Positions 1 through 64,000 of a stretch of DNA of 64,000 nt are shown piece by piece. The notes beneath the pieces were generated by a model. The model ran no database searches. It was not told where the DNA came from and was given only the letters and a program-made list of their open reading frames with translations. The position numbers were made by a program, and so were the translations under genes. The stretch's first letter is position 1. Each line of letters starts with the position of its first letter. Origin of the DNA: Halomonas sp. (lineage in GTDB: Bacteria; Pseudomonadota; Gammaproteobacteria; Pseudomonadales; Halomonadaceae); contig NZ_JAFWFN010000051.1 in assembly GCF_017515565.1 (NCBI RefSeq), forward strand, positions 1 to 64,000. The letters are read 5' to 3'.

Positions 1-3
1 ACA

Positions 4-1197
4 ATGGCAGAACAGGCATCGCCACGAGGGCGGGTAAGCGAAGTGTTTTGGGCGTTTTTGGCCCTGGGGCTGACCTCGTTTGGGGGGCCGGTGGCACACC
101 TGGGCTATTTTCGGACGGCGTTTGTGGAACGTCGCCAGTGGTTAAGCGAAAGCGCCTACGCAGACCTTGTGGCGTTATGCCAATTTTTGCCGGGGCCTGC
201 CAGTAGCCAGGTGGGCTTTGCCTTAGGCCTCATGCGCGCTGGGCCTTGGGGAGCGGCTATGGCGTGGCTGGCGTTTACGCTGCCATCCGCCATTGTGCTG
301 GTGCTGTTTGCCTTAGGCGCGGCGGTGCTGGATGGCCCAATTGCCAGTGGCATTATTCACGGCTTGAAGATTGTGGCGGTGGCCATTGTGGCCCATGCGG
401 TGTGGGGGATGGCGCGGAACCTCTGCCCAGATAAAACCCGTGCAGGTATTGCGCTGGCGGCGGTGTTTGCCGTGGTCATGGTGAGTGGGCCGCTGGGGCA
501 GGTCGCCGCCATTGTGCTGGGCGGTGTGGCAGGGCTGGCGCTGTGCCGCAGTGTTGCCGCTGCTTCGCCCAGCGAGCCGCTGCCGTTTCCGGTGTCTCGC
601 CGTGTAGGCACGATCTCGTTGGTGCTATTTGCGTCACTGCTGGGTTTGCTGCCGTTGTTGGCAGGCAGTGCTGCTTGGTTAGCCGTGGCAGATGCGTTTT
701 ACCGTTCCGGTGCGCTGGTGTTTGGCGGTGGGCACGTAGTGTTGCCGCTGTTGGAAGCGGAAGTGGTGCAGTCAGGTTGGGTTACTGCAGATGAATTCTT
801 GGCAGGCTATGGCGCTGCGCAGGCGGTGCCAGGGCCTCTGTTTACTTTTGCTGCTTACTTGGGTGCGCTGCTACCGGGTATTAATAGCGGTGTCGGTGCG
901 CTGTTAGCGCTACTAGCAATCTTTATCCCTGGTTTTTTGCTGTTGGTGGGGGTGTTGCCCTTTTGGAACGATTTTCGGCAGTGGGGCAGTGCCCAAGCGT
1001 TGATGCGCGGGGCTAACGCGGCGGTGGTGGGTATTTTAGGCGCGGCGCTGTATCAACCGGTATGGACCAGCGCGATTATTGGGCCTTATGAATTTGCTTT
1101 GGCGTTGACGGGGTTTTTGCTGCTGACCGTTTGGAAGCTGCCTGCGTGGCTAGTAGTAAGCGTAGTAGCGCTGGGCGGGGTAGTGATCACTATTTAA
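4..1197 (+). CDS. chrA: Chromate transporter ChrA (two-domain CHR family)
   Basis: Inner-membrane CHR-family carrier, predicted to export chromate and so lower its toxicity. The 397 residues match the usual length of the long form, which has two homologous CHR halves. The first half carries the motif FGGPVAHLGYF (residues 27-37) and a QFLPGPASSQ segment; the second repeats these as FGGGHVVLPLLEAEV and AQAVPGPLFTFAAYLG. About ten hydrophobic segments are visible. The start is the first ATG, only 3 bases into the window, so its ribosome site and any chrB-type regulator lie outside. It converges on the ttr operon with only 18 bases between stop codons and no obvious terminator. Family assignment is firm; the substrate is inferred from the family. 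Confidence 0.9.
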   Translation: MAEQASPRGRVSEVFWAFLALGLTSFGGPVAHLGYFRTAFVERRQWLSESAYADLVALCQFLPGPASSQVGFALGLMRAGPWGAAMAWLAFTLPSAIVLVLFALGAAVLDGPIASGIIHGLKIVAVAIVAHAVWGMARNLCPDKTRAGIALAAVFAVVMVSGPLGQVAAIVLGGVAGLALCRSVAAASPSEPLPFPVSRRVGTISLVLFASLLGLLPLLAGSAAWLAVADAFYRSGALVFGGGHVVLPLLEAEVVQSGWVTADEFLAGYGAAQAVPGPLFTFAAYLGALLPGINSGVGALLALLAIFIPGFLLLVGVLPFWNDFRQWGSAQALMRGANAAVVGILGAALYQPVWTSAIIGPYEFALALTGFLLLTVWKLPAWLVVSVVALGGVVITI

Positions 1198-1215
1198 TGC
1201 ACTACCCCGACCGGA

Positions 1216-4200
1216 TTACACGCGGCTAACTTTAACCGGTAAGCCTTGGCGCACGCTGGCACCGCTGATCGGTTCTAGCCAGGTGCCGTCTACATCCCGT
1301 GTTGGGTCTTTAAAGCCTAGGTCGTTGATGTTAATACCTGCCCGCATCCACGGCATATCCGGCTGAGATTTCCCATCAATAATATGCGGTGTGGCGCCTA
1401 AATCTTTATGACCGTAGCCGTGCTCGATGCCCAATGCGCCGGGCACAACGCTTTCGCTGACCAACGCTAGCCCCACCACGCTGCCGCCAGGGCTTTCAAT
1501 GCGAATGGTGTCGCCGTGCTGAATGCCAAAGCGCTCGGCGTCTTGGCGATGCATTTGCACTGGGTTATAGGGCTTGATCATCCGTAGCCGCTCGTTACCG
1601 ATGGCATAGGAGTTCATCAGGTTAGATTTGAACGAGAACGCCAGCAGCGGCCATTCCTGCTCTGAAAACACCTCGCGCATGGTCTGTTTGTTCGCCATCT
1701 GGGGCAGCTTATGGCACGGCACGCCGCTGTTGGGCAGGCCGTTAGTCGTATCAATACTGGTGCCTACCGCTTCGTTGTAAACGCATAAAGTCTGTTTCCA
1801 CTGGTGTTTCAAGTGCTCGCCAACAAAGTGTTCGCTGGCATCTTCAAAGCGCCCGCCCCGGGCGTAAAGGTACGCAACTGGGCCACGCTCGTTGGCTTTT
1901 AGGGTACTTTCAAGTTTTGGCAATAGCGGGGTAATGCCGCCGAGGGCAATGTCCGCCGCGTTTGCTTCCGGCAGCGGTTCATCTTGAAAGGCGATATTGG
2001 CGGCCGCACGCAGGTAATAATCTTCAGCACGGTTGAGCGGGTGAAGGTTACCGTCGGCATCGGGAATGGCGTTGTCGCCAAAGCCGGGTAGGCCCAGGCG
2101 TTTGGCCACGGCAATGAAGAAGCTGTCCATGGAAACCGGCTCACCTTCGGCGGTTTTCTGCTGGCGCGGCTCGACCACTGGCCAGCAGGCGGTGGAGAGC
2201 TTGCCCAGCGTGCCTTTCCAAGAGCCTGCAAAGCCCCATACTTCGTACATCACCGAATCAGGAACAATATAATCGGCGTAGCGATTGGTTTCGTTAATAA
2301 ATCCATCGACAGCGACAAACAGCCCCAACCGCTTGGGGTCTTTGAGCTTATCGACAATCACCCCTTTCAGGCCCGCTTGGCCATAAATCGGGTTAGCCAT
2401 GCAGCCAATAACTGCTTTGATGGGGTAGGGGTAGCCATCGAGCGCCGAAGGTAAATGCTCGGTGAGTGTCGGTGGTGCCAAGGAGCGCCAGGGTGCCTTG
2501 GCAGGGTATGGGTTCACGCCAGCGGCGACCTTGCGTTGGTACTCCGATGACTTTTCATAAGGAAAACGTGAGCGTGAAAGAAACACGCCTTGAGGGCCAC
2601 GTTTGCCGGGGAAGTTGGCTAAATCGTAGCGCGGGCCTGCTCCCGTACCGCTGTAGGTGCCACCGCCCACCGCGCTGCCGCCTTTCATATTGTAGTTACC
2701 TGCTAGCAGGTTGAGCATCTGCACACCGAACGCGGCGTAAAAGCCGTTGCCCGACATCATGCCGCCGTGGCAGTTAACCGCGGCTTTTCTACCATGGCTG
2801 GCGTAGCGGCGGGCGAGGTCAATAATCGTCGCTTTGGGGATGCCGCAATGTTCCGCGTAGGCGTCCAGGTCGTACTCATTAGCAGACTCACGCAGCAGCG
2901 AAAGGCTAGTTTTGACCGTTACCGTGGTGCCATCGGCAAGCTCCACTGGGCGCTCGGCAAACAGCTCGGCAGCCATTACTTCTTCGCTTAGTGCGAGTTC
3001 ACCGTCGGCTACCACTACCGGTATATCCGCATCGCTACTGGCTTCGGCAAGGCCAAGGTCGCTTGCACGCAGGAAGTAGCCCCGGCGCGGGTGCTCAAAG
3101 GTATCAATCACCAAATGCGTGGCGTTGGAGTGGGTCGTTTCGCCGGCAGCGTCAGCGGCGGCTTTGCCGGGCAGGGCTAAGAAATCGCTAGCGTAGCCCT
3201 GGTTATCCAGCAACCACTGAATCACCGCCATGGCAAAGGCGCTGTCGGTGCCGGGGCGAATAGGTACCCAATGGTTATTGTCGGCGGCATGAGAAGTAGC
3301 GGCATTCAGCGCCGGGTCTATTACCACGTACTCTAGCGTGCCAGCGGCTCGCGCCTGGGCAATCAAGCGGCCCTGGCGTTTAAACGGGTTACCCGCTTGG
3401 CCGGGCGCACAGCCGATATACATGATAAACCGTGCGTTCTGGATATCAGGCTTGACGTGGGAGTTGGTGACAAGATTATTCATCACCGCCCCAGAACCCA
3501 TACGAAACGCTAAGCCACAGTAAGCGCCGTGGTGGCCGTAGTTGCGCGTCGCAAAGGCATTAAGAGTGAAGCGTTTTAGCAAGTCTGAACGCCCGTAGTC
3601 GGTGGCTTCCATCACCATCAACTGGTTCGCCTTGGGACCGTACTCTGGGTTTGCAGGGTCGATAGGCGTGTCGTGATCGTGAATGGCTCGTAAGCCGTCT
3701 ACATGACCTTCGTTAAACAGGTCGCCGCCTTCGCAGACTTCTTCAATCAGCTGCTCAAAAGAGATTTTCTGCCATTCGCGGTTACCGCGCTCACCCACCC
3801 GCTTAAGGCAGTGGTCGACCCGGAAAGGATTGGTGATTTGGCTCATCATTGAGTTGCCACGGGCACAGGCGGTAGAACGGTTTACCTGGCCCTGTTCTCC
3901 GTAAGCACTCACGCTGCGCAATGCCTCGGCCACTGGGGTGCGCATGGGTAGATGATCGTCGGCCGAGAGTGGATGGTAAGGGTTGCCCGAAACCCGCAGC
4001 ACTTCGCCCTGGGTGTCATCGACCCGTACCCGCACGCCGCACTGGGTGGTGCAGCCGTAGCAAATGGTGAAGGCGACCCGTTGGTCGGGTGTCAGCGTGA
4101 GTTCACCGGTATCTAAATCAACGCGGTATTCCGGCGTTAGCGAGTTGCCATGAATGTTGTGCTTGGGTTTTTCACCCGCGCTGCCGGTAACGCCCTTGGC

Positions 4201-4311
4201 CATTTTGGCCAGTGGGTCGGCATAGCCCACCGCAAAGGTGGCGGCTCCGCCAGCGGCAGCAGCGCCTTTAAGAAACCGGCGGCGTGAGGGGTCTTGAGAA
4301 GACTTAGCCAT
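1216..4311 (-). CDS. ttrA: Tetrathionate reductase subunit A (molybdopterin catalytic subunit)
   Basis: Catalytic Mo-bis-MGD subunit predicted to reduce tetrathionate to thiosulfate in the periplasm during anaerobic respiration. It has 1031 residues, close to Salmonella TtrA. The N-terminus is a Tat signal (SRRRFLKG, residues 9-16, then an Ala/Gly-rich core). A [4Fe-4S] motif follows (C84, C87, C91, C149), and the segment HGAYCGLAF holds the likely Mo ligand C265. Several stretches resemble remembered Salmonella TtrA, such as EGHVDGLRAIH and HGGMMSGNGFY. I start at ATG 4311 and not at an in-frame codon 135 nt upstream, because the Tat motif then lies at the N-terminus and AAGGAG sits 9 nt before it. 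It overlaps the ttrC end by 8 nt, so translation is probably coupled. Confidence 0.9.
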   Translation of the reverse strand: MAKSSQDPSRRRFLKGAAAAGGAATFAVGYADPLAKMAKGVTGSAGEKPKHNIHGNSLTPEYRVDLDTGELTLTPDQRVAFTICYGCTTQCGVRVRVDDTQGEVLRVSGNPYHPLSADDHLPMRTPVAEALRSVSAYGEQGQVNRSTACARGNSMMSQITNPFRVDHCLKRVGERGNREWQKISFEQLIEEVCEGGDLFNEGHVDGLRAIHDHDTPIDPANPEYGPKANQLMVMEATDYGRSDLLKRFTLNAFATRNYGHHGAYCGLAFRMGSGAVMNNLVTNSHVKPDIQNARFIMYIGCAPGQAGNPFKRQGRLIAQARAAGTLEYVVIDPALNAATSHAADNNHWVPIRPGTDSAFAMAVIQWLLDNQGYASDFLALPGKAAADAAGETTHSNATHLVIDTFEHPRRGYFLRASDLGLAEASSDADIPVVVADGELALSEEVMAAELFAERPVELADGTTVTVKTSLSLLRESANEYDLDAYAEHCGIPKATIIDLARRYASHGRKAAVNCHGGMMSGNGFYAAFGVQMLNLLAGNYNMKGGSAVGGGTYSGTGAGPRYDLANFPGKRGPQGVFLSRSRFPYEKSSEYQRKVAAGVNPYPAKAPWRSLAPPTLTEHLPSALDGYPYPIKAVIGCMANPIYGQAGLKGVIVDKLKDPKRLGLFVAVDGFINETNRYADYIVPDSVMYEVWGFAGSWKGTLGKLSTACWPVVEPRQQKTAEGEPVSMDSFFIAVAKRLGLPGFGDNAIPDADGNLHPLNRAEDYYLRAAANIAFQDEPLPEANAADIALGGITPLLPKLESTLKANERGPVAYLYARGGRFEDASEHFVGEHLKHQWKQTLCVYNEAVGTSIDTTNGLPNSGVPCHKLPQMANKQTMREVFSEQEWPLLAFSFKSNLMNSYAIGNERLRMIKPYNPVQMHRQDAERFGIQHGDTIRIESPGGSVVGLALVSESVVPGALGIEHGYGHKDLGATPHIIDGKSQPDMPWMRAGININDLGFKDPTRDVDGTWLEPISGASVRQGLPVKVSRV

Positions 4312-5518
4312 GGTTAGGCGCTCCTTGTTTAGCGTTAAGAGAGTCACTGGTAGCGGCAAGAGGGTCACTGGATGCCTGGGCATCGAGAGAAGCGGGTGTG
4401 TTGACGCCACCTTGTTGGGCCTGCCGCCAAGGAATAAAGAGTTCAATCAGTAAGATGGCGGTGAGCCAAAGCCCAAACGTACCCACGATGCCTAAGATGC
4501 CGGACGAGCCAGCGGGAATGCCGTAGTGGTGGAAACCAGCGCTGTTACGGGCCACATGCTGAACATCCATTAGCACGACCCAGCGGAACATCCAGCCCAT
4601 ATGAATCGCCACTAGGCCTAGTAGCCATGCCCAGGCAAAAAGTGCGGGCTGGCGATGGGGCGGGCGTAAGAGTAAAAGCGCAACAACCGCAAAGAGTGCT
4701 GCCCCGGTCACGCTGCCCCATAGCGCAGTGCTGCGCCAAGAGGGGCTGTAGCGCACAGATTCCAGCGCTGCCGCCACAGAACCTACGTGGGCATTCATGC
4801 CATCTAATAACCAGCTAAGCGCTATCAAACCAGCTACTGCACAGAAGCCTAACAGTACATAGAGCATTTGCCGGGTAGCGTCGTTTGAACGCAGCCCACT
4901 TGCACGGTTTAGTACCAGCACTAGTCCGGCAGCAGCGATAAACCCGGTGGCGACCAGCATGGGCGGCAGCCACAGGGTGTTCCATAACGGACGCGCTTTA
5001 ACAACGGCCAGCTCCGCCCCGGTGTAGAGCATAATGCCGCTAGAAAGCAGTAACGCGGTTAGCCCAACAACGGCCACCAGCACTTTAGGCGTGGCACCAT
5101 TGCCTAGGCTCAGCCACTTGGCGATAAACCCGCCAAGTCCTGACGCACTACGCTGAGCCTGCAGTGCAGGACGCCAGGCCAGCCAGGCAAGGCCTAGAAC
5201 ACTGATCAAATAAATCGGCAGTACCACGCTGCCAATCGACATCCACGAGTGGGTGTTGGCGTAGGCGTAGAAGTGCCAGAAACGCAGTGGCTGGTGTAAA
5301 TCTGCCAACAAGGCTACCGGTGCTACCAGCGTCGTACTAACGCAGGCGATGAGCGCCAGACGTGCCGTAGGCAACCACGCTTTTTTGCCGAATATTAATG
5401 CTGGGGCAGCGAGCCACAAACTTGCGTAAGAGATCGCGATCATAAAAAAGTACTGTACCGCCCAGGGGTACCAGGCGATGTCATAGCGTGGAGCGAGTAG
5501 TTCAATGGTGGAATTCAT
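4304..5518 (-). CDS. ttrC: Tetrathionate reductase subunit C (NrfD-family quinol-oxidising membrane anchor)
   Basis: NrfD/PsrC-type integral membrane subunit predicted to oxidise quinol and pass electrons to TtrB. From ATG 5518 it is 404 residues, with about nine to ten hydrophobic segments beginning at YFFMIAISYASLWL. That is somewhat longer than the roughly 340 residues I recall for Salmonella TtrC. The extra length includes a hydrophilic C-terminal tail rich in Ser, Ala and Gln (about the last 40 residues). The start was chosen because it gives MNSTIELLAPRYDIAWYPW, a typical NrfD N-terminus; an upstream in-frame start would lie further inside ttrB. It overlaps ttrB by 17 nt and ttrA by 8 nt, giving the order ttrB-ttrC-ttrA. 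Confidence 0.85.
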   Translation of the reverse strand: MNSTIELLAPRYDIAWYPWAVQYFFMIAISYASLWLAAPALIFGKKAWLPTARLALIACVSTTLVAPVALLADLHQPLRFWHFYAYANTHSWMSIGSVVLPIYLISVLGLAWLAWRPALQAQRSASGLGGFIAKWLSLGNGATPKVLVAVVGLTALLLSSGIMLYTGAELAVVKARPLWNTLWLPPMLVATGFIAAAGLVLVLNRASGLRSNDATRQMLYVLLGFCAVAGLIALSWLLDGMNAHVGSVAAALESVRYSPSWRSTALWGSVTGAALFAVVALLLLRPPHRQPALFAWAWLLGLVAIHMGWMFRWVVLMDVQHVARNSAGFHHYGIPAGSSGILGIVGTFGLWLTAILLIELFIPWRQAQQGGVNTPASLDAQASSDPLAATSDSLNAKQGAPNHG

Positions 5519-6278
5519 AGCCCATCTCCTGACCGTGGGGGTCGAGCACTTCAAGTGCCACTGGCTCCGCTACGGGACGTGTGGTGAACCGCTCATCCAT
5601 GCCGAGGTAAAACACCTGGGGAAGCGTGTTTTTTTCTGGCTGAAGTACCATAAGAGCATCGCGGTGTTCTTGGATCAGGCGGCTGATTTGGCTATTCGGG
5701 TCGCGCATGTCGCCAATGATCCGCGCACCACCTACGCAGCTTTCCACACAGGCGGGCAGCAGCCCTGCCTCTAAACGATGCGCACAGAACGTGCACTTGT
5801 CGGCGGTTTGGGTGCGTTCGTTAATAAAGCGTGCGTCATAGGGGCAGGCGTTAACGCAGTAAGCGCAGCCCACGCAGCGGTCACTATCAACCACCACGAT
5901 GCCATCCTGCTGTTGGTAGGTAGCTTCAACGGGGCAAACGGGCACGCAGGGTGGGTTTTCGCAGTGGTTACACAGGCGTGGCAGCATAAAAGTGGCCAGC
6001 TCACCGCTCTCCTGGTGCTGAACTTCGTACTGGGAAACCGTGGTGCGAAATTGGCCAAGCGGTGCGGCGTTCTCGATATGACACGACACCGTACAAGCCT
6101 GACAGCCGATGCACTGGCGAAGATCAATCAGCATGCCATAGCGTTTGGTGGGGTCACCTTCGCGGCGGGCAGGTTGTTGATTAATGCCGGCTTGGGCAAG
6201 GCTGGAAAGCGGTACTAGTGCAGCGCCTGCGCTTAAGCGGGCTAACTGGCCGAGTAGCGAACGGCGTATGGCATCCAT
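5502..6278 (-). CDS. ttrB: Tetrathionate reductase subunit B (4 x [4Fe-4S] ferredoxin)
   Basis: Electron-transfer subunit linking TtrC to TtrA. It has 258 residues with an N-terminal export-type segment (LARLSAGAALVPLSSLAQAG). Four cysteine clusters are visible, typical of DmsB/NrfC-type subunits: CIGCQACTVSC, CNHCENPPCVPVC, CVGCAYCVNACPYDA and CTFC followed by CVESC. The N-terminal segment lacks a clear twin-arginine pair before it beyond RRSLLGQL, so Tat export could be direct or by partnership with TtrA. ATG 6278 is preceded by AAGGAGG at good spacing. It is the first gene of the operon; an FNR-type box lies about 90 nt upstream. Confidence 0.88.
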   Translation of the reverse strand: MDAIRRSLLGQLARLSAGAALVPLSSLAQAGINQQPARREGDPTKRYGMLIDLRQCIGCQACTVSCHIENAAPLGQFRTTVSQYEVQHQESGELATFMLPRLCNHCENPPCVPVCPVEATYQQQDGIVVVDSDRCVGCAYCVNACPYDARFINERTQTADKCTFCAHRLEAGLLPACVESCVGGARIIGDMRDPNSQISRLIQEHRDALMVLQPEKNTLPQVFYLGMDERFTTRPVAEPVALEVLDPHGQEMGYEFHH

Positions 6279-6336
6279 AGCGCCTCCTTAGCGGATAAAA
6301 CGTCATTCGCAGGGGGCGAATGGTCGGGGTAGGCTA

Positions 6337-6378
6337 AGGTTACGCCTCAAGCTGAAGGAAAAAATTGATGCCCGTCAA
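6337..6378 (-). promoter_or_regulatory. FNR/ANR-type box and -10 element upstream of ttrBCA
   Basis: Bases 6365-6378 read TTGATGCCCGTCAA on the plus strand, matching 9 of 10 defined positions of the FNR/ANR consensus TTGAT-N4-ATCAA. On the minus strand a weak -10 hexamer TAACCT lies at 6342-6337. That is where a -10 would fall if the box were centred at -41.5 (class II activation), putting the start of transcription near 6330 and leaving a leader of about 50 nt. The box match is seen; anaerobic activation of ttr is inferred. Confidence 0.6.
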
Positions 6379-6463
6379 TGGGTTAGCGTGCTTTTCTTAA
6401 TGCTCCCTTAATCTTAGAGCGCTAACTGATTGTTTTAACGAAAGATCGTCAATTAAGCGTTAC

Positions 6464-6498
6464 AAACAAAAACAGGCCAGCCCAGTGGGCTAGCCTGT
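6464..6498 (-). terminator. Rho-independent terminator after the small HTH gene
   Basis: On the minus strand ACAGGCTAGCCC, loop ACT, GGGCTGGCCTGT forms a 12-position stem with one mismatch, followed by TTTTTGTTTG. It lies 37 nt after the stop of the HTH gene, so it separates that gene from the ttr operon. Confidence 0.75.
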
Positions 6499-6535
6499 GT
6501 CGAAAGAATATTAGGTATTAATCTAGTAGCAGCTA

Positions 6536-6808
6536 CTATGGCGCCTCCAGCTCTAAGGTGCGACGTAATACATTGAGTTCGTCAATGTTGAGGTGCTCTA
6601 GCCTTCCGGCGAGCAGGTCGCTGACCTTCTGTACTGGAAGCCCCGCCCGGCGGGCGATATCACGACTTCCTAGGTCTGAAATAGCAATCAGACGGGTAAT
6701 AATACGCATTAGGCGCGTACGTTTTTCTAAATCCCTGACGTCGAGGTCAGGGCTGCTTCGCGGAGGATCCAGCGTTTCTGCGTAAGCGGTTGAGTATGCC
6801 GTACTCAT
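6536..6808 (-). CDS. Small XRE-type helix-turn-helix protein
   Basis: A 90-residue protein. The N-terminal 35 residues are polar and probably disordered. The rest is a compact helical domain with the HTH pattern SRDIARRAGLPVQKVSDLLAGR (residues about 48-69, here as two overlapping motifs SRDIARRAGLPVQ and KVSDLLAGR) followed by LNIDELNVLRRTLEL. This resembles XRE/HigA-like antitoxin-type regulators (HTH_37-like). No toxin-like partner gene is next to it. It sits between ttrBCA and a two-component system, divergent from the latter, and has its own terminator. A regulator role is inferred; its target is unknown. Confidence 0.65.
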   Translation of the reverse strand: MSTAYSTAYAETLDPPRSSPDLDVRDLEKRTRLMRIITRLIAISDLGSRDIARRAGLPVQKVSDLLAGRLEHLNIDELNVLRRTLELEAP

Positions 6809-6951
6809 GTGACTCCATCAGTCTGAAATGACAATTACACAATGCCGCCAAGTCGCGCGCTTTTCAATGCTTATTATGGAGAAATTTTATTACGGTCAGC
6901 GTTAAGCTATTTGCCTCTATAGCGATCAGATTTCCTTATCTGGAGAAAAAA

Positions 6952-7629
6952 TTGTATTTGCTATTAGTTGATGATGATAAACGCTTGACACGTTTGCTTG
7001 ATTACATATTTCGTCAGGCTGGGCATACCGTAGATGTGGCCCATGATGGCCGGATGGCTGCAGCATTGATGAAACAGGGCAATTACGATGTACAGGTGCT
7101 TGATTGGATGTTGCCCTTTGAAGATGGCATTGCGCTCTGTGAGCGTGCGCGGAAAAGTGGCTTTGAAGGTGGTATTTTAATGCTAACGGCACGTGATGCC
7201 CTGGAAGACCGCCTGGAAGGGTTTGCCGCTGGTGCTGACGACTACTTATTAAAGCCGTTTGAGCCTGAAGAGTTATTGGCGCGGTTAGAGGCATTAGGGC
7301 GTCGATCTCACCGTCCGCTTCATTCTCGCCGATTAAACGTGGGTGATTGGGTGCTTGAGTGTGAGGAGCGGCGGGTTACTTACAAAGCATGTAGCGTAGA
7401 GTTAACCCAGCGAGAGTTTCAGTTGTTAGAGATGTTGATGCGTAGTGCTGGACGCAGTGTGCCCCGCGAACTGATTTTTGAGCGGCTGTGGGGGCGTGAC
7501 CAAGCGGTTACGGACAATGCTTTGGATGCAACACTACGTTTATTACGACGTAAGCTAGAGCGCTGTGCTGTGCACCAACCGATCGAAACGCTGCGGGGGC
7601 TGGGTTATCGGTTCGAGGCCAAAGATTAA
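6952..7629 (+). CDS. OmpR-family two-component response regulator
   Basis: Receiver plus winged-helix DNA-binding protein, 225 residues. The receiver has the acidic pocket D7/D8, phosphoacceptor D51 (VLDWMLPFEDG), T79 and K101 (LLKPFEPEELL). The C-terminal OmpR/PhoB domain covers about residues 128-222, ending in the typical ETLRGLGYRFEA wing. The start appears to be TTG 6952: it places MYLLLVDDD at the N-terminus, and TGGAG lies 7-12 nt upstream, with no alternative ATG. Downstream by 111 nt is its likely histidine kinase. It resembles QseB/PmrA-type regulators; the stimulus is unknown. Confidence 0.88.
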   Translation: MYLLLVDDDKRLTRLLDYIFRQAGHTVDVAHDGRMAAALMKQGNYDVQVLDWMLPFEDGIALCERARKSGFEGGILMLTARDALEDRLEGFAAGADDYLLKPFEPEELLARLEALGRRSHRPLHSRRLNVGDWVLECEERRVTYKACSVELTQREFQLLEMLMRSAGRSVPRELIFERLWGRDQAVTDNALDATLRLLRRKLERCAVHQPIETLRGLGYRFEAKD

Positions 7630-7740
7630 GCTGAGTATTACAGCGACTATTGACGTTTAGCATAAAATTCTGCGGTTTCAGTCTGCTTTCAGCTCAGCTC
7701 TATACAATGCTCGCGATAAAAGCTTTTCAGGGAAGTCGTC

Positions 7741-9102
7741 ATGCAGAGGCTGGCAAAAAAGATATATCAGACTCCGCTACAGGATTTGCGCCAGTTAGAT
7801 GCATGTCGTCGGCGGCTTGCATGGCGCTATGCGATTGGTATGGCGTGCTGTCTTTGTGTGGTACTCCTGCTGGGCTATGTCATGCACTCGGCGATGGTCA
7901 AGCAGTCGCTGAAAGCAGAGTTGGTGCAACTTGCCCAGCGGGAGGCGGAGGTACATAAGCCTGATCTAGAGGATTGGGTCACTGGTCGTCGTGGCCCTTC
8001 GGATGTGAATATCGGTTTTCGACCGCACCGGACAGCGTTTTACTATGTATTAGGGCCAGAGGGGCAGCTTGTGCATGGGAATGAAACCCGTCCAGCCTTA
8101 CGTGAGAGTGTTCTGGCGTTGCTAAAGAGCCAAACGCTGCCGCGTGGGGAAGTGGTGTTTGAGAAAGTTCATGCGAACCAAGAGGGTGCCTTGCAGCTCG
8201 CGGTACTGCGCCATCCAGTAAAGAGCGACAGTGATAACTACCTTGGTAGCGTCTATGCGGCCACGGATGTTGGTGGAAGCCTTGCCCATCTTGAGCAGCT
8301 GTTGCGTTTATTGATGGTGTTGGCTTTGGGAGTTGTTCTGCTCGCAGGTCTTGGCGGCTGGTGGATGGCGGATCGCAGCTTGCGGCCACTGCAGCACTCA
8401 TTGCGACAGCAGAGGGAGTTTATTGCCAACGCTTCGCATGAGCTTCGTGCGCCACTTACCGTAATGAATACAGCACTAAAGCTCGTTGAGCAGGAAGCAC
8501 ATGGTCAGCTTAGTGAGTTTCATCATCAAACGTTGGTCGATGCGTGTGATGAAGTTAAGCGGTTGCGCCGTTTGGCAGAAGAGCTGTTGTTGCTAGCCCG
8601 TGCGGATGCTGGTGGCTTGTCGTTTAGGCAAGAGCCAGTAACACTAGGAGTTATTATCGAGCGGCAGGTGCGACCAAGAGCTTTGCAAGCCAAAGCCCAC
8701 TCGCAAACGCTCTCCACTTCATTGGCGAATGGGCTACAGGTGATGGGGGACGCCGACTTATTGGCAAGGCTGGTTGGGGCTGGGATTGACAATGCCATGG
8801 AGCATACGCCAAGGGGAGGACGCATTGATATTACTCTTCAAGCGAAAGCGAAATATGTAGAGTTAAATATCAGTGATAACGGCCATGGCATGAGCCCTGA
8901 GCAGTGCCAGCGTGCCTTTGAACGTTTTTATCGCGGGGACTCTTCTCGTCAGCGTCATCGTTCTGGTGCGGGGCTTGGGCTTGCTATTATCGATGAAATT
9001 GCTTGTCAACATGGTGGCAGCGCGTCCCTTAAGTCCCAGGAAGGCAAAGGTACGCTGCTGCGCGTTGTCTTGCCGCTTCTTGACGGTAACGCTTTCAGTT
9101 AA
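7741..9102 (+). CDS. Membrane sensor histidine kinase
   Basis: Partner of the preceding response regulator, 453 residues. There are two transmembrane segments (about residues 30-49 and 187-208) enclosing a periplasmic sensor of about 135 residues. The histidine phosphorylation box is NASHELRAPLTVM with H233; the ATPase domain shows N (GIDNAMEHTPRGG), G1 (SDNGHGM), F (RFYRGDSSR) and G2 (GAGLGLAII) boxes. The linker between the second membrane segment and the H-box is only about 20 residues, too short for a full HAMP domain. ATG 7741 follows AGGGAA at good spacing. The exported protein encoded next may be under its control or part of its signal, but that is only positional inference. Confidence 0.88.
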   Translation: MQRLAKKIYQTPLQDLRQLDACRRRLAWRYAIGMACCLCVVLLLGYVMHSAMVKQSLKAELVQLAQREAEVHKPDLEDWVTGRRGPSDVNIGFRPHRTAFYYVLGPEGQLVHGNETRPALRESVLALLKSQTLPRGEVVFEKVHANQEGALQLAVLRHPVKSDSDNYLGSVYAATDVGGSLAHLEQLLRLLMVLALGVVLLAGLGGWWMADRSLRPLQHSLRQQREFIANASHELRAPLTVMNTALKLVEQEAHGQLSEFHHQTLVDACDEVKRLRRLAEELLLLARADAGGLSFRQEPVTLGVIIERQVRPRALQAKAHSQTLSTSLANGLQVMGDADLLARLVGAGIDNAMEHTPRGGRIDITLQAKAKYVELNISDNGHGMSPEQCQRAFERFYRGDSSRQRHRSGAGLGLAIIDEIACQHGGSASLKSQEGKGTLLRVVLPLLDGNAFS

Positions 9103-9191
9103 ATTTCAGAGTAATCCGCTAGGGTGGATATTGGCATTGTGTGATGCCTCTAGCCAGTAACGCTGAACACGGATAGTCCAAGGAGAGCATG

Positions 9192-10673
9192 ATGACGGTT
9201 ACCTTCCCTTTTGTACGCTTCCCGCTACGCCGAGCAATTGCCTTCGGAATGGGGAGTCTTGCTGTAACGAGCCTGCCCGCCCTGGCAAATTACGATACGT
9301 TGCCCAAAGCTGCAGGTGTTGAGCTTGCCATTCCTGCCCAAATGAGCGCTAAAAATGAAGCTCTTTTCTATAAAGATGCGCTTTATCATCGAGATATTTC
9401 TGCTGTTCAACACGCCATGGCAAGCGTTGGACGCATTATGCGCAATAGTGAAATGGGACATGAAGGTTATCAGCCCGCATTAGCCGATGATGCAATGAGG
9501 GCGCAAGGGCAAGCATGGATTGACTTGCAGAACCAAGCGTCGCTGTTTTTCACCGACGAGGAAGCTGTTGGCACCATGGTGCAAGAGGATGGTGAGTGGG
9601 TGCCCGGTCGTGAGATGAATTTAGCCGATCTGGCACTGGCCTCTTTTAGTTACCACATGCACCATAGCGCCAGCCGCTGGTCGGATCACGGCCTTGAAAA
9701 TGCTATTACTTATGGTCCCGCGACCTATCTCGGCGCAATTACCCAACGGCTTTATCAAACACACTATAGTCAGAGTGGTTTTCAAAATACTGACAGCGAA
9801 CGCGATGCCGCAAGTATGGCGCACGGTTTAGATGCGCTGCATAGCCTAGCCTACTCCTGGGTGCGTTGGCACAAACCAGGTGGTGCTGATGATATGGGAC
9901 AACTCAGTGAAGAGCGCATGGAAAATGCTCATGGCATCTCCCTCGAACGCCTTGTCACTATCAGTCGCAACCTTGCTGGTACCCTGGATGCTGCCTGGGA
10001 CGAAGAACGCAAGGTGTATGACCTAAATAATGACGGAGCCTACCATCTGGATACGCTGGGTAGCCTGATACGGGGACACAAGGCGCTTTATGAGATACTA
10101 CACGTGTTTGGCAGCGACGAAGATCAAGCGCTAGCCGAGACACTGTTCGAGCGCAAAGCAGACATGACGCTGGCACTGCTCGATAGTGAAGAAGCGGTGC
10201 GCGACTGGGGTATGGCAGAACGCGTGGTCTTCACTGTAGATGGTGTGCGCGCCGACAGTGAACGTATTGATACCGAGACTCAGTGGCGTTTTCTGAACCA
10301 TTTTGCTGGTGGGTTCGGCACGCTGCGGGAGCGAGAAGGCACCTCAGATTTTTTGGCAACGCGTCCAGAGCTGGTTGAAGGTATCGGCGCTCTCAGTGAC
10401 CGCTTATTGATGGCGGCACTAGACTACCAACTGGACGAGGGCGGGCTGATGCAGCGTCGCTTGGCAGTTGAGAATGGCGATGTCATTGATGATCGTCCTC
10501 AGGTCGCTGCTATTGCTTGGTTTGCGACTGCCGCAGGCAACGCCTATCGTAGCGGCGATGCTTTTGATCGGCCCGGTGACTGGGGAGATGATGCCGAGCA
10601 AGAAGAGCGAAGTCGCGCGCTCTACGACGCTATTCTTGCTAATAATGAGTGGTTGCTGGCACTTCTTGATTAA
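9192..10673 (+). CDS. Exported protein of unknown family downstream of a two-component system
   Basis: I do not recognise this 493-residue protein. It begins with a clear Sec signal (positive FPLRRAIAFGMG, hydrophobic core, cleavage probably after SLPALA). The mature part is acidic, as in halophile periplasmic proteins, appears largely helical, and is rich in Trp and His, with a striking SYHMHHSASRWSDHG segment. There is no lipobox or membrane anchor. Later segments such as VYDLNNDGAYHLDTLGSLI and RDWGMAERVVFTVDG suggest repeated helical hairpins, possibly an alpha/alpha fold; this is a guess. ATG 9192 gives 6-nt spacing from AAGGAG; ATG 9189 is the alternative. It starts 90 nt after the kinase gene and ends at a terminator. 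Confidence 0.75.
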   Translation: MTVTFPFVRFPLRRAIAFGMGSLAVTSLPALANYDTLPKAAGVELAIPAQMSAKNEALFYKDALYHRDISAVQHAMASVGRIMRNSEMGHEGYQPALADDAMRAQGQAWIDLQNQASLFFTDEEAVGTMVQEDGEWVPGREMNLADLALASFSYHMHHSASRWSDHGLENAITYGPATYLGAITQRLYQTHYSQSGFQNTDSERDAASMAHGLDALHSLAYSWVRWHKPGGADDMGQLSEERMENAHGISLERLVTISRNLAGTLDAAWDEERKVYDLNNDGAYHLDTLGSLIRGHKALYEILHVFGSDEDQALAETLFERKADMTLALLDSEEAVRDWGMAERVVFTVDGVRADSERIDTETQWRFLNHFAGGFGTLREREGTSDFLATRPELVEGIGALSDRLLMAALDYQLDEGGLMQRRLAVENGDVIDDRPQVAAIAWFATAAGNAYRSGDAFDRPGDWGDDAEQEERSRALYDAILANNEWLLALLD

Positions 10674-10697
10674 AAGTTTATCTAATATTGAAATGAA

Positions 10698-10732
10698 AAA
10701 GAGCGTCGTAAAAGGCGCTCTTTGCTTTTTTT
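10698..10732 (+). terminator. Rho-independent terminator
   Basis: AAAGAGCG (10698-10705), a 10-nt loop, CGCTCTTT (10716-10723), then GC and seven T residues. It ends the unit containing the exported protein, 25 nt after its stop. Confidence 0.8.
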
Positions 10733-10810
10733 GCTCAGCAAAAAGGCATGGATTTAGCATTCGTAGGAGCAACTAGCTCTGGTAGACTATTCGCCTTCTA
10801 ATTTCCTGGT

Positions 10811-10833
10811 GAGCCGCTTGTGATAAGCGGCTC
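10811..10833 (+). promoter_or_regulatory. Perfect stem-loop in the purEK leader
   Basis: GAGCCGCTT, loop GTGAT, AAGCGGCTC is a perfect 9-bp stem with a 5-nt loop, 48 nt before the purE start codon. No T-run follows, so it is not a normal intrinsic terminator. It could be a leader regulatory hairpin or an operator; I see no convincing PurR box nearby. Confidence 0.45.
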
Positions 10834-10881
10834 GTTAAACGCTTTATTGCTTTCGTAGGCCATTGGTCGAGGAGTTTTTGC

Positions 10882-11400
10882 ATGTCGAACAGCGCACCCA
10901 AAGTGGGCGTGATCATGGGGTCAAAGTCTGATTGGCCGGTCATGGAACACGCAGTGGCGATGCTAGAGCGGCTGGGCGTTCCTTATGAAACCCGCGTGGT
11001 CTCTGCCCATCGCACCCCTGATTTGCTGTTCGACTATGCTAAAAGTGCCGCTGAGCGTGGCCTGCAAGTGATTGTGGCTGGCGCTGGCGGTGCCGCTCAT
11101 TTGCCTGGTATGGTTGCTTCGCAAACCGCGCTACCGGTGCTGGGCGTGCCGGTTGAATCCAAAGCGTTGAAAGGCTTGGATTCGCTGCTCTCTATTGCGC
11201 AAATGCCCGGCGGTATTGCGGTGGGTACACTGGCAATTGGCAAAGCCGGCGCCACCAATGCGGGCTTGCTGGCAGCGCAAATTGTGGGTTTGCAAGACAC
11301 CGCTATCCGCGAAGCAGTGGAAGCCTTCCGTGCCGAGCAAACCCAGCTAGTGCTGGATAACCCCGACCCGCGCCCTGATGCCGATGCGCAAGCGCAATAG
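10882..11400 (+). CDS. purE: N5-carboxyaminoimidazole ribonucleotide mutase PurE
   Basis: Class I PurE, which converts N5-CAIR to CAIR in de novo purine synthesis in the cytosol, using the product of PurK. The 172 residues are near the E. coli length. The N-terminal [16 protein letters not shown] phosphate-binding motif and VVSAHRTPD are diagnostic, as is [14 protein letters not shown] with the active-site loop. ATG 10882 follows GAGGAG. Twelve bases separate it from purK, so the two form an operon. Confidence 0.95.
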
Positions 11401-11412
11401 GAGGCCCCAGCA

Positions 11413-12564
11413 ATGAACTCTGGTATTTCAAACAGCATTGGCATTTCAAAAAATATCGGCATTTTAGGTGCCGGTCAGTTGGGCCGCATGTTGGCGCTGG
11501 CGGGCTATCCTTTAGGTAATCGCTTTACGTTTTTAGATACCACTGGCAATCCAAGCGCGGGGATTGGTGAGGTGATTGTCGACCCCGATAACCAGCGTTT
11601 GGCGGAGTTTCTCGATAAGGTCGATGTGGTGACCTACGAGTTTGAACACCTGCCTGTTGAACTCGTTAAACAAATTGAGCAGCACAAGCCGGTGTATCCA
11701 GGCAGCCGCGCCATCGCCGTTTGCCAAAACCGAGTGGAAGAGAAAGCGCTGTTTGATCGCCTTAGCATCCCGACACCCGCTTACCGTGTGGTGGAAAGCG
11801 CAGAGCAACTAGAAGCGGCGGCGGCTGAGTTGGGTTGCCCAGTCGTGGCTAAATCGGTCACCGAAGGTTATGACGGTAAAGGCCAAGCGGTGCTAAAAGC
11901 GCCGGAGCAGGCGCGTGAGGCGTGGGAAGCTATTGGCCACCGCCAACTCATTGTTGAAGCTTTTGTTGATTTTGTACGCGAAGTCTCGATGATTGCCGTG
12001 CGTGGCCGCGACGGTGAGGTAGTGTTCTACCCCATGGCGGAAAATCAGCACGTTGATGGTATTTTGCGCTACTCAGTTGCGCCGCTGCCCGATTTAGACG
12101 CCAGCGTTCAGCAAACCGCCGACAGCTATATGCGTGCATTGTTGGATGAGCTGGACTACGTAGGCGTGCTGGCGCTAGAGCTGTTCCAAACCCGCGATGG
12201 TGGGCTGTTAGCGAACGAAATGGCGCCCCGCGTGCATAACTCTGGCCACTGGACCATGGATGGCGCGGTCACTAGCCAGTTTGAAAACCACCTGCGCGCC
12301 GTGCAGGGGTTGCCGCTGGGCAGCACTGAAGCGATTGCCCCTACCTGCATGGTCAATGTGATTGGCCGCGAAGGCGATAACGCTGCGCTGCTGGCGCTGG
12401 GTCATGCGCATCTTCACCGCTACGACAAACAAGAGCGTCCAGGGCGTAAGCTGGCCCATGTGAACGTTGTAGCAGCCAACCACGCCGAGCTGATTGAGAA
12501 GGTGCGCGCCTGCCTAGCGTTGATACCCGATGCTCCGCCCGTGGCGTGGAGTTTTAGTAATTAA
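11413..12564 (+). CDS. purK: 5-(carboxyamino)imidazole ribonucleotide synthase PurK
   Basis: ATP-grasp enzyme that carboxylates AIR with bicarbonate to N5-CAIR, the substrate of PurE. It has 383 residues. The N-terminal Rossmann-like part shows GILGAGQLGRMLALAG after a slightly extended, Ser/Ile-rich leader of about 14 residues. The ATP-grasp core contains VVAKSVTEGYDGKGQAV and the metal/active-site segment ALELFQTRDGGLLANEMAPR with RVHNSGHWT. ATG 11413 follows AGGAGG at 8 nt. The extended N-terminus could mean a later start near residue 12, but the ribosome site favours the first ATG. Confidence 0.94.
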   Translation: MNSGISNSIGISKNIGILGAGQLGRMLALAGYPLGNRFTFLDTTGNPSAGIGEVIVDPDNQRLAEFLDKVDVVTYEFEHLPVELVKQIEQHKPVYPGSRAIAVCQNRVEEKALFDRLSIPTPAYRVVESAEQLEAAAAELGCPVVAKSVTEGYDGKGQAVLKAPEQAREAWEAIGHRQLIVEAFVDFVREVSMIAVRGRDGEVVFYPMAENQHVDGILRYSVAPLPDLDASVQQTADSYMRALLDELDYVGVLALELFQTRDGGLLANEMAPRVHNSGHWTMDGAVTSQFENHLRAVQGLPLGSTEAIAPTCMVNVIGREGDNAALLALGHAHLHRYDKQERPGRKLAHVNVVAANHAELIEKVRACLALIPDAPPVAWSFSN

Positions 12565-12605
12565 ATAGCGAGTTAATAGTAATAGCGCGAGATTTAGATG
12601 TATTT

Positions 12606-12632
12606 ACAACCGTCCTTAGGGGCGGTTGTTTA
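12606..12632 (+). terminator. Probable terminator after purK
   Basis: ACAACCG (12606-12612) pairs with CGGTTGT (12623-12629) around a short loop, followed by a weak, interrupted T tract (TTAGTATTT). It lies 41 nt past the purK stop. Confidence 0.5.
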
Positions 12633-12785
12633 GTATTTGGCTGCTGTTAATCAACGTTTCAGCTGATTATTCAGTGCTAAGGTAGACATTAAATGTGTTT
12701 TGCCGATACTGGTTTGTAACAACGCCTGAGGAAATAAGCGTGTATTGCTCAATGATAATAAAACTCAGCGCAAAAGGAGTGAGTT

Positions 12786-14093
12786 ATGGGAGTTCGCCTT
12801 AAAGTCGGCGACTACGTACTGATTGTCGTATGTTTTTTGCCTTGGTTAGTAGCGCTACCGCGGCTGGGTTGGCCAATAGGAGCGTCGGCTGGCAGTTGGC
12901 TTCAATGGGTGGGTATTAGTAGCGGCATTTTAGGCCTTTCGACCATGCTTCTTGCTGCTGTAGTGAGTATTCGCTTACCAGGGTTTGATCGCTATTTCGG
13001 TGGCTTAGCAAGATTGTGGGGAATACATCGCTGGCTTGGGTTTGCCTCATTTATGTTAGTCATGGTGCATGTCACGGCCCTTGGCTTATCCGCAGCATCG
13101 GTGTCGCTACCCGTCGCGGTCGCAACGCTTTTTCCACCCATTAACCACTTATCAATATGGTGGGGCTGGTTTGCGTGGCTTGCGATGCTGGTCTTTTTAG
13201 CACCGACGTTTAATTTTTTTGGGAGCTTAAGTTACCAGCGTTGGAAGTCGCTGCACTTATTCTCGGCGCTTGCCGTGGTAGCTGGTGTGCTGCACGCACT
13301 GCTTTTAGCGCCGCAACAGCTGGTTTGGTGGATGCTTGGGCTGGCCGCTATCGCCGCGATTGTATGGCGTAAAGCCTTGTCGCCGCGCTTCTCACGTGTG
13401 CCGTACCGGGTTAAATCGGTAACTCAGTTGGTCAATAACGTGGTGGAGATTGCGCTGGTGCCCGAAGATAAGGCTATCAGCTACCAGACGGGACAATTTA
13501 TCTATCTCACCCCTTTGGATAAAACCTTAGCGGCGGGAGTGGGGGAAGAGCACCCTTACACGATTGCCTCGGCGTCCGGTGATCATTGCCTGCGTATTGG
13601 AATAAAAGCGTTGGGTGATGCTAGCGCTGCTTTGCAAACGGTCACTCCAGGAAGCCGTATGATGGTCGAGGGGCCTTATGGTGAGTTTTATACTCGCCGT
13701 TACCCAAACCGAGACCAGCTCTGGTTAGGTGGCGGCATTGGTATCACGCCCTTTGTGGCAGGTGCACGCCATATTGAAGCGAAAAACACCAGCGAAGTGC
13801 CAAAAGGGCAGGTGCAGCTACTCTATTTGGCCAAAAATGCCCAGCGCGCCTATTACCACACCCTTTTTAAACACGTCAGCCAAATGCGAGAAGACTTTGG
13901 GTACGACGTGCACTACTTTCAAAAAGAGGGGCCGCTCACCGAGGAGTACTTGCGGTGGTTTTGCCCTGACTATGCCGAGCGAGAAATTTATATGTGTGGT
14001 CCGCCGGAAATGACTCAACACGTGCGCCAACTGCTGCTGGATCAAGGCGTTCCTTCATCACGTATCCACAGTGAGGTCTTTGATTTTTTATGA
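12786..14093 (+). CDS. Ferric-reductase-like flavocytochrome b (membrane haem domain plus FAD/NAD reductase domain)
   Basis: Membrane oxidoreductase of the ferric reductase/NOX superfamily, 435 residues. The N-terminal half has about six membrane segments with two histidine pairs, H81/H95 and H157/H170, spaced 14 and 13 residues, as expected for two b haems across the membrane. The C-terminal half is a ferredoxin-NADP reductase-like module: FAD motif HPYTIASAS (about 256-264), GPYGEF, NAD(P) motif GGGIGITPF (about 315-323) and CGPPEMTQ near the end. It should carry electrons from cytosolic NAD(P)H outward. Its stop overlaps the next gene's start (ATGA), strongly implying a joint function with that exported haem/flavin protein. 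Confidence 0.85.
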   Translation: MGVRLKVGDYVLIVVCFLPWLVALPRLGWPIGASAGSWLQWVGISSGILGLSTMLLAAVVSIRLPGFDRYFGGLARLWGIHRWLGFASFMLVMVHVTALGLSAASVSLPVAVATLFPPINHLSIWWGWFAWLAMLVFLAPTFNFFGSLSYQRWKSLHLFSALAVVAGVLHALLLAPQQLVWWMLGLAAIAAIVWRKALSPRFSRVPYRVKSVTQLVNNVVEIALVPEDKAISYQTGQFIYLTPLDKTLAAGVGEEHPYTIASASGDHCLRIGIKALGDASAALQTVTPGSRMMVEGPYGEFYTRRYPNRDQLWLGGGIGITPFVAGARHIEAKNTSEVPKGQVQLLYLAKNAQRAYYHTLFKHVSQMREDFGYDVHYFQKEGPLTEEYLRWFCPDYAEREIYMCGPPEMTQHVRQLLLDQGVPSSRIHSEVFDFL

Positions 14094-14899
14094 ATAAAAT
14101 AGCCTTTGCCGGTTTCATAGCCTTTGTAAGCTCGGTGCTTACGCTAGTGTCATTGCATGCGCTTTCGTCTGACCAGTATTCTACTGATGCAGAGGATGAG
14201 CACTACACCTTAGAGGAAGTAGAAGAGCACAACAGCGCCGACAGCTGTTGGAAAGTAATTCATGGGGGCGTTTACGACATTACCGACTATATCTCCCAGC
14301 ACCCCACCGACGAAGAGGTGATTCTTGAGTGGTGTGGGCGGGAGTCGACAGAGGGGTGGGACAATAAGCGTCCTGGCGTGCCCCATAGTGCCCGGGCTGC
14401 CGCGGAGTTGAAGGAGTATCGTATTGGGCGGCTGGAAGGCGATGAGGCACAGTCTACTGCTCCTGAAACGCAGCGTGAGGAGAGCGCTGATGATGCTGGT
14501 TCTCCCGCGGCAGATGAGCGGCTGCATCGCGCCTTATTAGGTTTGCCATTAGATGGTGTTTATCGCGGAGTGTTTAGCGATGGCGGTGAAATGCAGGTTA
14601 ACGTGCAGTTCACTGTTCGTGAAGGCGCTATTGAACGCTTGAGCTATCGGTACCTTGCCTATCGAGGTGAGGATTACCGGCGTTTAGAAAGCGATCATGC
14701 GGCGTATCCTGTTTGGGTGCAGCATGAGCAAATTGCTGAGCGCTTAGAAGGTAAGCCGCTCACCGCAATTTTCCAGCTCTACGAGCCTGAGCGCCTCATT
14801 GATGATGTTGATGGCTACAGCGGTGCTACCTTGCGGGGCAATAAAGTCCTATCGGCAATTCGTGATGGATTAAATCGTGGGGTGTATAGCTGGCCTTAA
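14090..14899 (+). CDS. Exported cytochrome b5 / FMN-binding domain fusion protein with flavinylation motif
   Basis: A 269-residue protein with three parts. Residues 1-25 are a hydrophobic signal or membrane anchor. Residues about 38-116 are a cytochrome b5-like domain: CWKVIHGGVYDITDYISQHP gives the first haem ligand H71, and the second is probably H99 in VPHSARAA. C53 and C82 could form a disulfide outside the membrane. After a Glu/Ser-rich linker (about 118-142), residues about 150-265 form an FMN-binding domain ending in DGYSGATL (241-248). That matches the ApbE flavinylation motif, with T247 the expected covalent FMN site. It is translationally coupled to the flavocytochrome b upstream, suggesting a trans-membrane electron path to a periplasmic acceptor. 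No apbE is seen in this window. Confidence 0.85.
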   Translation: MNKIAFAGFIAFVSSVLTLVSLHALSSDQYSTDAEDEHYTLEEVEEHNSADSCWKVIHGGVYDITDYISQHPTDEEVILEWCGRESTEGWDNKRPGVPHSARAAAELKEYRIGRLEGDEAQSTAPETQREESADDAGSPAADERLHRALLGLPLDGVYRGVFSDGGEMQVNVQFTVREGAIERLSYRYLAYRGEDYRRLESDHAAYPVWVQHEQIAERLEGKPLTAIFQLYEPERLIDDVDGYSGATLRGNKVLSAIRDGLNRGVYSWP

Positions 14900-14951
14900 C
14901 TAGCATCATCCCGCTCACATTATGCGTCATGAAATTGACTATTTAGCTGTC

Positions 14952-14976
14952 GCCGCCCGAGTTGGGCGGCTTTTTT
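14952..14976 (+). terminator. Rho-independent terminator
   Basis: GCCGCCC, loop GAGTT, GGGCGGC followed by six T residues, 53 nt after the b5/FMN gene stop. Clear end of that two-gene operon. Confidence 0.88.
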
Positions 14977-15022
14977 ATTACGCCAATAGGCTACTTTTAT
15001 TTCGTAAACGTGCTAAAACAAA

Positions 15023-15043
15023 CGTACGAACATTGTTCGTACG
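15023..15043. promoter_or_regulatory. 21-bp interrupted palindrome upstream of the GGDEF gene
   Basis: CGTACGAAC-ATT-GTTCGTACG is a perfect 9-bp inverted repeat with a 3-bp centre, 47 nt before the start codon. Its size and symmetry fit a dimeric repressor operator such as a TetR-type site. It is not a LexA/DinR box, because the GAAC/GTTC spacing is 3 and not 4. The bound protein is unknown. Confidence 0.5.
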
Positions 15044-15090
15044 AGCAAATAAGATTGGTTTATAAACCGACATAAATACAGGGAGTTTGT

Positions 15091-16716
15091 ATGCCGCCCC
15101 CCAGCTTTTTAGCCACAACGGCTACTGCGTCTGGGCTGCGCAGTGGTTATCAGCGCGACCATCTTCTGACACAGCAGCGCTTACGCTGCGAAAAAGTACG
15201 TTTACTCTTCGATAATCTGTGGCAGCCGGTACTGAGTAGTGTGCTCGCGGGCGGGCTACTGGTGGCCGCTATGTGGCCTGTGGTTAACGCTGTTTTGCTG
15301 GTTGGCTGGTTTGTGACGCTTACGGTCGTTTCTGGCTTGCGACTTTTATTGGCCTATCGCTTTAAACAGCTGCCTATTATGCAACAGCAGCGACGCCGCT
15401 GGCTGCGCTGGTTTGCCATGGGGGCGATTGCTGCTGGCTGTGTGTGGGGAGCCTCTGGGTTGCTGCTGTTCAGTGCGGAACACCCTGGCCAAATTGCGGC
15501 GCTTTCCATTGTGTTAGCAGGCATTGCGGCAGGCGGTGTCACCACGCTCTCTTCAGTATGGTGGGTAGCGCTGGGCTTTGTGCTGCCCATTTTATTGCCG
15601 TTAAAAATTCAGTTCATGTTGATGGGCACGTCTCTGTCGATTTTGATTGGCTTGATGCTTGTGCTCTTTTTAGCCCTGATTCTGATTGCCAGCCGGCGCT
15701 TTAGCTACACGATCCACGATAATATTGCCCTTCGAGTGAGCATGGCGGCCCGGGAAGCACAGCTGCAGGAGAGTGAGAATCGCTACCGCTCTATTTTCCA
15801 CCACTCGCCATTAGGCGTGCTGCACTTTGATGCCCAGGGCTGGATCACCGACTGTAACAACAAGCTTCTAGAAATACTCGGCGTTGACCGAGCCCAGTTA
15901 ATTGGTTATCGGATGCTGGCGAGCTCGACGGATAGCGAGGTAGCGCAAGCGGTAAAGGATGCGCTGGGAAGTGGCTCTGGGTATTACGAAGGCACTTACC
16001 GTATGCCCGGCGCAAGCGAGGGCACTCCACTTCGTGCTTTTTTCAACGGTGTAAATAGTGCCAATGATGAGCGCGTGGGCGGGGTAGCGATTATCGAAGA
16101 TTTCACCGAACGTAAGCACAACGAGGCGATTATTTATCGCCAGGCTTACTATGATGCGCTTACTGACCTGCCCAACCGTCGGCGCTTTATTGAGCGTTTA
16201 AAAGCGTTGTGCAATGAGCATGAGAGCGAGCAGCGCAGCGGCTTGGTGATGTTTCTGGATATGGATCGTTTCAAACTGATCAACGACACCTTGGGCCACG
16301 CCGCCGGTGATGAGCTATTAGTACAGGTTGCTCGCCGCCTGGAGCAGTGCTTAAAAGAGAGCGATATGGCCGCACGTTTAAGTGGCGATGAGTTTGTATT
16401 GCTGGCGCTGTTCGACGAAGTGGCCCCTAAGGCGTTGGAAGCCCAGGCGGAGCGCTACATGCAAAACGTACAGCAGATATTATCTGGCAAGTATCAGCTA
16501 GAGAATCGTGCCGTTGAGGTAACGCCGAGCATGGGCTACACCTGCTTTAATGCTGCTGAGTGCGACCATGCTGAAGTGTTAAAAGAAGCTGATACGGCGA
16601 TGTACCAAGCGAAAACCGAGGGCCGGGCGCGGCTAAAGCGCTACCAGCCCTGGATGCGTGATGAAGTGAACAAGCGCGTGGCTGAAGAAACGCCTAGCCT
16701 GCCAGCTGGCCGCTAA
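15091..16716 (+). CDS. Membrane-bound PAS-GGDEF diguanylate cyclase
   Basis: Predicted to make cyclic di-GMP from two GTP. The 541 residues comprise five to six N-terminal membrane segments (about 40-205), a PAS domain (about 225-345, starting ENRYRSIFHHSPLGVLHFD) and a GGDEF domain (about 350-520, starting YYDALTDLPNRRRF). The active-site loop is SGDEF (431-435), an accepted variant of GGDEF. The inhibitory I-site position reads KESD where RxxD is usual, so product inhibition may be weak. There is no EAL domain. GGGAG lies before ATG 15091, and a palindrome upstream suggests a dedicated regulator. Its 3' end overlaps the convergent TraX-like gene by 23 nt. Confidence 0.88.
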   Translation: MPPPSFLATTATASGLRSGYQRDHLLTQQRLRCEKVRLLFDNLWQPVLSSVLAGGLLVAAMWPVVNAVLLVGWFVTLTVVSGLRLLLAYRFKQLPIMQQQRRRWLRWFAMGAIAAGCVWGASGLLLFSAEHPGQIAALSIVLAGIAAGGVTTLSSVWWVALGFVLPILLPLKIQFMLMGTSLSILIGLMLVLFLALILIASRRFSYTIHDNIALRVSMAAREAQLQESENRYRSIFHHSPLGVLHFDAQGWITDCNNKLLEILGVDRAQLIGYRMLASSTDSEVAQAVKDALGSGSGYYEGTYRMPGASEGTPLRAFFNGVNSANDERVGGVAIIEDFTERKHNEAIIYRQAYYDALTDLPNRRRFIERLKALCNEHESEQRSGLVMFLDMDRFKLINDTLGHAAGDELLVQVARRLEQCLKESDMAARLSGDEFVLLALFDEVAPKALEAQAERYMQNVQQILSGKYQLENRAVEVTPSMGYTCFNAAECDHAEVLKEADTAMYQAKTEGRARLKRYQPWMRDEVNKRVAEETPSLPAGR

Positions 16717-17518
16717 GTAGTAGCCATAGGGCAATAAGGGCAAAGTGCCCCGGGTACCAGGCTAACCAGAGGCGGCGCGGCATGGCTAGCGCCACGGGTG
16801 GTACACGCTGTGCCGCGCCTGCGGCCAGCATCAGCACAATCACACAGGTAGCCACCGTGAAAGACTTCGCCATGTCGGAAGCGTTCATCTGGCCTGCAAT
16901 CCATAACGCGGGAAAAGCAGCTAACCCCGCCCAAAGGCGTGATATTAGAGCATCGCGGGTTTCACTAAGTGCCTGCATAGCGAACATAAATAGCGGTATT
17001 AGCAGCAGTCCGTTATGGCCATACTCCACCCAAAATCCGAGCAAGTACCAAGCGGTCACCCCAACCCCGGCTCCTAACATCAGCCAGCCTAAGCCAAGGG
17101 TTTGCTGAAGATAGTGTTGCCAGCCCTGGCGCACTAAAGCACCTAGGGCTAAGCCGCTTGCCAAGGTAAAACAGACGTTAAGAATAAAGGCATCGGAGGC
17201 GCGTGGCATCATCATATAGGGCACTTGAGCCGCTAGCCCGATAATCAAAATTCGCCAGGCATACCGCAGCGGGTTACGGGTATTAAACAGCCCGTGCCAC
17301 GCCACCATGGCTGCAAATAGCGGAAAAGCGATGCGGCCAATAGACGAGCCTGCCCAGTCTAATTCCCATGCACTGGGCAGCACATAGCGGGTGAGATGAT
17401 CCACCGTCATGGTGAAAAGCGCGAGCCACTGCCCCCACGCTGTCCAGTGGGATGAAGGGCGAAACGTCTCAACGGTATCGGGTGCAGGTGATGAATATGC
17501 CGCCGTTTGTTCAGCCAT
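16694..17518 (-). CDS. TraX-family membrane protein
   Basis: Integral membrane protein of the TraX/acyltransferase-like family, 274 residues with about eight membrane segments. The N-terminal motif TMTVDHLTRYVLP followed by IGRIAFPLFAAMVAWHGL is the family hallmark (HxxR-like plus GRIAFPLF). TraX was named for acetylation of F pilin, but chromosomal homologues far outnumber plasmid ones and have no agreed substrate. No conjugation gene is nearby. ATG 17518 was chosen because AAGGAGG lies just before it; an in-frame codon 69 nt upstream would add a non-conserved leader. It lies 81 nt after iadA on the same strand and may be co-transcribed. Confidence 0.8.
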   Translation of the reverse strand: MAEQTAAYSSPAPDTVETFRPSSHWTAWGQWLALFTMTVDHLTRYVLPSAWELDWAGSSIGRIAFPLFAAMVAWHGLFNTRNPLRYAWRILIIGLAAQVPYMMMPRASDAFILNVCFTLASGLALGALVRQGWQHYLQQTLGLGWLMLGAGVGVTAWYLLGFWVEYGHNGLLLIPLFMFAMQALSETRDALISRLWAGLAAFPALWIAGQMNASDMAKSFTVATCVIVLMLAAGAAQRVPPVALAMPRRLWLAWYPGHFALIALWLLLSGQLAG

Positions 17519-17599
17519 GGTACCTCCTTGTAAGTGTCCATGCTGGAGTAAAGACCCGATTTGGCTGTGCAAGTTCGGTTCTTGCAACAGTGCTATCTG

Positions 17600-18763
17600 T
17601 TAGCGCACTTTACCATTAGATTCAATATCGTAAATCGATTTGCCTAATGCCCATACTTGATCAATCGACCAGCGGTCTTCAGCGAGCACGATAAAGTCAG
17701 CGTCAGCACCGGCGTGTAAGCGGCCTTTATGGGGCAATTTGAGTGCATCTGCGGCAGTCGTGGCAGCACAGCACAGCGCCTGTTCCATAGGAATGCAATG
17801 CTCGTTCACGCACTCGCCCAGCACGTCAAACAAACTGCTTAGCCTGCCAGGTTTTAAACCGATAAAACGATGCTGCTCATCAAATTCTGGCAGCGAGGCA
17901 TTGGCATCTGAAGAGAGACTTAGCTGGCTAGGCTCAATACGTGCTTTTAGCGCCCGTGCCACTGCCTCTGATGCCGGGACTTCGCCGCCCGCTAATAACT
18001 CTGGTGTTGTGCTGGTGGTGAAGTCGATACGGCCACCCTCCCGGGCAAAGCGTAGGCCATCTTCAAACAGAGCAGCGGTACGATTGATGTGCGTGGGGTA
18101 GAACTGTGAAAGCGGTATAGCACTATGCTTTGCCACTTGGCGTAGCGGCTCTAGGTGGGTGTCGGCGTCCCCAGTGTGAATAAACACAATGCCGGATTTT
18201 CCTGCCAGCAAGCCAGCGGTGCGTGCATCGGAGGCTAGCCGTGTTAGTTCGTGGGTGCTGGGCTGAGAGCCGCGGTGATCGCTAATCGCGACTTCACCTA
18301 CGCCGATAAATTCTGGGATATAGAGAATATCGCTGGCTACCGAGCCGGTAAGCGTTACCGGCGGCAGCTGGTAAGAACCGGTATAGGCATAGGTGCTCAA
18401 GCCGCCAGCGGCGAGCTCTCGGGCTTTGCCAATTAAGTTAGCCGGCGTGCGGGTTAGGGCATCGGTACCTAGAGCGCCAATTAATGTGGTGACGCCTGAG
18501 GCGCAGGCATCTTCTAAGCTAAGTTCGGCGGTGCGGTTGCCAAACCCACCTTCGCCGCCGCCACCAATATAGTGAACTAGCGGGTCAACCAGCCCAGGAA
18601 TTACCCGACGTCCTTCAAGGTCTATAGTGGCAATCAGCGCCCCTACGTTAACTGGTTCAGCGGCATCCAATACCGCTGCGATACGCTGGTCGGCAATTAA
18701 TAGGTGGCAAAGGCCGCGGGGTTCTGGCGTAAACAGCTGGGCGTTTTTAACAAGTGTCAGCAT
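17600..18763 (-). CDS. iadA: IadA-like beta-aspartyl (isoaspartyl) dipeptidase with altered metal ligands
   Basis: Amidohydrolase-superfamily protein, 387 residues, in the family that cleaves isoaspartyl dipeptides. Family signatures are clear: IPGLVDPLVHYIGGGGEGGF (55-74), AISDHR (159-164), H196, PTH225INR, LSSD286ANAS and a C-terminal DADFIVL strand. Compared with remembered E. coli IadA (HxH = H68/H70, carboxylated K162, H201, H230, D285), the first HxH histidine is Leu62 and the carboxylated lysine position is Glu157; H64, H196, H225 and D286 remain. Glu in place of Lys occurs elsewhere in the superfamily, but losing the first His is unexpected, so activity or substrate may differ. It sits downstream of amino-acid transport genes on the same strand. 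Confidence 0.75.
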   Translation of the reverse strand: MLTLVKNAQLFTPEPRGLCHLLIADQRIAAVLDAAEPVNVGALIATIDLEGRRVIPGLVDPLVHYIGGGGEGGFGNRTAELSLEDACASGVTTLIGALGTDALTRTPANLIGKARELAAGGLSTYAYTGSYQLPPVTLTGSVASDILYIPEFIGVGEVAISDHRGSQPSTHELTRLASDARTAGLLAGKSGIVFIHTGDADTHLEPLRQVAKHSAIPLSQFYPTHINRTAALFEDGLRFAREGGRIDFTTSTTPELLAGGEVPASEAVARALKARIEPSQLSLSSDANASLPEFDEQHRFIGLKPGRLSSLFDVLGECVNEHCIPMEQALCCAATTAADALKLPHKGRLHAGADADFIVLAEDRWSIDQVWALGKSIYDIESNGKVR

Positions 18764-18796
18764 GTGTTTCCCGGGGGAATCAGCAGGTGGTGAATA

Positions 18797-18819
18797 TGCG
18801 CCGACCAGTGGTCGGCGCA
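18797..18819 (-). promoter_or_regulatory. Strong intercistronic stem-loop between binding-protein gene and iadA
   Basis: TGCGCCGACC-AGT-GGTCGGCGCA is a perfect 10-bp stem with a 3-nt loop, 36 nt after the stop of the binding-protein gene. No U-tract follows on the minus strand. It may stabilise the upstream mRNA 3' end or act as a partial terminator. Confidence 0.5.
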
Positions 18820-18855
18820 GAGATCGTGCCTATGAAAAGTGAGTACGAAGCGTAT

Positions 18856-19653
18856 TTATAAACGCACATCGTAATTGAAGTAACGGCCCATTATTTCATC
18901 ATAGGTGCCGTCTTCTTTGAGTGCGCTCAAGGCTTCATTGAAACGCTCTGCCAGAGCTTCGTCACGGGGACGGAAAGCGACGCCAACGCCTTTGCCAAAG
19001 ATATGCTCAGGCTGTTTGATAAAGTCACTGATGCGCTGGAAATCACTTTCTGGTGTATCAATGTCGATCGCGGCCTCGGCAATCGGGTAATCCATAAAGG
19101 TGAGATCCAAGCGCCCCGCTAGCAGGTCGGTAACCACATCGTCTACCCCGGTGTAGCGGCGAATTTCCAATACATCGCCGTACAGTTCGGTAACGTAGTT
19201 ATCCTGCAGCGTTGCGCGTTGCACACCCACCGTTAAGCCTTCCAGGCTGGCACGGTCTTCAATATCAATGTCGTGTTCGTGGGTGGTAATCCAGGCGCTG
19301 GGCGTAGTGTAGTAAGGTTCAGAGAACAGCACGCGCTGGGCACGCTCATCGGTAATCGCCATAGAGGACATAATGGCATCGTAGTTACGGGCGAGCAGCC
19401 CAGGAATAATGCCGTCCCAGTCTTGCTCAACCCAGGTGCAGCTGATTTCTAAGTAATCGCAAACAGCGTCGCCCAGTTCGATTTCAAAGCCGGTAAGGGT
19501 GCCGTCAGCTTCACGGTACATAAAGGGTTCATAAGGGATATCGACCCCGAGACGAATTTCATCGTAGTCCCGAGCGACTGCATTGGTAGTAACCAACGAC
19601 GTTGTAAAACCAACGGCTAAGATAGCGGCGAAGGGTAGCGTTGTATGACGCAT
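18856..19653 (-). CDS. ABC transporter amino-acid substrate-binding protein (family 3), second copy
   Basis: Periplasmic solute-binding protein, 265 residues, with a Sec signal (cleavage about TNAVARDYD). The family 3 / lysine-arginine-ornithine-type pattern is clear: IRLGVDIPYEPFMY, GFEIELGDAVCDYL, WDGIIPGLLARNYDAIMSSM and SEPYYTTPSAW. It is a paralogue of the protein encoded just upstream, sharing the RNYDAIMSSM block, and has a cysteine pair like LAO/HisJ proteins. GGAG lies before ATG 19653. A 341-nt gap with its own dyads separates it from the first copy, so it may be regulated separately. Basic amino acid binding (arginine/ornithine) is inferred from family and from astE nearby. Confidence 0.85.
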   Translation of the reverse strand: MRHTTLPFAAILAVGFTTSLVTTNAVARDYDEIRLGVDIPYEPFMYREADGTLTGFEIELGDAVCDYLEISCTWVEQDWDGIIPGLLARNYDAIMSSMAITDERAQRVLFSEPYYTTPSAWITTHEHDIDIEDRASLEGLTVGVQRATLQDNYVTELYGDVLEIRRYTGVDDVVTDLLAGRLDLTFMDYPIAEAAIDIDTPESDFQRISDFIKQPEHIFGKGVGVAFRPRDEALAERFNEALSALKEDGTYDEIMGRYFNYDVRL

Positions 19654-19994
19654 AGTAGTCTCCTGAAGCGATTTTTTGGTATTGATAATGGCATGCTTAG
19701 CGGTAATTTACGTTAGTCATAGCAGGGGAGTGCGCTAAGCGTAGAGTTGCTTTGCGTTATTATGAACGCATAGCAAAGATCACGCGCAGGGGCGTGAGAT
19801 GGCACGGGCGTGCCAAGAAGGGAAGGCTATTCGTCGAACCATTCGCTCAGGTAGAAGCAAGCAATGTTGCCACTATTTCCTGGGCGAAGTGCGCATAGAG
19901 CTTGCGCTATAAAAAGAGAAAGAGGTGTATGCATGTTGGCCTCTGGCGGTATAAGCCTCCCCTCAGTGGGGAGGCTTATAAAACTCGCTAGCAG
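19654..19994 (-). promoter_or_regulatory. 341-nt gap between the two binding-protein genes: terminator-like hairpin and several dyads
   Basis: No gene is visible. Bases 19950-19980 form a 13-bp perfect stem (TATAAGCCTCCCC, loop, GGGGAGGCTTATA) just after the first binding-protein gene; no U-tract follows, so it is probably an mRNA-stabilising 3' end or weak terminator. Further along, TGGCACG-GG-CGTGCCA (19800-19815), TCACGC/GCGTGA (19780-19797) and GCGTT/AACGC (19754-19769) are operator-like dyads in front of the second gene. I cannot name a regulator. Confidence 0.5.
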
Positions 19995-20765
19995 TTATTC
20001 TTCACCGAAGTAACGCTCGAAGATTTCATCATAGGTGCCATCATCTTGCAGCTCGGCGAGCGCCTCGTTGAAACGGTCAGCCAGTGCTTCGTCGCGTTGG
20101 CGGAAGGCAATGCCAAAGCCATCGCCAAAGTACTCTTTAGGCTCGCTAATGCGCTCGCCGACCACAACGTAGTCAGCATCATCGCTGTCTAGCAGCGTAG
20201 ACTGACCGATTGGGAAGTCGAGGAACACGATGTCTAGGCGCTGTGCCTGCATATCCAACACCATGTCATCGGCAGTGGAGTAGCGGCTGATGCTGGCAAC
20301 ACTGTTGAAGTTGTCGGTCACGAAGTTGTCTTGCAGTGTGCCGCGCTGAACGCCAATGGTTTTACCCGCCAGGGTTTCTTCGTTGGCTTCGCTGATATCT
20401 AAGCTGCTAGGCGCGAACCAAGCGGAAGGCATCGTGATGTAGGGGTCGGAGAACAGCACCTGCTGGCGACGCTCTTCGTTAATCGTCATGGAGGACATGA
20501 TCGCGTCGTAGTTACGCGACATTAGGCCAGGAATAATGCCGTCCCACTCCTGCTCAACCCACTCACAAGTAATGCCGATTTTCTCACACAGAGCGTTACC
20601 AAGGTCGATATCGAAACCGGTCAGCTCGCCATCAGCGGTGCGGTACTCCATGGGTTCGTAAGGAACGTCAACGCCAATGCGCACGTGATCATAATTGCGC
20701 GCATGTGCAGAAGAGGCGGCAGCAATGGCCAGGCCAAGTACCGAAACAGTTAAGAGTTTTTTCAT
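19995..20765 (-). CDS. ABC transporter amino-acid substrate-binding protein (family 3), first copy
   Basis: Periplasmic binding protein, 256 residues, with a signal peptide (MKKLLTVSVLGLAIAAASSA, cleavage about AHA). Motifs: IGVDVPYEPMEY, GFDIDLGNALCEKIGITC, DGIIPGLMSRNYDAIMSSM, SDPYITMPSAW and GVQRGTLQDNF, as in lysine/arginine/ornithine and histidine binding proteins. It is the first of two paralogous binding proteins after the permease genes, so one transporter may use both. GGAG lies 9 nt before ATG 20765. The gap to the permease gene is 141 nt. Confidence 0.87.
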   Translation of the reverse strand: MKKLLTVSVLGLAIAAASSAHARNYDHVRIGVDVPYEPMEYRTADGELTGFDIDLGNALCEKIGITCEWVEQEWDGIIPGLMSRNYDAIMSSMTINEERRQQVLFSDPYITMPSAWFAPSSLDISEANEETLAGKTIGVQRGTLQDNFVTDNFNSVASISRYSTADDMVLDMQAQRLDIVFLDFPIGQSTLLDSDDADYVVVGERISEPKEYFGDGFGIAFRQRDEALADRFNEALAELQDDGTYDEIFERYFGEE

Positions 20766-20906
20766 TTTTTATACTCCATAGGTAACAGGTTCACGTGAAG
20801 TGATCCCTCTTAACGTACCCCAGGATGAGGCGAACGGAAAGAGGGAGTTTTATTCAGAACCAACGTTTGTTTGACGGTTGTTTTGTTTTTATTTACAGCT
20901 AACGGC

Positions 20907-21638
20907 TCAGTTCGTTTGTGGCCTTAAGTGGGCCAGCAGCTTTTTCTCCAGAAAACGGAAAAAGTACAAAATCGCAAAAGTGAGGCAAAGGTAGATGGCT
21001 GCCACAAACAAAAAGGCTTCGAAAGGCGCGTAAAAGCGCGCATATACAAAACGTGCAGCGCCTGTGAGATCCATCAGTGTGACAACGCTGGCAATAGCAC
21101 TGGCATGCAGCATAAAGATCACTTCGTTGCCATAGGCGGGCAGCGCACGCCGAAACGCACTGGGCATAATAATGCGGCGCATCATCAAACTTTGTGACAT
21201 GCCATACGCCCGGGCAGCCTCGATTTCACCTTGCGAGGTAGCTTTAATCGCCCCTCGGAAAATCTCGGTGGTGTAGGCCGCTGTATTCAGCGTGAAGGCG
21301 ATTAACGCGGGGTAGAACGCTTCTCGCAGAATTGGCCACAGAAATGTTTCTTGAATGCCGTCGATAAACACCACACCGTAGTAAATGATGTAGAGCTGAA
21401 TTAGCAGCGGCGTGCCGCGAAACACATAGGTATACAGATAAACCGGCAGGCTGATCCACTTACGCTTAGAGCTGCGCATGATGGCCAGCGGCACCGCGAG
21501 CACTAAACCTGCTACCAGGGATAAGAAGACAAGCTGCGTCGTAGTGACCAGTCCTTCCCAGTAGTAGCCCAGCGTCGTGGGGGTGAAAATCAGATTGCCA
21601 GCAAGCAGGTCGTTGAACCACGCAGAAATATCTAGCAT
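20907..21638 (-). CDS. hisM: ABC transporter permease, HisM type
   Basis: Inner-membrane permease for polar amino acids, 243 residues from ATG 21638. It has five to six membrane segments and the ATPase-contact loop EIEAARAYGMSQSLMMRRIIMPSAFR typical of the family (seen as EAARAYGMS then RRIIMPSAFRRALP). YVFRGTPLLIQLYIIYYG is the usual HisM/HisQ N-terminal signature. This start is preceded by a G-rich site (GGGGGG) and follows the hisQ stop by one base; an upstream in-frame start would overlap hisQ by 71 nt. Confidence 0.87.
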   Translation of the reverse strand: MLDISAWFNDLLAGNLIFTPTTLGYYWEGLVTTTQLVFLSLVAGLVLAVPLAIMRSSKRKWISLPVYLYTYVFRGTPLLIQLYIIYYGVVFIDGIQETFLWPILREAFYPALIAFTLNTAAYTTEIFRGAIKATSQGEIEAARAYGMSQSLMMRRIIMPSAFRRALPAYGNEVIFMLHASAIASVVTLMDLTGAARFVYARFYAPFEAFLFVAAIYLCLTFAILYFFRFLEKKLLAHLRPQTN

Positions 21639-21639
21639 C

Positions 21640-22341
21640 TCACTGCCCCCCAAAACCAATGTCGTAACGTTTTTGTAGCCGTGCGAAAATCCACTCGGAT
21701 ACGCTGGCAATGAGTAGGTAAACCGCCGCTACCGGCAGTAGAAACACAAAGGGTTCGTGGGTGGCTCGGGATGCCTCGGCGGCGACACGCACCATATCGG
21801 TTAAGCCGATGACAGAGACCAGCGCGGTGGTTTTGAGTAGTACCATCCAGTTGTTGGAAAGTCCCGGCAGCGCATGGCGCATCATTTGTGGAAAGCGGAC
21901 GCGTCGAAAGACTAGCGCATTGCTCATTCCATAGGCTTTACCCGCTTCAATTTGGCCGTTATCCACCGCCATAAAGGCGCCGCGGAAAGTCTCGCCCATA
22001 TAAGCGCCGAAGATGAAGCCGATGGTAATCACACCTGCCGCAAAGGCATTGAAATTGATGTAAATATCAATGTCATAGTTGTAATACAGCACGTCGCTGA
22101 TGGCATTCACGCCGATTTGCCCACCGAAAAACAGCAGCATCATCAATACAAGGTCAGGAACACCGCGAATGACCGTGGTGTAAACCGTCGCCGTGCGGCG
22201 TAAAAACCAGTTACGTGACATTTTGGCGGTAGCGGTAAACAGGCCAAGCACAATGGCCAGTATCAGCGATAGCACCGCTAGCTGAATGGTGACGCCCGCC
22301 CCTTCGATCAGGCGGGGGCCGTAACCTTGCAAATCAAGCAT
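21640..22341 (-). CDS. hisQ: ABC transporter permease, HisQ type
   Basis: Second permease of the heterodimeric membrane channel, 233 residues. It starts MLDLQGYGPRLIEGAGVTIQLAVLSL (read as two motifs, MLDLQGYGPRLIEGAG and VTIQLAVLSL), a common HisQ/ArtQ beginning. TTVIRGVPDLVLMMLLFFGG and the EAA loop QIEAGKAYGMSNALVFRRVRFP are clear. It lies 19 nt after hisP and 1 nt before hisM, so all are one operon. Confidence 0.87.
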   Translation of the reverse strand: MLDLQGYGPRLIEGAGVTIQLAVLSLILAIVLGLFTATAKMSRNWFLRRTATVYTTVIRGVPDLVLMMLLFFGGQIGVNAISDVLYYNYDIDIYINFNAFAAGVITIGFIFGAYMGETFRGAFMAVDNGQIEAGKAYGMSNALVFRRVRFPQMMRHALPGLSNNWMVLLKTTALVSVIGLTDMVRVAAEASRATHEPFVFLLPVAAVYLLIASVSEWIFARLQKRYDIGFGGQ

Positions 22342-22360
22342 AGTGTACGTGCCTCGCAGA

Positions 22361-23131
22361 TCAATATTTGGGGGCTAGGAACTGTTTTAAGCGCGGCGAC
22401 TGCGGGTTACCGAGTACCTCTGCCGGGGGCCCCGCTTCCTCTACCAAGCCTTGGTGGAGATAAATCACTTTGCTGGATACATCTCGGGCAAAGCTCATCT
22501 CGTGGGTAACCACCACCATGGTGCGCCCTTCCTCGGCCAAGCCGTGCATTACCTTTAAAACGTCGCCCACCAGCTCTGGGTCGAGGGCAGACGTGGGCTC
22601 ATCGAACAGCATCACTTCTGGGTCCATGGCCAGCGCTCGGGCAATAGCACCGCGCTGCTGCTGGCCGCCGGACATTTGGGCAGGATAGGCGTTTGCGCGT
22701 GCACTTAACCCAACCCGCTCTAGCAGCGCGTGGGCATGCTCGATGGCCTCTTTTTTGGGCTTACCTAGCACGTGAATCGGCGCTTCGATAATGTTTTCGA
22801 GCAGTGTCATGTGCGCCCAGAGATTGAAGCTCTGAAACACCATCGACAGCTTGGCGCGCATCTGCACCACTTGCTTCCAGTCCGCAGGCTCACGGCCATG
22901 CCGGGTGGTTTTGAAGAGGATCTGCTCGCCGTGGACAAACAGCTCGCCCTCGTCAGGCTGTTCCAGCAGGTTCATACAGCGTAAGAAGGTGCTTTTGCCT
23001 GACCCTGATGCACCAATGAGGGTGATCACGTCACCTTTTTGGGCTTCAAGGGAGAGGCCTTTAAGGACTTCTGTATCGCCAAAGCGCTTTTTTATATTAC
23101 GCACTTCAAGGGGAGTAGGCGTATCAGCCAT
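22361..23131 (-). CDS. hisP: ABC transporter ATP-binding protein, HisP type
   Basis: Cytosolic ATPase that drives the amino-acid importer, 256 residues. Walker A is GASGSGKST (40-48), the Q-loop lies in MVFQSFNLWAHMTLLENI, the signature is MSGGQQQRGAIARALA, Walker B is VMLFDEPTSALD and the switch is TH in VVVTHEM. This is the first gene of the transport cluster (order P-Q-M-binding protein, unlike the enteric J-Q-M-P). With astE 224 nt upstream on the same strand, uptake of arginine/ornithine for the succinyltransferase pathway is a reasonable inference. Confidence 0.9.
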   Translation of the reverse strand: MADTPTPLEVRNIKKRFGDTEVLKGLSLEAQKGDVITLIGASGSGKSTFLRCMNLLEQPDEGELFVHGEQILFKTTRHGREPADWKQVVQMRAKLSMVFQSFNLWAHMTLLENIIEAPIHVLGKPKKEAIEHAHALLERVGLSARANAYPAQMSGGQQQRGAIARALAMDPEVMLFDEPTSALDPELVGDVLKVMHGLAEEGRTMVVVTHEMSFARDVSSKVIYLHQGLVEEAGPPAEVLGNPQSPRLKQFLAPKY

Positions 23132-23355
23132 AACTTAGGCTCCAGTACAGGGTTGCCGCGGTAGCAACGAGTTTAAAACGCGTGCTTGATAGGCGGCTGG
23201 CGCGAAAAAAGGGGCGATTCTATCAGGACTCTGCATGATACGCGTGTTTTATAAGATTGGCTTTTATCTTAACGCCTATCTGCCGGCCTGAAGCCACCTC
23301 TACGTTGTTGTTATCAAAGCTTTTTAAAAATATTTCGGTTGTGTGGTTAGCGGCT

Positions 23356-24348
23356 TTAAAGCGGCTTTGCCGGTTGGCAGGGCACCACAAGCAGCGCTGC
23401 CCGTGCGCCTATTTCTACCTTTGCATTGGGAAAGACCACGCGTAGGGGCGTTTCTTTCACAATAAAATCACCGGCCGTGCTGTCTTTAGCAAGGCAAGTG
23501 CCTGGTTCAAAGCGGCTAAAGTTGGGCACGTCTTCGTCAAAACAGAGAGAGAATGTTTCTGACTGCCGCATTAGCTCGTGCTTTACCTGAAAAAACGTCA
23601 TGGTGTCAGCGGGTTGACTGGACGGCTCCTCACCACTGCCAAGCGCACAAATAAGCGTGAGCATAGGCTCAAGGGCGGCCATATCGTTCTGCCCAAAAGG
23701 AGCCACACGTCCCAGCTCGAAGGTAAACGATTGGGCGCTGTGGTAGTGCTTGCTGTAATGGGAAAACGTCCAGCTATGTTGATGCTGATGCAATACCGCC
23801 TGCATATCTGCCGCGGCTAGCCACGCCCACTGGGTGGGTTCGGTAAGGCTCTCTGCAAAGGGCTCCACCACAAAGCGTGTAAAGAGGCTCTCTCTAATGG
23901 CGGTATGCAAGTCGTAATGCAGCGCTGGTAGGGCTTTATGCAGGGCGTAAAAAGCGTCGACAGCTGCCATTAGCTCACGGGCGCGGTCGGGTTCGTCGCC
24001 TTGATCTTCCAAGTCTCGTTTAAATAAGCGGTTTAGATTAGTGGTAAGAAAGCGCTGCTGTTTTTTTAGGGCCGGTATATTGCCCAGTATCACCAGTGTC
24101 GGGGCACCTAACTGCGCTGTGTTGGCTTCAAGGGCGCATAGCCAGTTCCCCAGTAGCTCTACCGGTGCGGTTTCATTGCCATGAATCGCCGCTGAAAACA
24201 CGCATGCGTAAGCATTAGGGCGCACAACATCGGGCGTTAGCTCCAAAATACCTGGCGCGTGAAAGTCGTAAGTGCCGCTCGCAAAGCGACCTTTGCGAGG
24301 TGTGGGGCTTTTGTCGTCGAGCGTCCAGTCAAGCCATTGGCCTAGCAT
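23356..24348 (-). CDS. astE: Succinylglutamate desuccinylase AstE
   Basis: Zinc enzyme that hydrolyses N-succinylglutamate to glutamate and succinate, the last step of the arginine succinyltransferase (AST) pathway. It has 330 residues, the usual length. Zinc-site motifs are AAIHGNETAPVELL (HxxE) and LHYDLHTAIR; the catalytic glutamate lies in FTFELGRVAPFG. No astA, astB, astC or astD is in the window, so astE is detached from the rest of the pathway here. The 224-nt gap to hisP probably holds a separate promoter. Confidence 0.9.
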   Translation of the reverse strand: MLGQWLDWTLDDKSPTPRKGRFASGTYDFHAPGILELTPDVVRPNAYACVFSAAIHGNETAPVELLGNWLCALEANTAQLGAPTLVILGNIPALKKQQRFLTTNLNRLFKRDLEDQGDEPDRARELMAAVDAFYALHKALPALHYDLHTAIRESLFTRFVVEPFAESLTEPTQWAWLAAADMQAVLHQHQHSWTFSHYSKHYHSAQSFTFELGRVAPFGQNDMAALEPMLTLICALGSGEEPSSQPADTMTFFQVKHELMRQSETFSLCFDEDVPNFSRFEPGTCLAKDSTAGDFIVKETPLRVVFPNAKVEIGARAALLVVPCQPAKPL

Positions 24349-24472
24349 GGGAGGTTCCTTGGCATAGGGAATCAGCTTTTAAGTTGCTCTACCTTTACCA
24401 TGCATGGGCTTCGCCACAAGAGGATGCGTCGTTCGCATGAAAATGGCGGGTGCGAACATGAAAATATGCGGA

Positions 24473-24508
24473 TAAAAAGCGCTTATACCTACTCGAGTAC
24501 AAGCGCTT
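24473..24508 (-). terminator. Terminator after the hemerythrin gene
   Basis: On the minus strand AAGCGCTTGTACTC and its complement AAGCGCTT bracket a partly paired loop, followed by TTTTTATCC. It lies 25 nt after the hemerythrin-like stop codon. Confidence 0.65.
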
Positions 24509-24533
24509 GGGATAGCGATGGGCGAAGGGCTAA

Positions 24534-24974
24534 TTACTCTGCACGTTGACGCTTCATTTCTGATTGGTATTCGCTTGCCAATGCGGTTTTCTGCTTCTCT
24601 TGCAGCCCACGGCCTGCCAATTGGAAAACTTCCTGCTCTTCTTCGTCGAGGTGGTGGGTAACCAAGTGCTGAAGTTGCTTCGCGTGGGTTAACCAGTTGG
24701 TAGCGCTATAGTCGGTTTTATCTAAAAGCTCGATCAGCTCATCAATCTCGTGGTGCTCGGCAACGCTATGGCGGGCTTTTTCCTGGGTGAGATCGATATC
24801 CATCATGGGTATATAGAGGGCACGCTCCTCGGCGTTGGCATGGTATTTCAATTCGGCGCGCACCTGCTGGTAGAGCGTGTCGCGCTCTTCGCTATCGCCG
24901 TGCGTTTCTACTAGGCGAGCCAGTAAATCCCGTTGAATGTCGTGATCCTTGCGTAGGGCTTCAAAAATAGTCAT
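24534..24974 (-). CDS. Hemerythrin HHE-domain protein
   Basis: Small four-helix di-iron type protein, 146 residues. The HHE pattern is present: LRKDHDIQRDLLARL (H10), KYHANAEERALYIPM, VAEHHEIDELIELL and LVTHHLDEEEQEVFQ, giving repeated His/Glu ligands on the helices. Such proteins bind O2 or react with NO or peroxide, but the role of this one is unknown. AAGGAG precedes ATG 24974. It is divergent from wrbA, separated by 211 nt. Confidence 0.85.
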   Translation of the reverse strand: MTIFEALRKDHDIQRDLLARLVETHGDSEERDTLYQQVRAELKYHANAEERALYIPMMDIDLTQEKARHSVAEHHEIDELIELLDKTDYSATNWLTHAKQLQHLVTHHLDEEEQEVFQLAGRGLQEKQKTALASEYQSEMKRQRAE

Positions 24975-25185
24975 TCCAGGCTCCTTGGATAAGAACGTTT
25001 GCGGGATGTTAAAAAGCTAGTGCTCAAGCCCATAAAGCGCAAGGTGCTCGCATCGATGAAATCGAAGGAGGGCGTCGAAAACATTCGCTTTTTTCTACCT
25101 CGCCCTGGGTTAAGGTGTAGTGAGTTTTCATAAACGTTTTCGTAAGCCTTCCAGGGCGATTAATTGCAAACTGAAGGAGTGAATA

Positions 25186-25785
25186 ATGACGAAAGTATTG
25201 GTGCTTTATTATTCCATGTACGGCCACATCGATACCCTAGCCGCTGCCGTAGCGGAAGGGGCTAAAGAGGTGAATGGCGTAGAAGTCACCGTCAAGCGCG
25301 TACCTGAAACCATGCCGGAAGATGCGTTTAAAAATGCTGGCGGCAAGCAAGATTTTACGACGCCTGAAGCATCGCCCCAGGAACTTGCCGATTATGATGC
25401 GATTATTTTTGGCACCCCGACGCGGTTTGGCAACATGGCGGGCCAAATGCGTACTTTCCTTGATCAAACCGGTGGCTTGTGGGCTAAAGGCGCACTGCGA
25501 GGCAAGGTGGCCAGTGTGTTTACCTCAACCGGCACCGGTGGCGGTGATGAGATGACCATTACCTCTACCTGGACCACGCTTGCTCACCACGGCATGGTGA
25601 TTGTGCCGATTGGCTACGGTATTGAAGAGCAGTTTGATATTTCTCAAGTCAGCGGTGGCACGCCTTACGGTGCCGCTACCCTGGCTGGTGGCGACGGTTC
25701 CCGCCAGCCAGATGAGCGTGAGCTTAAGATTGCTCGTTTCCAGGGTAAGTGGGTGGCGGACATAGCGGCTAAGTTGGCAAGCTAA
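25186..25785 (+). CDS. wrbA: NAD(P)H:quinone oxidoreductase WrbA
   Basis: Flavodoxin-like FMN enzyme that reduces quinones by two electrons, avoiding semiquinone radicals; cytosolic tetramer. The 199 residues match the family. Motifs: [21 protein letters not shown] (FMN phosphate loop, seen as YYSMYGHI), [20 protein letters not shown] and [24 protein letters not shown] lies before ATG 25186. A single-gene unit ending at a strong shared terminator. Confidence 0.93.
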
Positions 25786-25806
25786 CACGCACTCGTTGCT
25801 GACCAG

Positions 25807-25842
25807 AAAGCCTCACTGCCAGGGCAGTGAGGCTTTTTTTTT
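25807..25842. terminator. Convergent terminator between wrbA and the tartrate dehydrogenase gene
   Basis: GCCTCACTGC, short loop, GCAGTGAGGC and nine T residues. The T-run serves wrbA; the A-rich left flank could also serve the minus-strand gene, whose stop codon abuts it. Confidence 0.88.
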
Positions 25843-26914
25843 AACGGCCAATACGCGCAGCAATGGCTTTACCCAGGCTTGCTGTGGTGCCTTGGCCGCC
25901 TACATCGCGGGTAAGCACGTCACTATCACCTTCGCTGAGCACCGCTTCAATGGCGGTTACCATGGCGTCAGCGGCCTCTTTGTAACCTAGATGCTCCAGC
26001 ATCATCGCGCCGGACCAGATCTGGCCAATAGGGTTGGCGATCCCTTTACCGGCGATATCTGGCGCGCTGCCGTGTACCGGTTCAAACAAGCTGGGAAACT
26101 TGCCTTCCGGGTTGATATTGGCCGAGGGAGCAATGCCGATAGTGCCGGTACAGGCGGGGCCAAGATCTGAAAGAATATCGCCGAACAGGTTGCTGCCGAC
26201 TACTACATCAAACCAGTCTGGATGTAGGACAAAATTGGCGGTGAGAATATCAATGTGGAATTTATCCACCTCGATCTCTGGGTACCGTTTCGCCATTTCA
26301 GCAACGCGCTCGTCCCAGTAAGGCATGGTGATTGATATACCGTTGGATTTTGTTGCGGAGGTAAGCTTTTTGCGAGGGCGGGTCTGGGCCAAATCAAAGG
26401 CATATTTCAGTACCCGGTCAACGCCAGTACGGGTCATCACCGTCTCTTGAATAACAATCTCGCGTTCCGTGCCCTCAAACATTTTGCCCCCGATGCTTGA
26501 GTACTCGCCCTCGGTGTTTTCACGCACGACGTAAAAGTCGATATCGCCTGCATTGCGCCCCGCCAGCGGGCTTTTAATACCAGGCATTAGCTTGCAGGGG
26601 CGCAGGTTAATGTATTGGTCAAACTGACGACGGAATTGCAGTAGGGAGCCCCATAAAGAAATATGATCGGGCACTTTGTCGGGCCAGCCCACGGCGCCGT
26701 AAAATAGCGCGTCGAACTCTTTCAACTGCTCAAACCAGTCATCGGGCATCATTTTGCCGTGTTCAAGGTAGTAGTCGCAGTTGCCAAATTCAAAGGTGGT
26801 GAACTCAAGGGCGATGTTGAACTGCCTCGCGGCTGCTTCCAGGGCGCGTAGGCCCTCAGGCATCACTTCGGTGCCAATGCCGTCGCCAGCAATTACTGCA
26901 ATACGGTGGGCCAT
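25841..26914 (-). CDS. ttuC: Tartrate dehydrogenase / D-malate dehydrogenase
   Basis: NAD-dependent beta-decarboxylating dehydrogenase of the isocitrate/isopropylmalate superfamily, 357 residues. It acts on tartrate and D-malate (TtuC/DmlA type). Motifs: IAVIAGDGIGTEV at the N-terminus, the substrate loop NLRPCKLMPGIKSPL, VRENTEGEYSSIGG, TSATKSNGI with the catalytic Lys, metal-binding SNLFGDILSDLG and FEPVHGSAPDIAGKGIANP. These fit tartrate/D-malate enzymes better than LeuB. AAGGAG precedes ATG 26914. It is divergent from a LysR gene, the usual arrangement for dmlA/dmlR. Confidence 0.88.
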   Translation of the reverse strand: MAHRIAVIAGDGIGTEVMPEGLRALEAAARQFNIALEFTTFEFGNCDYYLEHGKMMPDDWFEQLKEFDALFYGAVGWPDKVPDHISLWGSLLQFRRQFDQYINLRPCKLMPGIKSPLAGRNAGDIDFYVVRENTEGEYSSIGGKMFEGTEREIVIQETVMTRTGVDRVLKYAFDLAQTRPRKKLTSATKSNGISITMPYWDERVAEMAKRYPEIEVDKFHIDILTANFVLHPDWFDVVVGSNLFGDILSDLGPACTGTIGIAPSANINPEGKFPSLFEPVHGSAPDIAGKGIANPIGQIWSGAMMLEHLGYKEAADAMVTAIEAVLSEGDSDVLTRDVGGQGTTASLGKAIAARIGR

Positions 26915-27049
26915 GGAGAACTCCTTAGGTGATAAGTCGTTAAGAGCAGACGATGAAAAATACTTTTATCAGAGATGAGTGTAGTGGCTATGGGCAAAGA
27001 GATAATCAGGCTAAAATTCAACTTATTGTTGCTTTAAAGTGAAGAGTTG

Positions 27050-27982
27050 ATGGCCTCACTAGATGACTTGGCGTTTTTTCAGCAGCTGGCGCGGGCAGGT
27101 AGTTTAACCGCCACCGCGCGTGAACTGGGGCTTTCGCTATCGGCAGTAAGTAAACGGCTCAAACAGCTGGAAGGGCGGCTTGGGGTGTCGCTTGCTGCAC
27201 GTACCACGCGGCGTTTGACGCTCACCGCCGAAGGCGAGCGCTACCTTTCGCGGGGTGGGCTGATTCTGGAAGAGCTTAATGAGCTGGAAACCGCCTTAAG
27301 CGATTCTACAAGCCAAATGCTGAGCGGACGGCTGCGGGTAAACGCCACCTTTGGTTTTGGTCGGCAGCATATCGCACCGCTGCTGTCGCGCTTTAGTACT
27401 CAGAACCCAGGGGTCGAAAGCTGGCTGGAGTTGACCAATTTCCCGCTTAATTTGAGTGACCACGGCTTTGATGTTGGCGTGCGAATTGGGGCGCCGCCTG
27501 ACTCCCGCTTGGTGGCGCGGCGTATTTTGGCGAATCGGCGTGTCTTATGCGCGTCGCCTTGCTACATAAAGCGCATGCCGGGGTTAAACGTGCCCGCTGA
27601 TCTTACTCAGCACCGTTGTTTGGTGATCCGTGAAAACGACAGTGACTTTCCGCTATGGCGTTTTGAGCGCTGCGACGCCCCTGAGAGCGTTCAATCGGTA
27701 AAAGTGAGCGGCCCGCTTGCCAGTAATGACGGCGAGGTGATTACCCGCTTAGCGCTTGATGGGCATGGTGTCATGCTGCGCTCCTGGTGGGATGTTAACG
27801 AGCACCTTGCCAGCGGAGCGCTTTTACCACTACTGCCAGGCTGGCAGGGGGTGCGGGCGGATTTCTATGCGGTATATGAGCACCGCCGCCATGTTCCTAC
27901 CCGCATCAGTGCCTTTGTAGCGTTTTTAGCCGAGCAAATGGCCGGTCGGGTGCCTGGGGTGCCTCAAGGCTGTACCCATTAA
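27050..27982 (+). CDS. LysR-family transcriptional regulator
   Basis: DNA-binding regulator of 310 residues, with an N-terminal winged HTH (LAFFQQLARAGSLTATARELGLSLSAVSKRL in pieces; typical SLTATARELG and SAVSKRLKQLE) and a type 2 periplasmic-like effector domain (about 95-295). Divergent from the tartrate/D-malate dehydrogenase gene, with 135 nt between starts, so it is probably the DmlR-type regulator of that gene. ATG 27050 is used; a TTG one codon earlier is possible. Confidence 0.88.
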   Translation: MASLDDLAFFQQLARAGSLTATARELGLSLSAVSKRLKQLEGRLGVSLAARTTRRLTLTAEGERYLSRGGLILEELNELETALSDSTSQMLSGRLRVNATFGFGRQHIAPLLSRFSTQNPGVESWLELTNFPLNLSDHGFDVGVRIGAPPDSRLVARRILANRRVLCASPCYIKRMPGLNVPADLTQHRCLVIRENDSDFPLWRFERCDAPESVQSVKVSGPLASNDGEVITRLALDGHGVMLRSWWDVNEHLASGALLPLLPGWQGVRADFYAVYEHRRHVPTRISAFVAFLAEQMAGRVPGVPQGCTH

Positions 27983-27997
27983 GGCGGGTGATAGCTT

Positions 27998-28555
27998 TCA
28001 GCGCGGTGGGCAGTTGTGATCCTGCACAACGTCAATCAACTCATCGGTGGGGAAGTTAAGCTCGTCCGCCCGCTGGCGCAGACGATGCTCTAGCTCGCTA
28101 TCGATTTGCGGTGTGCGGGCGAGAATCCAGAGGTAGCGACGATTAGGGCCTGACACCAGCGCCCACTGGTAGTCGTCATCCAGCTCAAGCACATTGTAGC
28201 CTCCATAGAAGGGGCCAAAGAAGCTGACCTTAAGACGTCCAACGCTCTCTTCGTCAATAAAATAGGCGCGTCCTTCGGCTTCATTCCACTCTTGCTCGTC
28301 TAAGTTATAGCCTCGGTTAATGACTCTTACACCCCCGTCGCTACGCAGGCTATAGTCGGCGGTGACGCAGTCCAGGCCACGCTCAAAAGAGTGATCCAGG
28401 CGGGCTATTTCGTACCATTTGCCTAGGTAACGATTAAGCTCAAAATCGGTGACGGGTTCGGTACCTTCAGGTATGCCAGTACAGCCTGCTAACAATAGGC
28501 CGCAAAATGCTGCGATCCCTGGCTTTGCCGCAGCGTAACTCGCCAGTTTAAGCAT
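27998..28555 (-). CDS. blc: Outer-membrane lipocalin (Blc type)
   Basis: Small lipoprotein that binds lipids or hydrophobic ligands, 185 residues. The signal ends in lipobox LLLAGC (Cys at about 26), so it should be acylated and sorted to the outer membrane. The lipocalin signature is LNRYLGKWYEIARLDHSFERG (seen as NRYLGKWYEIARLD), with YVSGPNRRYLWILART-like strand later (seen as SGPNRRYLWILAR). The second of two adjacent ATGs is preferred because AGGAG is 6 nt away. Convergent with the LysR gene, 15 nt between stops. Confidence 0.88.
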   Translation of the reverse strand: MLKLASYAAAKPGIAAFCGLLLAGCTGIPEGTEPVTDFELNRYLGKWYEIARLDHSFERGLDCVTADYSLRSDGGVRVINRGYNLDEQEWNEAEGRAYFIDEESVGRLKVSFFGPFYGGYNVLELDDDYQWALVSGPNRRYLWILARTPQIDSELEHRLRQRADELNFPTDELIDVVQDHNCPPR

Positions 28556-28714
28556 CATGCTCTCCTATTCATTAAGCTTAAAAGCGCTAACGCTAGCAGT
28601 GTCGGGGATTAAGCGCCATGGCTAACGTCGTCTACACTTAACGGCAGCGGTGGCTCACCACTCATACCCTTCAATGGCACGGTCAATAATTTTAACAACA
28701 AACAAGGAGTGTTT

Positions 28715-29140
28715 ATGTGGCATCAGCAGGAGATCCATTTTTCAGAAATGCCGCGAGGCTTCCATCATGTGACCGATGATATTGCCAGGGCATTACCCTG
28801 TTTGGCGGAGTGCAGCCAAGGATTGCTGCATTTGCAGCTTATGCATACTTCCGCATCGCTTACCTTAAATGAAAACACCGACCCGGATGTATGCCTCGAT
28901 ATGGATGCGTTTATACGCCGCTTGGTGCCCGATGGGCTGACTTATTTTCGTCATACGCTTGAAGGGCCGGATGATATGCCCGCCCATGTGGCGGCGAGCC
29001 TGTTGGGTACACAGCTTACCCTGGCCGTGCGCGATGGTCGCTTAGCGCTTGGTACGTGGCAGGGGGTGTGGCTTGGGGAGCATCGGGAGCAGGGCGGCCC
29101 GCGACGCTTGCTGGTGACATTGACTGGATGCTCAGGCTAA
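28715..29140 (+). CDS. yjbQ: YjbQ family protein (UPF0047)
   Basis: Conserved small cytosolic protein, 141 residues, with the family pattern LLHLQLMHTSASLTLNEN and the C-terminal GTWQGVWLGEHR. E. coli YjbQ has weak thiamine-phosphate synthase activity in vitro, but the true role is unsettled. ATG 28715 is used because AAGGAG lies 5 nt before it; a GTG two codons upstream overlaps that site. Confidence 0.88.
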   Translation: MWHQQEIHFSEMPRGFHHVTDDIARALPCLAECSQGLLHLQLMHTSASLTLNENTDPDVCLDMDAFIRRLVPDGLTYFRHTLEGPDDMPAHVAASLLGTQLTLAVRDGRLALGTWQGVWLGEHREQGGPRRLLVTLTGCSG

Positions 29141-29246
29141 CAAGGGTTTTCTTGCTATTTTTGGATTATTTTTCCAATCTTCTTGCCATTTTTGTGCAGC
29201 CGTGAAGAATGTTGCGCCTTCATAGTTTTAAAAAGGCGTGTTTGGT

Positions 29247-30698
29247 ATGGATTTTACTATTCCCCCCCTGTTGACGGCGATGGTTGATCGCGGCAACGGA
29301 CTGCTGTGGGGCAGCGTGCTGATTTATCTTTTGATCGGTACAGGCCTCTATTTCACTGTTATGACCCGTGGCATTCAGGTGCGCTATTTCGGCCACATGT
29401 TCAAACTGCTGCGCACATCCCGCCAATCTAACGGTGGTATTTCCTCGTTCCAGGCGCTTTCCACCAGTTTGGCGGCAAGGGTAGGTACCGGCAACCTTGC
29501 GGGTGTCGCCGTGGCTATTTATTTTGGTGGCCCCGGCGCGATTTTCTGGATGTGGATGACCGCGATGGTGGGTATGGCGACCAGCTTTGTGGAGTCTACC
29601 CTGGCTCAGGCATACAAAACCGACCACGGCGATAACACCTTCCGTGGTGGCCCTGCCCGTTATATTGAGCGCGGTCTGGGGTTACGTTGGCTAGCGGTGC
29701 TGTTTTCTATCTGCTTGATTATTGCCTTTGGGCTGGCCTTTAACAGTGTGCAGGCCAACTCTATTGCCCAGGCGATGGAGCAGGCTTTTGCAGTTCCCAC
29801 CTGGGTGATGGGGCTGGTGTTAATGGTGGTGGTGGCACCGATTATTTTTGGCGGTTTGAAGTCGATCGCCAAAGTAGCCGAGCTAGTGGTGCCGCTAATG
29901 GCGCTGTTGTATCTGGTGCTTGCGCTGATCGTCGTGGCGCTGAATATTAGCGATTTACCCGCTGCCTTTATGACCATTATACAAAGTGCATTTGGCTTGG
30001 AGCAGGCGGCCGGTGGCGCAATGGGCTACGCCATTTCCCAGGCGATTATGAACGGGATTCAGCGTGGTCTGTTCTCCAACGAGGCGGGTATGGGGTCGGC
30101 ACCCAACGCGGCAGCCACCGCCAGCACGCGGCCTAACCACCCAGCTGCCCAGGGGTTTATCCAAATGCTGGGTGTGTTTTTGGATACGCTGGTGATTTGT
30201 ACCGCGACGGCGGCCATTATCATTATGGCGGGGCCTGAACTGTTAACCAGCGAAGAGAGTAACGGTATTCAGCTAACTCAGATGGCGCTTTCCAGTCACG
30301 TGGGTGAGTGGGGCGGTATGTTTATTGCAGTGGCTATTTTGCTATTTGCGTTTACCTCGGTCATTGCTAACTACTCCTACGGCGAATCAAACATTGAGTA
30401 CTTAGCAGGGCGTCGAGCGCCTATTGCAGTGTTTATCTACCGCTTAGCGGTGCTGGGCATGGTCATGGTGGGCTCGGTGGCGAGTCTTGGCGCTATCTGG
30501 AACTTTGCCGACCTTTCCATGGGGATGATGGCGATCATCAACTTGGTGGCTATCTTACTGTTGTCGCCCATCGCGTTTGCACTGTTCCGAGATTACGACG
30601 AACAGCTTAAAGCGGGTAAAGAGCCGGTGTTCGACCCTAGCCGGTTCCCCAAACTGGCTAACAAGGTAGACCCGAACGCTTGGCCGAAAAAAAAGTAA
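29247..30698 (+). CDS. Sodium:alanine symporter (AGCS family)
   Basis: Inner-membrane Na+-coupled symporter for alanine or glycine, 483 residues with about ten to eleven membrane segments. Family hallmarks: SSFQALSTSLAARVGTGNLAGVAVAI (seen as QALSTSLAARVGTGNLAGV), QGLFSNEAGMGSAPNAAA-type motif (RGLFSNEAGMGSAPNAAATA) and YGESNIEYLAG. The start ATG 29247 is preferred because AAAAGG then lies 11 nt away; a GTG three codons upstream is too close to it. No glycine riboswitch-like leader is visible in the 106 nt before it. Confidence 0.9.
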   Translation: MDFTIPPLLTAMVDRGNGLLWGSVLIYLLIGTGLYFTVMTRGIQVRYFGHMFKLLRTSRQSNGGISSFQALSTSLAARVGTGNLAGVAVAIYFGGPGAIFWMWMTAMVGMATSFVESTLAQAYKTDHGDNTFRGGPARYIERGLGLRWLAVLFSICLIIAFGLAFNSVQANSIAQAMEQAFAVPTWVMGLVLMVVVAPIIFGGLKSIAKVAELVVPLMALLYLVLALIVVALNISDLPAAFMTIIQSAFGLEQAAGGAMGYAISQAIMNGIQRGLFSNEAGMGSAPNAAATASTRPNHPAAQGFIQMLGVFLDTLVICTATAAIIIMAGPELLTSEESNGIQLTQMALSSHVGEWGGMFIAVAILLFAFTSVIANYSYGESNIEYLAGRRAPIAVFIYRLAVLGMVMVGSVASLGAIWNFADLSMGMMAIINLVAILLLSPIAFALFRDYDEQLKAGKEPVFDPSRFPKLANKVDPNAWPKKK

Positions 30699-30718
30699 TC
30701 TGACCTTAATGGTCGTTT

Positions 30719-30753
30719 AGCCCCACCCTATAACAGCAGGGTGGGGCTTTTTT
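30719..30753 (+). terminator. Rho-independent terminator after the symporter
   Basis: AGCCCCACCCT, 8-nt loop, AGGGTGGGGCT and a T-run, 20 nt after the stop codon. Confidence 0.9.
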
Positions 30754-30869
30754 ATGGCACCACGATTCGATTTTGTCGAATGAAACTGGGAAAACGTTGC
30801 GCTTTTGCTTATCTAAAAGCACCGTAAAATAACCCTGATACCAACTACTTATCTGCTAAAGGCTATTTT

Positions 30870-31478
30870 ATGACCACTCAAGCGCTGCTGGTGACTTCTT
30901 CTATTCTGGGCGATAACGGGCAGTCCAATGCGCTCGCCCACCATTTTAAAGCTCTGGCAGAATCTCGCTCTGGCGTGGCGGTCACTCACCGGGACGTTGT
31001 AGCCAATGCACTACCTCATTTGGCGATTGAGGAACTAGGTGCCTGGCAAACTCCCGCCGAAGAGCGCAGCGCTGAACAGAAAGCGTTAGCCGCCTACTCC
31101 GATGAGCTATTGGCAGAACTGCGCGCCAACGATGTGCTGGTACTGGCGGTGCCAATGTACAACCTCGGCATTCCTTCTCAGTTAAAAGCGTGGTTCGATC
31201 GAGTACTACGTGCCGGCGAAACCTTCCGCTACACTGAAAATGGCCCCCAGGGTTTGATTGAAGGCAAGCGGGCGATTATTCTCGCTGCCCGTGGTGGTCA
31301 GTACGCGGGCACCGAGCTTGATAGCCAAACGCCACATCTAAAAACCATGCTTGGTTTGATGGGCATTAGCGATGTCGAGGTCGTTTTTGCTGAAGGTTTG
31401 AACATGGGCGATGACAGGCGCGATGCGGCGCTTAAAGAGGCATTTCAAGCCATTGATCAACTGGTCGAAGAACTCTAA
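30870..31478 (+). CDS. azoR: FMN-dependent NADH-azoreductase AzoR
   Basis: Flavodoxin-like FMN enzyme that reduces azo dyes and quinones with NADH, 202 residues. Motifs: SSILGDNGQSNALAHHF (FMN phosphate binding), VLAVPMYNLGIPSQLKAWFDRV and AARGGQYAGTELDSQ. AAAGG precedes ATG 30870. The following alkyltransferase-like gene starts 53 nt later and may be co-transcribed; together they look like chemical-stress functions. Confidence 0.92.
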   Translation: MTTQALLVTSSILGDNGQSNALAHHFKALAESRSGVAVTHRDVVANALPHLAIEELGAWQTPAEERSAEQKALAAYSDELLAELRANDVLVLAVPMYNLGIPSQLKAWFDRVLRAGETFRYTENGPQGLIEGKRAIILAARGGQYAGTELDSQTPHLKTMLGLMGISDVEVVFAEGLNMGDDRRDAALKEAFQAIDQLVEEL

Positions 31479-31531
31479 ATAGCCATTTGCCTGTTCAGAA
31501 AACACGCCGTTAAAAACCAGTCGAGAAAGTA

Positions 31532-31831
31532 ATGCCGCGCCCAGAGTTGCTTGAACAGATCTATACCATCGTTGATCAGATCCCCGCTGGGCGGGTGACG
31601 ACCTATGGGCGCGTTGCAGCAATGACGGAAGGCGCTACCCCGCGCATGGTGGGTTCGGCAATGCGTCACTTGCCTGATGGGCATCAGTTGCCCTGGCACC
31701 GGGTAATCGCCGCTTCGCTGACGCTGGCTGACCACGGTGGCGCTGCGCGTCAGCATCAAAAGCTACGTGATGAAGGCGTGGTGTTTGATAGCAAAGGGCG
31801 GGTGCCCACTCATCTTGTCTGGCCTGATTGA
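31532..31831 (+). CDS. Alkyltransferase-like protein (ATL, MGMT family)
   Basis: A 99-residue MGMT-type DNA-binding domain. The active-site motif PCHR of O6-methylguanine-DNA methyltransferase reads PWHR here (LPWHRVIAAS), so it cannot transfer alkyl groups. The helix-turn-helix arginine finger region is TPRMVGSAMRHLPDGH. Such ATL proteins bind O6-alkylguanine and hand it to nucleotide excision repair. Known of the family, not shown here. Weak GAGAAAG ribosome site. Confidence 0.9.
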   Translation: MPRPELLEQIYTIVDQIPAGRVTTYGRVAAMTEGATPRMVGSAMRHLPDGHQLPWHRVIAASLTLADHGGAARQHQKLRDEGVVFDSKGRVPTHLVWPD

Positions 31832-31847
31832 GTTGAGTACGCGCTTT

Positions 31848-31881
31848 AAAAAATAACGCCGCCCGAATGGGCGGCGTTATT
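31848..31881 (-). terminator. Convergent terminator between the ATL and amidohydrolase genes
   Basis: AATAACGCCGCCC, loop GAAT, GGGCGGCGTTATT is a perfect 13-bp stem. On the minus strand it is followed by TTTTTA, serving the amidohydrolase gene; on the plus strand only TGGTTT follows, so it is weaker in that direction. Confidence 0.85.
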
Positions 31882-31884
31882 GGT

Positions 31885-33453
31885 TTACTCTTCCAGATTA
31901 GCCCCAGACTTCCAGGACCAGTCGCGCCAGCGAAGGTCAAACAGATCCTTGCGGCGGTCCTTTAGGTTGGTGACCGAGCCTTCGGCACGCACCACCGTCA
32001 GGCGCGTTAAATCAAGATCCGAGAAGAAGATCATTTCGGTGTTAGGCGTCGTTTCTGCCAGCACCGCATCATGGGGGAAGGCAAAGTCAGACGGCGTAAA
32101 CACAGCTGATTGCGCGTACTGAATATCCAAGTTTTCTATCGAGGGTAAGTTACCGACGCTGCCGCATATCACCACGTAGCACTCGTTTTCGATGGCACGT
32201 GCCTGTGCACAGTGGCGTACACGCAGGTAGCCGTTTTTGGTGTCGACCCAAAATGGTACGAAAAGAATATCCATATCCTGGTCAGCCAGTAGGCGGCCAA
32301 GTTCCGGGAATTCCACGTCATAACAGATTAAAATGCCCACGCGCCCTGCGTCGGTGTCGAATACTTGCAGTTCGTCGCCACCCTCAATCACCCAATCGCG
32401 GCGCTCTTGTGGGGTGATATGCAGTTTAAATTGCTTCTCTACTTCGCCGTCGCGGTGGAAGAGATAAGCGACATTATAGAGTCGATCATCTTCACCCACC
32501 TCAATCATAGAGCCGCCCACAATATTGATGTTGTATGAGACTGCCATTCTCGACAGCTCGCTCTTGAATCGGTCGGTAAAGCTTGCAAGGAAGCGTATAG
32601 CTGCCGTCTGGTCTTTTTGGGCGGCGCGATCTTGCAAGCCCATCAGTGGCGTTGTGAACAGCTCGGGAAAAACGGCAAAGTCACTTTGGTAATCTGATAA
32701 CGCATCTACAAAGTATTCAATCTGCTGTAGTGCTGCTTCAGCTGAAGCGAACTCACGCATCTGCCACTGCACGGCACCTACGCGAACTTGCGTGGGGCGG
32801 GTATCGAGCACGCTTTCGGCTGGCTCAAACAGAATGTTATTCCACTCAAGCAGAGTGGCATAACCACGGGACTGCTCATCTTCCGGCAAGTACTTGCGCA
32901 GCAGGCGTTTGACTTGAAAGTCATTCGCCAACTGAAATGACAAAATAGGATCGTAGATTTCTTTACGAGAGACTTTTTCGATGTACTGAGCGGGCGTAAG
33001 TTCTACCGCGTGTTGATGATATTCAGGTATCCGCCCCCCGGCTAAAATAGCGCGCAAGTTGTGTGACCGGCACAGCTCTTTGCGTGCTTCATATAAACGC
33101 CGCCCCAGACGGTAGCCACGGTAGTCGGGGTGGATCAGCACATCCAGCCCGTACATGGCATCGCCATCCTCATTGTTGAGGATGGTTTCACGATGGCCGA
33201 TGAGGTCGTCATACTTATGCGGATTAGAAAACTCGTCGTAATCTACCTGCACAGTAAGTGCTACGCCCACCAACATTCCATCGTCTTCAATGGCGATTTG
33301 GCCATCGGGAAATTCCTGGACCAGCTTGTCGATAGTATGCTTTGGCCACGCACCACCGATATCGTGATATACCGCGTCCATCAAGGCTCTGAGCTGTTCG
33401 TAGTCGTCGCTGGTCAGGTTGCGCAGGTTAAGATGCAGTTCTTCTAGGGACAT
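31885..33453 (-). CDS. GNAT acetyltransferase / carbon-nitrogen hydrolase fusion protein
   Basis: Two-domain cytosolic protein of 522 residues. Residues about 1-210 are a GNAT-type N-acetyltransferase with the acetyl-CoA motif YRGYRLGRRLYEARK. Residues about 225-505 are a nitrilase-superfamily amidase with the Glu-Lys-Cys triad in FPELFTTPL, FKLHITPQERR and ILICYDVEFPE. This fusion is a recurring bacterial architecture whose substrate is, to my knowledge, not established. It ends at a strong terminator and is preceded by a short gap to the DMT exporter gene, which lies downstream of that gene on the same strand. Confidence 0.87.
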   Translation of the reverse strand: MSLEELHLNLRNLTSDDYEQLRALMDAVYHDIGGAWPKHTIDKLVQEFPDGQIAIEDDGMLVGVALTVQVDYDEFSNPHKYDDLIGHRETILNNEDGDAMYGLDVLIHPDYRGYRLGRRLYEARKELCRSHNLRAILAGGRIPEYHQHAVELTPAQYIEKVSRKEIYDPILSFQLANDFQVKRLLRKYLPEDEQSRGYATLLEWNNILFEPAESVLDTRPTQVRVGAVQWQMREFASAEAALQQIEYFVDALSDYQSDFAVFPELFTTPLMGLQDRAAQKDQTAAIRFLASFTDRFKSELSRMAVSYNINIVGGSMIEVGEDDRLYNVAYLFHRDGEVEKQFKLHITPQERRDWVIEGGDELQVFDTDAGRVGILICYDVEFPELGRLLADQDMDILFVPFWVDTKNGYLRVRHCAQARAIENECYVVICGSVGNLPSIENLDIQYAQSAVFTPSDFAFPHDAVLAETTPNTEMIFFSDLDLTRLTVVRAEGSVTNLKDRRKDLFDLRWRDWSWKSGANLEE

Positions 33454-33495
33454 ATTCAGGGGTTCCCGGCCGTCGAATGGAGTTAGCCTAGTGTA

Positions 33496-34413
33496 TCATT
33501 GCTGGGTTCTGCTCGTTTTATCTACCGCCACCGCTCGCACCAGCGGCCGCGTTAGCGTCTGCGCCATGATCACACCCGCCAAAATTAAAAGCCCGCCGAT
33601 AAAGTGGAACCCAGCCACCCGCTCACTTAAAAAAGCCATCGCAATAAGCGCACTAAAGAGCGGCATCAGGTTGATAAAAATACTCGACTGGTTGGCGCCG
33701 ATTTGGCGCACCGCGCGCATCCATAAAAAGGTGGTAATAATTGAGGCAGGAATGCCCGCGTAGAGAATCAGCCAAATATTGTGGCTATCTACCGGTGTCA
33801 TGGGACCCATTAAATAAGGTGGCAGCAAGAACAGCACCGCAAAGCATACCTGTGCATAGAGCATTACCCAGGGCGGTAAGTTCATTGCCCAGCGCTTAAG
33901 CATCACGCCATACAAGGCGTAGCAAGTTGCGGCGACGACCATCAGCGCGTCACCATAGGCGACCTGGAGTTGCAGTAAAGAGAGTGGGTTACCCCGGCCA
34001 AGCAGCACGGTTACCCCCACAAAAGCCAGCACACCGCCAACAACACCGCCTAAGGTGGGCGGTTCGCGTAAAATGAGCGCACTTAACAGCACTGTTAATA
34101 GAGGCACCATGGCAGCTAGTATGCCCATATTGGTTGCAGTGGTCGTTTCAGCCGCCACATAGGCTAAACCTTGCCACAGCCCCATGCCTAATAGCCCTAG
34201 TAGCGCCAGCTTAGGCCAGTTGCGATATATCTCCTCGCGGTGGCGAAGTACCGCAGGCAGCACAAACGGCGTCATTACCACCAGAGCTAACAACCAGCGT
34301 AAAAAAGCAATGCTGCTGGGGGCAATAGCGCCGACAGTTAATTGGTTAATGGTCATATTTCCTGACCAGATCAACACCGTGGCCAGTGGCGGTAAAAAGT
34401 AAATCAATGGCAT
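33496..34413 (-). CDS. EamA/DMT-family transporter
   Basis: Drug/metabolite transporter with ten membrane segments in two EamA repeats, 305 residues from ATG 34413. It starts MPLIYFLPPLATVLIWSGNM, a typical EamA beginning, and AGGGAA lies just upstream; an in-frame codon 90 nt further up would add a basic, non-conserved leader. The second repeat starts near GDALMVVAATCYALYGVML. Substrate unknown. It lies 42 nt upstream of the GNAT-amidohydrolase gene, possibly one transcript. Confidence 0.85.
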   Translation of the reverse strand: MPLIYFLPPLATVLIWSGNMTINQLTVGAIAPSSIAFLRWLLALVVMTPFVLPAVLRHREEIYRNWPKLALLGLLGMGLWQGLAYVAAETTTATNMGILAAMVPLLTVLLSALILREPPTLGGVVGGVLAFVGVTVLLGRGNPLSLLQLQVAYGDALMVVAATCYALYGVMLKRWAMNLPPWVMLYAQVCFAVLFLLPPYLMGPMTPVDSHNIWLILYAGIPASIITTFLWMRAVRQIGANQSSIFINLMPLFSALIAMAFLSERVAGFHFIGGLLILAGVIMAQTLTRPLVRAVAVDKTSRTQQ

Positions 34414-34578
34414 AGCACGTTCCCTTATTGTTAGCCGGTTAATGTGACGTGCTTTGCGGTGATGAGCAAGGCCTAAGGCGACCCAACGCAGTCGTGATTT
34501 CAAACCGTGATATTAAGATGGGTAAAGGTCTGTACGTTGCGGCAAGTATGTCATACGCTTGTTTGAATGTTTTTAGCA

Positions 34579-34629
34579 AGAAGTTCTAATATTTTAGAAG
34601 TTCTAACAATAGTGAAGCTCTAACACTGT
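34579..34629. repeat. Three tandem 17-bp repeats directly upstream of fadH
   Basis: Units start at 34579, 34596 and 34613 with an exact 17-bp period. The first 11 bases read AGAAGTTCTAA, AGAAGTTCTAA and TGAAGCTCTAA. The middle unit is part of a 13-bp palindrome TTAGAAGTTCTAA (34594-34606). The array ends at the ribosome site of fadH. It looks like a multi-site operator; the protein is unknown. Confidence 0.6.
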
Positions 34630-34641
34630 AGGAGCACCGTG

Positions 34642-36663
34642 ATGAACCATACGCCCGCTTACCCCCACCTTTTTCGCCCGCTGACCCTCGGCCACTTAAC
34701 GCTTCCCAATCGTGTGCTGATGGGATCGATGCATACCAATTTAGAAGAAGCGCCCAATGGCTTTGAGCGCTTGGCCGCGTTTTATGCCGAGCGCGCGCGC
34801 GCGGGCGTTAGCCTGATCGTTACCGGGGGTATTGCGCCAAATGCCGAAGGCGCGGTTTTTCAGGGCGCTAACGCGCTGACGGAAGAGTCCCAGGTACAAG
34901 AGCATCGGCAGGTGGTGGACGCGGTGCATGCGGCGGGCGGTCATCTCTGTATGCAGATTCTTCACGCTGGCCGATACGCCTACTCCCCTGAGCTAGTGGC
35001 CCCCTCCGCTATACAAGCGCCTATCAACCCGTTTACCCCGCGGGCGCTTTCAAGCGATGACGTTGAGCAGCAAATCGCTGACTACGTGCGCTGCGCACAG
35101 CTTGCCCAGCAGGCGGGTTATGACGGTGTTGAGGTCATGGGTTCCGAAGGCTATCTGATCAATCAGTTTATTTGCCAGCGTACTAATCAGCGCGACGACG
35201 AATGGGGCGGGAGCTTCGAACAGCGTATCCGCTTCCCCGTGGAAATTGTTGAGCGTATTCGTGCAGCGGTCGGCGAGCGTTTCTTGCTGATTTTCCGCCT
35301 TTCTATGATTGACCTGGTGGAAGAGGGCAGCACGTGGGAAGAGGTAGTGCAGCTTGGTCAGGCCATTGAAGCCGCCGGCGCTAACGTGATTAATACCGGT
35401 ATTGGCTGGCATGAAGCGCGTGTGCCAACCATTGTCACCAGTGTTCCCCGCGCCGCCTTTACAGAAGTCACCAAGCGCATTAAATCAGCGCTCTCTATTC
35501 CACTGATCACCACCAACCGCATCAATATGCCGGAGGTTGCCGAGCGCGTGCTGGCTGAAGGCCACGCCGATATGGTTTCCATGGCGCGTCCTTTTCTGGC
35601 TGACCCAGAGTGGGTAAGCAAAGCCGAAGCAGGCTTGGCGGAAGAAATAAATACCTGCATCGCCTGTAATCAGGCCTGCTTGGATCACACCTTTATGGGC
35701 AAGCTGACCTCTTGCCTGGTGAACCCCCGTGCTTGCCACGAAACCGAGCTGGGCCTTGACCCCGCGCAAACGCCTAAGCGGGTAGCGGTGGTGGGTGGTG
35801 GTCCGGCGGGGCTTGCTACCGCCGTCGCAGCGGCAAGCCGAGGGCACCAAGTGGTGCTGTTTGAGCGCCGCAGCGAGCTGGGCGGGCAGTTTAACTATGC
35901 CCGCAAAATTCCCGGCAAAGAGGAGTTCAATGAAACCCTACGCTATTTCCGCGTCATGCTGGAAAAGCATGCGGTAGAGGTACGCTTAAACACGGCGGCC
36001 ACTCCCGACAACCTAGCTGAGTTTGATGAGGTGGTGATTGCCACCGGCGTGATGCCCAGGGAACTGGCACTCCCAGGGGCTGATCACTCCAGTGTGCTTA
36101 GCTACGCTGAAGCGATTGAGCAGCCCGAGCGGGTAGGCAAGCGCGTAGCGGTCATTGGCGCGGGTGGCATTGGGTTTGATGTATCAGAGCTGTTGGCCCA
36201 CCAGGGGCATACCTCCCTGGATCTTGATGCCTGGTGCGACGAGTGGGGTGTCGACCTCGCTATGGGCGAGCGGGGTGGTTTAAAGCCGCCAATGCCGCCA
36301 GCCTCATCCCGGGAAATCGTCATGCTGCAGCGTAAAAATTCAAAGCCCGGCAAAAATCTGGGTAAAACCACGGGCTGGGTGCACCGCGCATCGCTAAAGC
36401 AGCGTGGTGTTAAAACCCTGACCGGCTGCGAATACCTTAAAATCGACGATGCAGGCTTACATATCCGTCGTGATGACGAGGAGCAGGTGCTGGCGGTAGA
36501 TACGATTGTTGTTTGCGCAGGCCAGGAGTCGGTGCGTGATTTAATTGCTCCCCTCACCCAGGCTGGCGGTCGTGTACACGTGATTGGCGGTGCAGATGAA
36601 GCTGCTGAACTGGATGCCAAGCGCGCTATTGACCAGGGCACGCGTCTTGCCGCTGCGCTTTAG
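34642..36663 (+). CDS. fadH: NADPH-dependent 2,4-dienoyl-CoA reductase FadH
   Basis: Iron-sulfur flavoenzyme of 673 residues that reduces 2,4-dienoyl-CoA during beta-oxidation of unsaturated fatty acids. The N-terminal old-yellow-enzyme TIM barrel (about 8-335) contains MQILHAGRYAY and GYDGVEVMGSEGYLINQF. The [4Fe-4S] motif CIACNQACLDHTF...C follows (C-x2-C-x3-C-x11-C). The C-terminal part binds FAD and NADPH (VAVVGGGPAGLATAVAAASRG and VAVIGAGGIGFDVSELL in part). ATG 34642 is preferred over an overlapping GTG; TAGGAG lies 7 nt upstream. A tandem repeat array precedes it. Confidence 0.93.
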   Translation: MNHTPAYPHLFRPLTLGHLTLPNRVLMGSMHTNLEEAPNGFERLAAFYAERARAGVSLIVTGGIAPNAEGAVFQGANALTEESQVQEHRQVVDAVHAAGGHLCMQILHAGRYAYSPELVAPSAIQAPINPFTPRALSSDDVEQQIADYVRCAQLAQQAGYDGVEVMGSEGYLINQFICQRTNQRDDEWGGSFEQRIRFPVEIVERIRAAVGERFLLIFRLSMIDLVEEGSTWEEVVQLGQAIEAAGANVINTGIGWHEARVPTIVTSVPRAAFTEVTKRIKSALSIPLITTNRINMPEVAERVLAEGHADMVSMARPFLADPEWVSKAEAGLAEEINTCIACNQACLDHTFMGKLTSCLVNPRACHETELGLDPAQTPKRVAVVGGGPAGLATAVAAASRGHQVVLFERRSELGGQFNYARKIPGKEEFNETLRYFRVMLEKHAVEVRLNTAATPDNLAEFDEVVIATGVMPRELALPGADHSSVLSYAEAIEQPERVGKRVAVIGAGGIGFDVSELLAHQGHTSLDLDAWCDEWGVDLAMGERGGLKPPMPPASSREIVMLQRKNSKPGKNLGKTTGWVHRASLKQRGVKTLTGCEYLKIDDAGLHIRRDDEEQVLAVDTIVVCAGQESVRDLIAPLTQAGGRVHVIGGADEAAELDAKRAIDQGTRLAAAL

Positions 36664-36710
36664 TCAAGTTATTAGCGCGGGTGACGTAAACGTTTAAATG
36701 GCGATAGACT

Positions 36711-36775
36711 GGTTAACCCATTTAGCTGTTAACCACGGTTAAATCTCCAAGGCGCGGGTGGCACCCAGCCCGCGC
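36711..36775 (+). promoter_or_regulatory. GTTAAC-rich motif cluster and strong hairpin before the threonine aldolase gene
   Basis: GGTTAACC (36711-36718), GTTAACC (36728-36734) and GGTTAA (36737-36742) form a cluster of similar sites. Then GCGCGGG (36752-36758) pairs with CCCGCGC (36769-36775), with an inner TGG/CCA helix. No T-run follows; the start codon is 31 nt further on. Confidence 0.4.
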
Positions 36776-36806
36776 TGTACGACCGCGAGATAAAAGGACT
36801 ATTGCC

Positions 36807-37850
36807 ATGCCCTCGGAGTGCACCCCACGATTTTTGGCCAGTGATAATACGTCCGGAATTTGTCCGGAGGCCATGCGATATCTGCTAGAAGCCAATCAAG
36901 CCGATGACTTGGCCTACGGCAACGACCGCTGGACCGCCCGCGCCGCCGATCGTTTTCGTGAAATGTTCGACTACGATTGCGATGTGTTTTTTGTGTTCAA
37001 CGGTACTGCCGCAAACTCACTGGCCCTTTCCGCTATGGGGCGCAGTTACCACAGCGTGATTTGTCATGAGCTGGCGCATATTGAAACCGATGAGTGCGGT
37101 GGCCCCGAGTTCTTTTCAAATGGGGCCAAGTTGCTCACCTCGCCTGGCGCTAATGGTAAGTTGACGCCACAAGGCATTGAGGCGTTAGTAACCAAGCGCA
37201 GCGATATTCACTACCCCAAGCCCAAAGTGGTTTCGCTTACCCAGGCGACTGAAGTGGGCACGGTGTATTCGCGCGAAGAGCTGCTCGCCATTCGCGCGAT
37301 GGCCGATAAACATGACCTACGCCTGCACATGGACGGCGCGCGGTTCGCCAATGCCTGCGCCGGCCTCAATGCGAGCCCCGCCGAGCTCACGTGGCAGGTG
37401 GGTGTCGATGTTCTGTGCTTTTCAGGCACTAAGAACGGCCTTGCGTTTGGTGAGGCTATTCTGTTTTTCAACCGCGATTTGGCTGAAGACTTTGCTTATC
37501 GTTGTAAGCAGGCAGGGCAGTTGGCATCGATAATGCGCTATGTTTCCGCGCCCTGGTTGGGGCTTTTGGAAAGCGGTGCCTGGTTAACCAATGCTGAACA
37601 CGCTAACGCGATGGCACGCTATTTATCGGAAGGATTACAGGCACTTCCCGGTGTTTCACTGATGTTTCCTACCCAGGCGAACAGCGTCTTTGTTGAATTG
37701 CCCCCCCAGGCCATTGAAGCGTTGAAAGCTAAAGGTTGGACCTTCTACACCTTTATTGGCGCAGGGGGTGCGCGTTTTGTCTGTGCTTGGAACACCACCA
37801 TTGAGTTGTTAGATCAGCTATTAGTCGATGTAAAAGCAGTACTAGAGTAA
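36807..37850 (+). CDS. ltaE: Low-specificity threonine aldolase
   Basis: PLP enzyme that cleaves L-threonine or allo-threonine to glycine and acetaldehyde, 347 residues. Motifs: ASDNTSGICPEAMRYL at the N-terminus, HIETDECGGPEFFSNG, LHMDGARFANA (cofactor Asp) and CFSGTKNGLAFGEA, whose Lys should bind PLP. It is a single gene with its own terminator. This family branch is annotated as low-specificity L-threonine aldolase or beta-eliminating lyase; specificity cannot be told from sequence alone. Confidence 0.88.
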   Translation: MPSECTPRFLASDNTSGICPEAMRYLLEANQADDLAYGNDRWTARAADRFREMFDYDCDVFFVFNGTAANSLALSAMGRSYHSVICHELAHIETDECGGPEFFSNGAKLLTSPGANGKLTPQGIEALVTKRSDIHYPKPKVVSLTQATEVGTVYSREELLAIRAMADKHDLRLHMDGARFANACAGLNASPAELTWQVGVDVLCFSGTKNGLAFGEAILFFNRDLAEDFAYRCKQAGQLASIMRYVSAPWLGLLESGAWLTNAEHANAMARYLSEGLQALPGVSLMFPTQANSVFVELPPQAIEALKAKGWTFYTFIGAGGARFVCAWNTTIELLDQLLVDVKAVLE

Positions 37851-37877
37851 CGCTCAATGCGACTTTTATTGTCGATG

Positions 37878-37899
37878 CGCCGCCTTATGGCGGCGTTTT
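37878..37899 (+). terminator. Terminator after the threonine aldolase gene
   Basis: CGCCGCC, loop TTAT, GGCGGCG followed by TTTTG, 27 nt after the stop. The rest of the 280-nt gap to prkA shows no gene. Confidence 0.75.
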
Positions 37900-38130
37900 G
37901 CGTTCTATGCACGGTTGCTGATTTTGATTTAGCGAATATGAGCTGAGTGCTTTTCAACGCAACTAAACCTCTTCTGCCATGCTCATAACCATAACGCCGC
38001 TGCGTTGAAGAATTAGTAATTACTTTTTGCTAATGCTGACTACGCTGATAAAGCGACACCTCGTTTTGCACGCCGTTACAACGCTGTGTTTGTGCGGTAG
38101 CTGCCTGAGGATGGGCTACAGGAGAGTTCA

Positions 38131-40053
38131 ATGAGCATCTTTGATCACGTTCAAGACCGATTCGCCCGTGTACAGCAAGAAGACATTAGCCTTGAGGAGT
38201 ATCTAGCGCTTTGCCGCAAAGACCCTAAGGTCTATGCCAGCGCCTCTGAGCGCATGTTGGAAGCAATAGGCGAACCTGAAGTGATCGACACGGCGAAAGA
38301 CCCGCGTCTGTCACGCATTTTTTCGAATAAGGTAATTCGCCGCTATCCTGCCTTTGCCGAATTTCACGGCATGGAAGAAGCCATTGAGCAAATTGTGGCC
38401 TACTTCCGCCATGCAGCCCAGGGGCTAGAAGAGCGTAAGCAGATTCTCTATCTATTAGGGCCGGTGGGTGGCGGTAAGTCGTCGTTGGCTGAGCGCTTGA
38501 AACTGCTGATGGAGCGCATCCCTTTCTATGCCATTAAAGATTCACCCGTTTATGAGTCGCCGTTAGGGCTATTTTCTCCCGAAGAGGACGGCGAGCTGTT
38601 GGAAAAAGAGTACGGTATTCCCCACCGCTACCTGCGCAGCGTGATGTCGCCCTGGGCTGCTAAACGACTTAAAGAGGCCGGTGGTGATATCTCCCAGTTT
38701 AGGGTAGTGCGGCTTTACCCCTCACGGCTGAATCAAATCGCCATTTCTAAAACTGAGCCGGGCGATGAAAACAATCAGGATATCTCCTCCTTAGTAGGTA
38801 AGGTGGATATCCGTCAGCTAGAGCTTTACTCCCAGGATGACCCCGATGCCTACAGCTTCTCTGGCGGGCTGTGCCGTGCTAACCAGGGGCTGATGGAGTT
38901 TGTGGAGATGTTTAAAGCACCGATTAAGGTGCTGCATCCACTGCTAACCGCGACCCAAGAGGGCAACTACAATCCCACTGAAGGCATGGGGGCCATTCCT
39001 TTTGACGGCGTGATTTTAGCCCACTCCAACGAATCGGAATGGCAGGCGTTTCGTAATAACCGCAACAATGAGGCGTTTCTTGACCGGGTTTATATCGTCA
39101 AGGTGCCTTACTGCCTGCGGGTCTCCGAAGAGATCAAGATTTACCAGAAGCTGTTGGAGGACTCCTCGCTTAACGCAGCGCCCTGCGCGCCGGATACGCT
39201 GCGTATGCTGGCCCAGTTTTCGGTGCTTTCGCGGCTGAAGTTGCCAGAAAATTCCAGTATTTATTCGAAGATGCGCGTTTATGATGGCGAGAACCTCAAA
39301 GACACTGACCCTCGGGCTAAGTCTATCCAAGAGTATCGTGACGCGGCCGGTGTTGATGAGGGCATGCAAGGGCTATCGACCCGTTTTGCATTCAAGATTC
39401 TCTCCAAAGTATTTAACTTCGATAGCACTGAAGTAGCCGCCAACCCGGTGCACCTACTCTATGTGCTGGAGCAGGCGCTAGAGCGAGAGCAGCTACCCTC
39501 TGAAGTGTTTGAGCGCTATATCGGTTTTATTAAAGAGTTTTTGGCGCCCCGCTATGTGGATTTTATTGGCAAGGAGATCCAAACCGCCTACCTGGAGTCC
39601 TACAGCGAGTATGGCCAGAATATTTTCGACCGCTATGTGACCTATGCTGATTTTTGGATTCAGGATCAAGAGTACCGCGACCCTGAAACCGGTGAATTGT
39701 TGAATCGGCAGTCACTGAATGAAGAGCTGGAAAAAATCGAGAAGCCAGCGGGTATCTCTAATCCCAAAGACTTCCGCCACGAAGTGGTTAACTTTGTGCT
39801 GCGCGCGCGGGCACAAAACAACGGCATGAACCCTAGTTGGCAGTCCTATGAAAAACTAAAAGGCGTTATCGAACATAAAATGTTCGCCAATACCGAAGAG
39901 CTGCTACCGGTGATCTCGTTTAATGCCAAGGCCTCGAAGTCTGACCAGAAAAAACACGAGGATTTTGTGGCGCGCATGGTAGACCGTGGCTACACCGAAA
40001 AACAGGTTCGGCTACTGTCGGAGTGGTACTTACGTGTACGCAAATCCCAGTAG
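38131..40053 (+). CDS. prkA: PrkA/YeaG serine protein kinase
   Basis: AAA+ ATPase-like protein kinase of 640 residues, the usual length. The N-terminal PrkA AAA domain has Walker A GPVGGGKSSLAERL (about 110-123) and the C-terminal part resembles the eukaryotic-like kinase region of this family. E. coli YeaG is induced on nitrogen starvation and stationary phase. It is first of a three-gene operon with yeaH and spoVR, an arrangement conserved across many proteobacteria. CAGGAG precedes ATG 38131. Confidence 0.93.
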   Translation: MSIFDHVQDRFARVQQEDISLEEYLALCRKDPKVYASASERMLEAIGEPEVIDTAKDPRLSRIFSNKVIRRYPAFAEFHGMEEAIEQIVAYFRHAAQGLEERKQILYLLGPVGGGKSSLAERLKLLMERIPFYAIKDSPVYESPLGLFSPEEDGELLEKEYGIPHRYLRSVMSPWAAKRLKEAGGDISQFRVVRLYPSRLNQIAISKTEPGDENNQDISSLVGKVDIRQLELYSQDDPDAYSFSGGLCRANQGLMEFVEMFKAPIKVLHPLLTATQEGNYNPTEGMGAIPFDGVILAHSNESEWQAFRNNRNNEAFLDRVYIVKVPYCLRVSEEIKIYQKLLEDSSLNAAPCAPDTLRMLAQFSVLSRLKLPENSSIYSKMRVYDGENLKDTDPRAKSIQEYRDAAGVDEGMQGLSTRFAFKILSKVFNFDSTEVAANPVHLLYVLEQALEREQLPSEVFERYIGFIKEFLAPRYVDFIGKEIQTAYLESYSEYGQNIFDRYVTYADFWIQDQEYRDPETGELLNRQSLNEELEKIEKPAGISNPKDFRHEVVNFVLRARAQNNGMNPSWQSYEKLKGVIEHKMFANTEELLPVISFNAKASKSDQKKHEDFVARMVDRGYTEKQVRLLSEWYLRVRKSQ

Positions 40054-40119
40054 CGGATGGTTCTTAAGGCTAGTGCCGGTTAATAGGGCTAGCCCTTAAG
40101 CCACGGTTAAGGAGGTCGT

Positions 40120-41409
40120 ATGACCTACTTTATTGATCGCAGACCTAACGCTAAGCACAAAAGCGCGGTCAATCGACAGCGCTTTCTAGAGCGTTATCGT
40201 AAGCACATCAAACGTTCGGTGGAGGAGGCGGTGAACCGCCGCTCCATTACCGACATGGAGCGGGGCGAGAAAGTATCCATACCCACGAAAGATATTTCGG
40301 AGCCGGTCTTTCAACACGGGCCCGGCGGTGCGCGAAATATTGTATCGCCGGGGAACAAGGAGTTCTTGGAAGGCGATAAAATACGCCGCCCTAGCGGTCA
40401 GGGCGGTGGGGATGGCGCAGGCGAAGGGGGGGCTTCTAACCAGGGCGAGGGTAACGATGAGTTTGCCTTCACCCTTAGCCGCGAGGAGTTTCTGGAGTTT
40501 GTGTTCGACGGCTTAGAGCTGCCTCATTTACAGCGCAAGCCGCTTAAATCCCTCGAAGAAATCAAGATGGTGCGGGCAGGGCTAGCCCGGGATGGTGTGC
40601 CATCACGTATTAGCATTACACGCTCAATGCGGGAGGCCTATGCACGGCGTATTGCCATGCGTGCGCCAATCAAGCGGGCGCTAAAAGAGGCCCAAGACGC
40701 GCTAGCCGCCGAAGAGCGTAAAGACCCGGTGTTGCGCAACCCTGCACGCATTACCGAGCTAAAAGCCGAGGTAGAACGCCTTGAGAAGCGCATCGAAGCT
40801 GTGCCGTTTATTGATACCTACGACCTGCGCTATCACCAGCTGGCCGCACAGCCTCAGCCCTCAAGCCAAGCAGTGATGTTCTGTGTAATGGATGTATCCG
40901 GCTCCATGACGCAAAACCATAAAGACATCGCTAAGCGGTTTTTTTTATTGCTCTATCTGTTTTTAGAGAAGCATTACGAAAAGGTCGAACTGGTGTTTGT
41001 GCGCCACCACACGGCGGCGCGGGAGGTCAGCGAAGAGGAGTTTTTCTACTCCCGGGAAACGGGCGGCACGATTGTTTCTAGCGCGCTCACCTTGGTGGAT
41101 AAAATTATTGAGAAACGCTACCCCGTGGGGCAGTGGAACCTCTATGTGGCGCAAGCCTCTGACGGTGATAACTGGGATGACGACTCAAATATTTGTCGTG
41201 ATTTGCTGATCAAGCAGCTCATGCCTCAGCTGCAGTACTACGCTTATGTAGAAATTACCCCCCACGACCACCAGTCGCTTTGGCATGAGTATGAAGCCGT
41301 GGCCGCTCAGTTTTCAGAGCGGTTTGCCATGCGTCAGATTGTTGATGCGGGAGATATCTACCCTGTCTTCCGTGAGCTGTTTAAGCGCCGCTTAAGCCAG
41401 GAGCGGTAA
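40120..41409 (+). CDS. yeaH: YeaH/YhbH family protein (DUF444, VWA-like)
   Basis: Cytosolic protein of 429 residues always found with PrkA. A basic N-terminus ([20 protein letters not shown]) precedes a Gly-rich linker (about residues 88-110), and a von Willebrand A-like domain follows with metal-site MDVSGSM (about 256-262). Its biochemical role is unknown; a PrkA substrate or partner is the usual suggestion. AAGGAGG precedes ATG 40120. The gap to prkA is 66 nt and to spoVR 20 nt. Confidence 0.92.
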
Positions 41410-41429
41410 CGCGAGTAGAGGAGTGCGCT

Positions 41430-42992
41430 ATGAGTGTAACCCGCAAGCCAATAGCGACCGGTTCCGACTGGAATTTTAGCGTATTAGAGCGCTTTGACGA
41501 GGAGCTCGCCAGGCTCGCTGATGAGTATCGGCTGGACACCTATCCCAACCAAATAGAGGTAATCACCACTGAGCAGATGATGGATGCTTATGCCAGTGTG
41601 GGCATGCCGGTGGGCTACCATCACTGGTCGTTTGGTAAACAGTTTCTTGCTGTCGAGCAAGCCTATAAACGTGGTCAGATGGGACTTGCCTACGAACTGG
41701 TGATTAACTCAAACCCCTGTATTGCCTATTTGATGGAAGAGAACACCCTGATGATGCAGGTGCTGGTCATTGCCCACGCCTGCTATGGGCATAACTCGTT
41801 TTTCAAAGGCAACTACCTGTTTCGTACCTGGACCGATGCGGACTCTATTGTTGACTATTTGGTGTTTGCCCGTAAATACATTGCTCAGTGCGAAGAGCGC
41901 CATGGCGTTCATGCGGTAGAGCAGCTATTGGACGCCTGCCACGCGCTGCAAAACTATGGCGTTGACCGCTATAAGCGTCCTTCGCCTATTTCTGCGGAGG
42001 AAGAAGCCAAGCGGCAAGAAGAGCGCGAAACTTACCTGCAAACCCAGGTCAATATGCTCTGGCGAACGATCCCAGAACCACCTAGCGGGGTTGCTCCGCT
42101 GCCGGGTAGCCTACCAAGCAATGATGATCCGTTGGGGCTACATGATGGGGGCTGCTACCCACCGGAGCCGCAGGAGAACCTGCTCTACTTTATCGAGAAA
42201 AATGCCCCGTTACTGGCGCCCTGGCAGCGTGAAATTGTGCGGATTGTGCGCAAGCTGGCGCAATACTTTTATCCACAGCGGCAAACCCAGGTGATGAACG
42301 AAGGCTGGGCCTGTTTTTGGCACTACACGTTAATGAACCGGCTCTATGACGAAGGCAAGGTGGATGAAGGCCTGATGCTGGAGTTTTTACAATCCCATGC
42401 GGCGGTCATCAATCAGCCAGGCTTTGATAGTTCCCACTACAGCGGCCTTAACCCCTATGCGTTGGGCTTTGCGATTTTTATGGATATTAAACGTATCTGT
42501 GAAGCTCCCACTGAGGAGGACAAAGAGTGGTTCCCGGATATAGCTGGCAGCGCGTGGCGAGACACCCTTGAGTTTGCTATGCGTAACTTTAAAGATGAAT
42601 CCTTTATCCAGCAGTTTTTATCGCCCAAAGTCATGCGCGATCTTAAGCTTTTTTTAATCGTCGATGATGATCAGTCAGAAACGATGGAGGTTGCTGCGAT
42701 TCATGACGAGCGAGGATATAAACGAGTGCGCAACGCACTTTCAAGCCAGTATGCGCTTTCATTGCGTGAACCTAATATCCAAGTGGTAGAAGCAGCCATT
42801 CGCGGTGATCGCTCGTTAACATTGCACCACGTTCAGGATAGCCGCCGACCCTTAGGTCGCAGTGTTTATCCGGTGATACGCCATTTACAGCAGCTTTGGG
42901 GGTTTCCGGTACAGCTGGTTTCAATAGAAGACGGGAGGGTTACCCATCGCTTCCGCTGGCCGGTAGAAGAGGAAAACAAAGACACAGGCTAG
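41430..42992 (+). CDS. ycgB: SpoVR family protein (YcgB)
   Basis: Conserved 520-residue protein named after a Bacillus spore-cortex gene, but common in non-sporing proteobacteria as the third member of the prkA-yeaH-spoVR operon. Typical segments: YHHWSFGKQF, EENTLMMQVLVIAHACYGHN (seen as MLVIAHACYGHN-like) and NEGWACFWHYTLMNRLYDEG. Function unknown; associated with starvation and osmotic stress by family knowledge. GAGGAG precedes ATG 41430. Confidence 0.93.
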   Translation: MSVTRKPIATGSDWNFSVLERFDEELARLADEYRLDTYPNQIEVITTEQMMDAYASVGMPVGYHHWSFGKQFLAVEQAYKRGQMGLAYELVINSNPCIAYLMEENTLMMQVLVIAHACYGHNSFFKGNYLFRTWTDADSIVDYLVFARKYIAQCEERHGVHAVEQLLDACHALQNYGVDRYKRPSPISAEEEAKRQEERETYLQTQVNMLWRTIPEPPSGVAPLPGSLPSNDDPLGLHDGGCYPPEPQENLLYFIEKNAPLLAPWQREIVRIVRKLAQYFYPQRQTQVMNEGWACFWHYTLMNRLYDEGKVDEGLMLEFLQSHAAVINQPGFDSSHYSGLNPYALGFAIFMDIKRICEAPTEEDKEWFPDIAGSAWRDTLEFAMRNFKDESFIQQFLSPKVMRDLKLFLIVDDDQSETMEVAAIHDERGYKRVRNALSSQYALSLREPNIQVVEAAIRGDRSLTLHHVQDSRRPLGRSVYPVIRHLQQLWGFPVQLVSIEDGRVTHRFRWPVEEENKDTG

Positions 42993-43000
42993 TGGTTCCC

Positions 43001-43032
43001 AAAAAAGTTACCCCGCGACAGGCGCGGGGTAA
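43001..43032 (-). terminator. Convergent terminator between spoVR and HiPIP genes
   Basis: TTACCCCGCG, loop, CGCGGGGTAA is a 10-bp stem. On the minus strand CTTTTTT follows, so it mainly ends the HiPIP transcript; it may also stop spoVR. Confidence 0.8.
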
Positions 43033-43063
43033 TGTCTAACGGCGTTAGCCTAGCGACTAAGCG

Positions 43064-43378
43064 TTATGCTTGCGCTGTCCAAGACTGACACCAGCCTTTT
43101 GGTTCAACGCTGTTTTGCGGGAACAGCTGGCAGCCTTCTTTATCGGCGACCCAGAACATGCAGTTATCGCAGACTTCGCCTTCTTCATAGGCGGGGTGAT
43201 CGCTTGCTTCGCTAGCGACTTCAACGTAGTTAAGTGCCTGTGCCGTAGGCGAAGAAGGGTCTAAGCGGGGCAGCTCCTGTGCGAATGCAGTTTTCGACAG
43301 GATGCCAGCACCAAACGGCAGGGCGGCAAGACCCAGCACGCTGTTACGCATGAACTTACGACGGCTCTGATTAGCCAT
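43064..43378 (-). CDS. hip: High-potential iron-sulfur protein (HiPIP), Tat-exported
   Basis: Periplasmic [4Fe-4S] electron carrier of 104 residues. A Tat signal (SRRKFMRNSVLGLAALPFG) is followed by a mature domain with the four cluster cysteines in CDNCMFW, GCQLFPQN and GWCQSW. Such proteins donate electrons to terminal oxidases or reaction centres; no photosynthesis gene is nearby, so a respiratory or stress role is more likely. AAGGAG precedes ATG 43378. Confidence 0.93.
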   Translation of the reverse strand: MANQSRRKFMRNSVLGLAALPFGAGILSKTAFAQELPRLDPSSPTAQALNYVEVASEASDHPAYEEGEVCDNCMFWVADKEGCQLFPQNSVEPKGWCQSWTAQA

Positions 43379-43556
43379 GGTGTCTCCTTATCGTCACGGA
43401 CTGACGTTTGATCATAGTTAGCGGGTGGTGGTTCCACCTCTTTAACGTTCTAACACAGATTGCTTAGACGTTATCAGCTACATGCTAGCGCATGCTCAAA
43501 ATTAGTGCGAATAACCTTACTACAGCGCGACAATTGGTCACGTTAGGTCGCAGTGC

Positions 43557-43584
43557 TTGGCCCTGTCCGGTGGGCTGCTATACT
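43557..43584 (+). promoter_or_regulatory. Sigma-70-type promoter of the RAM-domain gene
   Basis: TTGGCC (43557-43562), 16-bp spacer, TATACT (43579-43584), about 50 nt before the start codon. Confidence 0.5.
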
Positions 43585-43634
43585 CGGCGATTGCCGCTAT
43601 GCGGTTTATATATTTACTTTTTAATGAGGGCGCT

Positions 43635-43910
43635 ATGCAAAACGCAGTTATTTTAATTAATACTGAAAAGGGCCAGGTCAAAGCGGTAGCCGAGCGTCTA
43701 GCCGATGTTGAAGGCATCAGTGAGGTTTACTCCACCTGTGGCCGCTACGACTTGGTTGCTATTGCCCGAACCCGCGACTTTGAAAGCCTGGCGGAACTGG
43801 TTACGGAGCGTCTCAACGCCGTGGAGGGTATCAGTGATACCGAAACCCTTAATGCCATGCAGGTGCACTCCCGCCACGATTTAGAAACGATGTTCTCGGT
43901 TGGCTGGTAG
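43635..43910 (+). CDS. Stand-alone Lrp/AsnC ligand-binding (RAM) domain protein
   Basis: A 91-residue protein consisting only of the effector-binding domain of Lrp/AsnC regulators, without the HTH. It starts MQNAVILINTEKGQVKAVAERL and ends METMFS-like (LETMFSVGW). ATG 43635 is chosen because GAGGG lies just upstream and the domain starts there; a longer in-frame start would put the promoter inside the coding region. Such proteins can bind amino acids or modulate full-length Lrp proteins; the role here is unknown. Confidence 0.8.
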   Translation: MQNAVILINTEKGQVKAVAERLADVEGISEVYSTCGRYDLVAIARTRDFESLAELVTERLNAVEGISDTETLNAMQVHSRHDLETMFSVGW

Positions 43911-44043
43911 CCGTATTGCCTGCGAACGTTAGTGCTAAATGAACACTACAAACACGTAAAAATAATCGAATAGAAAAATCAATTAAAATAATCGCTTAGA
44001 AGATAGGCGCTTATTTGGTACGTATTCCAGGGGAGTAAGGCAG

Positions 44044-44907
44044 TTGGGGAAATCGCTTTTGCGCTGGCGTCGTCAGGGTCGACGTCTGGGTATTGCCGTG
44101 CTGTTTGTGGTGGTGGGAACCGGACTATGGGAGTACCAGGGGCGTCAGCATCAGGATGCCTACACGTGGATGGGCGTGCCCACCTGGGATGGATTTCATC
44201 CCACTACGTTTCATCGGGTGTTGCGTAACGATGGGTTTCTAGTGGGGTGGTCAGACGTGCGGGTAAACCCTCTTTGGGTTAGTTATCAAGTTGCTGCGGT
44301 GCCAGATGATATGAGGATTGGCTCACGGCCTAACTTTCAAGCCGACTGGCGAACGTTATGGCCTATTAGTGCTGATAGCTATGCAGGCAGCGGCTACGAC
44401 AGAGGCCATCTGGCGCCCAATTATGCCATTGCTGCCGTGCACGGGCGAAGCGCCCAGGTGGATACGTTCTTAATGAGCAATATGACGCCCCAGCGGCCCA
44501 ACTTAAATCGTCAGCTTTGGCAGCGCCTTGAGCAGTCCGTGGTAGATCATTTTGCTCCGCGCTTCGATCGATTACAGGTGGTAACCGGGCCAGTATTCCC
44601 CGAGCGCTTTATGGATAATGTGTTTAATCGTGTGGGCTTTGTCGAAGTGCCTGAGGCCTTTTACAAAATTATCGTAGCGCCCCACGATGAAGCACCGCTT
44701 GCACTTGCCTTTATCATGCCCCAAGACGTGAGGGGCAATGAGCCGCTTGAAGATTACCTTGTCACCATTGATGAAATTGAAGCGCGAACCGGGCTTAACT
44801 TTTTCCCAGATCTATCGGCAGAGCTTGAGGCTGTATTGGAAGGTGAACTACGTACCCAGGGGTGGGCGCTGGAAGATGTCTCTCGTAGGCCCGGGCGCTT
44901 TCAATAG
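44044..44907 (+). CDS. Secreted DNA/RNA non-specific endonuclease
   Basis: Beta-beta-alpha-metal (NucA/Serratia nuclease type) enzyme, 287 residues, with one N-terminal hydrophobic segment (LGIAVLFVVVGTGLWEY) that is a signal or anchor. The catalytic motif is YDRGHLAPN (His is the general base), with the metal-binding Asn in LMSNMTPQRPNLNRQLW. It should degrade DNA and RNA outside the cytoplasm. The start is TTG 44044; GGGAG lies 8 nt upstream and no in-frame ATG precedes the hydrophobic segment. No immunity-protein-like gene is adjacent. Confidence 0.85.
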   Translation: MGKSLLRWRRQGRRLGIAVLFVVVGTGLWEYQGRQHQDAYTWMGVPTWDGFHPTTFHRVLRNDGFLVGWSDVRVNPLWVSYQVAAVPDDMRIGSRPNFQADWRTLWPISADSYAGSGYDRGHLAPNYAIAAVHGRSAQVDTFLMSNMTPQRPNLNRQLWQRLEQSVVDHFAPRFDRLQVVTGPVFPERFMDNVFNRVGFVEVPEAFYKIIVAPHDEAPLALAFIMPQDVRGNEPLEDYLVTIDEIEARTGLNFFPDLSAELEAVLEGELRTQGWALEDVSRRPGRFQ

Positions 44908-44980
44908 AGCAAAAAAAGGGATTAGCTAATGTCTGGCGGGCGTGGTGTCGACGGTTGAACAAGGCGCCATGCCTGCAAGT

Positions 44981-45018
44981 GCGGCAGGCTATGTTTAGAG
45001 CGGCAGGCTATGCTTAGA
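44981..45018. repeat. Two adjacent 19-bp direct repeats
   Basis: GCGGCAGGCTATGTTTAGA (44981-44999) is followed at once by GCGGCAGGCTATGCTTAGA (45000-45018), differing at one base. It lies in the 246-nt gap between the nuclease gene and the tRNA array, in which I see no gene. Confidence 0.7.
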
Positions 45019-45153
45019 AAAGTACCACCACAATGAGCATATTTGCTCTTGGCAATAGTGGAATCTAAGTCAATGGTTAAACAGGGAGGGGATGAACAGG
45101 AATAATTTTGTATAGAGTTTCGTTGAAAGCGATGCAGATAGGGCCACTTTAAA

Positions 45154-45240
45154 TGGTGCCCAGGAGAGGACTTGAACCTCCACGTCCATACGGACACTAG
45201 CACCTGAAGCTAGCGCGTCTACCAATTCCGCCACCTGGGC
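45154..45240 (-). tRNA. tRNA-Leu(CAG), copy 1 (promoter-distal)
   Basis: 87 nt including encoded CCA, on the minus strand. The 7-bp acceptor stem is GCCCAGG/CCTGGGC, the anticodon loop TTCAGGT gives anticodon CAG, and a long variable arm (class II) is present. Identical to copy 2. Confidence 0.95.
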
Positions 45241-45257
45241 GCATCATCTTTAACGAC

Positions 45258-45369
45258 CGTTTGTATTCGTATGGTGCCCAGGAGAGGACTTGAACCTCCA
45301 CGTCCATACGGACACTAGCACCTGAAGCTAGCGCGTCTACCAATTCCGCCACCTGGGCGAATACAAACG
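45258..45369 (-). repeat. 12-bp inverted repeat flanking the middle tRNA-Leu
   Basis: CGTTTGTATTCG (45258-45269) and its exact complement CGAATACAAACG (45358-45369) sit on either side of tRNA copy 2. In the precursor, the 5' leader and 3' trailer could pair over 11-12 bp next to the acceptor stem. Confidence 0.8.
45272..45358 (-). tRNA. tRNA-Leu(CAG), copy 2 (middle)
   Basis: 87 nt, identical to copy 1, CCA encoded, anticodon CAG. 31 nt separate it from copy 1 and 104 nt from copy 3. It is bracketed by a 12-bp inverted repeat. Confidence 0.95.
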
Positions 45370-45462
45370 TACTGCCTATTGCTATAGGCCTTACTACTTT
45401 AGGTCTTGCTGCTTGCTGCTGCACCTAGCTACATCATGTTAAGGGGGTAACACAATGCGGTT

Positions 45463-45549
45463 TGGTGCCCAGAAGAGGACTTGAACCTCCACGTCCATAC
45501 GGACACTAGCACCTGAAGCTAGCGCGTCTACCAATTCCGCCATCTGGGC
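45463..45549 (-). tRNA. tRNA-Leu(CAG), copy 3 (promoter-proximal)
   Basis: 87 nt, same as copies 1 and 2 except that acceptor pair 7:66 is A-T and not G-C, a compensatory double change (GCCCAGA/TCTGGGC). CCA encoded, anticodon CAG. Confidence 0.95.
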
Positions 45550-45560
45550 AAGTGGCGCGT

Positions 45561-45588
45561 ATGATACCCGGGTAGCGGTTAAATGCAA
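45561..45588 (-). promoter_or_regulatory. Promoter of the tRNA-Leu array
   Basis: On the minus strand TTGCAT (45588-45583), 16-bp spacer, TATCAT (45566-45561), then a GC-rich discriminator (ACGCGCC) and the tRNA 5' end 11 nt after the -10. The GC-rich discriminator is typical of stringently controlled stable-RNA promoters. Confidence 0.7.
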
Positions 45589-45831
45589 GCCCCGGGGGGC
45601 GTTTTTTATGCCATAAATCGCACATTTACGACGCCAGGTGGTTGGGTGATTGAACATGCGGCGCTATACTGCATGCATGACCAAACAAAACATGAATTTA
45701 CTCAGCCTTATGGAAATTGAACCAGCCGCTGAGCCAGCTTGTAAAACGCTAGCTGAACACTCTCGCCTGCAGCATTTATTAGCTGCGTTTTTTATTCGCC
45801 TCCCGCAGACGCAATTAAGGATGTTGATCGC

Positions 45832-48234
45832 ATGAAGTATTGGACGTTGAGTGATGATCCACACGCCGAGCGCGAGGCGCAAAAGTATGATAACCCTGCG
45901 CCTAGCCGCGAATACTTGCTAGCTGCTTTAGAAAGCTACGGCAAACCGATTACTCATGAAAACATGAGCCGGATGCTCGGCATTGAAGATGAAGATCATC
46001 TTGAGGCGGTGCGTCGTCGGATGGCAGCGATGGAGCGCGACGGCCAAGTGCTGCGTGATCGTCGTGGTGCCTATGCACTCATTGATAAGCTTGATTTAAT
46101 CAAAGGCAAGGTGTTGGGGCATCGTGACGGTTTTGGCTTTATCCTGCGTGATGATGGCAAAAAGCCTGATTTGGTACTGCCTCCGCGGCAAATGCGTCGC
46201 GTTTTCCACGGTGATCACGTGCTGGTTCGAGTGAGCGGGCGCGATCGCCGAGGCCGGGATGAAGCCACTATTGCGGATGTGATTTCACGTAACACCCAAA
46301 CCATAGTGGGCGTATATCGTAGCAATACGCCGGAGTTTGGCGTGCTTATTCCTGAGAATCCGCGCATCACCCAGGAAGTGATAATCCCCCATACGGCCAG
46401 CGCAGGTGCTAAAGATGGGCAGGTGATTTCCGCCAAAGTTGTTAAGCAGCCGGAAACCCGTGTTCAGCCGGTAGGCGAGGTGATTGAGGTGTTGGGTGAA
46501 CGTATGGACCCCGGCATGGAAATTGATATCGCTATCCGCAGCTACGATATTCCTGCTGAGTTTCCACCTGAAGTGTTGGATCAAACCAGCGGTATCTCAG
46601 CGGAAGTGCTGGAAGCGGATAAGCAGCACCGGGTAGACCTGCGCGATACACCGCTGGTTACCATTGATGATGAGTCTGCCAAAGACTTTGATGACGCGGT
46701 ATGTGCCTGGAAAACCAAGTCGGGCAGTTGGAAACTGTTGGTCGCGATTGCTGATGTTTCCCACTATGTGCGTCCGGGTACTGCACTTGATGATGAGGCG
46801 CGCACACGCGGCAACTCGGTCTATTTCCCTGGCCAAGTAGTGCCCATGCTGCCTGAGCTACTCTCTAATGGCTTGTGTTCACTCAATCCCCATGTCGATC
46901 GATTGGTGATGGTCTGTGAGATGAATATCTCAAAGACCGGCGCCATTAGCCGCTACTCCTTCTATGAAGCAGTAATGAAGTCTCATGCTCGCCTTACCTA
47001 TAACAAGGTGGCGGCCATACTTGATAATGAGAGCGAAGAGGGTGAGGCGCTGCGCAATCAGCACCAGGATCTGGTAAAGCCGTTACAAAATTTGCACGAG
47101 CTATATCATTTGCTGCGTGAAGCTCGAGAAGAGCGCGGGGCGCTTGATTTCGATACCACCGAAACGGCGATTATCTTTAACGATGAGCGCAAGATTGAAA
47201 AAATTGTGCCACGCACCCGCAACAATGCTCACAAGATCATCGAAGAGTGCATGCTTGCCGCAAACGTCGCTACGGCACGTTTCTTAGATAAGCACGACTT
47301 GCCGGCGCTTTACCGTATCCACGAGCGCCCAACTCCAGAGCGACTTGATAAGCTGCGCCTTTTCTTAAGCGAACTGGGTCTTTCGGTGGGTGGTGGTGAT
47401 ATGCCTACCCCGCAGGACTATCAGGCGCTGCGCGAAGTGATCATTGATCGCCCAGACGCTGATATCATCCAGACGGTAATGCTGCGCTCGATGAATCAGG
47501 CGGTCTATTCGCCCCAGAATGAAGGCCACTTCGGTTTGGCGTATCAGGCGTATGCCCATTTTACCTCGCCAATTCGTCGCTATCCTGACCTGCTGGTGCA
47601 CCGGGCTATTCGCTCGGTTATTCGCGGGCCGCGCCAAACCAATACCGTGGTGCGTGTCGAGGGTTCGCCTGTTGAGCCACCGAGTAAATGGTGTCCTTAC
47701 ACCTTCGAGCAAATGCTGGAGCTAGGTGAGCACTGCTCCATGACCGAGCGGCGTGCTGATGAGGCAACCCGCGACGTTGAAAGCTGGCTGAAGTGTGAGT
47801 TTATGTCAGATAAGCTGGGTGAGACCTTTGACGGCACCATTGCCTCGGTGACCCAGTTTGGCTTGTTTGTGCGCCTTGACGCGTTCTATGTTGAAGGTTT
47901 GGTGCACGTTACCTCGCTGCCCTCCGACTACTACCACTATGAGGCAGAAAAACATCGTCTCAAGGGCGAGCGCACAGGCACTACCTATCGACTGGGCGAC
48001 GGCCTAACGGTGCAGGTAGCGCGTGTCGATATGGATGACCGCAAGATTGATTTTGGCCTCGCCGATGAGAAGCCGCGCCCGCGTCGTCAGCCGCGCAAAC
48101 GTCGTGGTGGAGAAGGTGGTGGGAAAGACGGAGGCGCTGAAAAGTCTGCGTCTCCATCAGATAAACAGCCAACGCGCCGGGGGCCACGCCGTACGCGTAA
48201 CGGCCAGCGTAAACCTGCGTCGAATAAGGAGTGA
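45832..48234 (+). CDS. rnr: Ribonuclease R
   Basis: 3'-5' exoribonuclease of the RNase II/RNB family that degrades structured RNA, 800 residues. Domains in order: N-terminal HTH (about 20-75), two cold-shock domains (about 80-225), the RNB catalytic domain with TIDDESAKDFDDAVCAW (about 281-297), an S1 domain (about 660-745) and a basic C-terminal tail rich in Lys/Arg. AAGGA lies 10 nt before ATG 45832. It is followed 2 nt later by rlmB, as in many gammaproteobacteria. A short upstream reading frame overlaps its start by ATGA (see findings). Confidence 0.95.
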   Translation: MKYWTLSDDPHAEREAQKYDNPAPSREYLLAALESYGKPITHENMSRMLGIEDEDHLEAVRRRMAAMERDGQVLRDRRGAYALIDKLDLIKGKVLGHRDGFGFILRDDGKKPDLVLPPRQMRRVFHGDHVLVRVSGRDRRGRDEATIADVISRNTQTIVGVYRSNTPEFGVLIPENPRITQEVIIPHTASAGAKDGQVISAKVVKQPETRVQPVGEVIEVLGERMDPGMEIDIAIRSYDIPAEFPPEVLDQTSGISAEVLEADKQHRVDLRDTPLVTIDDESAKDFDDAVCAWKTKSGSWKLLVAIADVSHYVRPGTALDDEARTRGNSVYFPGQVVPMLPELLSNGLCSLNPHVDRLVMVCEMNISKTGAISRYSFYEAVMKSHARLTYNKVAAILDNESEEGEALRNQHQDLVKPLQNLHELYHLLREAREERGALDFDTTETAIIFNDERKIEKIVPRTRNNAHKIIEECMLAANVATARFLDKHDLPALYRIHERPTPERLDKLRLFLSELGLSVGGGDMPTPQDYQALREVIIDRPDADIIQTVMLRSMNQAVYSPQNEGHFGLAYQAYAHFTSPIRRYPDLLVHRAIRSVIRGPRQTNTVVRVEGSPVEPPSKWCPYTFEQMLELGEHCSMTERRADEATRDVESWLKCEFMSDKLGETFDGTIASVTQFGLFVRLDAFYVEGLVHVTSLPSDYYHYEAEKHRLKGERTGTTYRLGDGLTVQVARVDMDDRKIDFGLADEKPRPRRQPRKRRGGEGGGKDGGAEKSASPSDKQPTRRGPRRTRNGQRKPASNKE

Positions 48235-48236
48235 GC

Positions 48237-49034
48237 ATGAAGTCGGCGTCGTCTCGGCGCAGCTCGCGTCCGGTTGTCCGTACCCCTGATGGGTTAGATC
48301 AGGTGTATGGCGTTCACGCACTTGAAAGTCTGTTAGAGCGAGGCGAAACGCCCCGTGAGCTATGGGTTCAGCAAGGCGCAGGCACTCGTCTAAAAGAAGT
48401 GGTGGCCAGTGCTCAGGCGCGCGGTGCACGTATTAAAGAGCAGCCTCGGGATCTGTTGGATCAGCTTACCCAAGGTGCGGCTCATCAAGGCGTTGTAGCG
48501 TTTTGCCCGCCGCTGGTGCCCGAGGGGGAAGAATCGCTTTGGCTAAAACTGCGTGCTTGGCAGGCGCCAACACCTCCGCTGCTGTTGGTGCTGGATGGGG
48601 TTACCGATGTGCATAATTTTGGCGCCTGCTTGCGGAGTGCCGATGCTGCGGGTGCCCATGGTGTCATTGTCGCGAAGGATAAAGCAGCACCACTGAATGC
48701 CACTGTGCGCAAAGTGGCCTGTGGTGCCGCCGAGGTGGTGCCCGTTTACCAAGTGACCAACCTTTCACGCACCTTAGCCAAGCTGAAAGACGCCGGCGTT
48801 TGGATTACCGGCACGGCTGGGGAGGCTGAGGCTAGTGTGTTTGAAATTGATATGACCGGGCCGACAGCGCTTGTTATGGGTGCCGAAGGGAAGGGGATGC
48901 GCCGCCTGACGCGGGAGGCCTGCGACAATTTAGCCAAGCTGCCCATGGCAGGGCAAGTCTCCAGTCTTAATGTTTCAGTCGCCACTGGTATTTGTTTGTT
49001 TGAAGCCGTTCGACAACGACAGCTTGCAAGTTAA
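48237..49034 (+). CDS. rlmB: 23S rRNA (guanosine-2251-2'-O)-methyltransferase RlmB
   Basis: SpoU-family knotted methyltransferase that methylates G2251 in the peptidyl-transferase P loop. 265 residues: an N-terminal substrate-binding domain (YGVHALESLLERGE) and the SAM-binding trefoil knot with LDGVTDVHNFGACLRSADA, MGAEGKGMRRLTREACD and SSLNVSVATGICLFE. ATG 48237 lies 5 nt after AAGGAG, which overlaps the rnr stop; a GTG two codons earlier is less likely. Confidence 0.95.
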   Translation: MKSASSRRSSRPVVRTPDGLDQVYGVHALESLLERGETPRELWVQQGAGTRLKEVVASAQARGARIKEQPRDLLDQLTQGAAHQGVVAFCPPLVPEGEESLWLKLRAWQAPTPPLLLVLDGVTDVHNFGACLRSADAAGAHGVIVAKDKAAPLNATVRKVACGAAEVVPVYQVTNLSRTLAKLKDAGVWITGTAGEAEASVFEIDMTGPTALVMGAEGKGMRRLTREACDNLAKLPMAGQVSSLNVSVATGICLFEAVRQRQLAS

Positions 49035-49053
49035 CTACCCGCCCACTAAAATG

Positions 49054-49088
49054 CTTGCGCCCGTTTATTTATAAGCGGGCGCAAGTTA
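49054..49088 (+). terminator. Probable terminator after rlmB
   Basis: CTTGCGCCCG (49054-49063) and CGGGCGCAAG (49076-49085) form a perfect 10-bp stem around a 12-nt AT-rich loop; only TTATT follows, so termination may be partial. Confidence 0.6.
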
Positions 49089-49202
49089 TTGGCTGATAGC
49101 CAGTACAAAACACAGTTCTGCTTGATGTCTTGGCACCCATTGCTGTTTGCGGTAAGCCCGGGCATTTCAGTTAACTCCTTGCTTCCCTGTCGTCTAGCGT
49201 TT

Positions 49203-49240
49203 TTGCGCAAACACACCGGAAGCTGTCAAACCGCAAGGAG
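49203..49240 (+). promoter_or_regulatory. Putative S6:S18 autoregulatory leader element of rpsF
   Basis: TTGCG (49203-49207) can pair with CGCAA (49232-49236), next to the Shine-Dalgarno AAGGAG, enclosing ACACCGGAAGCTGT. An exposed CCG (49216-49218) in an ACACCGG context resembles the known S6:S18 binding motif in rpsF leaders. Autoregulation by the S6:S18 complex is inferred from that similarity. Confidence 0.5.
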
Positions 49241-49245
49241 ATTCC

Positions 49246-49623
49246 ATGCGTCATTACGAAATCGTGTTTATGGTCCACCCGGATCAGAGCGAGCAAGTGC
49301 CGGCTATGGTCGAGCGCTACACCAGCATTGTTACCGAGAACGCGGGTACTGTGCATCGCTTAGAAGATTGGGGCCGTCGTCACTTGGCTTACCCGATCAA
49401 CAAGATCCACAAAGCCCACTACGTGCTGATGAACGTTGAATGTACCGGCGAGACGCTCGACGAGATCGAGAACATCTTCCGTTTCAACGATGCCATCATC
49501 CGCAGCTTAGTAGTTCGCTGCAAAGAAGCGATCACTGAAGCTTCTCCGATGATGAAACCGGCAGAAGAAAAGCGTCCGCGTCGCGAAGAAAAGCCGCGCG
49601 AAGAAGCTGAAGAAACTGCCTGA
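49246..49623 (+). CDS. rpsF: 30S ribosomal protein S6
   Basis: Small-subunit protein that pairs with S18 on the platform of the 30S subunit. 125 residues: [19 protein letters not shown] at the N-terminus, [19 protein letters not shown] (RNA contact) in the centre and an acidic/basic tail ([17 protein letters not shown]-like, read as [13 protein letters not shown]) that is modified by RimK in E. coli. AAGGAG precedes ATG 49246. First gene of rpsF-rpsR-DUF2232-rplI. Confidence 0.97.
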
Positions 49624-49656
49624 TTCTATCCACTGCACGTTTTAAGGAGCTAGTCC

Positions 49657-49884
49657 ATGGCACGTTTTTTCCGTCGCCGTAAGTTTTGCCGCTTCACCGC
49701 TGAAGGCGTCAAGCAGATCGATTACAAAGATCTCGACACGCTGAAGGCTTACATCACCGAAACCGGCAAGATCGTTCCGAGCCGTATCACCGGTACCAAA
49801 GCACGCTATCAGCGTCAGCTGGCGACTGCTATTAAGCGTTCGCGTTATCTGGCACTGCTGCCCTACTCCGATAGCCACCAGTAA
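49657..49884 (+). CDS. rpsR: 30S ribosomal protein S18
   Basis: Small-subunit protein partner of S6, 75 residues: [20 protein letters not shown] then [18 protein letters not shown] and [11 protein letters not shown]. One cysteine (C11), a position seen in many S18 proteins. AAGGAG precedes ATG 49657. The primosomal gene priB, often between rpsF and rpsR in enterics, is absent. Confidence 0.97.
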
Positions 49885-49896
49885 GCGTTTAACGTG

Positions 49897-50748
49897 ATGC
49901 TGGCACTAGCACGATGGCTGATGCGGGGCACGCCCTATGCCGCAGGCGGGGCAGCGCTAGCAACGCTAGTGCCTTGGCTGTTCTGGTTAGGAGCAGCCAT
50001 TGCAGCGTTGATGACCTTGCGCAAAGGCTTTGCCCCTGCGCTACCGGTCATTATCGCAGCCGCGCTACCGGCAGGTTTTTGGTGGGCACAGGGTGACGTT
50101 ATTCCGCTAGCCAGCGTATTGCTGGTAACGCTAATGGCTGTCATTTTGCGGGAAAGGATGCGTTGGAGCGAAGCCTTAATCGTTGGGGCAATAGCCGCTG
50201 CGGTAATGGTGCAGCTCGGTATCTTTAGTCCACCAGGTGGAACCCAGCTAATGCTGGAGCAGTTACGAGAGGGTTCTGACGAAGTCGATCGTATGCTCAC
50301 AGAGTTTGCTAACCAGGGGTATGACACCCAGACACTTGCCGCGATAGTGGTGGGGGGTGTGACGGGCTTTGTTGTACTTCTAGCAGGCATTGCGTGTTTA
50401 GCTTTAGCGCGAAGTTGGCAGGCTGGGCTTTATAACCCAGGCGGCTTTCGTGAAGAGTTTCACTCGCTACGTTTAGCCCCTAAAGAGCTGGCTATTTTAG
50501 TGGTGCTCGGGGTGGTTGGGATGATGCTAGGGGCGCATGCTTTGGCAATGCTGGGCTGGATTCCGCTATTGGTTGCTGGCGTTGCGTTAGTGCACGGGTT
50601 TATTGGATTAAAGGGGATGAACGGGCTGTGGCTGGTAGCATTTTATGTGCTGCTGATCACGACCTGGCCCACGATTCTCATTGTGCTGCTGTTGGGGCTG
50701 ATTGACACATTCGCGAACGTTCGCGCACGCCTTGCCCGCAGCAATTGA
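49897..50748 (+). CDS. DUF2232-type membrane protein between rpsR and rplI
   Basis: Integral membrane protein of about 283 residues with eight or so hydrophobic segments. It has one larger hydrophilic loop (about 118-145, SPPGGTQLMLEQLREGSDEVDR in pieces) and ends in IDTFANVRARLARSN. Position between rpsR and rplI is shared with Pseudomonas and relatives, where it is annotated as a DUF2232/YybS-like protein of unknown function. The ribosome site is weak, so translation may be coupled to rpsR, which stops 12 nt earlier. GTG one codon earlier is an alternative start. Confidence 0.8.
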   Translation: MLALARWLMRGTPYAAGGAALATLVPWLFWLGAAIAALMTLRKGFAPALPVIIAAALPAGFWWAQGDVIPLASVLLVTLMAVILRERMRWSEALIVGAIAAAVMVQLGIFSPPGGTQLMLEQLREGSDEVDRMLTEFANQGYDTQTLAAIVVGGVTGFVVLLAGIACLALARSWQAGLYNPGGFREEFHSLRLAPKELAILVVLGVVGMMLGAHALAMLGWIPLLVAGVALVHGFIGLKGMNGLWLVAFYVLLITTWPTILIVLLLGLIDTFANVRARLARSN

Positions 50749-50763
50749 CAAGAGGTTTACGAG

Positions 50764-51210
50764 ATGGAAGTCATTCTGCTCGATAATATTGGTAAGTTGG
50801 GCGGCCTGGGTGACAAGGTCACTGTGAAGCCTGGTTATGGTCGTAACTACTTGGTACCTTACGGCTTAGCCGTACCGGCCACCAAAGAGAACGTAGAGGC
50901 GTTTAAAGCGCAGCGTGCTGAGCTTGAAGCCCAAGCCGCTGAGCGTAAAGCAGAAGCCGAAGCCCGTGCAGAGCAGCTTAACGACATCGAACTGTCGTTG
51001 GTTTCTAAAGCCGGTGATGAAGGCAAGCTGTTCGGCTCTATTGGTCCTCGCGATCTGGCTGACGCTATTTCCTCTGCTGGCATCGACGTTGCCAAGAGCG
51101 AAGTGCGTATGCCGCAAGGCCCGATTCGTCAAACTGGCGAATACGACATCGCTCTACACCTGCATGCAGATGTTGACGCTGTTGTACGCGTGGTCGTTGT
51201 CGCAGAGTAA
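50764..51210 (+). CDS. rplI: 50S ribosomal protein L9
   Basis: Large-subunit protein with two domains joined by a long helix, 148 residues: [19 protein letters not shown] and [20 protein letters not shown] at the N-terminus (L1-stalk base), then a charged helix ([19 protein letters not shown]-like) and the C-terminal [19 protein letters not shown]-like ribosome site and 15-nt gap from the preceding membrane gene. Last gene before a strong terminator. Confidence 0.97.
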
Positions 51211-51235
51211 ACGCTCTCGCCAACGCTGACGCCTC

Positions 51236-51268
51236 AAAGGGCGCGGGGATTCCCGCGCCCTTTGTTAT
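51236..51268 (+). terminator. Terminator of the rpsF operon
   Basis: AAAGGGCGCGGG, loop GATT, CCCGCGCCCTTT then GTTATTT, 26 nt after the rplI stop. Very stable stem, weak T-run. Confidence 0.8.
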
Positions 51269-51482
51269 TTGTAGACGCTCGTTGGTAATCAGCATTGTTT
51301 TGGCTATATGAAATGCCAGCCAAGTGTCGTTCAAAAACCTCTGCTGTAAAAAAACTCTGCTGTATAGGTAGGCCGTTGTTTTTAGAACGCCATTGGGTCT
51401 GCTAACTCCGTCGTTGGGGGCAGTGGTTTCTCATTAAAATAAGTGTCGTTGTTGGCTACGCATTATTGTCAAGGAGCTCGCT

Positions 51483-52871
51483 ATGCAGGACAAGCCTTCT
51501 GCTGATCAGGAAACGGCAGCGCTTAAACTGCCGCCGCATTCGCTAGAGGCGGAGCAGTCGGTGTTAGGCGGGCTAATGTTGGATAACCAAGCTTGGGATA
51601 ACGTTTCAGAGCGCTTGGTGACCGACGACTTTTATCGCTACGAGCATCGCCTCGTCTTCAACGTGATGATTCATTTGGCGGAGTCGGGTCAGCCGCTGGA
51701 TGTGATAACCCTCTCCGAAGCGCTTGAAGCCAGAGATCAGCTCGATACGGTTGGTGGGCTGGCATTTCTAGCCGAGCTTGCCCGTAATACCCCCTCGGCC
51801 AGTAACATCCGCGCCTATGCCGATATTGTGCGTGAACGTGCGACGCTGCGTAAGCTTATCCGGGCGGCAAATCAAATAGCCGATGGGGCTTTCTCCCCCC
51901 AAGGGCGGCCAGCGGACGAGCTGCTCAATGAGGCCGAACGGCTGGTATTTCAGATCGCTGAAGAGCGTCCGAAAACCGGTGGCCCTATTGGCATGAGTGA
52001 GCTACTCACCAAAGCAGTTGACCGCATTGATGAGCTGTTCAATCTCAAAGGTGAAATGACGGGGCTTTCCAGCGGGTTCCGCGATTTGGATGAGATGACA
52101 TCTGGGCTGCAGCCTTCTGATTTGGTAATTATCGCCGGGCGCCCTTCCATGGGTAAAACCACCTTCGCTATGAATTTGGTAGAGCACGCGGTTATTGCCA
52201 GCGATAAACCGGTCATGGTGTTCTCCATGGAGATGCCTGCCGAATCGCTAATGCTACGTATGCTCTCATCCCTTGGCCGGATTGACCAAACCCGGGTGCG
52301 TTCAGGTCAGTTAGAAGATGAAGACTGGCCGCGCCTTACCTCAGCGGTCAACCTGCTTAAAGACAAGCAACTGTTTATTGATGATACGGCTGCACTGTCA
52401 CCTAACGAGATGCGCTCGCGCCTGCGTCGGGTCGTGCGTGAGCACGGCAATATGGCGTTAGTTATGATCGACTACCTGCAGCTAATGCAGATCCCTGGCT
52501 TTTCCGAAAACCGTACGGGAGAAATCTCTGAGATTTCACGCTCTCTAAAAGGGCTGGCAAAAGAGTTTCAGTGCCCCGTGGTGGCGCTTTCCCAGCTTAA
52601 CCGCTCGCTGGAGCAGCGTCCCAACAAACGCCCAGTGATGTCGGATCTAAGGGAATCGGGAGCGATTGAACAGGATGCGGACGTTATCGCCTTTGTTTAT
52701 CGTGATGAAGTCTATAATCCAGACAACCCTGACAACCAAGGGATTGCGGAACTGATTATTGGCAAGCAGCGTAATGGGCCTATCGGCACGGTGCACATGG
52801 CGTTTATTGGTAAATACACTCGATTTGAAGATCTAGCCCCCGATCGCTACGGCGAAGCGTTTGGCGATTAA
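51483..52871 (+). CDS. dnaB: Replicative DNA helicase DnaB
   Basis: Hexameric helicase that unwinds DNA at the replication fork and loads primase. 462 residues: N-terminal primase-contact domain beginning PHSLEAEQSVLGGLMLDNQAWD (in part), linker, and RecA-like motor with Walker A GRPSMGKTTFAMN (about 219-231), Walker B VMIDYLQLMQ and DLRESGAIEQDADVI. AAGGAG precedes ATG 51483. No intein or insertion in the motor domain. The 214-nt gap upstream holds no gene but has two short direct repeats (see findings). Confidence 0.96.
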   Translation: MQDKPSADQETAALKLPPHSLEAEQSVLGGLMLDNQAWDNVSERLVTDDFYRYEHRLVFNVMIHLAESGQPLDVITLSEALEARDQLDTVGGLAFLAELARNTPSASNIRAYADIVRERATLRKLIRAANQIADGAFSPQGRPADELLNEAERLVFQIAEERPKTGGPIGMSELLTKAVDRIDELFNLKGEMTGLSSGFRDLDEMTSGLQPSDLVIIAGRPSMGKTTFAMNLVEHAVIASDKPVMVFSMEMPAESLMLRMLSSLGRIDQTRVRSGQLEDEDWPRLTSAVNLLKDKQLFIDDTAALSPNEMRSRLRRVVREHGNMALVMIDYLQLMQIPGFSENRTGEISEISRSLKGLAKEFQCPVVALSQLNRSLEQRPNKRPVMSDLRESGAIEQDADVIAFVYRDEVYNPDNPDNQGIAELIIGKQRNGPIGTVHMAFIGKYTRFEDLAPDRYGEAFGD

Positions 52872-52909
52872 CGTATGCGCAGGTGGTTAACGTGATGCGG
52901 GTAATTAAC

Positions 52910-52945
52910 TTGTGTGGAGCTGGGCAGGTCGTATAATGCCTGCCC
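52910..52945 (+). promoter_or_regulatory. Strong promoter with inverted repeat around the -10
   Basis: TTGTGT (52910-52915), 16-bp spacer and a perfect TATAAT (52932-52937). GGGCAGG (52922-52928) and its complement CCTGCCC (52939-52945) flank the -10 symmetrically, as an operator would. Drives the 97-residue gene that starts at 52977. Confidence 0.65.
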
Positions 52946-52976
52946 CTCTTTCGAAGCAGATAGACAGGAGTAGAAA

Positions 52977-53270
52977 ATGGCAGGTGGTTTTAGACGTGGT
53001 AACCGAAAGCGTCTTCCTAAGCTGGAGGGCCGCGGGGAGTTGCAGTCGCTAGAGCGCGAAGGGCCATTTAAAGAGTGGTTGGGGATGCCTGACCTTTACC
53101 GCTATTTCCTGGTGGTGGAAGGGGAGAAGTACAGTTACCAAACCGAAGATGGCGAGTTGCCGGTGGCGGTTGGTGACAAGGTTGTCTTTCGCTATAAGGA
53201 AACCAAAGGTGGCAATTGGATTGATCGTAATTCACTAGGCAAGGCTATCGATCCGTCTGAATATCAATAA
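52977..53270 (+). CDS. Small basic protein of unknown function
   Basis: I do not recognise this 97-residue protein. It has a basic start (GGFRRGNRKRLPKLEGRG) and then a strand-rich region with YRYFLVVEGEKYSYQTEDG and LPVAVGDKVVFRYKETKGGN, which looks like a small beta barrel, perhaps OB-like. No signal peptide, no membrane segment, no cysteine. CAGGAG lies 8 nt before ATG 52977, and a very good promoter precedes it, so it is very likely expressed. Lies alone between dnaB and another small gene. Confidence 0.75.
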   Translation: MAGGFRRGNRKRLPKLEGRGELQSLEREGPFKEWLGMPDLYRYFLVVEGEKYSYQTEDGELPVAVGDKVVFRYKETKGGNWIDRNSLGKAIDPSEYQ

Positions 53271-53350
53271 TTGAACGCATAAGTTGACGTTTTGGTCAGG
53301 AACTCTTTTGTTAAGTTGCCGTCTTAAGCAGTCAGTGCCAAGGTAACATT

Positions 53351-53388
53351 ATTGTCATGGGTTTACGGGATGCTTTGCCCATGACAAT
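53351..53388. promoter_or_regulatory. 11-bp inverted repeat in front of the DUF6482-like gene
   Basis: ATTGTCATGGG (53351-53361) and CCCATGACAAT (53378-53388) are exact complements separated by 16 bp, 12 nt before the AGGAGG ribosome site. No T-run follows. It could be an operator or an mRNA hairpin that controls translation. Confidence 0.55.
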
Positions 53389-53409
53389 GTCTAATAACAG
53401 GAGGGAACC

Positions 53410-53712
53410 ATGGAGCTAAAAGAGCTTAAACAGTTTGTCGCAAACCACGACAACTTCGAAATTCGCGTTATTACCCACTCAGGCAGCCGTTTCTATCAGG
53501 TTGAGCTTGAAGATGTTGAGGGTGAGCGACATATGCTGACGCAACGTCACAAGCCAATGCTGTTTCGCTCGCTAGATGATGTCTATCTAGAACTAAAGCG
53601 AACCGGCATTCATCGCGCGTATCTGGTTCAGCATGTCCCGCACGATGAAGTGATCGGACGTGATGCCCACTACAGTGAGCCGTTAACGTCTCGCATGCCG
53701 CTTGTGTTCTAA
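53410..53712 (+). CDS. Small DUF6482-like protein
   Basis: A 100-residue cytosolic protein beginning MELKELKQFVANHDNFEIRV with a central LFRSLDDVYLELKRTGIHRAYLVQH segment (read as RSLDDVYLELKRTG and HRAYLVQ). It resembles DUF6482, a family of marine and halophilic gammaproteobacteria with no known function; this assignment rests on recall. AGGAGG precedes ATG 53410. A long inverted repeat lies in its leader. Confidence 0.75.
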   Translation: MELKELKQFVANHDNFEIRVITHSGSRFYQVELEDVEGERHMLTQRHKPMLFRSLDDVYLELKRTGIHRAYLVQHVPHDEVIGRDAHYSEPLTSRMPLVF

Positions 53713-53765
53713 AGAGCCGGTCTAATTGAATTTTGTTAGATGCTATTCGCTTTAATGCTGTTCAT

Positions 53766-54164
53766 TTATTGTTTAGTTTGACGTTTTTCCCACCACTGCC
53801 CCAGCCGGATTCGGCGGCGGGCAAAAAATCGGTAGCCTGCATCCATTGCGCTGCGCAGGCCCGGTAAGCAAGATAGCCTGACTAGCCGCCGGTAGCCCAG
53901 TACTGCATAAAGGGCCCGGCTGGCATCCATGCCTACATACCATATCCCTTTATTATCAAGTAAGTGAAGTTGCCCCATCATGTCATCAAACGAACGCCCA
54001 AGCTCAGCGGCGTTGAATTCGTTGCTTTGAATATCTATCAGTTTGACCTGCTCTTGATGTCGGTGCTTCGAAAGCCATTCAACTTCGACACGACAGAAGG
54101 GGCAGTGGCCATCGTAGAAAAGTGTGACGGGCGCAGCTGCTTGAAGCGTAGAAAAGCGGCTCAT
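53766..54164 (-). CDS. Thiol-disulfide oxidoreductase DCC family protein (DUF393)
   Basis: Small thioredoxin-fold protein of 132 residues with the family motif FYDGHCPFCRVEVEWL (DxxCPxC-type, Cys at about 22 and 25). It starts 2 nt after the photolyase stop on the same strand, so the two are an operon. DCC genes often travel with iron-sulfur photolyases. Function unproven; a redox or repair-accessory role is inferred from its partner. Confidence 0.85.
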   Translation of the reverse strand: MSRFSTLQAAAPVTLFYDGHCPFCRVEVEWLSKHRHQEQVKLIDIQSNEFNAAELGRSFDDMMGQLHLLDNKGIWYVGMDASRALYAVLGYRRLVRLSCLPGLRSAMDAGYRFFARRRIRLGQWWEKRQTKQ

Positions 54165-54166
54165 TG

Positions 54167-55741
54167 TTACGACTCCTTTTGATAACCCTTGGTGTGGCTA
54201 GGTAGCCCATAGCCTGGGCGCGTTTCTAATGTTGAGAGAAACTGCTCTGCCTGTTGGCGGATAGCCTCGCGCTTCTCTTCTTTCATGCGGGAAAGGGAGC
54301 CGTAAATCAGCTTCATCCTGGGGTTGCGATTTAAGCGTTCGGCGTTAGTTTCTAAAAAGTGCCAATAAAGACTGTTAAGTGGGCAAGCGTTAGGGCCTGT
54401 TACTTGTTTAGGGGTGTAGCGACAGTGTTGGCAGTGGTCAGACATTTTGTCGATATACTTACCCGATGCACAGTAAGGCTTGGAGCCCATCAAGCCACCG
54501 TCGGCATGGAGAACCATACCCAGCGTATTGGGTAGCTCTACCCATTCGCAGGCATCGGCATACACAGCTAAGTACCAGTCGCAAAGCGCTTCAGGCTTTA
54601 CACCGCATAGCAGGGCAAAGTTACCCGTCACCATTAACCGCTGGATATGGTGGGCATAGCTATTGTCGATGGTCATTTGTATGGCGCGCTGCAGGCAGCG
54701 CATATCGGTGTTTCCGTCCCAATAAAACTCAGGGAGATCGCGTTTGGCGCCTAGTCCGTTTTGTTGTTTATAACTGGGCATTTGTGTCCAATAAAGTCCG
54801 CGTACATACTCCCGCCAGCCGAGTATTTGGCGGATAAAACCTTCTACAGCATTAATGGGGGCTTTGCCTGTGTGATACTGCTGCTCCGCCGCTTCGCATA
54901 CTTCTTGAGGGGTTAGCAGGCCAATATTGAGGGCCGCAGATAGTCGAGAGTGATATAAAAACGGCTCGGTATCGCTAATCGCATCCTGATAGCGGCCAAA
55001 GTCAGCTAGCCCATGGTCAATAAAGTGCTTTAAATCTACCAGCGCTTGGCGGCGTGTGACGGGCAAGTTGAAGTTATCCAGTGACCCCATATGCTCGCTA
55101 AAATGGTGCTGTGCATCTTTGAGCGCTTCCTGGGTGAGCTCATCTTGGCTGTGCTGGGGCAGCGCTGGAAAGCTAAGCGCTGCACTGATCGGTTCACGGT
55201 TATCGTGATCAAAATTCCACTTACCACCGGCCGGCGTATCGCCTTCCATCAACAGCCCCGTGCGCTTACGCTGTTCGCGATAGAAGTACTCTAGGCGCAG
55301 CTGTTTACGCCCTCTGGCCCAGCTAGCGAAGTCGTCCGGAGTGGTGAAGAAACGCTCATCTTCTAATAATTTCCATGGCAAGGCGGCGTCTTTGCGCGCC
55401 GTTATATCGTCCCACAGTCGCCACTCTCCAGGGCGAGTAACACGTATCTGGTTGCAGCCGTACTGTTTGGCAATCCGTTCGGCCTCATTGATAAGCGACT
55501 GGGTGTTGTCTGCATCGTCAATTCGGCTGTAGTGGACCTGGAAGCCTTTGTCTCTCAGGGTTTGGGCAAAGTGTCGCATGGCGGCCATAAAGAGGCCGAT
55601 TTTATGTATATGATGGGGGACATAGCGAGCTTCGTCCGCGACTTCGCACATTGCTACCACCGCATTAGGGCGCGCATCTTTTAGCGCTGAGAGCGAAAGG
55701 GAAAGCTGATCACCGAGTACGAGTAGTAAAGGCTTGGACAT
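54167..55741 (-). CDS. Iron-sulfur cryptochrome/photolyase (FeS-BCP, photolyase-related protein)
   Basis: Flavoprotein of 524 residues in the (6-4) photolyase/cryptochrome branch that binds [4Fe-4S] and FAD. It starts LLLVLGDQLSLSLSALKDA, the family N-terminus. The four cluster cysteines are visible in LLCGVKPEAL, CQHC and GPNACPLN; the FAD region has EGFIRQILGWREYVRGLYW. It should repair UV lesions with blue light, or act as a photoreceptor. Transcribed with the DCC gene and divergent from hemH across a shared inverted repeat. Assignment is firm, exact lesion not. Confidence 0.88.
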   Translation of the reverse strand: MSKPLLLVLGDQLSLSLSALKDARPNAVVAMCEVADEARYVPHHIHKIGLFMAAMRHFAQTLRDKGFQVHYSRIDDADNTQSLINEAERIAKQYGCNQIRVTRPGEWRLWDDITARKDAALPWKLLEDERFFTTPDDFASWARGRKQLRLEYFYREQRKRTGLLMEGDTPAGGKWNFDHDNREPISAALSFPALPQHSQDELTQEALKDAQHHFSEHMGSLDNFNLPVTRRQALVDLKHFIDHGLADFGRYQDAISDTEPFLYHSRLSAALNIGLLTPQEVCEAAEQQYHTGKAPINAVEGFIRQILGWREYVRGLYWTQMPSYKQQNGLGAKRDLPEFYWDGNTDMRCLQRAIQMTIDNSYAHHIQRLMVTGNFALLCGVKPEALCDWYLAVYADACEWVELPNTLGMVLHADGGLMGSKPYCASGKYIDKMSDHCQHCRYTPKQVTGPNACPLNSLYWHFLETNAERLNRNPRMKLIYGSLSRMKEEKREAIRQQAEQFLSTLETRPGYGLPSHTKGYQKES

Positions 55742-55753
55742 GATTTTGCCTAT

Positions 55754-55783
55754 AGTTATACAAATAATGTTGATAGTATAACT
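55754..55783. promoter_or_regulatory. Inverted repeat between the photolyase operon and hemH
   Basis: AGTTATAC (55754-55761) and GTATAACT (55776-55783) are exact complements 14 bp apart, in the 111-nt divergent promoter region. The position suggests one regulator for both directions, possibly a MerR-type light-responsive (CarH/LitR-like) protein; no such gene is in this window. Confidence 0.5.
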
Positions 55784-55852
55784 TTATGCCGTAACTTTGC
55801 TGGAAAGTGTTACTATTTTAGCCATTAAAAGTAGTCTTTTAGGAGTAGACGT

Positions 55853-56926
55853 ATGACCGATAGCGTTGTGAAGGATCAGCCAGGAGCAGGCCGCTTGGCC
55901 CACGCGCCAAGTGACCATCCTGCTGTGCCCCGTGCGAAGGTAGGGGTAGTGCTGGCCAATCTTGGCACGCCGGATGCTACCGACTACTGGTCAATGCGTC
56001 GCTACCTGAATGAGTTCTTATCCGACAAGCGGGTGGTGGATTATGCAGGGTGGAAATGGCAGCCACTGCTTCAGCTCATTATTTTGACGAAACGTCCATT
56101 CTCGTCGGGTCATGCTTACAAAAGCATTTGGAATACCGATAAAAACGAAAGCCCTCTGCTAACGACTACCCGTGCGCAAACGGAAAAGATGGCCGAGCGA
56201 CTCAAAGCCCTCTACGGCGATAATGTAGAGGTTGATTTCTGTATGCGTTACGGTAATCCCTCCACTGAAAGTGTGCTAAACCGGATGAAGGAGAAGGGGT
56301 GCGAGCGCATCGTCTTTTTCCCGCTTTATCCCCAGTATGGTTCGCCTACCACGGCCACAGCTAACGACCAGGCGTTTCGTACACTGATGAAGATGAAGTG
56401 GCAGCCTTATATCCGCACCGTGCCTGCCTATTTCGAACACCCTGCCTATGTGCAGGCTCTGGCAAACTCGGTCGAAGAAGCCTATGCCACCTTTGAAACA
56501 CGTCCTACAAAACTGGTGGCGAGCTACCACGGGGTGCCGGAACGCTACCTGTTGGAAGGTGATCCCTACCACTGCCAGTGTCAGAAAACTACGCGGCTAA
56601 TGCGTGAGAAGCTTGGCTTCACCAAAGAAGAAGTAGATACCGCTTTTCAGTCACAGTTTGGCCCCGAAAAATGGGTAGGGCCACAAACCGTCGATCACGT
56701 GGCGGCGCTGGCTAAGCAGGGGCATAAGCACATCGCTATTATGTCACCCGCTTTCTCATCGGACTGTGTGGAAACACTGGAGGAGATTAAAGAGGAAATC
56801 CACGACAGCTTTATGGAAGCCGGGGGTGAAACCTTCAGCTATATCCCTTGCTTAAATGACCGGGATGATCATATCGATGCGCTATTAGCCGTCGTGAATA
56901 ACGAACTGTCGGGTTGGCTGTGTTAA
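55853..56926 (+). CDS. hemH: Ferrochelatase
   Basis: Inserts Fe2+ into protoporphyrin IX, the last step of haem synthesis. 357 residues, longer than E. coli HemH (about 320) by an N-terminal extension (about 25 residues) and some loops. Motifs: VLANLGTPDATDYWSMRRYLNEFLSD (in pieces), catalytic His in SYHGVPERYLLEGD and Glu in SSDCVETLEEIKEE. CQCQ in the middle and other cysteines do not form an obvious [2Fe-2S] site. AGGAG precedes ATG 55853. Converges on mrpG with 26 nt between. Confidence 0.94.
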   Translation: MTDSVVKDQPGAGRLAHAPSDHPAVPRAKVGVVLANLGTPDATDYWSMRRYLNEFLSDKRVVDYAGWKWQPLLQLIILTKRPFSSGHAYKSIWNTDKNESPLLTTTRAQTEKMAERLKALYGDNVEVDFCMRYGNPSTESVLNRMKEKGCERIVFFPLYPQYGSPTTATANDQAFRTLMKMKWQPYIRTVPAYFEHPAYVQALANSVEEAYATFETRPTKLVASYHGVPERYLLEGDPYHCQCQKTTRLMREKLGFTKEEVDTAFQSQFGPEKWVGPQTVDHVAALAKQGHKHIAIMSPAFSSDCVETLEEIKEEIHDSFMEAGGETFSYIPCLNDRDDHIDALLAVVNNELSGWLC

Positions 56927-56952
56927 TTATCTACCTAGATTGTGTAATACGC

Positions 56953-57396
56953 TTATCTGCCGCGGGTTTTTAGCAGCTGGCGGCGGCGGTTTTTGATACT
57001 GCCAGGGCGTTTGGGGCGACCGGGTTTTGCCACTCGGTTTTGCCCCACATCTTCATCTAGAAGTTCAGGCAGCGAACCACGGGTGCTGGTGGTAAAGCGT
57101 AAATGCATGTGTAGCCCTGTTTTTGCCAGCATGTGACCTGTCACTGGTGCGGTTAAAAACAGAAACAGGGTAATTAATAGCTCTTGCATGTGTGGTTCGC
57201 GCTGGGTGGTTGTAAAGTAAACCATTGAGGCAATCAGCACACAGCCGATGCCTAGGGTAGTGCCTTTAGTAGGCCCGTGTAAGCGCATAAAGAAGTCTTT
57301 GAACTGCAGCATGCCAAGCGAGCCAGTAAAGGCAAACATCCCGCCGCAAATAAGCAGAAGCGATACCAAAGCCTCAACCATAATAGCAAATGTCAT
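56953..57396 (-). CDS. mrpG: Mrp Na+/H+ antiporter subunit G
   Basis: Small membrane subunit, 147 residues with three transmembrane segments (LVSLLLICGGMFAFTGSLG first), then FFMRLHGPTKGTTLGIGCVL, the MrpG signature, and a long basic tail (about the last 45 residues, KPGRPKRPGSIKNRRRQLL in part). ATG 57396 is chosen because GGAGG is just upstream; a longer in-frame form would overlap mrpF. Last gene of the operon. Confidence 0.9.
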   Translation of the reverse strand: MTFAIMVEALVSLLLICGGMFAFTGSLGMLQFKDFFMRLHGPTKGTTLGIGCVLIASMVYFTTTQREPHMQELLITLFLFLTAPVTGHMLAKTGLHMHLRFTTSTRGSLPELLDEDVGQNRVAKPGRPKRPGSIKNRRRQLLKTRGR

Positions 57397-57407
57397 GTCA
57401 GCCTCCG

Positions 57408-57677
57408 TTACTCGATAATATCGCCGCGTAGCAAGTATCGACAAATTGCCATGGTGCTGATAAAGCCAAGTAAGGCGATTAACATGGCAGCTTCAAAGTA
57501 CGTTTTTGTGTTAAACCAAAGCCCAGCAATAACGATAAGCGCAATTGCGTTGACATACATGGTATCTAGAGCAAGCAATCGATCGGGTATGTCTGGGCCT
57601 ATAAGTAAGCGGTAAACATTCATTGCTAATGCTAGCACTATTAGCGTCAAACTGATCCACAGGGCGATGACTAGCAT
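57408..57677 (-). CDS. mrpF: Mrp Na+/H+ antiporter subunit F
   Basis: 89-residue membrane subunit with three transmembrane segments, with the family stretch RLLIGPDIPDRLLALDTMYVN. Overlaps mrpE by 7 nt and is followed by mrpG after 11 nt. Confidence 0.92.
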   Translation of the reverse strand: MLVIALWISLTLIVLALAMNVYRLLIGPDIPDRLLALDTMYVNAIALIVIAGLWFNTKTYFEAAMLIALLGFISTMAICRYLLRGDIIE

Positions 57678-58162
57678 TCAAAAATCTCCTTTATGGGACG
57701 CTCGTAACGCTCATGAATGTCTTGAATAAGAGCCTGCTCATCCTCCATATCCAATACATGAATAAGCAGTGACGTATGATCTAGCCGAATATTGGTAGAA
57801 ACAGTGCCGGGCGTCATGGTGATGGTATTGGCCAAGAGAGTAATGGCTAGCCGATCCTGTACTTGCAGTGGGTACTCAATAAAGCCTGGGTGCGGTGTCC
57901 GCTTGGGGCTCAAAATTAATAAGCTAACGTGCAAGTTGGCGACCACGATATCGGCAAGTACCCGTAAGACAAAACGTATGAGCTTTATAGGGTGTTTAAC
58001 CCGGGGGAAAGGCAGCCAAAAGGCGCGGGTTAGCATCGGTATGCCAATTGCTAGCAGCACCCCAAGCAGCAGTTGGCCGAAAGCCAAGCTTCTCACCATC
58101 AGAAGCCAGGTGATCAATAGTATTAGTGACAGGGCAGGTGCGGGAAAATAGCGGGCAAACAT
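57671..58162 (-). CDS. mrpE: Mrp Na+/H+ antiporter subunit E
   Basis: 163-residue membrane subunit with two to three N-terminal membrane segments and a cytosolic C-terminus. The family pattern ANTITMTPGTVSTNI and DRLAITLLANT is clear. Its ATG shares one base with the intact mrpD stop (TAATG), so normal translation should be coupled to mrpD; the upstream nonsense codon would break that coupling. Confidence 0.92.
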   Translation of the reverse strand: MFARYFPAPALSLILLITWLLMVRSLAFGQLLLGVLLAIGIPMLTRAFWLPFPRVKHPIKLIRFVLRVLADIVVANLHVSLLILSPKRTPHPGFIEYPLQVQDRLAITLLANTITMTPGTVSTNIRLDHTSLLIHVLDMEDEQALIQDIHERYERPIKEIFEC

Positions 58163-59694
58163 TACTGCTCCTCCTCATCGCGCAAAGCAAAATCTGAAGG
58201 ATTTACTTCGGGCAGTATGCTCTGAATAGTCCGTTGTGGCGAAGCAAGTTGCTCAGCAGTGGCTTGGGTGTATTCGCTTACAGGTCCCGCCAGTAACACT
58301 AACAGTGGAGCGCTAATCAACAACCACGTTACGCCAGATAGCTGCAAAGGAGTGATACGTGGCCCACTGGGAGCGCCTTTGTAGCTCGCCCAGAAAAATA
58401 CCGAGCCAGCCCGAGAGAGAGCAATCATGGCCGCTAAACCAGCCAAGAGTAATAGTGGCCACAGTCATAGCCTCTGTGCGCTATCCGCAGCCTGCATCAA
58501 GAGTAATTTGCCCAATGCTCCAGCTAAGGGGGGCAAGCCTGCCATGGCGACTGCCCCTACCAAAAACATACCGCCAAGCAGAGCTGGTTGATGAATCTTG
58601 CGGGCACGTACTAAGCGCGTGCCCGCCTTGCCCCGTTGTAGACCAATCAGCTCGGCTAACAGGAACAGCGCTCCAGCGATGAGCGTGGTGTGTACGAGAT
58701 AATAGAGCAAAGCCCCCGTGCCTGAGATGTGGCCCATTCCAGCCCCGCTCATTAGCGTGCCGACTGAAACAAGCACTAAATATGCCACTAGGGTACGTAG
58801 ATCGCGAGCGGCTAGAACGCCAATACCTGCTAACAAAAGGGTTGCCAAGCCGCCCCACCAAAGCCAATTATCGATATAAACAATGGCCGGGCTTTCCGAA
58901 AACACTAGCGTTTGAACCCGGAGCAGGGCGTATAACCCTACCTTTGTCATAATCGCAAACAGTGCTGCTACCGGTGCGGGCGCAGAGGCATAGGTGCTCG
59001 GTAACCAAAAATAGAGGGGTAAAATAGCTGCCTTTAAACTAAATACAACGGTAAGCAGCAAAGCCCCTGCGGTAACCAGCGCGGCATTAGCCTCATCCAT
59101 TTGGGCAATGCGATACCCCATATCTGCCATGTTGAGCGTGCCAGTCGCGCCATACAGTATCCCAAGAGCAATTATGAACAGCGCTGAACCCACCAGATTA
59201 AGCACAACATAGTGAAGCCCTGCGCCAATGCGCGCTTTACCACCGCCGTGCATAAGCAACGCATAGGAAGCAAGCAGTAAGATTTCAAAAAATACAAAGA
59301 GGTTGAATAAGTCTCCGGTTAAAAAGGCGCCGTTTAACCCCAGCAATTGAAGCTGAAAAATGCCGTGAAAGTTGCTCCCGCGGCCATCATCCCCTGCGCT
59401 GGCAAACAGGATGCACCCCAAAGCCAGTACGGCGGTGAGTGCCACCATCAGTGCTGAGAGACGATCTAATACCAGCACAATGCCAAACGGTGCCTGCCAG
59501 TTCCCCAGGTTATAAATGTTGATAATATCGCTATTGGCATGTACCAGTAAGACGCCCGATAGCACCACTAATAGCGCGGTTGAGATAATGCTGATACGTC
59601 GCTGCAACGTGGTGGGAACTTGCCCCATGAGCAGTAAACCAAGCGCAGTCAGCATGGGTAAAAGAATAGGAAAAACTAGCAGGTGTTGGCTCAT
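58162..59694 (-). pseudogene. mrpD: Mrp Na+/H+ antiporter subunit D, interrupted by an in-frame TGA
   Basis: MrpD is an ion-translocating subunit related to NuoM/NuoN, normally about 490-510 residues. Here the frame runs 409 residues from ATG 59694 to TGA at 58467-58465. The same frame then continues without break for another 100 residues (LWPLLLLAGLAAMIALSRAG onward) to TAA at 58162. The N-part has all the family features, such as FNLFVFFEILLLASYALL and LKAAILPLYFWLPSTYASAP. At the break, CTA-TGA-CTG-TGG replaces what is probably CTA-TGG-CTG-TGG (Leu-Trp-Leu-Trp), a single G-to-A change. The stop removes the last two or so membrane helices. Either a real null allele, a leaky stop (TGA-C context) or a sequencing error; the reading frame is otherwise intact. 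Confidence 0.85.
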
Positions 59695-60035
59695 TAGCGG
59701 GTGCTTCCTTCTTCACCTTGCTTACCATCCACGTGGTCATTACCTAGCTCGGCGCGCGCTCGTATCGCAAGAATGACCATGAATGCACTCATGGCAAAAC
59801 CAATTACGATGGCCGTTAGTACCAGTGCCTGGGGGAGGGGGTCGGCAGGTGCGGCTGAGGCACCTATCACCGCCGCTGAGTGGGTATGCAGGCCACCGGT
59901 TGAAACTAAAAACAGGTTGACCGCATAGGAAAGCAGCGCAAGTCCCACGATAATTGAGAAGGTGCGGCCTCGAAGCAGTAAATAAATACCGCTAGCGCTT
60001 AATACTCCGATTACCAGCGAAAAAAGCAGCTCCAT
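59694..60035 (-). CDS. mrpC: Mrp Na+/H+ antiporter subunit C
   Basis: NuoK-like membrane subunit, 113 residues with three transmembrane segments: YLLLRGRTFSIIVGLALLSYAVNLFLVSTG (in pieces) and DPLPQALVLTAIVIGFAM, the MrpC/NuoK signature. Its ATG and stop each share one base with the neighbouring mrp genes, indicating tight coupling. Confidence 0.93.
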   Translation of the reverse strand: MELLFSLVIGVLSASGIYLLLRGRTFSIIVGLALLSYAVNLFLVSTGGLHTHSAAVIGASAAPADPLPQALVLTAIVIGFAMSAFMVILAIRARAELGNDHVDGKQGEEGSTR

Positions 60036-62863
60036 TATTTATTGCCCTCTTTTGATGCCGTTTGTTCCGTGGTTTTGAGCGTAGGGCGATGCGCTGTTGT
60101 AACGCTGCCCAGGTTCACCAAAATCATCAGCGTGGCGCCCACTACCGCAAGATACACCCCCAAGTCGAAAAGTAGCGCCGTTGCTAGCTCTGTTTTGCCA
60201 ACAAGCGGGATATTAAAGTAGCCGAACGAGGAGGTTAAGAAGGGATACCCGAACAGCCAGCTTCCCAAGCCTGTGAGCACGGCTATGACAAGGCCGATTA
60301 CTGAAATAACTGGATACGAGAGCGGCAAGCGGCTGCTGGTCCATTCGTAGCCCCGTGCAATGTATTGCAATAGTAGTGCGATAGCCGTAATTAACCCCGC
60401 AATAAAACCACCGCCGGGTTGGTTGTGCCCACGCAAGAAAATATAAACCGAGACAAGCAGTGCCAGCGGCAAAATGATCTGAGCGACTACTTCAAGAATC
60501 ATCGGGTAGCGATGGCGCGACCAGCGAATCCCCTCAATATTACCGGAGGGCTTAAACAGCCGCAGGCGGTTAAGAAGTTTATAGGTCGCCAGCCCGGCCA
60601 GAGTGAGTACAGTAATTTCCCCTAACGTATCGAACCCGCGAAAATCAACCAAAATTACGTTGACGACGTTGGTGCCGCCGCCGCCAGGCACACTGTTGCT
60701 GAGGAAGTAATCAGAAATGCTCAGCACTTCCCGGGTCAGAAGGGCGTAGTTCAATCCAGCAATAACTAACCCTAACGAACCTGCCAGTAAAACATCCCGC
60801 ACGATTCGCCGAGAGGAGACCCAGCGAGGAGGCCGCTGAGGGAGGAAAAACAGGGCCAGTATCAGCAGTATCATTGACGCCACTTCAACTGATAGCTGCG
60901 TCATCGCAAGGTCCGGTGCTGAAAAGCGGATAAACGTAAGCGAGACGGTAAGTCCCACCATGGAAAGCATTAGTAGTGATACCAGCCGCCAGCGGTGGGC
61001 AAGCGCGCTGCCAATGGCGCCAATCATCATCACGCTGGCGCCTAGTAGGGTAAGCCCGTCAATTGGCTGCATGGCAACGTTTCCGGATAATGTCTCCAAT
61101 TGGCTAAGGCCGAGCGCAGTCATGCCGAGTGCCGATAATAGAAGAAGCGCTTGATAACGTTGCAGGGAGCCGTTTTCTAAACGTAGCGTTATCCAAAGCG
61201 AGGCTTTAATAAGGCGGGTGACAGCTTTCTCAAACAGGGCTGGTGCATTAGGTGCAGGTAGCAAAGAGGCTAAGCTGCTAATGTTTTTATGCCGCCACAA
61301 TAAAGTGATACCGCCGAGGATTGCGAACAAGCTCATTAAGAGCGGTAGGTTAATCCCGTGCCACAGTGCAAAAACGAAAAGCGGTGCGTTATCCCCTTGC
61401 ACTGCGATGCTCGCGGTGCGTATGAGGGGAGCGGCTAGCGTCATGGGGAACAGGCCTACGAGCAGGCATAAACAAGCAAGCATTAAACCCGGCAGATACA
61501 TGCCTTTAGGCGGGTCATGGGGAGTATGTGCTGCCTCTGGCGGATTATCGTTGGGAGAAAAAAATACGCAGTATACCAAGCGCAGTGAGTAAGCCACTGA
61601 CAGGGTGGCGCCAACCAGCACCAGTAATGGAATCACGCTACCTAGGCCACCAAATAAATCGGTGGCTAAGGCTTTGGTCAGCAGCATCTCTTTCGATAAA
61701 AAGCCATTAAACGGAGGGAGGCCGGCCATTGCCGCGCCCGCCATGAGCGTTAATGTTCCGGTAATGGGCATAAGCGACCATAACGCACCTAGGCGCCTGA
61801 TATCCCGTGTGCCGGTTTCGTGGTCGATAATGCCAGCGCTCATAAACAGCGTTGCTTTAAACAGCGCATGGTTAAGAATATGGAAAAGAGCGGCGACAAT
61901 CGCCAGCGGTGTATTCAGGCCAAGCAGCAGCACCACTAACCCAAGGTGGCTTACCGTTGAAAAGGCTAAAATACCTTTTAAATCACGCTCTAATAAGGCA
62001 AACCAAGCGCCGTACACGAGCGTAGCCAAGCCCGCTAGTGTTAGACTGATCGACCACAATGACGTGTCGCCTAATGCCGGATGTAGCCGTGCGAGTAGAA
62101 AAATCCCCGCTTTTACCATGGTGGATGAGTGCAGGTAGGCGGACACGGGAGTGGGCGCCGCCATGGCGTGGGGTAACCAAAAATGGAAGGGGAACTGGGC
62201 CGATTTAGTAAAAGCGCCCAGTAATACCAAGGCCATAATGACAGGGTAGGTGGATGCTTGGCGCAACTGATCGCCTGCGGCCAGTACGTCGGGCAGCGCA
62301 AAACTGCCTACTTCATGGCCGATGAGCAAAATACCGGCGAGCAATGCCAAACCGCCAGCGCCAGTAACGGTAAGCGCCATGCGTGCTCCGCGCCGCGCAT
62401 CGCTACGATGTCCCCAAAAACCAATCAGTAAAAAAGAGGCAACGCTGGTAAGTTCCCAGAACAGCCATAAAAGCAGCAGATTGTCGGCCATGACAATGCC
62501 GAGCATGGCTGTCATGAACAGCATCATGTAAGAGAAGAATCGCCCATCATTTTCGCTGCTGGAAAGGTAATAGCCCGCGTAAATGATGATTAAACTGCCG
62601 ATGCCCAGGATGAGTAGACCAAACAGTAGGGTTAGGCCGTCAACCCTTAGAGCAAGGTCTAGTCCTAACAACGGTATCCAGCTTAGCTGCTGTGATACCG
62701 TGCCACCGTCTAGTAGTATCGGCAGGTGGCTAAGCAGTAGGGCCAGGGCAGTAATGGGAACGATTGCTGTCGCGGCGGTGCAGAACAATCGCCCGCGAGA
62801 GGCAGTCAGTAACGGCACTAACGTGCCAACCAGGGTCAACAGTGGTATCCATAGCAGCGGCAT
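60035..62863 (-). CDS. mrpA: Mrp Na+/H+ antiporter subunits A and B fused
   Basis: Large NuoL-like ion-translocating subunit, 942 residues, with MrpB-like sequence at its C-terminus (about 785-930), the group 2 arrangement in which A and B are one protein. Motifs: [41 protein letters not shown] and [20 protein letters not shown] (antiporter core), [20 protein letters not shown] in the region before B, and [16 protein letters not shown] (MrpB signature). First gene of mrpAB-C-D-E-F-G. Confers Na+/H+ exchange for sodium and alkali tolerance. Confidence 0.93.
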
Positions 62864-63240
62864 TGCTAGCGTTCCACATTCTGGGCGGCAGCGGATGCTA
62901 TCAGTAGATAGACTACGCTGCAGATAAGGGCTTAGGGGTTAGTGCTAGCGAAAAAGGCGCGTTAAGATGCATGACTGGTAACCCGCAGGTGCCTGATATA
63001 AGGTTTACAACCTGAAGATTCCTGTTATCTAACACAGCCTTGTCTGCTAACGCCGCCAAGTTTATAGAGGCAGCCGCTTAGATGGAAGGCGACTTACGCC
63101 TATCGCACTTTAGTGTTACATCCTAAGCACGGGAGATTCTATGCCCGCTTGCAGCCTTGGATAATAGTGAGAAGGCATCATGCCGAATGGGGTTTTTTCC
63201 ATACGGAAAAAGCAGTTTGTTACTCAGGAGATTTTGCTAG
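62864..63240. promoter_or_regulatory. 377-nt divergent promoter region between two mrp loci
   Basis: No gene of useful length is seen. An inverted repeat TTTTTCC-ATAC-GGAAAAA lies at 63194-63211, 30 nt before the right-hand start codon. A possible 7-codon upstream frame (63141-63164) is preceded by GGGAG. Both operons presumably start here. I recognise no known riboswitch. Confidence 0.5.
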
Positions 63241-64000
63241 ATGCAACTCGCCGTATTATTGGGATTTGTGCTGGCCGCGTCGTCGCCACTGCTTAACCGC
63301 TGGTTTGGTCAGCGGGCAAGCATGGTGCTAGCGCTGTATCCAGCCTTGATGGCTGCTTGGCTATTCAGCCAGGCCCCCTCAGTACTTAATGACGGCCCGT
63401 TGCTACTGGAATGGCAGTGGGTACCTTCGCTAGGCATTAGCCTGACGTTTATGCTTGATGGGTTATCACTGCTCTTTGGGCTGCTGATTACCGTGATAGG
63501 CACCTGCGTTTTAATTTACGCAGGGGGCTACTTAAAAGGGCACGAGGATATTGCGCGCTTTCATTTAGCACTGCTGGCCTTCATGGTCTCGATGCTTGGG
63601 TTAGTGCTTGCTGACGGGCTGATTACCCTGTTTATATTTTGGGAACTCACCAGCATTACCTCCTACCTGCTAATCGGTTTTAACCACACCGATATTGAGG
63701 CGCGGAAGTCGGCACGTCAGGGGCTGTTTGTCACGGTAGCGGGCGGCCTTGCGCTGATGGCAGGGTTAGTGCTGCTGGGAGTGGCGAGCGGTGGCTGGTC
63801 ATTCTCCGAAATCGGCCAAATGGAGAGCGACTTGCGTGAGCATGCTCTCTATACACCGATGTTGATCTGCATACTGCTTGGCGCTTTTACCAAATCGGCC
63901 CAGTTCCCTTTCCATTTCTGGTTGCCCAACGCCATGGCGGCGCCTACCCCTGTATCCGCCTACTTACACTCGGCGACCATGGTGAAAGCGGGCATTTATC
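63241..64000 (+). CDS. mrpA: Second MrpA-type antiporter subunit (partial, runs off the window)
   Basis: Open to the window end (253 codons seen). It is NuoL/MrpA-like: [36 protein letters not shown] and [20 protein letters not shown] plus [20 protein letters not shown]. It is a diverged paralogue of the MrpAB protein on the other strand, not a close duplicate. CAGGAG lies 10 nt before ATG 63241. It probably heads a second mrp operon transcribed away from the first. Confidence 0.88.

Follow-up and report, generated by a model that had tools for sequence, protein, structure and literature searches.

An in-frame TGA at codon 410 interrupts mrpD in a group-2 mrp operon of this Halomonas genome. 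We judge it probable that a recent single-base nonsense substitution ends the gene at this codon, leaving an antiporter that is probably inactive and whose loss may be tolerated through a group-1 mrp operon. The relevant features are listed below by their positions in the window, by which we mean the whole 64,000-nucleotide stretch that was analysed.

56953..57444, minus strand: mrpG, intact, start codon uncertain (family match)
57408..57677, minus strand: mrpF, intact (family match)
57671..58162, minus strand: mrpE, intact, its ATG overlapping the mrpD TAA (family match)
58162..59694, minus strand: mrpD, group-2/PhaD type, one TGA inside 510 codons (translation and family match)
58162..58464, minus strand: conserved MrpD tail 3' of the stop, codons 411-510 plus TAA (family match and alignments)
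58313..58468, minus strand: out-of-frame 51-codon ORF from an ATG overlapping the TGA (ATGA), a possible restart with no product expected
58465..58467, minus strand: in-frame TGA, codon 410, within predicted helix 405-435 (translation, alignments and model)
59694..60035, minus strand: mrpC, intact (family match)
60035..62863, minus strand: mrpA', an A-B fusion of 942 aa, intact (family match)
63241..64000, plus strand: start of a divergent group-1 mrp operon (mrpA-G), which runs on outside the window to C63:69113

MrpD is encoded by a single MrpD/PhaD frame of 510 codons on the minus strand (59694-58162), the sole break in which is the TGA at codon 410. Its translation gives 409 residues, the TGA, 100 more codons and a TAA at 58164-58162; the stop costs 101 of the 510 residues (20%). 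The read-through translation matched NF009309 (cation/H+ antiporter subunit D) over residues 2-496 with 615.5 bits, above the cut-off, and the first 409 residues alone scored 542.2 bits. Hence, in-frame MrpD sequence 3' of the TGA accounts for about 73 bits of the match, as expected of a nonsense substitution and not of a frameshift. We ruled out a frameshift: one frame runs throughout, without gaps relative to the nearest relative, G050. Nor is the match of the tail to MrpD a matter of chance, because the protein encoded by the 100 codons after the stop is 99% identical to the G050 tail. The earlier note had described a frame open from 59694 to 58162 except for one TGA (58467-58465), a nonsense change and not a frameshift, a loss of about 20% of the protein, and an mrpE that begins on the mrpD stop. 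Translation, the NF009309 match on both sides of the TGA and the TAATG at 58164-58160 bear out each of these points.

Family scans identified the operon as mrpA'CDEFG, six genes with an A-B fusion, and thus as a group-2 Mrp operon. Subunit A' (942 aa, B fused) matches NF009288 over positions 1-949 of 954, above the cut-off. This layout is described in the available portion of a 2017 review (PMC5703873) for group-2 Mrp/Pha/Sha operons, such as Sinorhizobium meliloti Pha1 and those of Pseudomonas aeruginosa and Vibrio cholerae, in which A and B are likewise fused. In contrast to those operons, the one described here has a premature stop in mrpD, and its subunits are not all full length, mrpD ending at codon 410 of 510. 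Decay beyond mrpD was ruled out: the other five genes are free of stops and have omega values of 0.01-0.14 relative to G050.

We examined the codon-410 column in 109 homologous loci, comprising 29 genus loci and 80 from a wider search, two sets whose species may overlap. Trp occupies the column in 80 of the 109, ten other residues share it in the remaining 29, and a stop occurs in none; going by these loci, the site itself is not invariant. Every homologue runs on for 81-162 residues beyond the column. The earlier note had held that a protein naturally ending at this codon in homologues would count against its reading; none of the 109 ends there, and even the shortest tail has 81 residues. The frame is open in G050, whose MrpD is 98% identical at the amino acid level, and in G062, G030 and G051, each with an MrpD 92% identical. 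Seven of the eight closest aligned relatives carry Trp in the column, and the alignments support Trp as the ancestral residue. The suggestion that the TGA lies one base from TGG (Trp) fits both of these counts, and the proposed alignment with mrpD of relatives showed the stop to be lineage-specific. Taking G062, G030 and G051 to set the polarity, we place the origin of the stop on this branch, in a frame that is open in relatives.

The genus-wide search found an MrpD match at E <= 1e-60 in 79 of 82 genomes, although in six of the 79 nothing better than a distant paralogue or a fragment was matched (E 3.4e-93 to 7.7e-67); the best match reached E <= 1e-170 in 73 of the 82, own genome included. 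Genus genomes outside the fetched loci were judged from the stop flags of this search. The flags in G075, G028, G041 and G001 are normal ends, being placed at query position 502 and so beyond the usual C terminus. G039 was also flagged; its match has no stop within the aligned residues 3-499. The G074 flag is a TAA in a fragment (residues 112-345), and that genome is of low quality (74% complete). Outside this genome, the best named MrpD matches were from Halomonas, Billgrantia and Vreelandella (66-72% identity for the first few), in a search from which very near records may be missing; from these we take the source to be a halophile of the family to which they belong. One genome was compared per species, so the evidence for the TGA allele comes from a single assembly.

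Constraint is as strong in the tail as in the head, judging from the substitutions that separate this mrpD from that of G050. Relative to that genome, the tail has 11 synonymous changes and 1 non-synonymous change (omega 0.03); for the head (codons 1-409) the counts are 57.5 synonymous and 10.5 non-synonymous (omega 0.06). With G062, G030 and G051 as outgroups, 6 synonymous changes and 1 non-synonymous change in the tail fall on this branch, in addition to the stop; the G050 branch accounts for 2 synonymous changes, and 3 are assigned to neither branch. On the assumptions of a branch dS of 0.08-0.12, a background omega of 0.05 and a tail that has been neutral since the stop arose, neutral evolution of the tail can be rejected at the 5% level if it spanned more than about 15-25% of the branch. 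The relaxed constraint that could be sought behind a nonsense mutation is thus not seen here. A tail free of decay means that the stop is very recent, or is a base-call error, or is read through.

Might the TGA simply be a wrong base in the draft, the strain's own mrpD being intact? The genome is a draft assembly of 86 contigs (3.76 Mb, 97.6% complete), the only one of its species in the comparison, and a single substitution ahead of a tail without decay is what such an error would leave. However, the site lies in no homopolymer or repeat (by eye), and the sampled part of the assembly is otherwise clean, with no excess of nonsense codons. That sample comprised three blocks syntenic with G050: contigs C63 and C40 whole and the first 132 kb of C61. 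At least 80% identity to a counterpart in this genome was found for 207 of 295 G050 ORFs (about 73,700 codons), and the 88 ORFs below that threshold were left uncounted. Nine in-frame stops appeared. Seven lie in the first 39 residues and probably reflect an over-long choice of start, one falls close to the end of a partial match (residue 127 of 132), and one is that of mrpD, which alone has a stop beyond residue 39 and outside the last five residues. The reverse survey (208 ORFs) gave two stops, one at residue 7 and one at residue 171 of 244, the latter in an apparent shadow ORF rich in Ser and Pro. An error here would mean about one nonsense error per 74,000 codons, a rate that would be well above the level usual for a short-read consensus, if the assembly is of that kind. 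We therefore regard a base-call or assembly error as unlikely, though deserving of real weight. Both surveys used the best aligned piece per ORF, in which frameshifts would show as partial matches and not as stops. A separate observation from C61 (about 7288-7297 in this genome) is a 248-residue G050 ORF matched in two pieces (residues 1-46 and 44-248), which suggests a frameshift in the genome or in the assembly.

We also considered whether the UGA is read through, by near-cognate insertion of Trp, often enough to yield functional full-length MrpD, so that the gene would be merely down-tuned. UGA followed by C is a leaky context, and here a C follows the UGA; the stop sits where most relatives carry Trp, and the tail behind it is under strong constraint. 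Some background leakiness at codon 410 is possible. Against more than that, the stop is not conserved in any of the 109 loci, RF2 is present, and a single tRNA-Trp(CCA) was found. Among 28 other genomes searched, 15, one of them G050, carry a tRNA-Trp identical to it in all 76 bases; it has A9 and G24 (manual count) and a 5-bp anticodon stem. The UGA-reading tRNA-Trp variants named in the available portion of PMC13092985 are absent from it. A suppressor tRNA-Trp was thereby ruled out, and of three one-mismatch matches to the tRNA-Trp pattern, one proved to be a tRNA-Ser, and at the other two ARAGORN predicted no tRNA. Selenocysteine at codon 410 was likewise ruled out, since no tRNA-Sec scored above the family cut-off. 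Ten matches stayed below it: eight coincide with genes for tRNA-Gly, Ser, Leu, Lys, Tyr and Trp, and the positions of the remaining two, judged by offset, correspond to a tRNA-Lys and a tRNA-Cys. In these searches, which covered tRNA-Trp and tRNA-Sec, no dedicated tRNA (Sec, UCA-Trp, Hirsh-type or 4-bp-stem Trp) was found. Functional readthrough is, in our view, very unlikely. We consider highly improbable the variant in which a leaky UGA gives a mix of truncated and full-length MrpD, with readthrough setting the dose of the group-2 antiporter while the group-1 operon bears the main load.

Could the gene instead be split, with a restart after the stop supplying a separate C-terminal piece that joins truncated MrpD? 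The TGA overlaps an ATG (ATGA), and there are in-frame start candidates at TTG (58446, codon 417) and ATG (58428, codon 423). But the overlapping ATG is out of frame: ribosomes restarting on it could translate 51 codons before reaching a stop. The in-frame candidates lie inside model helix 405-435 and have no clear ribosome-binding site before them (by eye). A split gene strikes us as barely credible.

We return to the reading that we favour, a recent nonsense substitution that ends group-2 mrpD at codon 410. Ribosomes would then make a 409-residue MrpD without nearly all of the helix from 405 and without every later helix. The structural model of MrpD (mean pLDDT 89.4, pTM 0.91) places codon 410 in helix 405-435, only the opening residues of which are predicted to be kept in the 409-residue product. 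Further model helices at 449-467, 469-484, 486-493 and 500-509 are all lost with the stop. We take the lost helices to be TM13 and TM14. Solved MrpD chains align across the stop, 6z16_D to residue 443 and 7qru_D to residue 496. In a 40-sequence alignment, the lost residues include the invariant L416 and F434 and, at a conservation of at least 90%, W412, R428, G430, W435, L458, P471, A480 and L483.

With the stop inside helix 405-435, the truncated protein would not be expected to assemble. The same expectation follows by analogy: when mrpD is deleted in the Bacillus pseudofirmus Mrp system, none of the other Mrp subunits can be detected in the membrane, according to the available portion of PMC5703873. 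Truncated MrpD is therefore unlikely to support assembly of the complex; on this analogy the complex would probably fail to form, and the group-2 antiporter would be inactive or nearly so. Polarity on mrpE-G, as the earlier note had proposed, is also possible, given the 303 nt left untranslated between the mrpD TGA and mrpE. An AGGAGG lies at 58175-58170, 7 nt before the mrpE ATG, so translation of mrpE need not rest wholly on coupling. We found no sign of an RNA fold hiding the mrpE start; the predicted folding of 58300-58100 is no more stable than that of shuffled sequences (z 0.58).

How might the cell tolerate this loss? A group-1 mrp operon adjoins the interrupted one and could make the absence of group-2 Mrp tolerable; most of it lies beyond the window and so out of the earlier note's view. 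Genes A, B, C, D, E and G of this operon (C63:63241-69113) were recognised by family match; its mrpF is assigned by position and size, being an ORF of the length of F at the expected site without a family match at E <= 1e-30. The seven genes have no stops, with omega values of 0-0.05 relative to G050 (0.01-0.14 for the group-2 genes). The two operons are adjacent and divergent in G050 too. In the available portion of PMC5703873, the S. meliloti genome is likewise described as having both a group-1 (Pha2) and a group-2 (Pha1) cluster; unlike those of S. meliloti, the two clusters here neighbour each other, divergently.

With a second set of pump genes adjoining, the mrpD lesion looks like an ordinary recent gene loss. 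It resembles ordinary recent nonsense pseudogenes of bacteria in having a lone lineage-specific stop, no further decay and a related function nearby, and we found nothing that distinguishes it from them. A literature search of limited scope recognised no paper on a nonsense allele of mrpD. If real, the allele would be a fresh natural knock-out of one of two adjacent Mrp antiporters in a halophile and could help to separate their roles; otherwise, it is an ordinary nonsense allele or a draft-assembly error. In its available portion, the 2017 review states that no differences between sets have been reported for some species with two mrp sets, and it gives distinct findings for S. meliloti pha1 (PMC5703873).

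The genome also holds a third Mrp-like cluster, on contig C80 (L125:2788-5625, corresponding to G000:C80:46787-49624), with E, F, G, a B-like gene with MbhD/MnhB domains, and C. The last gene of the cluster encodes a 945-aa protein whose single chain carries two Proton_antipo_M domains (two fused antiporter modules). This double-module protein has matches in 8 of the 82 genus genomes, own included (E <= 1e-100), and four of the rows flag one stop.

Elsewhere in the window, the stretches 6888-10776 and 12562-14965 have no nucleotide match to the syntenic G050 region and, from this comparison, are lineage-specific insertions or losses. Three tandem tRNA-Leu(CAG) genes lie at 45154-45549 on the minus strand. 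The dnaB product (51483-52871, plus strand) has 462 aa and is intein-free. Its G050 orthologue (L119/L120) has 878 aa, of which a 413-residue insert gives matches to the Pfam families Intein_splicing and LAGLIDADG_3, and the exteins flanking the insert are 97-100% identical by segment between the two genomes. Two closely related species differ at this dnaB site, which holds an intein in G050 and is empty here.
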